Source: a virus
Virus record (IMG/VR): IMGVR_UViG_3300036768_000881
Location: 1-37,045 of that record
Strand: one strand, 5' to 3'
DNA: 37,045 bases
In this document: positions 1 to 37,045 of the stretch, in pieces
Layout: the number at the start of each line of letters is the position of its first letter
Numbering within the stretch: the first letter of the stretch is position 1
The notes under the pieces: generated by a model
What the model saw: only the letters and a program-made list of their open reading frames with translations
What the model was told of the DNA's origin: nothing
Databases searched by the model: none
Program-made: the position numbers and the translations under genes

Positions 1-1652
1 GGCATTTGTTGCGAGTGAGAGGAAAGCGAAAACCCCCCGTTTCGATCTCTCGAAGAGGGGGGTTCGCTGCGCAGAGTGAGATTCTGCGGTCCCGACGGGG
101 ATTGAAATATAGACACATCATCAATCCCCGCGAGACCGTGGACTTTTGGGGGCGGGTAATAATAATAGATCGTTCCGTATAGCATTTTGTCTTCGCGGCG
201 GACTTCTACGCGATCTATAAGGAGGCGCAGGAGCAGGCGCTGTGTGTCCAGGTCTGCGGAGGCAAAGACGCGGGCATAGTTAACGGCGAGGTAGGCAAGT
301 ACGTCTGGGGGTATTTCGGGGATGGGTTCGGTAGCGGAAGCGTCCAGTTCAGCGAGCTGATTTTCGAGTTCGGTTTCATCCATTTCCAATTCTTTGAGAC
401 GTTTTGCAGGAGCCTTAGCGTCTCTGCCGAGGTCTTCGAGTAATGCCATCAGGTTGGATATTTTTTTTCGGACAGTGGCAAGCCGCGTTTTGAGCTCGAG
501 GCGTTTTTCTGTTTGCTCGATAAGCTGCCTGGATGCATCCATTTTGAGTTGCTCATAAACAGCCAGCAAGTTATCAGGTTTCAGGATGATGCTGGTAATC
601 GTTTCTATCACAGCTTTTTCAATTGTTTCACGCGGGATGCGGCTCTTGGTGCAGTCGCGTTTGCGATAAGCGCGGGTGCAGAAGTAGCTGTCGTAGGTCT
701 TGCCGCTTTTCTGCGGGGAGGAGCGACCGAAGAGGGGCGAGCCGCAATGGGCACAGCGACCGATGCCGCTGAGGAGGAAGCGGGATTTAGCGCGGCGGGG
801 ATGATCCATTGAATCGGCGCTGACATGTTTGCGGCGGGCATAGCGATTTTGGACGACCTGCACCTGTTCCCACAGTTCGGCGCTGACCATCGGTTCGCAA
901 TAATTCTCGATGATCAAATCAGCATATTTGAGCGTGCCTTTATAGATAGGATTGGCGAAAAAGGTCGAATAGGAATTGATTCCGCTGTAAAGTTTTGTTT
1001 CTTTGTGAATTGCGCCCAGAGAGATGCGGCGGGCGCGCATCTCAAAAGCCCGCTTCACGCGGGGAATATAGTCAGGGTCTGGCACCCATTTATGGGCGAT
1101 ATGGGGCGTGCCGTCTCGCCGCAGACCGATGGTGACGGGTTCGCGCTTGAATCCGCGCGGGGCACTGCCAGGCACGCAGCCATATCGTTCCACTAAATTT
1201 TGCAGTCCGCGTTTTACATCGAGGGAGAGGTCGATCAGGAATTGCTCGTCTTTGAAATCAATGGCGGCTTCAAAGAGGCGTCCCATTGGGCCTTCGGGGA
1301 CTTCATCATTGAGAGAGTAGAAGATATAGCCCAGCGTGCGGATTTCGGCGCGAAAAAATTGAGCATTATCCACTGAGCGGGCAAAGCGGTTGTATTTCCA
1401 AACGACCACGCCGCGTTCGCTGCACTCATGGCGGAAGGCATACATCATGGCTTGCAGTTCGTCACGTTTGACGACGCTGGAGCCGCGCTTGGCTTCGTCT
1501 TTGTAGATGCGGGTGATGATCAGGTTGTGTTCCGCCGCCCATTTCCGTAGAACGGCTTCCTGTTGCTCAATGGAGAGTTCTTGGTCTTCGTGACCGCTAT
1601 CGCGCAAGTAGCCGAAGATGCGATCGCCAGGCGAGAAGGGGATTCGAGTCAT
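1..1652 (-). CDS. int: Large serine recombinase (phage integrase), 3' end outside window
   Basis: Starts at ATG 1652 and stays open to the window edge (550 codons seen), so the stop is not visible. The N-terminal resolvase domain has the catalytic motif YLRDS (Ser19, Arg17), followed by the RFARS helix region. Residues around 180-290 fit the Recombinase domain (PRGFKRE). A zinc ribbon follows (CAHC, then YFCTR and RDC), then a long coiled coil and the C-terminal block LLIDRVEVR. This is the large serine integrase family, which cuts attP and attB through a Ser-DNA link. It overlaps the upstream gene by ATGA (1649-1652) and faces attL, the normal place for an integrase. Oddity: the frame passes straight through the attL core (86-99) into host DNA, so residues after about 522 are host-encoded in the lysogen. 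Family call is certain; the true C-terminus is not. Confidence 0.95.
   Translation of the reverse strand, partial: MTRIPFSPGDRIFGYLRDSGHEDQELSIEQQEAVLRKWAAEHNLIITRIYKDEAKRGSSVVKRDELQAMMYAFRHECSERGVVVWKYNRFARSVDNAQFFRAEIRTLGYIFYSLNDEVPEGPMGRLFEAAIDFKDEQFLIDLSLDVKRGLQNLVERYGCVPGSAPRGFKREPVTIGLRRDGTPHIAHKWVPDPDYIPRVKRAFEMRARRISLGAIHKETKLYSGINSYSTFFANPIYKGTLKYADLIIENYCEPMVSAELWEQVQVVQNRYARRKHVSADSMDHPRRAKSRFLLSGIGRCAHCGSPLFGRSSPQKSGKTYDSYFCTRAYRKRDCTKSRIPRETIEKAVIETITSIILKPDNLLAVYEQLKMDASRQLIEQTEKRLELKTRLATVRKKISNLMALLEDLGRDAKAPAKRLKELEMDETELENQLAELDASATEPIPEIPPDVLAYLAVNYARVFASADLDTQRLLLRLLIDRVEVRREDKMLYGTIYYYYPPPKVHGLAGIDDVSIFQSPSGPQNLTLRSEPPSSRDRNGGFSLSSHSQQM
31..64 (-). terminator. Rho-independent terminator of the host tRNA-Asp unit, displaced by the prophage
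   Basis: Inverted repeat AACCCCCC (31-38) with GGGGGGTT (57-64), plus an inner stem TTCGA/TCGAA and a 4-nt loop. On the minus strand it is followed by TTTTCGCTTT. It lies just outside attL in host DNA. Before insertion it would have stood about 20 bp downstream of tRNA-Asp. In the lysogen it is downstream of the integrase gene, inside the integrase reading frame. Confidence 0.75.
86..99. other. attL: attL core, left prophage end
   Basis: GCGGTCCCGACGGG is identical to 36812-36825 at the right end, where it forms the acceptor 3' strand and part of the T stem of tRNA-Asp. Similarity stops sharply on both sides: t versus g before it, ggattg versus attcga after it. At the left the tRNA is cut off, so the intact gene is at the right. 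The core is coding sequence for the integrase on the minus strand. Confidence 0.85.
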
Positions 1653-1987
1653 TTATAACAGCCGATTTCCTTCATGCGGTCATTGGATGCTTCCATATAT
1701 CCTAACCCCCATCTGTATTGTGGCGTACCAGGTTCTCGAAGATTTGCTTGCGCCTGGTTGAACTCGTTTTGCAATGTGGCACAATCTGTCATTATAAGAA
1801 TTCTGGCATACACATCAGGATTGCCGCCAAATTCCTGCATATAGTCGGACACCGTTTTTGCTTTTGGCGGTGTTTGTGCCTTTCCGATGGCAAGGGCGAT
1901 AACAAAACAAATGATACAGGCGCTCGAAATAACAGCAAGAACATAGAAAAGGGATTTATTTTTTGGGATTGGGCGTCTTTGTTTCAT
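1649..1987 (-). CDS. Small single-pass membrane protein of the integrase operon
   Basis: About 112 residues from ATG 1987, chosen because AGAGGAGG lies 9 nt upstream; an ATG 21 bases earlier (2008) lacks this. After a basic N-terminus (KQRRPIPKNK) there is one hydrophobic segment (LFYVLAVISSACIICFVIAL), then a soluble domain of about 80 residues with two Cys (DCAT, EIGCYK). It lies between repressor and integrase on the same strand, overlapping the repressor 3' end by 32 bp and the integrase start by ATGA, so the three genes are probably one transcript. I do not recognise the family. Membrane position is predicted only; a superinfection-exclusion or regulatory role would be a guess. Confidence 0.7.
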   Translation of the reverse strand: MKQRRPIPKNKSLFYVLAVISSACIICFVIALAIGKAQTPPKAKTVSDYMQEFGGNPDVYARILIMTDCATLQNEFNQAQANLREPGTPQYRWGLGYMEASNDRMKEIGCYK

Positions 1988-2303
1988 ACTTGGCCGCCTC
2001 CTCTGCAATCATGCGTGAAATTTGTTTCTGTTTCTCTTCAGGCAAATATTCCCATTTTTTTATTGCTATTTGCAGATATGGATTGGGGCGGGGGAGACCA
2101 AGCGCGTCATAGACTTCATCACCGAATATTTCAGCGAGTAATTTTATATTTTCCATGCCAGGTCTCTTTTTTCCGCTCATCCACATCGAAAGAATCGGCT
2201 GGCTTACGCCTATATAAGCGGCAAATTGCACAATAGTTTTCCTCTCTCCCTCTTTCAATTGCCATTCAAGATATTTTTTCTCAAGGAACTCAGGGAAAGT
2301 CAT
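1956..2303 (-). CDS. XRE-family HTH repressor (CI-like)
   Basis: About 115 residues. The helix-turn-helix (TIVQFAAYIGVSQPILSMWMSGKKRP) is typical of Cro/CI proteins: the second helix QPILSMW reads DNA. The rest (LLAEIFGDEVYDALGLP) packs as the usual XRE C-terminal helices; no peptidase domain is present, so a RecA/LexA-type self-cleavage switch is not expected. I prefer ATG 2303 because a perfect TATAAT (2311-2316) sits 7 nt upstream, which would give a leaderless mRNA as for lambda cI; alternative starts are ATG 2330 and GTG 2339. It is divergent from the Cro-like gene at 2413 and next to a 26-bp palindrome. Probable lysogeny repressor controlling both promoters. Confidence 0.85.
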   Translation of the reverse strand: MTFPEFLEKKYLEWQLKEGERKTIVQFAAYIGVSQPILSMWMSGKKRPGMENIKLLAEIFGDEVYDALGLPRPNPYLQIAIKKWEYLPEEKQKQISRMIAEEAAKYETKTPNPKK

Positions 2304-2310
2304 TTTTATT

Positions 2311-2339
2311 ATTATATCATCCTGTTTCATACTTGACAC
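2311..2339 (-). promoter_or_regulatory. Leftward promoter for repressor/integrase genes
   Basis: On the minus strand GTGTCA (2334-2339, 4 of 6 matches to TTGACA), 17 bp, then TATAAT (2311-2316). The predicted start point is at or next to ATG 2303. Its -35 touches the operator palindrome, so autoregulation is likely. Confidence 0.5.
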
Positions 2340-2361
2340 AATTTATAACTTAGGTTATAAA
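2333..2361 (+). promoter_or_regulatory. Rightward early promoter (PR-like)
   Basis: TTGACA (2333-2338), exactly 17 bp, TATAAA (2356-2361): a near-consensus sigma70 promoter. It drives the Cro-like gene at 2413 and probably the early genes to 4845. The spacer and -10 are covered by the palindromic operator, so repressor binding would block polymerase directly. Confidence 0.8.
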
Positions 2362-2364
2362 TTG
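2339..2364. promoter_or_regulatory. Operator palindrome of the lysogeny switch
   Basis: Perfect inverted repeat of 11-bp arms: CAATTTATAAC, ttag, GTTATAAATTG. It overlaps the rightward -10 and abuts the leftward -35. A weaker, related half-site pair (ATAACCaagTTTAT) follows at about 2382-2395. Its position between divergent repressor and Cro-like genes makes it the expected binding site of one or both. Confidence 0.8.
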
Positions 2365-2412
2365 TTGCATATAATAAACAATAACCAAGTTTATAGAACG
2401 GATAAGCGAATT

Positions 2413-2712
2413 ATGGAAGTCAATAATGTCACCAAGAAATATAGAAAGCAACTTGGTTTGTCTGTGAGGGAATTTTCAAATGCCATTAATAAACGATTGA
2501 TTAATACTGGCATGTCTCCAAGCATGGTTTCTCGAATTGAAAATGAGCATAACGAACCTCCACTGAGTTTGCTTTTTGAATGCATTGCGACTTATCCTGG
2601 AACATGGATTGCTTCGTGGGCAGTGGATACTATCTGTGCCATGTATCCTGATTTGGTACAAAGCGGGGTCATCAAATTTAATTTGCCGAGTCAATCCACA
2701 ATCACAGAATAG
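2413..2712 (+). CDS. HTH transcriptional regulator (Cro-like)
   Basis: 99 residues from ATG 2413. Residues 6-45 form an XRE-type helix-turn-helix: KKYRKQLGLSVREFSNAIN, then SPSMVSRIENE, where the MVSRIEN helix is the classic recognition-helix signature. The C-terminal half (LFECIATYPGTWIASWAVDTICAMYP) is unlike standard Cro and is of unknown role. First gene behind the rightward promoter and divergent from the repressor, the place of cro. It could also be an activator of early genes. An earlier in-frame ATG at 2362 lies inside the operator and downstream of the -10, so it is less likely. Confidence 0.8.
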   Translation: MEVNNVTKKYRKQLGLSVREFSNAINKRLINTGMSPSMVSRIENEHNEPPLSLLFECIATYPGTWIASWAVDTICAMYPDLVQSGVIKFNLPSQSTITE

Positions 2713-2728
2713 CATAAGGCGATTGGCA

Positions 2729-3220
2729 ATGGTGAAACTGGGTGATTTTCTCAACGAATTTGCGGCGAATTTGCAGATTTTTCTGCCTTTGATCGTGGCG
2801 GTGTCCATCCTTTTGCCAGTGTTTGGATATTTCTACAATCGTCTTATGGACAAACTCAAAGGCAAAGAGCACACATCCATGTATGTGGCGGGCGGCGTGT
2901 TGGTCACGCTGGCGGCAGGCGCGCTCATTTCGTGGAAGTCCGCCCTGTTGTTTTTGATTTTATTTAGCCTTGATGGGATCTTCATGATTATCGGGGAATA
3001 TCGGCGCACAGAACGTAAAGCCAGGACGCGCGTCAGGCGCTTGCCTTACAAAGCCAATGGATTGCTCGATGAGATAAAAATGGCGGCAACATCCATGCGC
3101 TATCTGATTGGGAAAATGCTCGAAATCCCCGACGATAAATTATTGACCCGTATCCAGCAGGAACTTATGACGATATTGGTCGCTATCGAAGAACTGAAGA
3201 ACATTCAACGTGACCAGTAA
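2729..3220 (+). CDS. Membrane protein of unknown function
   Basis: 163 residues from ATG 2729 (AAGG about 10 nt upstream). Three hydrophobic segments: FLPLIVAVSILLPVFGYF (about 17-34), YVAGGVLVTLAAGALISW (about 52-69) and ALLFLILFSLDGIFMIIGEY (about 72-91). A basic linker (RRTERKARTRVRRLPYK) and an amphipathic helical C-terminus follow, probably cytoplasmic. Next gene starts directly after its stop (TAAATG), implying coupling. No family recognised. Early position behind the Cro-like gene is consistent with an immunity or superinfection-exclusion factor, but nothing in the sequence proves that. Confidence 0.7.
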   Translation: MVKLGDFLNEFAANLQIFLPLIVAVSILLPVFGYFYNRLMDKLKGKEHTSMYVAGGVLVTLAAGALISWKSALLFLILFSLDGIFMIIGEYRRTERKARTRVRRLPYKANGLLDEIKMAATSMRYLIGKMLEIPDDKLLTRIQQELMTILVAIEELKNIQRDQ

Positions 3221-3526
3221 ATGCAAACCAATTTCAAAACGATGTGGGTTCCGCTCCCCGCAGGACGAGAAAGCGAGTGGCGGCATGCCATCGAGCTAAT
3301 TATCGAGACAATGAAAAAATATTTTATGGACATGCAATCTGATGAAGCAAATCAATATCGCCTGGCATGGATTGACCCGAACAAAACTGATATTCAATAT
3401 GGAGCATTCCTTTTTAACAGTCTCGCCGAAGCGAAAGATACTGAATTTGCGATGAAAAAAACATTTGGCGATTTCATTATCTGGCTGGAAGATCGAGAGC
3501 ATAACCGGATGGAAATACCATCATAG
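3221..3526 (+). CDS. Hypothetical protein
   Basis: 101 residues, soluble, mixed alpha/beta, start ATG immediately after the upstream stop. No Cys, no obvious motif. The order (hydrophobic strand TMWVPLP, helix EWRHAIELIIETMKKYF, strands YRLAWIDPN and YGAFLFNSL, helix EAKDTEFAMKKTF, strand FIIWLEDRE) suggests a small alpha/beta fold. Translational coupling to the membrane protein upstream suggests a shared job. Function unknown. Confidence 0.6.
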   Translation: MQTNFKTMWVPLPAGRESEWRHAIELIIETMKKYFMDMQSDEANQYRLAWIDPNKTDIQYGAFLFNSLAEAKDTEFAMKKTFGDFIIWLEDREHNRMEIPS

Positions 3527-3527
3527 C

Positions 3528-3569
3528 GGACTGGCAGGCGCAATGGAAGGTTCGAGTCCTTCCCAGTCT
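3528..3569 (+). ncRNA. tRNA-like acceptor/T-arm minihelix
   Basis: GGACTGG (3528-3534) pairs over 7 bp with CCAGTCT (3563-3569, one G-U). Directly inside on the 3' side is a T arm: stem GAAGG (3546-3550), 7-nt loop TTCGAGT, stem CCTTC (3558-3562), contiguous with the acceptor strand as in a real tRNA. Only 11 nt (3535-3545) stand where D and anticodon arms should be, and no CCA follows. So it has tRNA top-half geometry but cannot be a decoding tRNA. It may be an att remnant derived from a tRNA 3' end, a processing signal, or a structured RNA. Function is unknown. Confidence 0.5.
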
Positions 3570-3573
3570 CATA

Positions 3574-3667
3574 GGCGGCCTGGTGAACCGCCGAAGAGCA
3601 AACGGTCGCTTCGTTTCTCTCCTCCTTTGGCATGGTGTGGCCTTTGTCGAACGGCAGAGGTCACACC
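3574..3667 (+). other. Structured leader with two hairpins
   Basis: Between the gene ending at 3526 and ATG 3698. Hairpin A: GGCGG (3574-3578) with CCGCC (3588-3592). Hairpin B: GGTGTGGCCT (3634-3643) with AGGTCACACC (3658-3667), 10 bp with one G-U and a 14-nt loop. Neither is followed by a T run, so they are not standard terminators. Hairpin B ends 18 bp before the ribosome binding site of the next gene and could be a protein-binding or attenuating leader. Confidence 0.4.
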
Positions 3668-3697
3668 GACCAGAACAAAAATAAGAAAGGATACAGC

Positions 3698-3877
3698 ATG
3701 AAATATACATATCATTTCGATTTACAAAACAACCAATGGAATTGCTTCGAGGTTGTGGATGGGTATGAGATTTACATTTGCTCGAAGCCCACTGCGGAGC
3801 AGGCGCGGCTGTGGTGTGAACAGCAAACATTGGCGGCGATCCTGAATGTTGGGGCTGTGCGAGAGGATGGTGAATGA
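3698..3877 (+). CDS. Small hypothetical protein upstream of the tyrosine recombinase
   Basis: 59 residues from ATG 3698, with AGAAAGG 7 nt upstream. Sequence is acidic, with two Cys (WNCFEV, ICSKP, and LWCEQQ further on). Its stop overlaps the recombinase start as ATGA (3874-3877), so the two are translationally coupled. Small genes in this position are often excisionases or directionality factors, but no HTH or basic DNA-binding stretch is evident, so that role is only a possibility. Function unknown. Confidence 0.65.
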   Translation: MKYTYHFDLQNNQWNCFEVVDGYEIYICSKPTAEQARLWCEQQTLAAILNVGAVREDGE

Positions 3878-4845
3878 TGAAAACTCAAACAATTGCCCAT
3901 TTCCAGATTGCTCAAGATTGGCAAATGCAATTCCGCGCATGGCTGGAGCAGGATTATCGCAAAATCAGCCCTATCCATCGGACGCCGAGCGAGAAATCGG
4001 TCAAGGCGGCTTGCCAGCATGTGCGGGTATTTGCGATGTGGTGGGAAGCCAAATACGGCGACATCTTCGAGCCGCACAAAATTACAAATTTCGATCTACA
4101 CGCCTGGCGTCATCACTCCCTGGAGGAGGCCCGCGTCGCTCCCGACACATGGAATAGCCGCATGTGGGCGCTCGGCATCTTTTGCCAGTGGGTTGAATCC
4201 ATGCTGGGCGCGTCCTATGCCAACCTGATGGATGGGATCGAGCCGAAAAAGGCAGGTGTCCGCCCTGCGCGTTATCGCAGTCTCACCGACCAGGAATTTG
4301 GCTACCTGGTACATCGTCTTGAACGCCGCGTGCGCGAAGCAGTGACAGCGTTTGAGCATTGGACTGCGGTCCGCAACCAGGCAGTTGTGGCGGTGATGTT
4401 GTTGGCTGGCCTGCGCGTCGAAGAGGCGTCCATGCTGGATATAACTGACATCACGATCGGCGAGCGCAGTGGGTCGGTCAGGGTCCGCAACGGAAAGGGA
4501 GCAAAGGAGCGCCGCGTTCCACTCAACCTGACCGTTAGGCGCGCCCTGGATGAATGGGTGAACGTCCGCGGGAATGCTCCTACTAATGGATTATTTGTGG
4601 GCAAATCCAGCGAGCGTTTGACCACGCGCCATATTGAGCGCGTCGTCTCTGACCTGGGAGCGGAGTGTCGTATCCCTGGGTTGAGTCCGCACTGGTTGCG
4701 CTATACATTTGCCAAGCGGCTCGAACAGCGCGGGACGCCCATCGAGCAAATCCGCGACCTGCTCGGCCATGAGTCGGTCGAGACTACGCGCCGCTATCTC
4801 CGCGCAGGTTGGGCAGAACTGGAAGCGGCCATCGAAGGAATTTAA
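3874..4845 (+). CDS. Tyrosine recombinase (XerC/D-like phage integrase family)
   Basis: 323 residues. N-terminal core-binding domain about 15-115; catalytic domain about 135-315 with the full set of active-site residues: Arg181 (LAGLRVEEA), Lys208 (GKGAKERR), His273 and Arg276 (HWLRYTF), His299 (LLGHES) and nucleophile Tyr308 (TRRYLRA). All are intact, so it should be active. It is not next to either prophage end, and a serine integrase already occupies attL. A Xer-like role resolving genome dimers, alone or with the FtsK-like translocase at 10276, fits better than integration. Alternatively it is the integrase of an older element, in line with the tRNA-like sequence at 3528-3569. Start could be the next Met (3877). 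Confidence 0.93.
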   Translation: MMKTQTIAHFQIAQDWQMQFRAWLEQDYRKISPIHRTPSEKSVKAACQHVRVFAMWWEAKYGDIFEPHKITNFDLHAWRHHSLEEARVAPDTWNSRMWALGIFCQWVESMLGASYANLMDGIEPKKAGVRPARYRSLTDQEFGYLVHRLERRVREAVTAFEHWTAVRNQAVVAVMLLAGLRVEEASMLDITDITIGERSGSVRVRNGKGAKERRVPLNLTVRRALDEWVNVRGNAPTNGLFVGKSSERLTTRHIERVVSDLGAECRIPGLSPHWLRYTFAKRLEQRGTPIEQIRDLLGHESVETTRRYLRAGWAELEAAIEGI

Positions 4846-5004
4846 CTATCCCAGCCCACGCCAGCGGATGAGTGGTCAAGACAGTGGCGGCATATTGTTT
4901 TGAAGTCAGTAGAAGGAAGAATCGCAATGTTCACTTTATTCATGCGTTATGGGGCGTGGGCTGGGAAGCCGTCAAAAAAGTTTTTGTGTGTCGGAGAATG
5001 CGGA

Positions 5005-5084
5005 TTATGCGACACAAAGGGCATGGTTGGCGGGATTATTGGCGGTCAGAATGGGGTGTAATGGCAAATTTTTGTGTCGCATAA
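5005..5084. repeat. Inverted repeat pair (14-bp arms)
   Basis: Arms TTATGCGACACAAA (5005-5018) and TTTGTGTCGCATAA (5071-5084) are exact reverse complements. The spacer of 52 bp favours a protein-bridged pair of sites over a simple hairpin. Confidence 0.7.
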
Positions 5085-5123
5085 GAGGGGGGGAGGGTGG
5101 TCGGCGATTTGTTTTGGAATTGT

Positions 5124-5142
5124 GGGCGGGTCGTGGGGCGGG
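5124..5142 (+). other. G-quadruplex-forming motif
   Basis: GGGCGGGTCGTGGGGCGGG has four G-runs of at least three with loops of 1, 4 and 1 nt, the strict G4 pattern. A further G7 AGGG run lies at about 5087-5098. It is on the coding strand 69 bp before the primase start. Confidence 0.6.
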
Positions 5143-5210
5143 ACGGCTCGGATAGCGAGAGAAATTCCTGAAAAAGGCCTGGCTTTTGAACAGGCAAATG
5201 GAGTAACGGC

Positions 5211-6449
5211 ATGGCAATCAATTTTGACGATTTTGTAGAGCAAGTGCGTGATGCAAACCCCATCGAGGATGTGATCGAGGAGAGCGGGATGAGGTTACGC
5301 GGGCATGGCCGTCTGCGGACGGGGATGAATCATGACAGCCTAAAAGTCCGAACGGACATGGGGCGCGCCTGGTGGTACTCGCAGAATTGGAATGGGGATG
5401 TGTTTGGGTGGGTGATGCGAGAGAAGGGGGTGGAATTCATCGAGGCACTGGAAATTTTGGCGAAGCGGGCGCATATCGAGATGCCGAAATTCCAAAATGT
5501 GAACGAGAGTGAGGTTCAGCGGAGGCGCGCTACTGCTGATGCTTTTTCGGTGGCGGCGAATGTGTTCCACCGCTGGCTGGTGGGGGACGTGGAGCGAGGC
5601 ATCAAGGCGGACCATGATGCGCTGGCGTATGTGCGCGGGCGAGGATGGACGGATGAGACCATCCAGGCGGAATTGGTTGGGTTTTCGGGGCGAAGGCAGG
5701 ACTGGCAGGTGAAGGATATGCTGGGGGAGTTCCAGTTGTATGGGATTAATCCGCAATCATTGGCGGGGGTGGCCGTGTTGGGGTTCGAGGGGGATGTGGA
5801 CGCCTGGGCAAGGACACAGGGTGTGCGTGAGCATGAGGATTTTGATGAGGCATGGATCGAATGGGGGCGGATCTTCGGCTTGATGGATAAGCCTGGCGTG
5901 ATTTATGCCCATCAGTTTCGGGGAGGGGTGCGGTATTTGTCGCGCAGGAATCTGCCAGGGTTCGATAAGCGTAAGGACGCCCAAACAGGGAAGGAACGGG
6001 AGGATAAATCGTTCAATCCATTCAAACTGATGGCGGGCCCGAAACAGCCGTATTTCAATCATGTGCACCGCGTGGACAGGCCGATTGTAGGGGTGGAGGG
6101 GCAGGGGGATGCGATTACGTGGGGGCAATGGGGACAGGGCGCGGTGGCATTTTGCGGGCTATTGGGAAACCTGGATTCGATGGGCGATGAAAATCTGGCG
6201 CAGGTACGACAGTTGGTGGCGTATTTGAAGAAACATCCTGCGGTGTATTTGAACCTGGATGAGGATGAGGCTGGCCAGAAGGCTCTCAAAACAGCGGTCA
6301 GGCTTTTAGGGCCGAAGACGCAAATTGTACGAATTCCACGCCTGGTATCCAGAAATGAGGCGAATGAGATTGATGGAATTATTCCGTCTGAGGATGACGA
6401 TCTTGCGATGAATGAGATAAATAATGAGGATAGCAATGTCAAAAAATAA
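5211..6449 (+). CDS. DnaG-like primase with TOPRIM domain
   Basis: 412 residues. The first 95 residues line up with the DnaG zinc-binding domain (NGDVFGWVMREKGVEFIEALEILAKRAHI, compare GDVFGFVM...ALRLLAERAGI) but contain no cysteine, so the CHC2 zinc site is lost. The middle (AYVRGRGWTDETIQAELVGFS) matches the primase N-terminal catalytic subdomain. A TOPRIM fold follows: VEGQGDAI (Glu near 295) and LNLDEDEAG (Asp near 348 and 350), the metal-binding residues. It makes RNA primers for phage DNA synthesis and probably works with the helicase downstream, whose start overlaps its end by 14 bp. The missing zinc site implies a different way of template recognition. Confidence 0.85.
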   Translation: MAINFDDFVEQVRDANPIEDVIEESGMRLRGHGRLRTGMNHDSLKVRTDMGRAWWYSQNWNGDVFGWVMREKGVEFIEALEILAKRAHIEMPKFQNVNESEVQRRRATADAFSVAANVFHRWLVGDVERGIKADHDALAYVRGRGWTDETIQAELVGFSGRRQDWQVKDMLGEFQLYGINPQSLAGVAVLGFEGDVDAWARTQGVREHEDFDEAWIEWGRIFGLMDKPGVIYAHQFRGGVRYLSRRNLPGFDKRKDAQTGKEREDKSFNPFKLMAGPKQPYFNHVHRVDRPIVGVEGQGDAITWGQWGQGAVAFCGLLGNLDSMGDENLAQVRQLVAYLKKHPAVYLNLDEDEAGQKALKTAVRLLGPKTQIVRIPRLVSRNEANEIDGIIPSEDDDLAMNEINNEDSNVKK

Positions 6450-8295
6450 ACCAACCATCAAGGACGCAAATGCACAATTGCAAGATTGGGTCGCCAGGGG
6501 TATGACGGCGAGCGAACAGGCGCGCCAGGCGGAGGGATGGCTGAAGGCGGCACGCCCATATATTTTGCTTTGGGCTGAGGAGATTGGGGAAATTCAGAAT
6601 TTGAGCGAGAAGAACGAGGCACTGAATGATTTTTTCAAGAATGGTGTGGCAGAATTGAGTGAGGAGGATCGAGCGGGATACAAAGATGCGCTGCTAGCGG
6701 CATTGAAAATCAGGAGTACGCAATGGGCAGACCGCCTGAAGGCATTGAACGGGAAAAAGAAAAAGAATGAGAAGGATGAGGATGATAGTGAGCCGATTTA
6801 TACGACAGGCGGGTGGCTGTTCGATCATTTTATCGGCCTGGAGTATGACGCGGAATTGGATCAGACGTTCATGGCGGTTCGTTTTCCCGATGGGCATGTA
6901 GAGGACAGGGTGGAACGTTTGATGATTGGCAATAGAAAATATTTGCCGCTGCCAGCAAATAATATCATTCGTAAGCGCGTGATTTTGCTTCCTTCGGCAA
7001 TGACAGATTTAAAACCAGAAGATGAATTGCTATTTGCAATACGGGCGCATAATGCGCGATATTTCGATTTTGGTTCGGATGAAACGTTCGAGCAATTGTG
7101 CATGATTTATCCATTTTTTACGTTTTTGGCCAGGCAATTCCGCACGGTGCCATATTTACGGGCGCTGGGGGATTATGGCACTGGAAAAAGCCGTTTGTTG
7201 AAAACGGTTGGGCCCATCTGTTTCCAGCCGATTATGACGAATGCGGGCTCGAGCGCGTCGTCGTTGTTCCGTATTCTCGATCTGTTTACGGGTTCAACAT
7301 TGGTGCTAGATGAGGCGGATTTCAATAACAGCGATGAGGCTTCGATGATCGCAAAAATCCTGAATGGGGGAAACGAGAAGGGGCAGGCCATTTTGAGGTC
7401 CGAGAAGGACGCGCTGGGGAATTTTGATGCGGCGGCTTTTGATGTCTTCGGGCCGAAGATCATCGGGATGCGGAAGGATTTCCAGGATCAGGCGACGGCG
7501 AGCCGCTGTTTGACAAAGGAGATGCTTCCGATCCAGCCACATCCGCGCATCCCACTCGACCTGCCGCCCATAGAGGCCTACGAGCGAGAATGCCTGGGAA
7601 TACGCAATGCGCTATTTACCTACATGATGCACAACATGCAAAGAGATTGCCAGGTGGACCTGAACTCGGTGGATCGGGGTGTGGATCCGCGCACGGCGCA
7701 GGTGGCGGTGAGCCTGTTGACGGTAATGAAGAGCGAGCGCGGGCGCGAGTTGGTGCAGAATTATCTGCGGGCAGTGACCGAGGAGAGGAAAGCCGAGCGG
7801 TATGGAACGTTTACGGCGCGGGTTCTGGAGGGGCTGGTGATGGCATGGGCGTGGGGACCTGTGTCGGATCGACCTGAGGATGCCGACCGAATTTATTTGA
7901 AAGACATTGCGCTGGCCACGAATATGATAGTGGATGAGCAAAACCGCCGCATGGGTGAGACTGCGGATGAGCCTGACGAGAAGGATGAGAAGAAGAAGAC
8001 GAAGAGCCGCAAGATTACGGATATTTTCAAGAAATATCTGAATATCAAAACATTCCGTGCGACGGATGGTTTGAACGAATATAAAGGAACATCTTATGTG
8101 AATATGTCAATCGAAATAGAACGAGTGAAGGGCCTGTGTGAACGCTGGGGGGTGCAATGGCGGGAGCGCGGGAGCCTGGCTGGCAATATTTCCGAGGATG
8201 AACAATGGATGAAACGGCCTGTGGTGAAGATGATCAATTTTAATGAAACGCCTGAAGAGTTCAAAAAGGCCCGTAAAGAGTGGTATGGGCAGTAA
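6436..8295 (+). CDS. Phage replicative helicase / P-loop ATPase
   Basis: 619 residues from ATG 6436 (GAGGA 5 nt upstream; an ATG at 6424 is less well placed). Residues 1-120 are helical and charged, ending in a Lys/Asp/Glu linker. Walker A is GDYGTGKS (245-252) and Walker B LVLDEAD (289-295); sensor-like polar residues and an Arg (ATASRCL) follow. A basic linker (EKKKTKSRK) leads to a C-terminal winged-helix-like region (IEIERVKGLCERWGV). Known relatives are phage DNA-replication ATPases encoded beside primases. It overlaps the primase gene, so both are co-expressed. Helicase activity is inferred from motifs and context; a loader or initiator is possible. Confidence 0.75.
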   Translation: MSKNKPTIKDANAQLQDWVARGMTASEQARQAEGWLKAARPYILLWAEEIGEIQNLSEKNEALNDFFKNGVAELSEEDRAGYKDALLAALKIRSTQWADRLKALNGKKKKNEKDEDDSEPIYTTGGWLFDHFIGLEYDAELDQTFMAVRFPDGHVEDRVERLMIGNRKYLPLPANNIIRKRVILLPSAMTDLKPEDELLFAIRAHNARYFDFGSDETFEQLCMIYPFFTFLARQFRTVPYLRALGDYGTGKSRLLKTVGPICFQPIMTNAGSSASSLFRILDLFTGSTLVLDEADFNNSDEASMIAKILNGGNEKGQAILRSEKDALGNFDAAAFDVFGPKIIGMRKDFQDQATASRCLTKEMLPIQPHPRIPLDLPPIEAYERECLGIRNALFTYMMHNMQRDCQVDLNSVDRGVDPRTAQVAVSLLTVMKSERGRELVQNYLRAVTEERKAERYGTFTARVLEGLVMAWAWGPVSDRPEDADRIYLKDIALATNMIVDEQNRRMGETADEPDEKDEKKKTKSRKITDIFKKYLNIKTFRATDGLNEYKGTSYVNMSIEIERVKGLCERWGVQWRERGSLAGNISEDEQWMKRPVVKMINFNETPEEFKKARKEWYGQ

Positions 8296-8331
8296 AAGTG
8301 AGGGTGAGTGAAGATCTACAGACAGTTTACT

Positions 8332-8355
8332 GCCGAAAAAAATATTTTTTTTGGC
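8332..8355. repeat. A/T palindrome, possible terminator of the replication operon
   Basis: GCCgAAAAAAAT followed by ATTTTTTTtGGC, 24 bp with a single mismatch pair, 37 bp after the helicase stop. It could act as a weak bidirectional terminator; the arms are almost pure A/T and no separate T tail follows. Confidence 0.45.
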
Positions 8356-8550
8356 GATAAAAATCCCCGAAATGACCCTCACCGACCCTCACTGTGGTCT
8401 CGATATGTCATTTTATGGCGGATCGACCATCAAAAACTGGCGTTTTTTGCGGATAGACATGCAAAAATGCGGTGAAAGTGATGTTGAGTGAACGTTTATT
8501 TTTATAAGTATTTATTTATTATGAATTTTTTATTGAAAATCAGGTGCGCG

Positions 8551-8599
8551 GTGAACATTGTGTTTTCGCGATGTTCACTAAGTGAAGATTGATGTTCAC
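8551..8599. promoter_or_regulatory. Cluster of ATGTTCAC sites, putative operator
   Basis: GTGAACAT (8551-8558) and ATGTTCAC (8571-8578) form an 8-bp inverted repeat with a 12-nt loop; a third copy, ATGTTCAC, lies at 8592-8599. They end 28 bp before the start of the gene at 8628, as expected for a regulator binding over its promoter. The binding protein is unknown. Confidence 0.45.
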
Positions 8600-8627
8600 T
8601 GTTGTCAGACAAATTCGGAGGATAGAT

Positions 8628-8873
8628 ATGAAAACAAACAAAATTGAGGGAGTTGGAACATCTCTGGCAGTTAGACAGTTTGTGGCATTTGCGAGGGGGG
8701 AGGATGTGCCGCATAAGCCGAGTAATCCGTGGCGAGTAACTGCCGTGGTGCCTACACTGAGATACTGTCTATCCTGTTATGGGAGCCGCTGGTTCGACGA
8801 GGTGCAGGCAGTGACGGTGGATGGGAAGCCGATTTCGGTATTCAGGTGCCGCGTATGCGGGGCGGAGGCATAA
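8628..8873 (+). CDS. Small zinc-ribbon protein
   Basis: 81 residues from ATG 8628 (GGAGG 6 nt upstream). A treble-clef or ribbon is formed by CLSC and CRVCG near the C-terminus, 22 residues apart, with aromatic and basic residues between. The N-terminal 45 residues (TSLAVRQFVAFARGEDVPHK) are unlike known families. Such small zinc proteins usually bind DNA, RNA or a protein partner. It opens a run of genes to 12933 that look like DNA-handling and maintenance functions and follows a cluster of possible operator sites. Confidence 0.7.
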   Translation: MKTNKIEGVGTSLAVRQFVAFARGEDVPHKPSNPWRVTAVVPTLRYCLSCYGSRWFDEVQAVTVDGKPISVFRCRVCGAEA

Positions 8874-8875
8874 AG

Positions 8876-9283
8876 ATGAAGCGCGAGGTAATGATTGTTC
8901 TTGGCCTGGTGTTGGTGGCCGCGGCGGTATTGTTTTGGGATCAGATTATGTCCGCTTTTGCAGGGATGACGCCGCTCGAGGCGATGCAGACGATTGTGCA
9001 ATATATCCTGCATGTGACGGTGATTACGATCTTCGGTTTTTTGATTTTTGGCCTGCCAGAGATTGTGAAGCCATGGATCGAGATGTTAAAGCGTGCGCCG
9101 AAGCGATGGCGATCGGGACCGAATGCTCAGTGGCAGAAGGCGCCGCGGATGCCGAAACTGACCGCCGAACAGCGAACGCTATTGCTATTACAGCAATTGC
9201 AAAATGGGCGAACGCCAAGGCAGACAACCCCGCCCAGCAATATGTATGAGAAAGATGAGCAGCCGCTGGATTTGAAATTTTAG
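8876..9283 (+). CDS. Two-pass membrane protein
   Basis: 135 residues, ATG 8876 two bases after the upstream stop, with GGAGG inside the upstream gene 8 nt before. Two hydrophobic stretches: VMIVLGLVLVAAAVLFW (about 5-21) and ILHVTVITIFGFLIFGLPEIV (about 44-64). The C-terminal 70 residues are basic, then rich in Gln and Pro, probably cytoplasmic. Sits directly before a lipoprotein and a DNA translocase, so it may help anchor that complex at the membrane; this is inference from position. No family recognised. Confidence 0.65.
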   Translation: MKREVMIVLGLVLVAAAVLFWDQIMSAFAGMTPLEAMQTIVQYILHVTVITIFGFLIFGLPEIVKPWIEMLKRAPKRWRSGPNAQWQKAPRMPKLTAEQRTLLLLQQLQNGRTPRQTTPPSNMYEKDEQPLDLKF

Positions 9284-9292
9284 GAGGTCTCA

Positions 9293-10279
9293 ATGAAAAA
9301 AATGATCATTATCCTGCTTTCAGGTATGTTTGCGGTTTTGGCTGGGTGTATTTCTGCTACTACGCCAACTCCGCAACCGGTCAACCCTGGGGAAGTGGCT
9401 TTGACGATGATGTCGCAAAAAATAGATGCCGAGGCAACTCAAATGGCGGTCAATGTGCAGTTCACGGCGACCGCGCAGATTGTCGGTGCGACAGCCACGG
9501 CGCAGGCGCATATTGATGCGCAGGCTACAGCGGAACAGGCACGCAAAGACGCACAAGCCACAGTGGAGCAGGCACGCAAAGACGCACAAGCCACAGCGGA
9601 GCAGGCACGCAAAGACGCACAAGCCACCGAGCAGCAACGACGTGAAGATATTGCGGCGACACAGATGGTGATGCATGATTTTTGGACAGCGACCGCCCAG
9701 CAACAGGCAATCTACAACAGTATGACGGCGCAGGTGCTGCCTACCCATATGATATGGACGCAGGAGGCGGTGCAGCAGCAGCAGATCATTGCCACGAATA
9801 AGGTAGAACTATCGAATTTGGAGGTCGAGCGTCAGCGTAAGAGCAACACGCTGGATGCTTTATGGAAATATGCGGTAGCGACTGCCATGATGATAGCGGC
9901 TGTGATTATGGTCCTGCGTTATTCGCGGGTGCGCGAGATAAAAAATGATGAGACTGGCGTGATCGAGGGGCTTTTGGTGGACGCCAAACATTTGATCAGG
10001 CCGCAATTGATGCCCGGGCCAGCACTTGATTTGAGCGGTGATACTGTGACGGCTCCGCAAGTAGTAGATAAGGAAACTCAAAATGAGGTGACGCGGCGAG
10101 CACAGGCTATTGAGGCGTTGCGGGCTATGCCTACCGAGCGGCCTACCGCAAATGCAGCGTTGATGACGAACAGCGTTTTTGCGGAATCAAAGAAGCCTGT
10201 CATCCAAGTGCTTGAGGCTGGGCAGGTGCAGCGCAAGGTGTTAGACGAACTTGCTGACCAGGTGGTCGAGGAGGAATGA
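9293..10279 (+). CDS. Lipoprotein with hendecad coiled coil and a transmembrane segment
   Basis: 328 residues, RBS AGGAGG 7 nt upstream. Signal peptide with lipobox LAGC (lipidated Cys19), then a Thr/Pro linker. Residues about 50-125 are an Ala/Gln/Glu-rich helix with three nearly identical 11-residue units EQARKDAQAT(A/V/E) (from about residue 80), a hendecad coiled coil. A second membrane segment (AVATAMMIAAVIMVL, about 192-206) leads to a C-terminal domain of about 115 residues that should be cytoplasmic. So the chain would be lipid-anchored outside, make a stalk, and cross the membrane. The stop overlaps the translocase start (ATGA), so the C-terminal part may tether that ATPase. Lipoproteins of this build are unusual in phages. 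Confidence 0.8.
   Translation: MKKMIIILLSGMFAVLAGCISATTPTPQPVNPGEVALTMMSQKIDAEATQMAVNVQFTATAQIVGATATAQAHIDAQATAEQARKDAQATVEQARKDAQATAEQARKDAQATEQQRREDIAATQMVMHDFWTATAQQQAIYNSMTAQVLPTHMIWTQEAVQQQQIIATNKVELSNLEVERQRKSNTLDALWKYAVATAMMIAAVIMVLRYSRVREIKNDETGVIEGLLVDAKHLIRPQLMPGPALDLSGDTVTAPQVVDKETQNEVTRRAQAIEALRAMPTERPTANAALMTNSVFAESKKPVIQVLEAGQVQRKVLDELADQVVEEE
9530..9628 (+). repeat. Three tandem 33-bp repeats within the lipoprotein gene
   Basis: Units at 9530-9562, 9563-9595 and 9596-9628, nearly identical at DNA level (share CAGGCACGCAAAGACGCACA). Each encodes 11 residues in frame. High identity means recent expansion by slippage or recombination, and copy number could vary. Confidence 0.85.
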
Positions 10280-11661
10280 TGCTCCCAGATGTAAATGAAT
10301 ATTTAAAAGCGCAGGATATTGCCGAGGTCATCCAACGAGTGATGATGGAGGAAATGCGGCTGGAACCGCCTTCGCAATGGTGGATGATTCAGGATGGGCA
10401 GTTCAAGTGGTTGATCGGTGTGATGGATGTGCAGAACCTGCACGGCTCGATTGCGAAGTACACGACCGAGGTGGTGCGCCATCAACTTAGCACGGCCATC
10501 GGCGGGCTGCCTGTAGCGCTCAGTAGCTCGACGGGGCTGCGGTATGGCATACTGCTTTCGGGCAGGCCGAAATTGCCAAAAGCGGTGAAGTTCCCAGGTA
10601 TTCCGAGTGAGCGTGACACGATCCGTTTTGGTGTTGGCCTGCGCGGAGAGGTAAGCCTGCACGCGAAGAAGATTGTGAACATGCTCGTGGGCGGCGGGCA
10701 AGATAGCGGCAAGTCCACGTTCCTGCGGCTGGCGGCGCATACGGCGCGGATGCATGGCGCAACGTTGTATCTGGCTGACCCTATGGCGCATACTTTCAAC
10801 CCCGATGTATGGAACCGCCTGGCGGCGTCGGAGGTGGCAGGATCACGCTCGGACTTGTTGCGGCTGTTGGAGAAGGTGCAGGCTGAGGTGGAAGCACGAA
10901 GCGCATTATTCCGTCGTGCGGCGCAGGGTGGTATCCCGCCCGAGGATATTGATGCATACAACCAGGTCGCCGATCCATTGCCGAGGATTTGGCTGATCGG
11001 CGATGAGATGAACACGTATCTATCGGATCGAGTGGTGCAGGAGCGGATCGCTGATCTGGCGCGGGTGGGACGCAAGTGGGGGGTGCATCTCATTCTGGCA
11101 GGTCATAACTGGCGAAGCGAGGATATTCCGCGCGGGCTTTCGGCGATGTTCCCGACGAGGTTGTGCCTGCGCGTGGCGGACGATACGAGCGGGCGCGTGA
11201 CGCTGGACGATCACCGCTGGGGACGGCAGGCGATGCAGTTCAGGTATCCTGGGCGGGCTGTGTTACGCGCAGGGACGTATCAGACGATACAGTTGTATCA
11301 GTTGACGCAAGAGCAGGAGATGGAGTGGTTGGCTGCCAGTATCACAGATGCATTATCTCCGTTGTCTGATGCGGAGATCGAGATTGTGGAGCGCGCTATA
11401 CGCGAGGCGGGCGGGAAGATGACCATTGGACTGCTGGAGGGGTGGGGGATGGGTCACAGAGAGGCGCGGCGAATGGTCGAGACATATGAGGCGCGCGGCT
11501 GGCTGGAACAGGATGCGACACAGGGGAACGCACGGGTGATTACGTCGAAATTGACCGATTTGCTGCCAAACCGCCAAACCCGCCAAACCCTGCCAAAGCC
11601 TGCCAAACCTGCCAAACCAGTTCAGAATTTGTGGCCGCCAGAAATGCTGACAAATTCTTAA
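10276..11661 (+). CDS. FtsK/SpoIIIE-HerA-type DNA translocase
   Basis: 461 residues. Walker A GGGQDSGKST (139-148), Walker B RIWLIGDE (237-244), then HLILAGHNW and RLCLRVAD, the order seen in FtsK/TraB-type motors. Residues about 375-440 look like a winged helix (TIGLLEGWGMGHREARRMVETYEARGWL), comparable to the FtsK gamma domain that reads sequence polarity signals. No transmembrane domain, so it is a soluble motor that may be membrane-linked via the lipoprotein or the protein at 8876. The C-terminus (RQTRQTLPKPAKPAKP) is low-complexity and its DNA carries iterons. It probably pumps or positions phage DNA; coupling to the tyrosine recombinase or to partition is inference. Second Met (10279) may be the start. 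Confidence 0.85.
   Translation: MMLPDVNEYLKAQDIAEVIQRVMMEEMRLEPPSQWWMIQDGQFKWLIGVMDVQNLHGSIAKYTTEVVRHQLSTAIGGLPVALSSSTGLRYGILLSGRPKLPKAVKFPGIPSERDTIRFGVGLRGEVSLHAKKIVNMLVGGGQDSGKSTFLRLAAHTARMHGATLYLADPMAHTFNPDVWNRLAASEVAGSRSDLLRLLEKVQAEVEARSALFRRAAQGGIPPEDIDAYNQVADPLPRIWLIGDEMNTYLSDRVVQERIADLARVGRKWGVHLILAGHNWRSEDIPRGLSAMFPTRLCLRVADDTSGRVTLDDHRWGRQAMQFRYPGRAVLRAGTYQTIQLYQLTQEQEMEWLAASITDALSPLSDAEIEIVERAIREAGGKMTIGLLEGWGMGHREARRMVETYEARGWLEQDATQGNARVITSKLTDLLPNRQTRQTLPKPAKPAKPVQNLWPPEMLTNS
11565..11616 (+). repeat. GCCAAA iterons, candidate centromere (parC)
   Basis: Six copies of GCCAAA start at 11565, 11573, 11582, 11592, 11602 and 11611, spaced 8-10 bp, about one helical turn. They lie 80-131 bp upstream of the actin-like gene, the position of parC in ParMRC systems, though they also encode the end of the translocase. 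They may simply reflect a Lys-Pro-Ala-rich tail. Confidence 0.5.
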
Positions 11662-11695
11662 CCGTCAATAATCATCTATCAAAAGGAGTTACGAA

Positions 11696-12679
11696 ATGAA
11701 CGACATGATCTACATCGGTGAGGACCTTGGAATGGGGGCGAACAAGGTTTGGGGACCTGCGGGCGGGTTGCAGGTGGTGAGCCAGGTGGCGACGAGCGCG
11801 GGTGTCCACCTGGAAGGGATGACTGGGTTGAAGGCAAAGCGCAGACCAATGGAAGTGCGCGGCGATTTTGGCGCGTTCTACATCGGGCAGGGAGCGCACG
11901 AGTATGGGCGCCCTGTGGAAAATCTGGACTTTGATCGTTTGACGGGCGCGCCTGAAATGCGAGCGTTGCTATATGGCACGCTGGCGGAATACCAGGCGAT
12001 GCATGGCGCTTTCGCCGCGCCGATCTCGTTGATGGTTGGGTTGCCGTTACAGATGATGGTAGGAGAAAAAGCGAAGGAATTCCAGAGCGGCGTGAAGTCG
12101 TGGCTGAAGGGTGTTCACGAGTTCGAGGTGGACGGCAAGGCGCACAGATTGGAAGTTGTACAGGTGCGATTGACGAGCCAGCCCGTGGGCGCGCTGTTCG
12201 ATTATGTACTGGATGAGGCGGGCCAAATTCAGGCGGAGCGAGCGGATGCGCTCTTGGATGAGGTGGGGGTGATCAGCGTGGGCTTCAACACCGTCGAACT
12301 CATGGTGGTGAAGGATCAGGGCGCGGTGGAGCGATTTACGCAGGGTAATACCATTGGTGTGCGCCGTTTGCTTGAATTGATGAATCATCAGGGATTATAT
12401 TCACTCGGCGAATTGGATGAACGCCTGCGCTCAGGACGGATGAAGAGCGAGTTGAAATCCGCGCTGCCGATCTGGGGACGCGAGGTAAACGGCGAGATTG
12501 AGAAACGGTGGGGACAATCGTATCGCCGCTTTGCGAAGGTGATTGTGGTGGGCGGCGGCGCGTTGATTTTGAAGGATGTTTTGACGGCGCAATTTGGGAC
12601 GAAGGCGTTTGTCCCGAATCTGCCCGTGCTTTCCATTGCCCGAGGTCTGTGGAAGTTGTCTATGATGAAGAAAGGATAG
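11696..12679 (+). CDS. parM-like: ParM/Alp-type actin-like ATPase
   Basis: 327 residues, RBS AAAGGAG 6 nt upstream. Phosphate-1 loop DLGMGANK (about 10-17), the ParM-like strand ISLMVGLPLQM (about 107-117), the phosphate-2 region ISVGFNTVEL (about 191-200) and adenosine motif VVGGGA (about 284-289), followed by VPNLPVLSIARGLWK as in ParM/Alp proteins. The normal Asp of phosphate-2 (DxGxxT) is replaced by Ser. The protein should polymerise into filaments that push or position DNA. It lies between iterons and a small basic protein, the ParM-parC-ParR arrangement. Phage actins are known (for example Alp filaments); this one looks like a segregation motor of a plasmid-like state. Confidence 0.8.
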   Translation: MNDMIYIGEDLGMGANKVWGPAGGLQVVSQVATSAGVHLEGMTGLKAKRRPMEVRGDFGAFYIGQGAHEYGRPVENLDFDRLTGAPEMRALLYGTLAEYQAMHGAFAAPISLMVGLPLQMMVGEKAKEFQSGVKSWLKGVHEFEVDGKAHRLEVVQVRLTSQPVGALFDYVLDEAGQIQAERADALLDEVGVISVGFNTVELMVVKDQGAVERFTQGNTIGVRRLLELMNHQGLYSLGELDERLRSGRMKSELKSALPIWGREVNGEIEKRWGQSYRRFAKVIVVGGGALILKDVLTAQFGTKAFVPNLPVLSIARGLWKLSMMKKG

Positions 12680-12681
12680 CG

Positions 12682-12933
12682 ATGGGCAGACCTAAAAATA
12701 AGGTTCCGAGTTTGCGCGTGCGGATCGATGGGTATTTGCAGAGGGGGATCGATCCGCAGGTGGATGCGCTGTTGGCATGGCTGGATAGCCTGCCGCCACG
12801 CAAACGTTTTCCGCTGGTGATACGCCGGTTGATGATGGGAGGGGTGATCGAGACGGTAACTGAAAATGGCGATGTAGAAGCGGCGCGGAAGGCGGCGCAG
12901 GAGATTATCGCGGCGTTTGTGGTGGATGATTGA
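12682..12933 (+). CDS. Small ParR-like DNA-binding protein candidate
   Basis: 83 residues, ATG 2 nt after the actin stop, RBS AAAGGA. The N-terminus is basic (GRPKNKVPSLRVRIDG): a possible beta strand followed by two helices (DPQVDALLAWLDSLP, RKRFPLVIRRLMMGG), the ribbon-helix-helix layout. An acidic helical tail (VEAARKAAQEIIAAF) could contact the filament. ParR proteins are small RHH adaptors encoded just after parM, so position and build agree. There is no sequence match I can confirm. Confidence 0.6.
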   Translation: MGRPKNKVPSLRVRIDGYLQRGIDPQVDALLAWLDSLPPRKRFPLVIRRLMMGGVIETVTENGDVEAARKAAQEIIAAFVVDD

Positions 12934-12944
12934 TGCTGTCAATG

Positions 12945-12972
12945 AGCGGTGATCAGTTATTAGTAATCAGTG
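12945..12972. repeat. Dispersed TGATCAGT-type repeat, copy 1
   Basis: gcggTGATCAGTTATTAGTAATCAGTG. It shares the TGATCAGT and AATCAGTG blocks with copies at 27161-27202 and 28922-28957. It lies in the gap between the ParR-like gene and the Gp37/Gp68 gene. Confidence 0.6.
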
Positions 12973-12990
12973 GCAATTCGGAGGTGCGAG

Positions 12991-13890
12991 ATGGCGCAAA
13001 AAACGAAAATCGAATGGACAGATGCGACATGGAATCCTGTGGTTGGGTGCAGGAAGGTAAGTGATGGGTGCAAGCATTGCTACGCCAAAGCGCTGCACGA
13101 TAAACGGCATGAGGCGTATCTGGCGGGGAAACGGATGCCTACACAGTATGCCGTGCCATTTGAGCAGGTGCAGTTGATGAGTGAGCGGCTGGATTTGCCG
13201 CTGCGGTGGCGGACGCCGAGGCGGATTTTTGTCAATTCGGTTAGCGATTTGTTCCACGATGCTGTGCCGTTTGAGTTCGTTGACCAGGTGGTTGATGTCG
13301 TGCGGCAAGCGCACTGGCATACATTTCAGGTGTTGACAAAGCGGGCGCGGCGGATGCTGGACTGGTATGCGCATTGGATTGAGGTGGTCAATGGGGGGGA
13401 TTATCGGTTGCCAGCCAATTTGTGGCTGGGGGTGAGCGCGGAGAATCAGCGGGCGGCTGATGAGCGGGTATCGGCGTTGTTGTGTGTGCATGGGGCGCGG
13501 CGGTTCGTAAGTTGCGAGCCGCTGTTGGGTCTGATTAATTTGCGCCATGTGGAGGACGAGAAGCGGGGTCGTACTCTGGACGCGCTGGGCGGGGATGATG
13601 AGTATATGCGCGGGCGGCTGGATTGGGTGATTGTCGGCGGGGAGAGCGGGGCGGGAGCGCGACCGATGCACCCGGACTGGGCGCGGTCGCTGCGTGACCA
13701 GTGCCACGAGACAGGTGTGCCATATTTTTTCAAGCAGTGGGGGGAGTGGGTGCCACTGGATCATTTGCCGTGGGTGACGGACAGGTTGCGGTACCGACCA
13801 ATGATGTTGGATGGGGTGACAATGTGCCGGGTAGGGCGGGCACTGGCGGGGCATGTGCTGGATGGGGAGGAATGGAGGGAGTTGCCGTGA
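12991..13890 (+). CDS. Phage Gp37/Gp68 family protein (DUF5131)
   Basis: 299 residues from ATG 12991 (GGAGG 7 nt upstream; a GTG at 12970 is in frame but has no such site). The N-terminus KIEWTDATWNPVVGCRKVSDGCKHCYA is diagnostic of this family, with a CxxxxxxCxxC cluster that resembles radical-SAM iron-sulfur ligands. Later conserved blocks are FVNSVSDLFHDAVPFE, FQVLTKRARRM, WLGVSAENQ, FVSCEPLLG, VIVGGESGAGARPMHPDW and GVPYFFKQWGEW. All are present, so it should be functional. Members occur in many phages and plasmids; the reaction is not known. Downstream gene overlaps by GTGA. Confidence 0.88.
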   Translation: MAQKTKIEWTDATWNPVVGCRKVSDGCKHCYAKALHDKRHEAYLAGKRMPTQYAVPFEQVQLMSERLDLPLRWRTPRRIFVNSVSDLFHDAVPFEFVDQVVDVVRQAHWHTFQVLTKRARRMLDWYAHWIEVVNGGDYRLPANLWLGVSAENQRAADERVSALLCVHGARRFVSCEPLLGLINLRHVEDEKRGRTLDALGGDDEYMRGRLDWVIVGGESGAGARPMHPDWARSLRDQCHETGVPYFFKQWGEWVPLDHLPWVTDRLRYRPMMLDGVTMCRVGRALAGHVLDGEEWRELP

Positions 13891-14333
13891 GCGCTTCGAT
13901 AAAACTCAGCACAAGCGAGATAATCATCGTTGAGGATATTGTGACGGAGGATTGTACGCGCAGGTTGCACATGATGAGCGATAGGCCTATTCAACTGGAT
14001 TTGCCTGAAGACGCTGTGGTGGAACAATGGGTTGATATTGGCGTTTATCATTTGCGAGCAGTATGGCCGTTTTCCGGGATGTTGGATATTCATTCAGAGG
14101 GATGGCCGAAGGCGCGGCGATTGTATGTGCAACATTTCAATGGCCAGCGGATTAGCGAATTAATCCGCATTGCCGCGGGGACATTCGAGAGGGCGGTTGG
14201 TTTTGCTCCGGGGTTTGCGTTTGTGAAGGTGCTGCCTGCCCAGGCGGAATGGGGTCAGGAAGTATATGGATGTTTATTGTTTGCCGCGGAGTGGATGCCG
14301 AAGAATTGCGTGGCTGTTGGCGGATGGAGATAG
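13887..14333 (+). CDS. Hypothetical protein
   Basis: 148 residues starting at GTG 13887, chosen because it overlaps the preceding stop (GTGA) and GGAGGGA lies 7 nt upstream. Soluble mixed alpha/beta protein with one Cys (EDCTRR) near residue 20 and a second (YGCLLF) near 130. No recognisable motif. Coupled to the Gp37/Gp68-family gene, so the two may act together. Function unknown. Confidence 0.6.
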   Translation: MSASIKLSTSEIIIVEDIVTEDCTRRLHMMSDRPIQLDLPEDAVVEQWVDIGVYHLRAVWPFSGMLDIHSEGWPKARRLYVQHFNGQRISELIRIAAGTFERAVGFAPGFAFVKVLPAQAEWGQEVYGCLLFAAEWMPKNCVAVGGWR

Positions 14334-14370
14334 CAAAAATGAATAGTCAATAGCAGTGGATGGAGGCTGA

Positions 14371-14694
14371 ATGGATAATTTAGATGGGCAATTGTTGAAT
14401 AGAATGAAGCAGTGGAAATGCAAGAATGGGCACGTGATGGGCGTAATAGAACGGGTCAGAACCGAGATGCAGGTGAATGGAAAGTCCCTGCGATATTTCA
14501 CGACGCGCCTGATGCTTTTCCGACGTGCGGTGGATTTGAATGCCGATGTCCCTGCGGAGATTGATGTAGCGGGGTATGGCGATGGTCGTATTTTAAGTAT
14601 TGTGTGGAGATGTTCGGAATGCGATGAGATTCGCGAATGGCACCCTGAAAGTGCAGTTGCAGAGTTTTTGGCAACTACGTATCTGGCAGAGTGA
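14371..14694 (+). CDS. Small zinc-binding hypothetical protein
   Basis: 107 residues, RBS GGAGG 6 nt upstream of ATG 14371. The pattern CKNGH (Cys17, His21) early and CSEC (about 81-84) late could make one zinc site with a beta-rich insert between them (VIERVRTEMQVNGKSLRYFTTRLMLF). The end overlaps no other gene. Role unknown; similar ribbon proteins bind nucleic acid. Last gene before the change to cassette-like DNA. Confidence 0.6.
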   Translation: MDNLDGQLLNRMKQWKCKNGHVMGVIERVRTEMQVNGKSLRYFTTRLMLFRRAVDLNADVPAEIDVAGYGDGRILSIVWRCSECDEIREWHPESAVAEFLATTYLAE

Positions 14695-14748
14695 AGAAGC
14701 AACATGGTTTATCTGGGCGAACGAGTTTTTCTCTAATTATCTAATCCG

Positions 14749-14754
14749 TATAAT
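14749..14754 (+). promoter_or_regulatory. Possible -10 element of the methyltransferase promoter
   Basis: TATAAT is a perfect -10, 22 bp before ATG 14777, within an AT-rich stretch. The matching -35 17 bp upstream is only TTTTTC, so the promoter is uncertain. Confidence 0.35.
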
Positions 14755-14776
14755 CATATGTTGGGCAGTGGAAACA

Positions 14777-15436
14777 ATGTTGATTTTAGATTTGTGTGCA
14801 GGTCTCAAAGGCGCAAGCCGGGCGATGAAAGAGCGCGGTTGGCAGGTCATCACGCTTGATATTGACCCGCGTTTTGAATGCGACATTACCGCCGATGTGC
14901 GAGAGTGGCATTATCCCGCCGAACTTCCGCGCCCTGATTTTGTGTGGGCAAGTCCGCCATGTGATGAGTTTGCCCGCGAATCAATGCCGTGGTCAAAGAC
15001 TGGAAAAGTCCCTGATATGTCCATCGTCCTTGCGTGCAAACGCATCATCGAAGAAGCACAGCCAAAGTATTATGTAATTGAAAATGTACGCGGAGCAATC
15101 AATTATTTTCGTCCGTACTTTGGAAATTATCGCTTGCATGTTGGTTCGTTTTTTCTTTGGGGATTTTTCCCAGTACCAGGAGAAATAAAAAACAACTGGA
15201 AGAAAAAAGAAAGTTATGGTTCAAAGCAACGGGCAGAGCGGGCAGTCATTCCCGCGCCGTTGTCTCGTGCAATCGCTATTCAGGCAGAAAGCCAGGCATC
15301 CTTCCTTACTGCCCAACAAATCATGCACCTGACGCGGGGGAGTCTGCCCGACTTAGAAGGCTTTTACAAGCTCGAAGTTTTATCCACATCTCAGGCATTA
15401 TCCACGCCCACGCCACGCAGTAAGGCAATCCGTTAG
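14777..15436 (+). CDS. C5-cytosine DNA methyltransferase-like protein
   Basis: 219 residues from ATG 14777. Motif I LDLCAGLKGAS (4-14), motif IV SPPCDEF (Pro-Cys62 nucleophile), motif VI ENV (102-104) and a motif X-like IPAPLSRAIA are all present, in the order of C5 methyltransferases. There is little room for a target-recognition domain between VI and X (about 45 residues), so specificity may be relaxed. No restriction gene lies beside it; in phages such orphan enzymes protect DNA from host restriction. Its stop lies in CCGTTAG at 15431-15436, which resembles an attC right end. Codon use and the AT-rich start differ from the genes on its left, in line with separate acquisition. Confidence 0.8.
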   Translation: MLILDLCAGLKGASRAMKERGWQVITLDIDPRFECDITADVREWHYPAELPRPDFVWASPPCDEFARESMPWSKTGKVPDMSIVLACKRIIEEAQPKYYVIENVRGAINYFRPYFGNYRLHVGSFFLWGFFPVPGEIKNNWKKKESYGSKQRAERAVIPAPLSRAIAIQAESQASFLTAQQIMHLTRGSLPDLEGFYKLEVLSTSQALSTPTPRSKAIR

Positions 15437-15468
15437 GCGGCTCTCGCCAGAAACCAAAGGAGCAGAAA

Positions 15469-15630
15469 ATGAAATCGATTATCAAGAAAATCATCCCAGC
15501 CGTTCAATACTACGACGACATCTGGAATGTGTCGGTCATGAACACCCCCCACATCGTATGGGGCGCGCATGGTAGATTTGTGATTTCGTTGGCAGGCTTG
15601 CCGCCCTTTTCCGCTAGCGATTGCCGTTAG
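15469..15630 (+). CDS. Tiny ORF in cassette-like DNA
   Basis: 53 residues, ATG 15469 with AAAGGAG 6 nt upstream, too short to be certain. Begins MKSIIKKIIPAVQYYDD and ends at CGTTAG (15625-15630), again an attC-like end. The strong ribosome binding site and the position between two GTTAG boundaries argue for a real cassette ORF. No motif or membrane segment. Function unknown. Confidence 0.45.
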   Translation: MKSIIKKIIPAVQYYDDIWNVSVMNTPHIVWGAHGRFVISLAGLPPFSASDCR

Positions 15631-15662
15631 CCCGCTGTCTTACAGCAAAGGAGTGTAGCAAA

Positions 15663-15851
15663 ATGAATCCTATGCAAGAACAAGAAAAAATTGCATTGGC
15701 AATTCAGGTTTACGAAAAACGCATTGAAAACTATCAGGAGCAAATTGAAAGTTGTGCAAAGCGCAAAGATTATCAAAGCGCTTTCATATATTCGATTATG
15801 GTGAACGAACTGAAAAACGCAAAGTTATTGCTAGAGCAAATCGCAGGCTAA
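15663..15851 (+). CDS. Small helical protein in cassette-like DNA
   Basis: 62 residues from ATG 15663, AAAGGAG 9 nt upstream. Almost entirely helical and charged (QEKIALAIQVYEKRIENYQEQIESCAKRKDY, then ELKNAKLLLEQIAG), probably a two-helix hairpin. Its stop TAA is inside GGCTAAC, the first arm of the attC-like site at 15847-15933; stop codons in that position are typical of integron cassettes. Function unknown. Confidence 0.6.
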   Translation: MNPMQEQEKIALAIQVYEKRIENYQEQIESCAKRKDYQSAFIYSIMVNELKNAKLLLEQIAG

Positions 15852-15933
15852 CACAGCGTGCACCCGACGCCGCGCCACGTCTGCCATTTTTGGACAGGTT
15901 ACGGGCGCGGCGCGGGTAACGCAAACCGTTGGC
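15847..15933. repeat. attC: attC-like (integron cassette) recombination site
   Basis: Outer arms GCTAAC (15847-15852) and GTTGGC (15928-15933) pair with one G-U. Inner arms: ACCCG (15862-15866) with CGGGT (15913-15917), then CGCCGCGCC (15868-15876) with GGCGCGGCG (15904-15912). A single unpaired A at 15867 is an extrahelical base, as in attC sites. An internal loop with GCGT/ACGC lies between inner and outer arms, and a 27-nt loop closes it. Such features are used by integron integrases. No integron integrase is in the window. Confidence 0.65.
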
Positions 15934-15967
15934 TGTTTCTTCCGCGTTCAAAAACTAAGGAGTCTCC

Positions 15968-17164
15968 GTGAAAAGACAGCTGAGCCTATTCGAGAACACC
16001 AGAACGACCTTGCAAGACTCGCTTGATTTGACAGCGCAATCTCTAATGGCCTATGCCAGCAAGTATAAGCATTGGGCAATTGCCTATAGTGGCGGGAAAG
16101 ACTCAAGCGCCTTGCTCACGGCTGTGTTGTGGCTGATTGACAACGGGCGAATCTCTCGGCCTGAAACGCTGACAGTGCTATATAGTGACACGCGGCAAGA
16201 AATCCCGCCTTTGCAAATCGGCGCAATGCAAACGCTCGAAAGTGTCAGACAGCGCGGATACACTGCGAAGGTAGTTTTACCCGAAATGGACAATCGCTAT
16301 TTTGTCTATATGTTGGGGCGTGGTGTGCCTCCGCCGAATAACAACACTTTCCGCTGGTGTACTCCGAAAATCAAAGTTGAGCCTATGGTAAACGCCTTGC
16401 GCCAACTGCGAGACGAACACGGCGAAAAGTTCCTAATGCTTACAGGTGTGAGGGTTGGTGAAAGCGCGGTCCGTGACGCTCGAATTGCCCTGTCATGTGG
16501 TAAGAATGGCGCGGAGTGTGGGCAGGGTTGGTTTCAGGAATCAACCCCAGCCAGTGTAGCCGATACTCTTGCGCCGTTGCTCCATTGGCGCGTGTGCCAT
16601 GTTTGGGATTGGCTAATGTTCGAAGCGCCTGCCATTGCGCCATCTGTTTCTTTTGTCGCTCAGGTTTATGGTGGGGAGGAAGCCGAGGAGATAAACGCCC
16701 GAACGGGTTGCATTGGTTGCCCGCTTGCCACAAAAGACGCTGCACTCGACCATGTTTTATCAATTCCAGAATGGGCATACTTGCAACCGCTAAAACGACT
16801 GCGCCCGCTCTATACCGAGTTGCGCAGTTTCCGCCACCGAAAGCAAAAGGATGGTGAGAGAAATAGCAACGGCGAGTTTTCCAGCAACCCAAGCCGCAAA
16901 GGCCCGCTTACTCTGGCCGCGCGTGAATGGGCGCTCGGTGAAGTTTTGAAAGTCCAGTCTGAAATAAATCAATCCGCTGACGCTTTAGGCCGTCCACAGA
17001 TTGACCTTATCAATGCAGATGAGGAAGCCCGCATCCGTGAACTAATTGCGCTCCGAACTTATCCCCAACGGTGGAGCGACAGCGACCCAGACGCGACCGT
17101 GCTTATCCCGCAGACATTCAGAAATGGCGACGTTCAGGCGGTTTTGCCCTTGTACGACCGCTAA
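15968..17164 (+). CDS. DndC/PAPS-reductase-like PP-loop protein
   Basis: 398 residues, GTG start with TAAGGAG 6 nt upstream. PP-loop SGGKDS at 41-46 binds ATP and activates a sulfur-linked substrate. Conserved blocks TVLYSDTRQE, FRWCTPKIK (Cys131) and LTGVRVGESAVRDAR resemble DndC of DNA phosphorothioation. Cys177, Cys184, Cys248 and Cys251 (TGCIGC) could hold an iron-sulfur cluster. Genes dndA, B, D and E are absent nearby, so it is either a stand-alone member or works with host partners. The alternative is a phage PAPS-reductase-type enzyme of unknown target. It follows the attC-like site directly and ends just before another attC-like half-site, so it is likely a cassette gene. Confidence 0.8.
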   Translation: MKRQLSLFENTRTTLQDSLDLTAQSLMAYASKYKHWAIAYSGGKDSSALLTAVLWLIDNGRISRPETLTVLYSDTRQEIPPLQIGAMQTLESVRQRGYTAKVVLPEMDNRYFVYMLGRGVPPPNNNTFRWCTPKIKVEPMVNALRQLRDEHGEKFLMLTGVRVGESAVRDARIALSCGKNGAECGQGWFQESTPASVADTLAPLLHWRVCHVWDWLMFEAPAIAPSVSFVAQVYGGEEAEEINARTGCIGCPLATKDAALDHVLSIPEWAYLQPLKRLRPLYTELRSFRHRKQKDGERNSNGEFSSNPSRKGPLTLAAREWALGEVLKVQSEINQSADALGRPQIDLINADEEARIRELIALRTYPQRWSDSDPDATVLIPQTFRNGDVQAVLPLYDR

Positions 17165-17476
17165 AAACCGTGCGGAGCGGACAGGAAAAGCATCCGCCGC
17201 TCAATGGGCTTAGGTTATTGGTCAGCCGTTGATGCTCAGGCACGCTTAACACAGCGTCCTAAGAAACAGCGGCAACGGGGGGGCAGTTGCAAGCCGAATT
17301 TGGCGGCTTTCTTGTCGAGGTGGGCTGTTGTGGCTCGTGGCGATGAACTCATGTGTTCTAAAGTATTGACACGCATGGGCATTGGATTTAAAATCTAATT
17401 AATCAAATAACTCCGCAGGCTTAGCGACGTCAGTATTTGAAGTGCTGACACAGGTGAGGCCGTTTGACGAGATGAG
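17165..17476. other. Noncoding stretch with partial attC-like sequence
   Basis: No convincing gene. GCTTAACACAGCGT (17244-17257) shares TAACACAGCGT with the left arm of the 15847-15933 site, and its first seven bases fit the RYYYAAC arm consensus. A second hairpin, GCGG-AG-CGGA with TCCGCCGC (about 17173-17201), has a bulge like attC stems. This looks like the eroded right end of the cassette block. The remainder to 17476 shows nothing clear. Confidence 0.5.
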
Positions 17477-17508
17477 CGCCGTCGTGCTTTCTGCACGACG
17501 GCGTTTTT
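17477..17508 (+). terminator. Rho-independent terminator between early block and lysis genes
   Basis: CGCCGTCGTGC (17477-17487), 5-nt loop TTTCT, GCACGACGGCG (17493-17503), then TTTTTAT. The 11-bp perfect GC-rich stem plus T run is a textbook terminator. It separates the early/cassette region from the lysis and structural genes, which therefore need their own promoter, or antitermination. Confidence 0.92.
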
Positions 17509-17531
17509 ATTTCTGGAAAAAGGAGAATCAC

Positions 17532-17927
17532 ATGAAAATCAATCGTTTGTTCTTTGTTCTGGTTGTGCTGGTTGTGGCCGCGTTCGTGGCGGTTCCCGCG
17601 TTCGCTCAGGGCGAGAAACCGCCCGTTGGCGAGGTGACGCTCCCGACTGAGTTGGAAGCGTTGCTGGCCGCTGGCATTGGGTATCTCGTAACCGCTGGTC
17701 TCAAGTCGCTTTCGGGCCTGCTCGGCAAGGACCTGGGCGGGTGGGCGGCTGCGCTTACAGCATCCATTGTTACAACTGTTGTTTATTTTTTCAATGCGCT
17801 GCTCTCGGCTGTGCCTGCCGCGGCGGCGCCATCAGTGGCTATTGCGCTGACTCTGCTGGTTTCCATTTTGAGCGCGTTCGGGGTCCATAAGACTATCAAG
17901 GGCTTCCAGCCACCTGTTGTGAAGTGA
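17532..17927 (+). CDS. Putative holin-like membrane protein
   Basis: 131 residues, AAGGAG 7 nt upstream of ATG 17532. A signal peptide with AFA cleavage site (after about residue 26) is followed by hydrophobic segments AALLAAGIGYLVTAG, GWAAALTASIVTTVVYFF and PSVAIALTLLVSILSAF, and a short basic tail (VHKTIKGFQ). The build and the position two genes before the endolysin fit a holin or holin-like antiholin. Signal-sequence holins are known in some phages. The signal peptide might instead be an uncleaved first segment. Confidence 0.65.
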   Translation: MKINRLFFVLVVLVVAAFVAVPAFAQGEKPPVGEVTLPTELEALLAAGIGYLVTAGLKSLSGLLGKDLGGWAAALTASIVTTVVYFFNALLSAVPAAAAPSVAIALTLLVSILSAFGVHKTIKGFQPPVVK

Positions 17928-17936
17928 GAATAGAAC

Positions 17937-18320
17937 GTGACGTCGTCATCTGATCCATTGTCGCTGATATGGCAACAGTACGGCTGGCTGGGTTTCCTGG
18001 GTTATGTGCTAGTTCGGGAGATCTGGCCGTTTATCTTGAATAAATTTTTGCCTGAGAAGATGGCGCAGGCGAAGGCGGAGCGATTGCGCGTTGCGCAGTT
18101 GGAGAAGCGCCAGATCGAGATGGAGGACCGACAGGTGTCCGCAATCGAGGCGATGAGTCAATCTGTCCAGCAGATGGCGCTGGCGATCACGACGAATAAT
18201 GAGCGTTTGGCCGCGTTGATCGCTGGTCATGCCGTCCATGCGCAGGAGACATCCAACGCCATCGCGCTGATTCGTGAGCGGACTGCCGCAAAAACGCGTC
18301 GTAAAAGGGCTGTGTCATGA
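17937..18320 (+). CDS. Single-pass membrane coiled-coil protein of the lysis cassette
   Basis: 127 residues, GTG start at 17937. One segment (LGFLGYVLVREIWPFIL, about 18-34) near the N-terminus, then a long charged coiled coil (KMAQAKAERLRVAQLEKRQIEM) and a basic tail (KTRRKRA). The endolysin start overlaps its stop (ATGA), so they are co-translated. In phages this build is common for accessory holins (one TM, then coiled coil) or spanin-like helpers. Exact role cannot be told from sequence. Confidence 0.6.
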   Translation: MTSSSDPLSLIWQQYGWLGFLGYVLVREIWPFILNKFLPEKMAQAKAERLRVAQLEKRQIEMEDRQVSAIEAMSQSVQQMALAITTNNERLAALIAGHAVHAQETSNAIALIRERTAAKTRRKRAVS

Positions 18321-19462
18321 TCATCAAGGAACCATGCATCATTGATACGTCTCACTGGGATGTGCCGAATTGGGACATCCTTGACCCGCGTGTAGTGGGG
18401 GTGATCATGAAGGCGACGCAGGGAAGGTATTATGTTGATCCGACATTTGCAGATCAATGGAACGGCGCTAAACAGGCGAAGCGCCCGCGTTCCGCATTTC
18501 ATTTCATGGAGCTGAATGACGTTTCTGCCCAGGTGGAAAATTTTTTGACGGCGTGCGAGGATGCTGGCGCAATTGTGAGCGGACGGTGGATGGGGGAGAT
18601 CGAGCCTGTTCTGGATGCGGAAATCGAGTTGGCTTCGGCGACATCACATTTGTTGATGGCGATTACGAAGCCAAAATTATCGCAGAAAAAATTGCTCGAT
18701 TTGCAAAAACCTGAGCAACATCTGACGCGGAACCCTGCCATGCGGGTGAGAGGGATGCGGGCGGATTTAGAGAGGGGCTCGTTTGCTGATTTGACGAGCG
18801 CAGTGACGGCGAGTCAATTGGCGGCACAGTATAAGGCATGGCTGGATTTGGTGGAGGCGGAGTTGCATGTGCGACCGATTTTGTACGCGAGCAGGTGGAC
18901 GCTGGCGGTCGCAGGCAGTCCCGCGTGGGTGGCGGATTACGAGGGGTGGTGGGCGCAATATCCGTATGATCCAGACGGGCAGTCTGCGCCATCATATTTG
19001 CCGAACAATGCGACGGGGTGGTGGGCATGGCAATATAGCGATCGGGGCGAGTTGCAGGGTTTTGCGGGCGATGTGAGTGTTTTCAACGGTACTAAGGAAG
19101 AGTGGGCCGCAAAGTATGGCGGTATTGTTATCCCGCCGATTGGAGAGACGATGGAGATCTCACCAAAGGATTTGAGTGGGTCGAAAATTCGATCTGGACC
19201 TGGAACGCAATATCCACAAGTCGGATCATTGCTGTATGGGCAGAAGAAAACGGTGAACGCGCTTTTGGGGACGGCAGGAAGCGAGCAATGGGCTGAGGTA
19301 ACGCACAATGCTCAGGCTGCGTATATTGCGGTTTGGCATCAGGGCGAACAGACGGCTGTCCTTTCGGGGGCGCTGCCGCCCGTCATGGAACCGACGCGGA
19401 CGCACGTGATTGAGGTGTTTTCGGATGGGATGATCAGTGTGGATGGAGGCGCACGTCAATGA
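18317..19462 (+). CDS. GH25 endolysin with C-terminal SH3-like domain
   Basis: 381 residues. Glycoside hydrolase 25 (muramidase) domain about 5-260: IIDTSHWD (Asp10), VIMKATQG, EPVLDAE (Asp100, Glu102, the catalytic pair), ILYASRW, WVADYEGWW, GWWAWQYSDRG and DVSVFNG. These are all family hallmarks. Residues about 285-350 (GSKIRSGPGTQYPQVGSLLYGQKKTV) are a bacterial SH3-like domain that binds cell wall. It cuts the N-acetylmuramic acid to N-acetylglucosamine bond of peptidoglycan to release phage. No signal peptide, so export depends on the holin. The last 35 residues are unlike the rest. High certainty for the enzyme family. Confidence 0.92.
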   Translation: MIIKEPCIIDTSHWDVPNWDILDPRVVGVIMKATQGRYYVDPTFADQWNGAKQAKRPRSAFHFMELNDVSAQVENFLTACEDAGAIVSGRWMGEIEPVLDAEIELASATSHLLMAITKPKLSQKKLLDLQKPEQHLTRNPAMRVRGMRADLERGSFADLTSAVTASQLAAQYKAWLDLVEAELHVRPILYASRWTLAVAGSPAWVADYEGWWAQYPYDPDGQSAPSYLPNNATGWWAWQYSDRGELQGFAGDVSVFNGTKEEWAAKYGGIVIPPIGETMEISPKDLSGSKIRSGPGTQYPQVGSLLYGQKKTVNALLGTAGSEQWAEVTHNAQAAYIAVWHQGEQTAVLSGALPPVMEPTRTHVIEVFSDGMISVDGGARQ

Positions 19463-19491
19463 CGCATCTCGGTCTTTTGGGCCGCGGATTG

Positions 19492-19526
19492 GCGGATCGC
19501 TCCGCTGATGACAAATATCCCATCAG
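19492..19526. other. Tandem hairpins upstream of terminase genes
   Basis: GCGGA-TCGC-TCCGC (19492-19505) is followed by CTGATG (19505-19510) pairing with CATCAG (19521-19526). They lie in the 86-bp gap between endolysin and small terminase, a place where pac or cos sites often occur. Could also be an mRNA processing signal. Confidence 0.35.
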
Positions 19527-19548
19527 TCCGATTGTGAGATAGGCGCGT

Positions 19549-20241
19549 ATGAAGATTCGACCTGTAACGCAATTGCAATTAGACGGTTTTGCCGATCTCC
19601 TAAAAGATAGTGAGGAGAGCGGGATCGGCGAACAGCCGCTTTCCTGGAAGGAGATCAAAGAACGGGAAATGGCGGCGCGTTTGGCGTTGCAAGATAAGCT
19701 TGATGATGGGGATATTCCAACGTGGGCCGAGACGTATCACTGGATGATCGAGAGCGGCATTCCGTGGAAGATCGCGGCGTATGTGGCCTGGTCCACGACC
19801 ATCAAAAAGTATCGGTGGCCGCGGACGCTGGAGGAGCTGGCGGTGGAGGTGTTGGGGTTGAATTCGCCGCGACGAATTTTCGAATGGCGGCGGAAATATC
19901 CCTATATCGATCAGATGATTGCCGATTTGCAGGCGAGCGCATATCTGGAATATATCCCCGGGGCGATCCGCGCGAGCGGAGAGGTGGCCAGTCGCACAGA
20001 TTACAAGAGTACTGCTGAACGGAGATTGCTTTTTGAAGCGACGCGTATCATCGAGACCAAGAAAAATGCTACCGAAGATGCTGGGGTGAATTTAGGCGCC
20101 GGACGAAAATTGCTCGATCAGTTACGAAAAAAGTCTACCGAAGAATTGCTGGATTTACTAGGCGAGGATGCGCCAGAGCTGATGCAGCAATTGGAAGAAG
20201 AATTCGAGAAGGATGACGATGAGCAGGCTAATGCCGAATGA
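19549..20241 (+). CDS. terS: Terminase small subunit (TerS)
   Basis: 230 residues. The central part (RWPRTLEELAVEVLGLNSPRRIFEWRRKYPYIDQMI, about 84-119) is a helix-turn-helix that fits phage small-terminase families. A helical assembly region (about 120-165) and an acidic tail (EELLDLLGEDAPELMQQLEEEFEKDDDE) follow; the tail may bind the large subunit. It selects the genome for packaging. Its end overlaps the large subunit gene by 23 bp (from ATG 20219). No close HTH elsewhere in the late region. Family by fold and context; family name uncertain. Confidence 0.75.
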   Translation: MKIRPVTQLQLDGFADLLKDSEESGIGEQPLSWKEIKEREMAARLALQDKLDDGDIPTWAETYHWMIESGIPWKIAAYVAWSTTIKKYRWPRTLEELAVEVLGLNSPRRIFEWRRKYPYIDQMIADLQASAYLEYIPGAIRASGEVASRTDYKSTAERRLLFEATRIIETKKNATEDAGVNLGAGRKLLDQLRKKSTEELLDLLGEDAPELMQQLEEEFEKDDDEQANAE

Positions 20242-21811
20242 CCCGAAGCAAATGGTGAAGGCGGAAGTACGCGCAAGGTTAAAAGCCGAGCGTGATTTCC
20301 TGTCATTTTGCAAATATGTGGACCCAAAACATCCAACTGATGCCGCACATGTGAAATTGTTGGCGCGCAAATTGGAGCAGGTGGCCAGGTATATTTTGAC
20401 GGGCGGCAAGGAGGGTATCAACCGCCTCATGATATTCATGCCGCCACGCTACTGGAAGAGTCAGACGGCTTCGAGGAAGTTCCCCGCATGGCTGTTGGGG
20501 AAGAACCCAAATCTGCGCATCATCATGACATCCTACAATGCGGATTTGGCGACGAAGCACTCGAAGGCGGTGCGCGATTTAATTATGAGCGACGAATATT
20601 CCCAGGTGTTCGGCGCGCTGGCTTCAACCGCCGAGCCTGTTTTGCTGGACAGGGAAAGCAAGGCGTCGGCTGCGTGGGATATTGCAAATCATCATGGCGG
20701 GATGCTGGCCGCGGGCGTGGGAGGCGGTATCACGGGCTTTGGGGCAAACTTGCTCATTATTGACGATCCTGTGCGGGGACGGAAAGACGCGAGTTCGGAG
20801 ACGATGCGCGAGGATATTTACGAGTGGTATCGCTCAACAGCCTATACCCGTCTCGAGGATCATGGGGCGGTGGTGGTGATTCAAACGCGGTGGGATGTGG
20901 AGGATCTATCGGGCCAATTATTGCGGGCTATGGCCAGCGATCTAGATGCAGATCAATGGGATGTTGTGTTCATGCCCGCGATTGCTCTTGAGGAATCGCA
21001 GTATCCCAAGACACAAGAGGAATTCGTTGAAAATCTCTTGGGTGGGATCTATATCCCGATGGGCGGGGATCAATTGGGACGGAAGCCTGGTCAACCGCTG
21101 TGGCCGCAGAAGCATGATGAGAATGCGCTGCGGATCATCAAAGCGAATATGGATAAGGCGGATGCGACGGAGTTCAGCGCGCAGTATCAGCAGTTGCCGC
21201 GCCTGGCGCAGGGGAATTTCTTCGATGAAGAGGATTTTCAAATTGTGGACCGCGTGCCTGATGGTTTGCGGTGGGTACGCTATTCCGATTTGGCGCTTGG
21301 GAATACGACTCGGAGCGATTTCAATGCCTGTTATGCGGTCGCGCTCGGCGAGGATGGGACGTTGTATGTCCGCGACCCAATCAAGAAGCGCAACCTGGAT
21401 GAATTTCTGGCGGATGTGAAGTTGGAGATGCTTTCGGATCGGGAGTTTGGGACGCGCTGGGGGTTCGAGGATGTGGCGTTTCAAATCCTGGTGTTTAAGC
21501 AGATGATCGCCGATCCGCGTTTGGCGAGGGTCGTCATCGAGCCGATCAAGCCGAATGGCAGTAAGGAGGATCGGGCGCGGTCGTGGCGGGGACGCGCAAA
21601 AAGCGGCAAGGTGGCGTTGTTACGCGGTTCGTGGAATCTGGATTTCAAGCGCGTGGCGACGGCGTTTCCGAAAGGACGCTATGATGATGATGTTGACAGT
21701 ATCAGCGGCGGCGTGCAGATGATTGCCGAGGATGGCGGGCCGCTACGGACGGCAAGCGCGCCTGCGGCAGTCATTTATGCCGAATCATTATTTGAAGGAG
21801 TGTATCCATGA
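20219..21811 (+). CDS. terL: Terminase large subunit (TerL)
   Basis: About 530 residues. I prefer ATG 20219, where AGAAGG stands 6 nt upstream; ATG 20213 and 20231 are alternatives. ATPase region: Walker A-like MPPRYWKSQTAS (Lys82 in the 532-residue numbering), Walker B NLLIIDDP (Asp184-185), and motif III (AVVVIQTRW). The nuclease domain (about 345-525) has YSDLALG, DFNACYAVALGEDGTLYV and KGRYDDDVDSISGG, with the expected metal-binding Asp residues. This is the psiM2 ORF9-like large terminase. The Walker A normally reads PPRxGKS; Gly is replaced by Trp here. It packages DNA through the portal. Confidence 0.92.
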   Translation: MSRLMPNDPKQMVKAEVRARLKAERDFLSFCKYVDPKHPTDAAHVKLLARKLEQVARYILTGGKEGINRLMIFMPPRYWKSQTASRKFPAWLLGKNPNLRIIMTSYNADLATKHSKAVRDLIMSDEYSQVFGALASTAEPVLLDRESKASAAWDIANHHGGMLAAGVGGGITGFGANLLIIDDPVRGRKDASSETMREDIYEWYRSTAYTRLEDHGAVVVIQTRWDVEDLSGQLLRAMASDLDADQWDVVFMPAIALEESQYPKTQEEFVENLLGGIYIPMGGDQLGRKPGQPLWPQKHDENALRIIKANMDKADATEFSAQYQQLPRLAQGNFFDEEDFQIVDRVPDGLRWVRYSDLALGNTTRSDFNACYAVALGEDGTLYVRDPIKKRNLDEFLADVKLEMLSDREFGTRWGFEDVAFQILVFKQMIADPRLARVVIEPIKPNGSKEDRARSWRGRAKSGKVALLRGSWNLDFKRVATAFPKGRYDDDVDSISGGVQMIAEDGGPLRTASAPAAVIYAESLFEGVYP

Positions 21812-24114
21812 ATGATGGAACTGAGAAGAGACGAAAAAGATTTGAAGAACGAGTGAATGCGCATGTTGCGCTGGAAGAGGCGCAGGAGGGAAAACCGCGC
21901 AGGATCCGTATCGAAGGGGCTATCATGGCGAATGTTGTCAATGGCAATGGTCGCCGTTATCCAAGTCCTGTACTCGAAGCGGCGGTCGCCGAATTACGCG
22001 GTCATCTGAACGAGAGCGCAGGACAGGGGCGAGCGATTCAGATTCTCGGCGAGGCAGAACATCCGTCCGACAAAGGCGGGCGTCCGAATTTGCTGGAGAC
22101 CGTGGCGAAATGGGATGAAGTTTCATTCGACGGTCAGCGCGTGGATGTGACGGGGCGCATTCTGGAAACCAGCAAAGGCAAGGACATCCTGACTCTGATG
22201 GAGGGCGGCGTTATGCCAGGCGTGAGTCTGCGCGGCTATGGCGATGGCAAGATCGTGAAAGAAGGTAGCGAGAAAATCTTTGAGGTGACTGAGCTACATA
22301 TTACCGGGTTTGACCTGGTGTTGGAGCCGTCTTTCGAGAATGCTGCCATGTTAATCGAATCAAATCAATCATCTATGGAGGATGAAATGACACTGGAAGA
22401 ATTGTTGAAAGCTATGGAAGAGCACCCCGAATTATTCGAGGGCCTCACCGAGGCCCAGGTGAAGAAACTGGGTGACGCACAATTGAAGGCGCTGGAAGAG
22501 AACGTCCGCAAGGCGCTGGGCATTGACGAGGCCGCCAATATCGCCGAAACCTTGAAAGCGATTGCTGAAAAAGCGCGCAAATTCGAGGAGGCGCAACGGA
22601 AGGCTGAAATCGAAGAAGCCATTGCCGAGGTTTGCAAAGACCTGCCATTTGGCGAGAAATTGAACAAGCAGTTTGTCGAGGCCATGAAAGCCAGTGGCGC
22701 AAAATCTGTTGATGAAGTGAAGGCAATTGCCGAAGCCAAACGCAAGGAGTATGGCGCCATTGCCGCGGCTTTGAAGTTGAACAATATGGGCTTCAATAGG
22801 CCCAACGTGAAGGTTGTTGGCGATGTGCTGGAAACCGAAACCGGCACGCCTGAGTTCGGGCGCGTGGCATTCGAGCTGACCGAATCGGTGCGGAAAAGCG
22901 AAATGCGCGCCAAACGCAAACTGGAAGAGCGCGCTGAAACGCCTGCCGCGGTTTTCACTCAACAGGTACTGGCGCGTTTCGATAGGCTGTATCAACATCA
23001 CCTGATAAACGAGGCGCGTCAATTTAATGAGGCCGAAACTACCAGCGACCTGAATCTGCCGTACAGCGTCAGCCGTGCCATCATCGAAGAGGCATTCCCC
23101 GATTTGATTGCCGCCAACGTGTTCGATTTTGGCGTCATGGATAACAGCCCTGATCGCCTATATTTCGAAGCATTCAGCGGCGAGACGGGTTACTCTGCCT
23201 CTGTTACCGATGAGGTGGTAACGGGCGGCGCGGAAGGCGTGTGGTATGACCTGGCGAATAAGCGCCTGACTCCTGGCACAGTCACTGTGACCAGTAATCC
23301 CGCTGGCACCACGTATGTGGAAGGGACGGATTACGTGGTTGATTATGCCAATGGCAAAATCATGTTTCTGGCGGCTGGGAGCATTGATACCAATGATGTG
23401 CTGGTAGATTATCAGTACACTGCCATCCGCAAGGGCGAAAATACCGAGATCGAGCGCGCCAAGGTGACTCTTTCGTACGTAACCATTGAGGCCGCGGCGG
23501 ACCGCCTGGCCGATCAGATCACGCGCGAGGCGGTGGTATTCAGCCGCTCGCAACTCGGCTGGGATGCGGTTGCCCGCACGATGGCAAACCTGATCCGTCA
23601 GACACGCCGCAAGATTGACCAGGGTATCCTGTACAAGGCGCTGACTTCCGTGCTCTCTGTGGCCAATAACAGCGGCGGTACGCATGATATTTCTACCGAT
23701 GACATCAGCCTGATGGCTGCAAAATTGGGTTCGGCGAAAGTTCTGGTAGCGAACAGATTCTGGGAGCCGACCGCGATCATCATGAGCATGACAAATGCTG
23801 ACCTGCTCTCGAATTGGGCCACGGGCTTCACGCGCACGGGCTTCCCGAATGCGTTCCTGAACGCGGCTGGGTTCGCGGGCGGAATCAAGGGCCTGCCCAT
23901 TTTCTCATCGCCGGAATTCAGCGAGTCGTATGCGCTGGTGGTGAACCGCCAGCTGGTGGCCCACCGCGTTTTCCAGCCGATGCAGGTGCGCGGTCCATTC
24001 CCGACCTATAGCAACGGCAAACTGGTTGCCGCCGATCAGTATTACACCGAGGAATTCAACGCGACCGTATCACCTGTGGCGAACAAGGGCGCGTACATCA
24101 AGATTCAGGCGTAG
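21808..24114 (+). CDS. Prohead protease - scaffold - major capsid protein fusion
   Basis: 768 residues in one frame. Residues about 30-185 are a T4 gp21-type prohead protease: EGAIMANVVNGNGRRYP, GEAEHPS (His85), GGVMPGVSLRG (Ser140) and FDLVLEPSFENA. Residues 190-345 are charged helices (LEELLKAMEEHPELFEGLTEAQ...) like a scaffold or delta domain. Residues about 370-768 are the HK97-fold capsid: LPYSVSRAIIEEAFPDLIAANVFDF, ERAKVTLSYVTIEAAADRLADQ, IDQGILYKALTSV and LVVNRQLVAHRVF. The protease normally is a separate gene; here it would free itself and the capsid by cleavage. GGAGG at 22377-22381 before ATG 22387 (residue 194) allows a second, protease-free product. ATGA overlap with terL. Confidence 0.9.
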   Translation: MNDGTEKRRKRFEERVNAHVALEEAQEGKPRRIRIEGAIMANVVNGNGRRYPSPVLEAAVAELRGHLNESAGQGRAIQILGEAEHPSDKGGRPNLLETVAKWDEVSFDGQRVDVTGRILETSKGKDILTLMEGGVMPGVSLRGYGDGKIVKEGSEKIFEVTELHITGFDLVLEPSFENAAMLIESNQSSMEDEMTLEELLKAMEEHPELFEGLTEAQVKKLGDAQLKALEENVRKALGIDEAANIAETLKAIAEKARKFEEAQRKAEIEEAIAEVCKDLPFGEKLNKQFVEAMKASGAKSVDEVKAIAEAKRKEYGAIAAALKLNNMGFNRPNVKVVGDVLETETGTPEFGRVAFELTESVRKSEMRAKRKLEERAETPAAVFTQQVLARFDRLYQHHLINEARQFNEAETTSDLNLPYSVSRAIIEEAFPDLIAANVFDFGVMDNSPDRLYFEAFSGETGYSASVTDEVVTGGAEGVWYDLANKRLTPGTVTVTSNPAGTTYVEGTDYVVDYANGKIMFLAAGSIDTNDVLVDYQYTAIRKGENTEIERAKVTLSYVTIEAAADRLADQITREAVVFSRSQLGWDAVARTMANLIRQTRRKIDQGILYKALTSVLSVANNSGGTHDISTDDISLMAAKLGSAKVLVANRFWEPTAIIMSMTNADLLSNWATGFTRTGFPNAFLNAAGFAGGIKGLPIFSSPEFSESYALVVNRQLVAHRVFQPMQVRGPFPTYSNGKLVAADQYYTEEFNATVSPVANKGAYIKIQA
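22377..22389 (+). promoter_or_regulatory. Internal ribosome binding site and start for scaffold-capsid product
   Basis: GGAGG (22377-22381), 5-nt spacer, ATG (22387-22389) in the same frame as the fusion. Translation from here gives a 575-residue scaffold-capsid protein in excess over the full fusion, like the nested Nu3 start in lambda gene C. Strength of the site is seen; its use is inferred. Confidence 0.65.
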
Positions 24115-24133
24115 TCCCGATCCATAACCTAAA

Positions 24134-24167
24134 CCCTTCCCCCATATTCGGGGATGTGGGGGAAGGG
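24134..24167. other. GC-rich hairpin after the capsid gene
   Basis: CCCTTCCCCC (24134-24143) pairs perfectly with GGGGGAAGGG (24158-24167), 14-nt loop. No T run follows. It could protect the capsid mRNA 3' end or reduce read-through into minor head genes, which are needed in fewer copies. Confidence 0.5.
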
Positions 24168-24185
24168 GAAAAGGGAAAGGAAACC

Positions 24186-24806
24186 ATGAGCACTCTTGCA
24201 GATTTGGTCACGCTTTTGCAGCAGGAAGTTCCCGCGGTGGATGGCGTGCCATCTATGGCGCAATATCAGCAGGCAGTAAAAGATGCCGCGCTGGATTTTT
24301 CGCTCCGATGCGGACTGATGAAATTCGGCGAGCTGCCCATTGTTTCCGGCACCGCGACATATTCCCTGCCCGCAGATTTTATGAAACTGGTGATGCTGGA
24401 AAGCCTGGTAAGCGCGGATGGCGTGATCATCACCAACAATGGGATTGTTCCCGTCTCGGCAGATTGGGAAGAGGAATATGTGATTATAAACAAACAGATT
24501 ACTTTCAAGCCTACGCCCACATATTCCATGACGCGAGATTTCAAATATAAATCCGCGTGGGTATTCGACAGCAATGATAATCTGCTGAATGCGGGCGATG
24601 AGGAAGTCCAAATTATTTTATTGAAGGCGGCGGAAATTTGTTTGCAGAAACAGGCGGAGGCTTTGGCGGGCGGAGTGGAAGGCTATTCATTCGGAGCAGT
24701 AAGCGTGAAACTCGGATCTTCGAATCAGGATAGCGCGAAAACGAAACGCCAGGAATATGAGGCGGCTTGTAAGCAATATTCTGGCACGAGGCTGGCAATC
24801 TCATGA
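24186..24806 (+). CDS. Head-tail adaptor (gp6/Ad1-like)
   Basis: 206 residues from ATG 24186, RBS AAAGGAAA. Helical start (STLADLVTLLQQEVPAVDG, QYQQAVKDAALDFS) and the TYSLPADFMKLVML block are typical of phage head-tail connector adaptors, followed by a helix-rich C-terminal part (IILLKAAEICLQKQAEAL). It would form a ring on the portal. Its stop overlaps the next gene by ATGA. Assignment rests on size, order and helical pattern. Confidence 0.65.
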   Translation: MSTLADLVTLLQQEVPAVDGVPSMAQYQQAVKDAALDFSLRCGLMKFGELPIVSGTATYSLPADFMKLVMLESLVSADGVIITNNGIVPVSADWEEEYVIINKQITFKPTPTYSMTRDFKYKSAWVFDSNDNLLNAGDEEVQIILLKAAEICLQKQAEALAGGVEGYSFGAVSVKLGSSNQDSAKTKRQEYEAACKQYSGTRLAIS

Positions 24807-25114
24807 ATTGGACGAAGGCACGTCAACATTTGCGAATTGTGCGCGCGGAGAATGAGCAAAACATCGCCATTCGGCGCGGCGAGACCGTTCTGCCTGAGCA
24901 AGCCATGCGTGTCGAGATGGCGGGCGGACGGGCGGCAAATTTTCAATCGGCGGCGGCGCGTGAGGCAAGACAGGCCGCGTTTGTGCTGATGGAATATGAC
25001 GCGGACATCGCGAAGGATGATCGCTTCAACTGGAACGGATTGTTGCTGCGGGTGGTGTTTGTCCAGCCTAACCGCCTGGCGGCTACGATTGCGGAAGCAG
25101 TGGTGGTGGAATGA
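24803..25114 (+). CDS. Head-closure/stopper candidate
   Basis: 103 residues, ATGA overlaps at both ends (24803 and 25111). Helical first half (KARQHLRIVRAENEQNIAIRRG, AAAREARQAAFVLMEYD), then beta strands (LLLRVVFVQPNRLAATIAEAVVVE), as in small head-tail stopper proteins that follow the adaptor. No motif makes it certain. Translational coupling to both neighbours supports a connector role. Confidence 0.55.
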   Translation: MNWTKARQHLRIVRAENEQNIAIRRGETVLPEQAMRVEMAGGRAANFQSAAAREARQAAFVLMEYDADIAKDDRFNWNGLLLRVVFVQPNRLAATIAEAVVVE

Positions 25115-25548
25115 ATACTGGCTTTCGATGGGTAATACCGCCTGAAAAGGAACTGGTTCCCAATATCGGGGCGTATGGGCAAAAAATATTCGTGGCGGTG
25201 CAGGCTGCGGCTACCTATTGGGGCCAATCCATTCAGGATGAGGCGCGTTTGGATGCGCCATGGATGGATCGCACCGGCAATGCGCGCGGCGGTTTATTCT
25301 TTGCAGTGGATGGTTTCGGGCTGTCGCCGGTCACTGGGACGGTCACGCCTGAGGCGCAGGGCCTGATGAGCGATGTGACCATCGAAAGCGGAAGCGACAA
25401 TACGTTAATCATCACGCTTGGACACAGCGTGTTCTATGGAAAATTTCTGGAATTATCCAACGGCGGCAGATATGCCGTCATCATGTCAACGATGGAAAAA
25501 AACCTGCCAGGTTTAGAGCGCATGGTGCAGGATTTATTCAGAGGATAG
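25111..25548 (+). CDS. HK97 gp10-like neck / tail-completion protein
   Basis: 145 residues. The helix QAAATYWGQSIQDEARLDAPWMDRTGNARGGL is the signature of HK97 gp10-family proteins (APW-DRTGNAR). The rest is beta strands (TLIITLGHSVFYGKFLELSNGGRYAVI). It joins head and tail at the neck. The next gene, the portal, begins one base after its stop. Confidence 0.75.
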   Translation: MNTGFRWVIPPEKELVPNIGAYGQKIFVAVQAAATYWGQSIQDEARLDAPWMDRTGNARGGLFFAVDGFGLSPVTGTVTPEAQGLMSDVTIESGSDNTLIITLGHSVFYGKFLELSNGGRYAVIMSTMEKNLPGLERMVQDLFRG

Positions 25549-25549
25549 C

Positions 25550-26830
25550 ATGGCGTCTTTGCGAGATCGTATCAATGCTTTTATGAATCCGCCTGCGGCT
25601 GTTGAAACTACAGCCATATCTCAACAACGCAGCAGCGCGTCGGAAGCGGTATCTGTCTACGAGCGTTTGAAGGCGGATACCGAGCGCCAGGCTATTATCA
25701 AAACTTGCAGGTTGATGTACAAAACCGATCCGCGCGTAAAGAAGGCTCTGCACGTCTACGCGACCGATCTCGTGCGAGCGGGCTTTTTCGTCAAAACGGC
25801 GAACACAGAGGCGCTGGAAATTGCGCAAGCATTGATTAATCGTCTGGGACTTGCCAAAAAATTACAGGATGTGACCCGTCTGACAGGCAGGGATGGCGAT
25901 TCGTTCTATGAGGTGGTGGTAGACGAGAATATGGACATCGTCAATCTCTCGCGTAAACCGACTTTGCAGATGCACCGGGCAAGCAATTCTTACGATGAAT
26001 TTGATAATCCGCAGAAAGCGTTTTGGATGTCTCCGCAATCCTGGATGACGGCTGAGCCGCCACGTGATGCAATCTGGTTTGCCCAGTGGCAGATCATCCA
26101 TGTCCGTTGGGATCATGATGAGGAGGACCGCTATGGTACGCCCATGTGGGCGTCTTCCACAGGCGCGTTCAAACGCGTCAGTGAAGGAGAAATTGACGTA
26201 TCGGTGCGGCGGAAGACACGCGCCGGAACAATTTTGCACCATGTAGTAGAGGGATCTGCGGCTGATTTAGAGGCTTACAAAGAAGCAAATAAAGCCGCCG
26301 AAGCCAATCCTTTTGCGGCGGTCCGCAATTATTACACCAATAAACCAGGCTCGATTACAATGATACAGGGGGACGCGCATTTGAATGAAATTGCGGATAT
26401 TACCCATCATATAGAGACGATGTATTTTGCGTCTCCCACCCCTATGGAATTGATTGGCTATGGGGGCGGCTTGAACCGCGATGTGCTGGGCGAGAAAAGA
26501 GCCGAGTACGAGGAAACGCTCGAGGATGGGCGCGAATGGCTGACGGAGGAATTCGTCAAACCGCTGGTGGAGTTGCAATGGACTTTGAAAGGTATTCTAC
26601 CAGCTAGTTTGAAATATGAAATCATATGGCGCAAAGCAAAGGGATTGACTCCCACCGGCTTGCGAGACCTGGCAGACGCGTTGATGCGCCTGCGCGTGCT
26701 GGGTGTCAAGGAAGAATTAATACAGTCGCTGGCGGCTCAGTTCATCCCCGGCGTTGATCTCGAAATCCTGACCGGTGACGGCATGGATAGCGAGAAATTT
26801 GCCGCGACGCTGAAAGGGCTTAGTATCTAA
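25550..26830 (+). CDS. Portal protein
   Basis: 426 residues, RBS GAGGA. Portal-like sequence: VKKALHVYATDLV, GRDGDSFYEVVV, IIHVRWDHDEEDRYGTPMWAS (compare T4 gp20-like portals), HHIETMYFASPTPMELIGYGGG, and a C-terminal helical part (TGLRDLADALMRLRVLG). Portals form the 12-mer ring at one capsid vertex through which DNA passes. Unusual placement: it follows the capsid and connector genes, while most phages have terL-portal-protease-capsid. The next gene starts at TAATG, so it is coupled. Confidence 0.87.
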   Translation: MASLRDRINAFMNPPAAVETTAISQQRSSASEAVSVYERLKADTERQAIIKTCRLMYKTDPRVKKALHVYATDLVRAGFFVKTANTEALEIAQALINRLGLAKKLQDVTRLTGRDGDSFYEVVVDENMDIVNLSRKPTLQMHRASNSYDEFDNPQKAFWMSPQSWMTAEPPRDAIWFAQWQIIHVRWDHDEEDRYGTPMWASSTGAFKRVSEGEIDVSVRRKTRAGTILHHVVEGSAADLEAYKEANKAAEANPFAAVRNYYTNKPGSITMIQGDAHLNEIADITHHIETMYFASPTPMELIGYGGGLNRDVLGEKRAEYEETLEDGREWLTEEFVKPLVELQWTLKGILPASLKYEIIWRKAKGLTPTGLRDLADALMRLRVLGVKEELIQSLAAQFIPGVDLEILTGDGMDSEKFAATLKGLSI

Positions 26831-27972
26831 TGGATACCAGGAAATTGCTCCAGCAGCTCGAAGCGGTTCCGTTGGGAAAACTATACCAGGCGTCATTCAA
26901 GGCGCAAATGCGTTTGCAGATTTATTTCACATCGCTGACGCATGAAATGCTGCTCGATTTTGGCCGTGAGGCGACCGCATTGATTCTAAAAGCGGGCGGC
27001 AGGGATGGCGTGTTGGATGGCGCAAGCGGATTTGCATTGCAGACCGATCTCCTGAGAGCCTGGGGAGATATGTTTAAGGAATGGCAAGCGCAATTTTTAA
27101 AAGCCCGCAGGGAAGCGGCTTGGATTCCATTTGGGGTGTTGGCGGTGATGCATGAGAGGGTGATCAGGCCGGTGGTCAGTGATCAGTCATCGGTGGTCAG
27201 TGAAGCGCTGACCGAGACCGTGAAGGATGGAGTATTCAGTCCGCAGATCCGTATTTTGCTCGATGTGGCCGAGAATTATCTGTATGGCGGGTCGAGCCTG
27301 AATCTATCCAGCCGGATTTGGAATCTGGACCGCGAAACCAGAGATGGTATCAATCAGGTACTGATGCAGGCGATTGCAAATGGATCGAGCGCATGGGACA
27401 CGGCGAAATTGCTCGAACAATTTCTGGGCGCGAATGCAGATTGCCCGCGCTGGACATCTACGCGCCTATATGGGATGACTGCCAAAGAAAAGACCACATC
27501 AACAACCGGTTTGCTTTCGGGCGATGCGTGCGACGGGCGCGGCGTGAGTTATAACGCCCTGCGATTGGCGCGCACGGAAATCCAGAAAATCCATTCGCTG
27601 GCCACAGACAAGGTGATGGCGATGCAGCCCTGGGTTGAGCAGGAAAAAATCCATCTATCGGCGGCGCACCCGGAGCGCGATGAATGCGATGATATTGTGG
27701 AGGGCGGCGAGAATGGTGATGGGATTTATCCGAAGGGCGAAATCGAACTGCCGATTCACCCGCATTGTTTTTGCTTCAAAACCGCAGTGTTGATGGATCA
27801 AAAAGAATTTGTTTCTCAACTGCGCGGCTGGATGACAGGCGAACAGGCATGGCCTGAAATGGATCAATACGCGCAGGACATCGGCGGAAATGTAGAGGCA
27901 TCCATTTTGCCGCAGGCGATTGGCCTGGCGGTGTGGCTGTTGGGTACAGAGTTGTCGGAGTGGTTGAAATGA
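26830..27972 (+). CDS. Minor head protein, Mu F / SPP1 gp7-like
   Basis: 380 residues, TAATG-coupled to portal. The MuF domain is in the C-terminal half: ALRLARTEIQKIHSLATDKVMAM, then IHLSAAHPERDECDDIVEG and LPIHPHCFCF, with the usual Cys/His/Asp cluster. Such proteins bind the portal and are thought to be packaged with or to help eject DNA. A Ser/Val-rich stretch (VVSDQSSVVSEALTE, about 116-130) matches a dispersed TGATCAGT repeat in DNA and looks inserted. Some MuF proteins carry toxins at the C-terminus; none is seen here. Confidence 0.82.
   Translation: MDTRKLLQQLEAVPLGKLYQASFKAQMRLQIYFTSLTHEMLLDFGREATALILKAGGRDGVLDGASGFALQTDLLRAWGDMFKEWQAQFLKARREAAWIPFGVLAVMHERVIRPVVSDQSSVVSEALTETVKDGVFSPQIRILLDVAENYLYGGSSLNLSSRIWNLDRETRDGINQVLMQAIANGSSAWDTAKLLEQFLGANADCPRWTSTRLYGMTAKEKTTSTTGLLSGDACDGRGVSYNALRLARTEIQKIHSLATDKVMAMQPWVEQEKIHLSAAHPERDECDDIVEGGENGDGIYPKGEIELPIHPHCFCFKTAVLMDQKEFVSQLRGWMTGEQAWPEMDQYAQDIGGNVEASILPQAIGLAVWLLGTELSEWLK
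27161..27202. repeat. Dispersed TGATCAGT-type repeat, copy 2 (inside a coding region)
   Basis: Holds TGATCAGG, GGTGGTCAGTGATCAGTC and GGTGGTCAGTGA. It encodes Ser/Val-rich residues in the MuF-like protein. Relatives at 12945-12972 and 28922-28957 are intergenic. Confidence 0.6.
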
Positions 27973-28382
27973 CTCTAAGCAATAGTATCAAGGGCGTTCT
28001 TGAGGCGGATACATCTTTGATGGATTTGTTGACAGGCGGCATATATGCAGATGTGATGGAGATCAGCAGGCAATTAACGCCTGCCGCCTTCGACGCGCAT
28101 GGTGAAATCAAGCCATGCGCGCTGATCAGGGAAGGCACAGAGATTAAATTGCGACCGACGCGGCGCGGCGTTCAAACGCCCGTCACGATTTATTTTTATC
28201 AACGTTCAGGTTATGACGTGATCGAGCAGGCGATGAATTATGTTTTCAATGACCTGAATGAGCAGAAAATAGGAGTGAGCGTATGGAATATCGAGCATGA
28301 TGTAACCATCCAAGGACAGCATGACCCCGCGTTGGATTGTGCGCTGGGCTCGCTGCGATTTGTAGCAAAGAGAAAACTATAA
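27969..28382 (+). CDS. Tail-terminator-like protein
   Basis: 137 residues from ATG 27969, overlapping the MuF stop (ATGA). Alpha/beta order (SIKGVLEADTSLMDLL, TPVTIYFYQRSGYDVIEQAMNYVFNDLN, VSVWNIEHD, CALGSLRFVAKRK) is that of phage tail terminator proteins (lambda U-like). It caps the tail tube before head joining. Located directly before the tube gene, as expected. No motif is diagnostic. Confidence 0.6.
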   Translation: MTLSNSIKGVLEADTSLMDLLTGGIYADVMEISRQLTPAAFDAHGEIKPCALIREGTEIKLRPTRRGVQTPVTIYFYQRSGYDVIEQAMNYVFNDLNEQKIGVSVWNIEHDVTIQGQHDPALDCALGSLRFVAKRKL

Positions 28383-28393
28383 AGGAGATTGAA

Positions 28394-28921
28394 ATGACTT
28401 TAAATACCATACCTATCGTTTACGGTTTGAACGACATCAAACTGACCAGCATTGACGGCTCGACGCAGGTAGACCTGCCCGAATCTGTGACGCTGAAATT
28501 CAAGGAGCGCATTCGTTCGGCAGAAGCGCAGGGCGACGACAAATTGGGCGGCGTAGTAGCTGTCCGTGACGCCATTGAATGGGAACTGGAATTTTCGTCT
28601 CTGCCGCTGGAAGCGCTGGCTATCATGTATGGCACCAGCACCACTACCACTGGCACGACACCCAACCAGGCCAAAACCCTGAATCATGCTGGCGCGGTGC
28701 GTCTGCCGTATTTCAAAATCTACGGCAAGTCGCTCGGCGAGGGCGATGATGATGTGCATTGCATTATCTACAAAGCCAAAGTCACCGACGGGCTGGACGG
28801 CTCGCTGAAATACGGTGAAATCACCAAACCCACCATCAAGGGTATCGGTATTGATGACGGGGTGAACGGAATCTACGATTGGGTCCAGAACGAAACTGCC
28901 CATGATTTACCCACTTCGTAG
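28394..28921 (+). CDS. Major tail (tube) protein
   Basis: 175 residues, AAAGGAG 7 nt upstream, one of the strongest ribosome binding sites in the late region, fitting a high-copy product. Beta-rich sequence (YGLNDIKLTSIDGSTQVDLPESVTLKFKER, AIEWELEFSSLPLEALAIMYG, LPYFKIYGKSL, VHCIIYKAKVTDGLDG) matches phage tail tube families. Next to terminator and chaperone genes. Tube proteins stack into rings along the tape measure. Confidence 0.8.
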   Translation: MTLNTIPIVYGLNDIKLTSIDGSTQVDLPESVTLKFKERIRSAEAQGDDKLGGVVAVRDAIEWELEFSSLPLEALAIMYGTSTTTTGTTPNQAKTLNHAGAVRLPYFKIYGKSLGEGDDDVHCIIYKAKVTDGLDGSLKYGEITKPTIKGIGIDDGVNGIYDWVQNETAHDLPTS

Positions 28922-28957
28922 CCAGTGATCAGTAGTCAGTGATCAGTAATCAGTGGA
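28922..28957. repeat. Dispersed TGATCAGT-type repeat, copy 3
   Basis: CCAGTGATCAGTAGTCAGTG followed by ATCAGTAATCAGTGGA. Tandem 10-bp-like units (AGTGATCAGT, AGTAATCAGT). It sits in the 42-bp gap between tail tube and chaperone genes and ends just before ATG 28964. Confidence 0.65.
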
Positions 28958-28963
28958 GATGAA

Positions 28964-29491
28964 ATGCCGAAAAAAAACGATTTCGAGCATGTTGCTCAAT
29001 CTCAAAATGACCGCCGCGCGGAACTGGCAAACTGGCGGGCGGGACGTATGCATGAGCTTACGCTGCCCAGCGGGTTGAAGGTGATGGTCGTAGATGTGAC
29101 CATCACCGATCTGATATTCACGGGCAAATTGCCGCCATCAATTTTGGCGCTGGGCGAGGAAGCCGCGCGAAATGGGCGACAGGAATTGGATCTTAACGCG
29201 ATTTCGCAGAATGCGGCTGAATTTGGGCAGTTGATGGATGCGCTCATGAAAATTGCCATAAAAGACCCGCCGATTGCCGATCATGGAGATGACGAACATC
29301 TGGGTCTCGATGAATTGCCAGGCGATGACAAAATGGCCGTTTTCAACTGGATCAATCGTGAGACGGCGGCGGTGCAGCCCTTTCGCGACGAGAGACAACC
29401 TGCTCAGGCTGGACGTGCTGGGAAAACGGTACTCGACGAGGCCGAGCTCGATCCTGAAGTTGCATACCGATTGGACCGCCTGGCAAATTGA
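28964..29491 (+). CDS. Tail assembly chaperone (lambda gpG-like)
   Basis: 175 residues. Positioned between tail tube and tape measure, like lambda G. The segment MHELTLPSGLKVMVVDVTITDLIFTGKLPPSIL is the usual N-terminal beta-rich part of these chaperones. The last 35 residues in this frame (QPFRDERQPAQAGRAGKTV) look unstructured, while the +1 frame reads a better chaperone-like sequence that continues to 29642, directly before the tape measure start. So the normal product and a frameshifted longer product are both expected, in a fixed ratio. Confidence 0.75.
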   Translation: MPKKNDFEHVAQSQNDRRAELANWRAGRMHELTLPSGLKVMVVDVTITDLIFTGKLPPSILALGEEAARNGRQELDLNAISQNAAEFGQLMDALMKIAIKDPPIADHGDDEHLGLDELPGDDKMAVFNWINRETAAVQPFRDERQPAQAGRAGKTVLDEAELDPEVAYRLDRLAN

Positions 29492-29642
29492 TGAAGCGTG
29501 CGCGCTGATCGGCCTCAGAACGGAGGCAGCGGTTATGCACGGCGACAGCCCCACCTCCATTGGGAAGGGGAACATGAAATTTGCCAGCGCAAAAGCGCGC
29601 GTGACGAAGAAAATCAGGATACCGAAGTCAGGAGTTTGGTAA
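29385..29642 (+). CDS. Frameshifted C-terminal extension of the tail chaperone (lambda gpGT-like)
   Basis: In the +1 frame relative to the gene at 28964, this stretch reads LLRLDVLGKRYSTRPSSI, then LKLHTDWTAWQIDEACALIG, a pattern seen in second tail chaperones (D-W...DEAC..G). It stops at 29640-29642, with ATG of the tape measure at 29643. A candidate slip site is CCC TTT C at 29378-29384, which keeps Pro and Phe pairing after +1 (or -2) slippage. There is no convincing independent start. The overlap is inferred, not proven. Confidence 0.6.
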   Translation, partial: ATRDNLLRLDVLGKRYSTRPSSILKLHTDWTAWQIDEACALIGLRTEAAVMHGDSPTSIGKGNMKFASAKARVTKKIRIPKSGVW

Positions 29643-31382
29643 ATGGCAATCCAACTTGGAAGCGCATACGGAAAAGTGGAACTGGACGCCAGCGGCGTCC
29701 AGCACGGCGTTTCCACGGCAACGACCAGTTTGATGAATCTTTCTTCGGTTGGATTGCAGGTGGCAGGAGTTTTGAAGTCCGTCGGTAATGCAATGACGAT
29801 TGGATTGACTCTGCCAATCCTGGCATTGGGTACGGCCTCAGTCAAAGCGGCCAGCGATCTGGAAGAAACGCAGAATAAGGTCTCAGTTGTCTTTGGAGAT
29901 ATGTCTGAATCGGTCCTGAAATGGGCGCAGGATTCAGCCACCGCATTCGGCATGAGCAAACAACAGGCGCTCGAGGCGGCGGGAACATTTGGAAATTTGT
30001 TTACCAGTATGGGGCTTGGAAAAGATAAAGCGGCTGAAATGTCCACAGGCCTGGTGGAACTGGCCGCAGACCTGGCGTCTTTCAACAATCTGGACCCAAA
30101 TGTCGTGCTGGAGAAATTGCGTTCGGGACTGGTTGGAGAAGTAGAGCCGCTTCGGACGTTGAATATAAACCTGACGATGACTGCGGTCAAAGCCAAAGCA
30201 GTGCAGATGGGACTGGCCGATGCCAATGGAGAGGTATCGCAGGCCGCTCTGTTACAGGCGCGCTATGCGCTCATTTTGGAACAAACCTCCAACGCACAGG
30301 GAGATTTTGCCCGCACATCGGATGGCCTTGCGAATCAGACCCGCATTTTGAAGGCAGAGTTTGCCGATGCAATGGCTACGCTTGGCAAAAATCTGCTGCC
30401 GATTGTGCTGGATGGCGTAAAAGCAATCAATAAAATGCTGGAAGCATTCAATAATATGCCGCCATTTGTGCAGAAGGGAATTCTGATTTTATTGGGGTTC
30501 CTTGCGCTTATGGGCCCGCTCATTTCGTTTTCAGGATCAGTCATTGGCGTTGTCAGTTCGCTCGCCGGTTTTATCGGCACACTCAGCAGTCTGGGCATTT
30601 CTCTCGGCTCCATCGCGGCCGCAGCAGGCGCGGCTGGCACGGCGATTGTTGGCCTTTCCGCCTCTGCCCTGACTGTTATTCTCCCGTTATTGTTAATCAT
30701 CGCCACGATTGCATTAGTTTATCTCGCTTTCAAAAACAATTTTATGGGCATTACCACGACAGCGAAACAACTCTGGTTCATTGTCAAATGGGGCTTTGCG
30801 CAAATGTGGGCGGATTTGAAATCAGGGACGGCGGAAGCGCTCGAAAATCTACGCGGCGCATGGGACGCCTGGGTGGAACAAAACAAAGCGAAATTTGCAG
30901 GCTGGGCGGGCTGGATACAAACTGCCTGGCAGAATGTTCTCAATTTCTTCGCGCGGGCGCGGGATTATATTGTGCAGATTTTCCAGCGTGTGGACTGGTC
31001 ACAGGTTGGTAAATTTGTCATCATAGGAATCGTCAATGGCCTTTTGGGAGGCATTCCTGCGCTGATCGCCGCGGGAATAAAAGCCGCCAGCGAATTGATG
31101 AAAGCGTTTGACAGCAAATTGGCCATTCATTCGCCTTCGGGAGAATTCGAGAAGCGCGGTAAATATTCCTGGCTTGGCTATCTGCGTGGCTGGGGTCAGA
31201 ATGACCCCAACGCCATGGCTCAGGCGATGGCGAACCCGATCTTGAATCAAAGCTCATTGAGCCAGCAATTTAATAATTTCCATTTTGCCAGCGGACTTAC
31301 CATCCGCCAGGCGCGTGAAATGATGGAAGAAAATAACGACCGTATCTTCGGGCGGCTGGCAGAACGATTGGCAGGTGTATGA
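29643..31382 (+). CDS. Tail tape measure protein
   Basis: 579 residues. Starts with GSAYGKVELDASGVQHGVSTATTSL, typical of tape measures, then a long helical part with TMP repeats (LEETQNKVSVVFGDMSESVLKWAQDSA, FGMSKQQALEAAGTFGNLF) and two to three hydrophobic segments (ILILLGFLALMGPLISF, ALTVILPLLLIIATIALVYLAF). The C-terminal WAQ-rich part (AWDAWVEQNKAKFAGWAGW) precedes a tail-end sequence with IHSPSGEFEKRGKYSWLGYL, common in tape measures. By the 0.15 nm per residue rule the tail would be about 85 nm, a siphovirus tail. It overlaps the next gene by ATGA. Confidence 0.9.
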   Translation: MAIQLGSAYGKVELDASGVQHGVSTATTSLMNLSSVGLQVAGVLKSVGNAMTIGLTLPILALGTASVKAASDLEETQNKVSVVFGDMSESVLKWAQDSATAFGMSKQQALEAAGTFGNLFTSMGLGKDKAAEMSTGLVELAADLASFNNLDPNVVLEKLRSGLVGEVEPLRTLNINLTMTAVKAKAVQMGLADANGEVSQAALLQARYALILEQTSNAQGDFARTSDGLANQTRILKAEFADAMATLGKNLLPIVLDGVKAINKMLEAFNNMPPFVQKGILILLGFLALMGPLISFSGSVIGVVSSLAGFIGTLSSLGISLGSIAAAAGAAGTAIVGLSASALTVILPLLLIIATIALVYLAFKNNFMGITTTAKQLWFIVKWGFAQMWADLKSGTAEALENLRGAWDAWVEQNKAKFAGWAGWIQTAWQNVLNFFARARDYIVQIFQRVDWSQVGKFVIIGIVNGLLGGIPALIAAGIKAASELMKAFDSKLAIHSPSGEFEKRGKYSWLGYLRGWGQNDPNAMAQAMANPILNQSSLSQQFNNFHFASGLTIRQAREMMEENNDRIFGRLAERLAGV

Positions 31383-31750
31383 TGTATTTTGGCATTGGAA
31401 CATCCGCAGGTACAATCACCGATTTACAGGATTTGGGCTTGTCAATTTATCCCAAGTCAACATATCTCCCGTCTGCAGTCACTAAAAAAACGGGAACAAA
31501 TACAAAACGCGGGTTCGGTTTACCGGTGGCATATTGGACATTCCCGCTTCTGTCTCTTGACGAACGCAATCAATTGAAATCTTTTTGCCCGGGCTATTCG
31601 GCGACTGTCTACATTCGCACCAAAAAAGACGATGATACGTATGCCAATTTTCAATGCGTCATGAATTGGGTGGATGACGATACATCTGGCAGATGGTTCG
31701 GAGAACGCAAAGAGATCATCATCGAATTCGTCAACCTGGTAGAGGTATAA
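31379..31750 (+). CDS. Small distal tail protein
   Basis: 123 residues; either of two adjacent ATGs (31379, 31382). Beta-rich N-terminus (FGIGTSAGTITDLQDLGLSIYP), GFGLPVAYWTFPLLSLDERNQL and VYIRTKKDDDTYANFQCVMNWV suggest a minor tail component placed after the tape measure (Dit-like place). The next ATG follows its stop directly. No family match seen. Confidence 0.6.
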   Translation: MMYFGIGTSAGTITDLQDLGLSIYPKSTYLPSAVTKKTGTNTKRGFGLPVAYWTFPLLSLDERNQLKSFCPGYSATVYIRTKKDDDTYANFQCVMNWVDDDTSGRWFGERKEIIIEFVNLVEV

Positions 31751-34666
31751 ATGCCGCGCGCGTTGACTTCGGACGAATTATCCGCCCTGCGCAGCGATCA
31801 GGCGACCATCCTGTGGCTGGATGTGGATGTTCCGCCGGTTGTTTTTACATGCCAGGTCAATCAAACATTCACGACATTGGATAAAATCCTTGAAGTTACA
31901 TACGATAATGTGACCAGCGGGACATATACTGACGTATTGCCCGGCATGACGCTGCTTGTCGGAACTGCAGCAGGTCTCGCAGATCTGGGCATGTGTCGCA
32001 TTCGCAAGAGCGCCACATCTACGAAATTGTATTTGGGTGAACATGCGGATATTAAATGGGCAGATAATGCCTATTTGACCGTGATTGACGATTGGAATAT
32101 CTGGTCTCGGGAAAAACGCACCCTGGCAGATGGCACACAATACATGGACAGCGAAATCGTTTACAGCGACCAGCACAGCGCGTTTTGCCCCATCGTCAAT
32201 GCTGGCCCTGCCAGGCGCGTGGCAAAATTGACAGGCGCGTTTGTTGACTTGCAATTCGATCTGTCAGGCTCATGGGTGATTGATTCGACAATTTCAGCCT
32301 ATTCGGTATCCGCGCCCGGGTCCGTCTCTGTGACGGGCGGGACGACTGCCATGCCTACAATTCGTTATAACGCCGCTGGCAGGTATCGCGTGGCATTTAC
32401 GGTCACAGCGGCAAACGGCAAAAGCACGACGGCCTATCGCACCGTGCGCGTGTGGTCTGACGCCGTGCCATTGATCTCTGATTTCACGTTGGATTCCTGC
32501 CGTGGCTCTTACGACAATGGCGGATGGGATTTTTCCGTCACTATTCGCGGCTTCGATGCAAACATTCGCGACCGGGCGATGATCACCCTTGTGGCACAGG
32601 ATTATTATGATAAGGCCCCAAATAATATCGGTCCGCTCCCAGGCTATGAGAATATTGTCACGCTCGGCTGGGTAGATGGCGAATCCATTGAATATGACCC
32701 GAATGGCGGGACGACTAAGTTCACGGTAAGGGGCCCGCATTGGTGGATGAACCAGCTTGCAGGGTCGGATGTTTCGTTGATCAATATTGGAAAAACGCCC
32801 ACGAAATGGAACGAGATGTTTGGCCTGACGCTCGATAAAGCGCTCTATCATCTGATCTATTGGCGGTCAACGGTTGCAAGCATCATGGATGTTTATGGAA
32901 ATGGCGATCCGCGTCTGGCACCTGCGTTAATCGAGCCGATTGGCTCGTTATGGCAGAAATTATCCAACTTCGCTGATAAGATTCTTGCACGTCCATGTTG
33001 CGATAGATATGGCCGCTTATTTATGCAGATCGATCCGCAGATGATGGACCCGGCAGATCGTTCTGGCGCAGCGACCGTGATGACGCTCCAAAAAGGAGAT
33101 TGGCTGGATAATGGGCTGGACATCAAACGCAGGCTGGTATCCAGCGATGCGCGCATTGATCTGACCACATGGCTGGTGCAGGGAGGTGCCGAGCCGAAAA
33201 CCTTATATAGCCTTGCGCCTGGTCATAATTTCAAACGCTGGGGTCAAAATATCCCGCTTGACAATTATCTGGCTGGCAGCCAGGCGCAAAGCAACGCCAT
33301 GGCCGGATTGATATTGGGAGCGCATAATCATCCATTTGATTTTTCCTTTTCGCTGGCGATGAACAACCGCATGGTAGATGTTGTCCCGGCGCAATATGTC
33401 GAAATAAACATTGATGAAAGCGATACTGAACGCGGAATATCATACAGCGGGCGCGTTGTTGTCAGGGAAGTGGAACTGCACTATGACAGCCGCGGGTTTC
33501 TGCTTACCAGTTGGGATGCAGAGAGCGAAAGTGTACCTGAGAACTCTACAAATGGAGACATTCCAATTGATAATGGGAACTTCGAGCCACCACCGGTAGT
33601 CCCGCCGCTCCCAATTCCAGTCCCACCACCGATACCTTTTCCACCGACCCCAAGCCCCAATGCTGTAAAGACAGTTATTTTACTGATCAAAGATAAAGGC
33701 ATATTCTATACAAAAGATTTCGACTCTGAATCTCCACATTGGTTCGCTATGAATGCAGGGTTGCCCAATCCGGCTGCAATAATTGCAGTTGAGGTGTCTG
33801 CCTCTGGAAGATTATATTGCCAATATGCTAATCAGTCTGTGTGGACTGCGAAAGATTTGGGAGCATCATGGGTAAAGGTTTTCGACGCTGCTGATGTTGA
33901 CAATCCTCAAGGATATCCATATCCACGTAATTATGCAGTATTAGGATTTGGTATCAATCGGAATGCGGATGATGAGTTGATTGTAATTGCCGGTTTGATC
34001 GTGACGATTTTTACAACTTGTATTGTGTATCCGTGGTATGGATCATCCTCCAGCCTGGCGCGTACATCGAATGTGTTTCTATTTTCCCCATCTGCAGTGT
34101 ATCGCACCGGGTTTATACAATTTGATGGCAGTGGATGGACAATATCTTATTATGATGGCAATAATTATATAGCCACAACGAAATTGTCACGGAATGGGGC
34201 AGTAGTGAGTAACAACCAAGTATTATCTACATATGGTGAACCCATTGTGATTACAGCACAATACGCTACAAATGCGACATTGATAAAAACGAATAAGCCG
34301 CGCATTACAACCGATAGGGGATCTGTCTGGACAGAACTGAGTACTGCGCCTGCGCCATACAGTTTGCCAAACTATTTCTTCCAAAGCTTGTGCACAAACA
34401 GCAGTGGGCAGAATGTTGTTATTGGTGTTAATGATGTATTTGGATTCCGCCGCTCATCTGATTATGGTACAACTTGGTCAACGGCACTTATACCACAGGT
34501 TGTTACAGCGGTTTGGCATGTCGGTCAAGATGCATTTATTTTTGCTGGTGCAAATACGATCAAGTTTACGCTTGATATTGGAGACACTATAATTGAGAAA
34601 ACCGGTGATTTGAAATCGTGGGCTGGACCGTTTTTTGATGTCTTGGCAATACGCCATGTGTTTTAG
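31751..34666 (+). CDS. Tail tip / receptor-binding protein with Asp-box repeats
   Basis: 971 residues. The N-terminal 600 residues look like a tail-tip hub: a PKD/Ig-like domain (about 175-240, AAGRYRVAFTVTAANGKSTTAYRTVRVW), then a baseplate-like region (about 260-600). A Pro-rich hinge (PPPVVPPLPIPVPPPIPF, about 610-635) leads to about 330 residues that form a likely beta-propeller with Asp-box motifs: AKDLGASW, TTDRGSVW and SSDYGTTW. Asp boxes (SxDxGxTW) occur in sialidase-like propellers that bind sugars. The C-terminal part is more AT-rich DNA than the first part, suggesting exchange of the host-range half. No sialidase active-site set is evident, so binding is more likely than cutting. 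Confidence 0.75.
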   Translation: MPRALTSDELSALRSDQATILWLDVDVPPVVFTCQVNQTFTTLDKILEVTYDNVTSGTYTDVLPGMTLLVGTAAGLADLGMCRIRKSATSTKLYLGEHADIKWADNAYLTVIDDWNIWSREKRTLADGTQYMDSEIVYSDQHSAFCPIVNAGPARRVAKLTGAFVDLQFDLSGSWVIDSTISAYSVSAPGSVSVTGGTTAMPTIRYNAAGRYRVAFTVTAANGKSTTAYRTVRVWSDAVPLISDFTLDSCRGSYDNGGWDFSVTIRGFDANIRDRAMITLVAQDYYDKAPNNIGPLPGYENIVTLGWVDGESIEYDPNGGTTKFTVRGPHWWMNQLAGSDVSLINIGKTPTKWNEMFGLTLDKALYHLIYWRSTVASIMDVYGNGDPRLAPALIEPIGSLWQKLSNFADKILARPCCDRYGRLFMQIDPQMMDPADRSGAATVMTLQKGDWLDNGLDIKRRLVSSDARIDLTTWLVQGGAEPKTLYSLAPGHNFKRWGQNIPLDNYLAGSQAQSNAMAGLILGAHNHPFDFSFSLAMNNRMVDVVPAQYVEINIDESDTERGISYSGRVVVREVELHYDSRGFLLTSWDAESESVPENSTNGDIPIDNGNFEPPPVVPPLPIPVPPPIPFPPTPSPNAVKTVILLIKDKGIFYTKDFDSESPHWFAMNAGLPNPAAIIAVEVSASGRLYCQYANQSVWTAKDLGASWVKVFDAADVDNPQGYPYPRNYAVLGFGINRNADDELIVIAGLIVTIFTTCIVYPWYGSSSSLARTSNVFLFSPSAVYRTGFIQFDGSGWTISYYDGNNYIATTKLSRNGAVVSNNQVLSTYGEPIVITAQYATNATLIKTNKPRITTDRGSVWTELSTAPAPYSLPNYFFQSLCTNSSGQNVVIGVNDVFGFRRSSDYGTTWSTALIPQVVTAVWHVGQDAFIFAGANTIKFTLDIGDTIIEKTGDLKSWAGPFFDVLAIRHVF

Positions 34667-34675
34667 GAGCCTGCC

Positions 34676-36631
34676 ATGAATCCAGAAAAAAAATTTTATA
34701 AGTCCCTACGCAAAAGGCTGAATACTTATCAGCCTCGTTTTATTGTCTATTCTGGATTTCTAGGAAATAGCAATGGTGTCGTTGAAGACCCCAGTCAACC
34801 ATCTCATGTGTTTTTTCGCATGACAAATGGCGAGGTGCTAAGCATATTTAATAATCGTGTGCCGACAAATATCCCAAATCTGCCAGTGTTCGCTGGCTAT
34901 GACATATCTGCTCCTACTTTATTTCAGGTGCTCTCAGTGCGCCCGGTATTTGTTCCTCAAAGCCAGCAGCCATCGTCAATACAACAAATTGCGCCTCATA
35001 ATCATACCTGGAAATCAAGCATGACAACGTGGGTGCGGGCAGAACAGTTTCTGCCAGGGTTACCGCAAGCGCATGGGATGTCGTTGCAAATATACCCATT
35101 TTTCAAGGAGAATCCAGATGGCTCCTGGACCTACGTTGGGTATACCGAGATAGATATGTCCCCGTATGTCCCCTCTAATGGCGCAGTGATGGCGTTGGTT
35201 GCATTAGACACTACCGGTGCTCCAGTTGTTACGATGGGGCCGGTGGCTGATACAATCGAGGCATTATCGGCTGCTAGTATCCCAGTATCAAACGATTATG
35301 AAATTGCTGCTGTGCGCTTATATGCTGGCATGAGCAAGATCCGGCAGGAGGAGCATTATACGGATGTTTTTGACTTAAGATTTGGACGGATAGGTAGTAG
35401 CAGTGGCCCTGCTGGAAGTAATGGCCAAATCCAATTCAACAACTCTGGTATGTTTGGAGCGGATGCACAATTAACTTGGAATCCTGTTTCTAAGTCGTTG
35501 GGGATTGGCAATGTTTCTGCATTCCCCGTGCCATTCGGAAAAATGCTATGGATAGCCGGAGAAGGTGAGAGTACCGGTCTATTTCAAGTCACTTATGGCG
35601 CGGCGTCAGCACCGTTTTGCGCGTTTGGCGTAGCTGATGGATCTGCCACTAGCCCGGCAAATGTAAAATCTGGGCAAATCATTGGGAGGATACGAGGACG
35701 GGGATATAACGGAGGCACATGGACAGATACTCGTGCCGAAATACGATTTGTCGCTGATGGCGACTGGTCAGGCAACAGCACGCCAACTCGTGTTGAGATT
35801 CTAACCACAAAAGATTCTAGTATGACCCTTGCTGCGACCATCAGAAGTGATGGAAATATAGATATTGGCAATGGGAAACAATATCTAATTGGCGGAGCGC
35901 CATATGATGGCTGGCATCCACTTACTGTGCAACCTGTCTTGATCGGTGCGAATGATCCGACGTACACAATTGCGTTTAATAATGTGGATTACACAATATA
36001 TCTTGCCGAGGGAACGCCGATAAAATGGACGCAAAATAACATCGTTCGGTACGGTTTCGTTTCGTCTGCGCCGATCTATTCCAATAATCAAACATTTGTT
36101 ACAGTGCTAACCAGACTCGACACATCTGATATAAATTATGATGTTCTGAATACAACAAGTTATCCAATTACTGAATTCAAGTATTCGCTTCCAAAACAGC
36201 CCGGGCTTGGATTTCCGATTGCAGAGGAATATTGGTCTCCATCACTGTCTGTAAATTCAAATGCAGATTATGCTTCGCCTGCCGCTAATACTGTATATAA
36301 TCCTGGCAATATATTTCTGTCTGTACCCATTGGTATGTGGCAGCTATCAGCATCTTTTGGAGTACAAGTTAATTACAGTGGTACATCTAATTACTCTATT
36401 AATGGCGGGCTCAATAATGTTCCTGATGCATTCGATAATCTTTTAAGATTTCACTTTTTCGTTTCTTCACCCGTGAAAACAGTTTTCGGATATGTTGCTG
36501 ACACAATACATCTGGCCGCCAATGAAAACTATTATGTAAACGCAATGACATCAGCATCAGGAGCGACATTGTTGAGGATTATTGGGGCGACAGTAACGAC
36601 AAAAGTAAAGGCGAAATGCTTGTATCTGTAA
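34676..36631 (+). CDS. Tail fibre / host-specificity protein
   Basis: 651 residues, RBS GGAG 6 nt upstream. The middle (GPAGSNGQIQFNNSGMFGAD, about 245-265, then LTWNPVSKSLGIGN) is a motif common in phage fibre and spike proteins. The N-terminal 230 residues probably attach it to the tail; the rest is beta-rich and variable (VNSNADYASPAANTVYNPGN). No autoprotease or sialidase motif seen. The DNA is AT-rich compared with the head genes, as in exchangeable host-range modules. Last plus-strand gene of the prophage. Confidence 0.72.
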   Translation: MNPEKKFYKSLRKRLNTYQPRFIVYSGFLGNSNGVVEDPSQPSHVFFRMTNGEVLSIFNNRVPTNIPNLPVFAGYDISAPTLFQVLSVRPVFVPQSQQPSSIQQIAPHNHTWKSSMTTWVRAEQFLPGLPQAHGMSLQIYPFFKENPDGSWTYVGYTEIDMSPYVPSNGAVMALVALDTTGAPVVTMGPVADTIEALSAASIPVSNDYEIAAVRLYAGMSKIRQEEHYTDVFDLRFGRIGSSSGPAGSNGQIQFNNSGMFGADAQLTWNPVSKSLGIGNVSAFPVPFGKMLWIAGEGESTGLFQVTYGAASAPFCAFGVADGSATSPANVKSGQIIGRIRGRGYNGGTWTDTRAEIRFVADGDWSGNSTPTRVEILTTKDSSMTLAATIRSDGNIDIGNGKQYLIGGAPYDGWHPLTVQPVLIGANDPTYTIAFNNVDYTIYLAEGTPIKWTQNNIVRYGFVSSAPIYSNNQTFVTVLTRLDTSDINYDVLNTTSYPITEFKYSLPKQPGLGFPIAEEYWSPSLSVNSNADYASPAANTVYNPGNIFLSVPIGMWQLSASFGVQVNYSGTSNYSINGGLNNVPDAFDNLLRFHFFVSSPVKTVFGYVADTIHLAANENYYVNAMTSASGATLLRIIGATVTTKVKAKCLYL

Positions 36632-36718
36632 TTAGCTATCAGGTACTTCTCTGGCAGCCTCGGCTTCCAGCCGCTTTTGCAGCGTGCGCACGCTGACCGC
36701 CATCTCGCGAAATACAAT

Positions 36719-36748
36719 AAAAGAACCGCCCGAGAGGGTAGTTCTTTT
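36719..36748. terminator. Bidirectional terminator at the right prophage end
   Basis: AAAAGAAC (36719-36726) and GTTCTTTT (36741-36748) pair perfectly, with an inner stem GCCC/GGGT and loop GAGA. T-rich tails occur on both strands. It ends late transcription, and on the minus strand ends the tRNA-Asp transcript in the lysogen. In the excised circle it follows the integrase gene, whose circle-form stop (36747-36749) lies in the hairpin. Confidence 0.8.
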
Positions 36749-36811
36749 ATTGGTGGGAAAGATGTTTCGTTGGCGTACGAAACTCCATCTTGAGAATGTG
36801 ACTATATAAAG

Positions 36812-36825
36812 GCGGTCCCGACGGG
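36812..36825. other. attR: attR core, right prophage end
   Basis: GCGGTCCCGACGGG, identical to 86-99. On the minus strand it is the last base before the discriminator-side end, the acceptor 3' strand and part of the T stem of tRNA-Asp. The phage end thus restores the tRNA. Confidence 0.85.
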
Positions 36826-36885
36826 ATTCGAACCCGCGATCTCGGCCTTGACAGGGCCGCATGTTAACCGCTACACCACGGGACC
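36813..36885 (-). tRNA. tRNA-Asp (anticodon GTC)
   Basis: Minus-strand gene, 73 nt. Acceptor GGTCCCG/CGGGACC, D arm with GGTGTAGCGGTTAAC, anticodon stem CGGCC/GGCCG with loop CTGTCAA (anticodon GTC), and T arm GCGGG-TTCGAAT-CCCGT. Discriminator is G, as required for aspartate tRNA. CCA is not fully encoded (CC then T). It is the integration target and stays intact in the lysogen. Confidence 0.95.
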
Positions 36886-36907
36886 AGTGCTTTTTCAAGC
36901 GGGCGGT

Positions 36908-36936
36908 AGTTTATCATATACCTTGTGCCCTGTCAA
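36908..36936 (-). promoter_or_regulatory. Promoter of tRNA-Asp
   Basis: Minus strand TTGACA (36931-36936), 17 bp, TAAACT (36908-36913). The -35 is perfect and overlaps the stop codon of the host gene upstream. Start point about 15 nt before the mature tRNA end. Confidence 0.65.
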
Positions 36937-37045
36937 TATGCGCCGCCGGAATAAAGGGCCGGATCGGTGGGCGTTTGACCGGTGCGATCATGCACATAGA
37001 CCCAATCGCCCTCATGCGCCCAGTTGAAGAGCCAGTGTGCATCGC
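36933..37045 (-). CDS. Host gene, C-terminal end only
   Basis: Minus strand frame open from the window edge to TGA at 36933-36935, giving about 36 residues (DAHWLFNWAHEGDWVYVHDR, then a Thr/Pro-rich part ending GGAY). It has the look of a real protein end. This marks host chromosome beyond the prophage. Too short to assign. Confidence 0.5.
   Translation of the reverse strand, partial: DAHWLFNWAHEGDWVYVHDRTGQTPTDPALYSGGAY

Follow-up and report, generated by a model that had tools for sequence, protein, structure and literature searches.

The window, a 37,045-base IMG/VR record of a virus of Anaerolineae bacteria analyzed over its whole length, encodes an FtsK/TraB-type translocase whose gene carries six short direct repeats at its 3′ end. 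This array very probably belongs to the translocase encoded by the same gene, an assignment based on the covariation of the repeat word with the residues predicted to read it and on the distribution of the arrays among related elements. The explanation as a whole, in which the array would be a clt-like address of the translocase and the translocase a membrane-anchored pump for double-stranded DNA, is considered probable. For DNA transfer between cells as the purpose of the pump, suggested by analogy with known systems, we regard the prospects as evenly balanced.

Genetic organization of the window

The window contains, among other genes, those for terminase, prohead protease, and portal, which identify it as a tailed phage; relatives of its actin are found in Anaerolineae genomes and in the virus Rctr41k. 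An earlier interpretation of the letters alone (the sequence-only reading) had suggested a phage-plasmid lifestyle. Instead, the large serine recombinase at the left end and a repeat of the 3′ end of tRNA-Asp make the window look like an integrated temperate phage. Specifically, positions 86 to 106 match the 3′ end (36811 to 36832) of the tRNA-Asp gene located at 36811 to 36885, with a 14-base exact match inside a 22-column alignment that has two single-base gaps, which suggests the two segments as candidate attL and attR sites of the prophage. A serine recombinase resembling that at the left end of the window is encoded just upstream of the translocase module in L017, a MAG element on a bacterial genome contig. 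The features referred to below are as follows.

108 to 1652, minus strand: large serine recombinase at the left end of the window, probably the prophage integrase (Resolvase, 9e-17; Zn_ribbon_recom; Recombinase)
3874 to 4845, plus strand: tyrosine recombinase (PF00589, 1.7e-29), in relatives not coupled to FtsK
8876 to 9280, plus strand: small membrane protein with two predicted spans, opening the module (from the translation)
9293 to 10279, plus strand: lipoprotein with a lipobox, an Ala/Thr/Gln-rich stretch, an internal membrane segment, and a tail of about 110 residues (from the translation)
10276 to 11661, plus strand: FtsK/TraB-type translocase of 461 amino acids (FtsK_SpoIIIE, PF01580, 2e-7)
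11362 to 11559, plus strand: C-terminal segment of the translocase (secondary structure in the model: helices 365 to 378, 384 to 389, and 394 to 406, strands 410 to 413 and 419 to 422)
11455 to 11460, plus strand: codons for H394 and R395 at the start of the predicted recognition helix (from alignment, model, and covariation with the first two bases of the repeat)
11565 to 11618, plus strand: six direct repeats GCCAAACC, the fourth copy being GCCAAAGC, the putative recognition and loading site of the translocase
11696 to 12679, plus strand: ParM-like actin, an optional neighbor (ALP_N, 7e-9; MreB-like_C, 7e-8; PHROG 691 "partition protein," 5e-28)
12682 to 12933, plus strand: small protein of 83 amino acids, ParR-like by position and conserved in relatives (from the alignment)

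The gene run from 10276 to 12933 thus holds the FtsK-type motor, the ParM-like actin, and the small protein that had been read from the letters, as borne out by Pfam, PHROG, and the relatives, and the translations likewise agree with a lipoprotein and a membrane protein preceding the translocase. An ORF similar to the membrane protein gene occupies the same place in several relatives, and a lipoprotein homologue lies directly upstream of FtsK in 28 loci, making it the most constant partner of the FtsK gene. Within the lipoprotein gene of the window, positions 9500 to 9620 contain almost perfect tandem repetitions of a segment that encodes AEQARKDAQAT. Directly 3′ of the module, at 12991 to 13890, lies a DUF5131 gene (phage Gp37/Gp68-like; Pfam, 1.5e-92), and such a gene is also located downstream of the translocase in L037.

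Structure prediction for the translocase

The AlphaFold2 model of the translocase reached a pLDDT of 89, and a Foldseek search with it returned TcpA, the coupling protein of the conjugative plasmid pCW3, as the best match (4.5e-19), followed by the FtsK motor (2e-16). Together with the PF01580 match, these fold similarities place the protein among the FtsK/SpoIIIE-family motors on which transfer systems of the TraB/clt type depend. The C-terminal domain is predicted to form a winged helix with residues 394 to 406 as the recognition helix. Profile comparison of this domain with the γ domain of host FtsK gave no match, and no convincing match was obtained among PDB sequences. As a lone query, the FtsK protein of the window retrieved no viral relative; a search with a translocase alignment, however, identified thirteen viral loci and further loci in Anaerolineae genomes.

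The repeat array and its spacing

The GCCAAA copies start at 11565, 11573, 11582, 11592, 11602, and 11611, all on the plus strand, and form the only repeat cluster in the window. Five pairs of GCCAAA copies separated by 2 to 5 bp were found where 0.06 were expected, a value reached in none of 100 shuffles. Two properties ascribed to these six iterons in the sequence-only reading need revision: the copies themselves are present, but they are spaced by 8, 9, 10, 10, and 9 bp, i.e., by less than one helical turn rather than at helical spacing, and they are located not between genes but within the FtsK reading frame, at its 3′ end, so that all six are translated.

Of the 29 arrays comprising five or more copies in a row, 24 open with spacings of 8, 9, and 10 bp irrespective of the repeat, and the step after these measures 9, 10, or 11 bp. 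In a test blind to the repeat word that compared 216 spacing triples, the 8-9-10 series ranked first, alone or tied, for 26 of 59 members. Given a turn of 10.5 bp, steps of 8, 9, and 10 bp leave the next site approximately 86, 51, and 17 degrees, respectively, behind a complete turn, and the sites therefore wind around the duplex instead of lining up on one face. With six sites facing a six-membered ring, the array may mirror a staggered hexamer.

Since all six copies in the window are translated, the repeats could be a by-product of a low-complexity, P/T/Q/N-rich tail of the translocase. However, in 34 of 36 arrays the copies within the frame fall into two or three different codon phases, 12 arrays extend beyond the stop codon of the translocase, those of L053, L058, and L029 are situated mostly 3′ of it, and what is kept is the spacing of the DNA rather than the protein sequence. 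The shifting codon phases and the crossing of the stop codon indicate that the signal of the array is in the DNA; on these two grounds the protein-tail explanation was rejected, and we give it next to no weight. In L061, which encodes a distant translocase, tandem repeats of the TTTGCTG type lie 3′ of the stop codon, compared with AACC-type words elsewhere.

Covariation of the recognition helix with the repeat word

The first two residues of the recognition helix vary together with the word: E-R is found with GTC, E-W with CTC, Q-R or Q-K with GAC, and, in the window, H-R with GCC. For further pairs the first two bases are purine-A with Q-I or Q-Q, GT with E-K, CG with R-S, and GG with K-N. 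Across 43 members, helix class and repeat class coincided for E-R and GT (16/16), E-W and CT (10/10), and Q-R or Q-K and GA (5/5); these cells are only partly independent, since some units were identified by eye and relatedness among the members is common. When the motors of a pair were at least 60% identical, a shared helix was accompanied by a shared word in all 41 cases and differing helices by differing words in all 67. Of the pairs whose helices differ, L018 and L077 are the most similar: their motors are 90% identical, yet the word differs as well.

An automated count over 41 clusters gave an agreement of 0.60 for base 1 and likewise 0.60 for base 2, compared with 0.39 and 0.34, respectively, for shuffled pairings; the observed value was not attained in any of 20,000 shuffles (p of about 5e-5 for each base). 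These scores are lower bounds, because nine-base units such as GTCCAAACC (L002, L035, L093, and L105) are placed in the wrong register by the site finder. For loci fetched after the rule had been written down, some of them close relatives of earlier members and with units partly read by eye, 13 of 16 agreed with the prediction: ten fitted both bases (L077, L080, L083, L084, L086, L087, L089, L093, L100, and L105) and three the one base predicted (L094, L102, and L103), while two were mixed (L085 and L098) and one disagreed (L090). Pairing of Arg or Lys with G and of Gln with A would be reasonable chemistry for the contacts that we infer. The predicted fold and the covariation of the repeats are thus consistent with a winged helix that reads short repeats, as in TraB/clt systems. 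L048 and L017 share only about a quarter of their motor residues and have winged helices that look far more alike, both combined with GTCAAAC words, so that the reading head may be exchangeable together with its array, as one cassette.

The covariation also bears on the idea that the repeats are iterons for a replication initiator of the phage. Short direct repeats are typical of origins, and a replication cassette with primase and helicase genes (5211 to 8295) is located 2 kb upstream. Across elements of differing gene order, however, the arrays track the FtsK gene and not the replication genes, and their word follows the recognition helix of FtsK, which makes an iteron function very unlikely.

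Distribution of the arrays among relatives

Most translocase loci possess a direct-repeat array at the end of the gene or just past it, each with its own word, and thus show the element-specific repeats near the translocase gene that are characteristic of TraB/clt systems. Arrays were weak or unclear in L026, L029, L037, L051, L055, L090, and L105 and absent at the translocase loci L033, L059, L062, L106, and L107. In the 56 loci with enough downstream sequence, the slot following the translocase is occupied by actin in 24, by ParA in 7, and by neither in 25; clear arrays lacking both neighbors include those of L027, L028, L031, L034, L048, and L052. Conversely, L001 and L003 to L013 encode the actin, most of them together with the small protein, but have no array beside it, and no translocase was found in those of their records that were searched whole. 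In L055, L056, L083, L084, and L086, ParA directly follows the translocase and array, i.e., it takes the slot of the ParM-like actin elsewhere; judged by gene order, the two kinds of partition genes look interchangeable in this position.

The core of lipoprotein, FtsK, and array is present in terminase-bearing viral contigs (the window, L002, L026, L035, and L037) and in the viral contigs L028 and L034, whose terminase matches are weaker. It also occurs in L063 (contig 118 of the Anaerolineae genome G001), a compact element of about 10 kb without capsid genes that encodes the lipoprotein, the translocase with its array, the actin, the small protein, two tyrosine recombinases, a RepA-like helicase, and a CHC2/Toprim primase; L065 (contig 15 of G095) resembles it. 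From these gene contents we conclude that lipoprotein, FtsK, and array would constitute a portable, transfer-like module common to phages and integrated elements.

Actin and the small protein

The ALP_N, MreB-like_C, and PHROG 691 matches identify an actin of the ParM type, as used in type II partition (ParMRC). The protein encoded downstream had been taken for a small ribbon-helix-helix-like protein; its conservation and its length of 83 residues are confirmed, but a ribbon-helix-helix fold is not borne out by the structure model, which is weak (pLDDT of 63), and searches returned neither a family nor a PDB match. Comparison of this model by VIA-align yielded weak, unrelated matches (best Z of 3.5) that constitute no evidence on the fold. 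The C-terminal end of the protein is conserved (I-x-A/N-F-V-V or N-W-E-F) and, by analogy with ParR, could be the actin-binding end.

The order of repeats, actin, and small protein matches that of parC, parM, and parR, the actin is of the partition type, and prophage CGP3 provides a precedent for such a system (PMC4446434). The array might accordingly be the parC site of a type II partition locus, at which the 83-residue protein would couple phage DNA to the actin filament, which was the centromere role envisaged in the sequence-only reading. The small proteins of the window and L002, however, are 86% identical (8 of 9 positions in the putative strand), those of L017 and L018 are 75% identical, and L019 and L020 behave likewise, yet the repeat words differ within each pair. 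Moreover, arrays occur without the actin pair, actin pairs occur without arrays, as in the phages lacking FtsK, and the repeats follow the reading residues of FtsK and not the small protein, unlike centromere repeats belonging to a ParR. A parC function was rejected on the basis of this distribution and the missing covariation with the small protein, and we hold it to be very improbable.

Recombinases and the segregation alternative

Alternatively, the system could act in segregation in a manner similar to FtsK-Xer, the translocase loading at the array as at clustered KOPS and pumping the circular element at the septum to a recombination site, where the inner tyrosine recombinase would resolve dimers. 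Several elements do combine a translocase, Xer-like recombinases, and partition genes, and the frequent presence of actin or ParA next to the motor also fits a role in segregation. On the other hand, a tyrosine recombinase is encoded by 6 of 8 relatives lacking FtsK, whereas the majority of the viral contigs with FtsK yielded none, so that among the 20 viral records compared, several of which are fragments, its distribution is independent of FtsK; dimer resolution with the inner recombinase, as previously proposed, has no specific support, the recombinase being equally present in relatives without FtsK. Furthermore, the host FtsK genes checked are without arrays. Bacterial FtsK (KOPS, XerCD) has the same motor fold and, like the translocase described here, a C-terminal reading head of the winged-helix type (predicted in our case), but its KOPS sites are dispersed over the chromosome, whereas each element here has one array within its own gene. 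We consider the segregation alternative unlikely, though deserving of some weight. Three observations favor transfer over it: the constancy of the lipoprotein and membrane protein, the optional presence of the partition genes, and the lack of coupling between recombinase and translocase.

Comparison with known transfer and partition systems

The closest solved fold of the motor, TcpA of the Clostridium plasmid pCW3, has an identity of only about 17%. TcpA functions together with a T4SS-like apparatus; no such apparatus was recognized among the genes adjoining the module of the window or in L063.

In Streptomyces, the single FtsK-type protein TraB moves double-stranded DNA between cells from the short repeats of clt; TraB of pSVH1 reads 8-bp words via helix α3 of its winged helix, and clt of pWTY27, which comprises 16 bp of the 3′ end of traA plus 159 bp beyond, is bound by TraA (PMC3583192). 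AICEs are small elements in which an integrase, a replication gene, and an FtsK-type translocase occur together, and in a 2011 survey of Actinobacteria such integrated elements were confined to the Actinomycetales (PMC3218068). The elements described here share with these systems (pSVH1, pWTY27, pJV1, pIJ101, and AICEs) an FtsK-family motor with a C-terminal winged helix, predicted in the present case; with pWTY27 a cluster of short direct repeats that lies at the 3′ end of the translocase gene or immediately beyond it; and with the Streptomyces elements in general a word of their own for each element. They differ in belonging to Chloroflexota instead of Actinomycetales, in residing also inside terminase-bearing phages, and in the frequent presence of actin or ParA next to the motor gene. 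In addition, the motor has no membrane segments, but a lipoprotein and a small membrane protein are conserved upstream of it. Spd genes were not recognized among the gene assignments made here. No 8-9-10 array was found in pIJ101, whereas this spacing is conserved in the relatives analyzed here.

AlpAC of the Corynebacterium prophage CGP3 demonstrates that a prophage can use an actin-based system (PMC4446434). Similar to AlpAC/alpS and to plasmid ParMRC, the window has an actin with a small co-encoded protein, here encoded by a phage; in CGP3, however, the adaptor gene comes first and the adaptor binds the upstream repeats, whereas the repeats of the window are not those of the small protein.

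Proposed mechanism and implications

In the mechanism that we favor, the C-terminal winged helix of the translocase would read the 8-bp word GCCAAACC via H394 and R395, and six ordered copies spaced by 8, 9, 10, 10, and 9 bp would load the motor ring, presumably a hexamer, on the DNA of the element itself. The motor has no membrane segments and is probably anchored by the lipoprotein and membrane protein encoded upstream; the ring would then drive double-stranded DNA one way across an envelope or septum, comparable to the transport by TraB that starts from clt in Streptomyces. Actin and the 83-residue protein would make up a partition-like cassette of their own, which is optional and occupies the slot that follows. 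The parts of the module, their distribution, the covariation, and the spacing are computational results; from these we infer physical binding, ring loading, anchoring by the lipoprotein, transfer between cells, and any participation of actin in the same process.

A more far-reaching proposal combines three elements: that the identity of the word's first two bases is dictated by two helix residues (the first residue pairing as E-T, Q-A, H-C, and K/R-G, the second as R/K-G and W-C), that the copy positions (0, 8, 17, 27, ~37, and ~46 bp) template the staggered subunits of the hexamer, and that some temperate phages of filamentous Anaerolineae may additionally pass between cells as naked DNA. It is put forward tentatively, as its combined probability is rather low; the last element is suggested by the presence of the module in terminase-bearing phages.

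No report of such modules in phages of Chloroflexota or Anaerolineae was found in the open-access literature, and for a two-residue specificity code with a conserved spacing rule, as proposed here, no description was found in open-access papers. To our knowledge, only a few pairs of reading helix and DNA word have been characterized for FtsK-type motors; the approximately forty natural pairs assembled here make the specificity of these motors directly testable, and the fixed spacing offers a handle on the loading of a hexameric motor. If the purpose of the pump is transfer, TraB-like DNA transfer would be extended to the Chloroflexota, and phages would be linked to that mode of spread.
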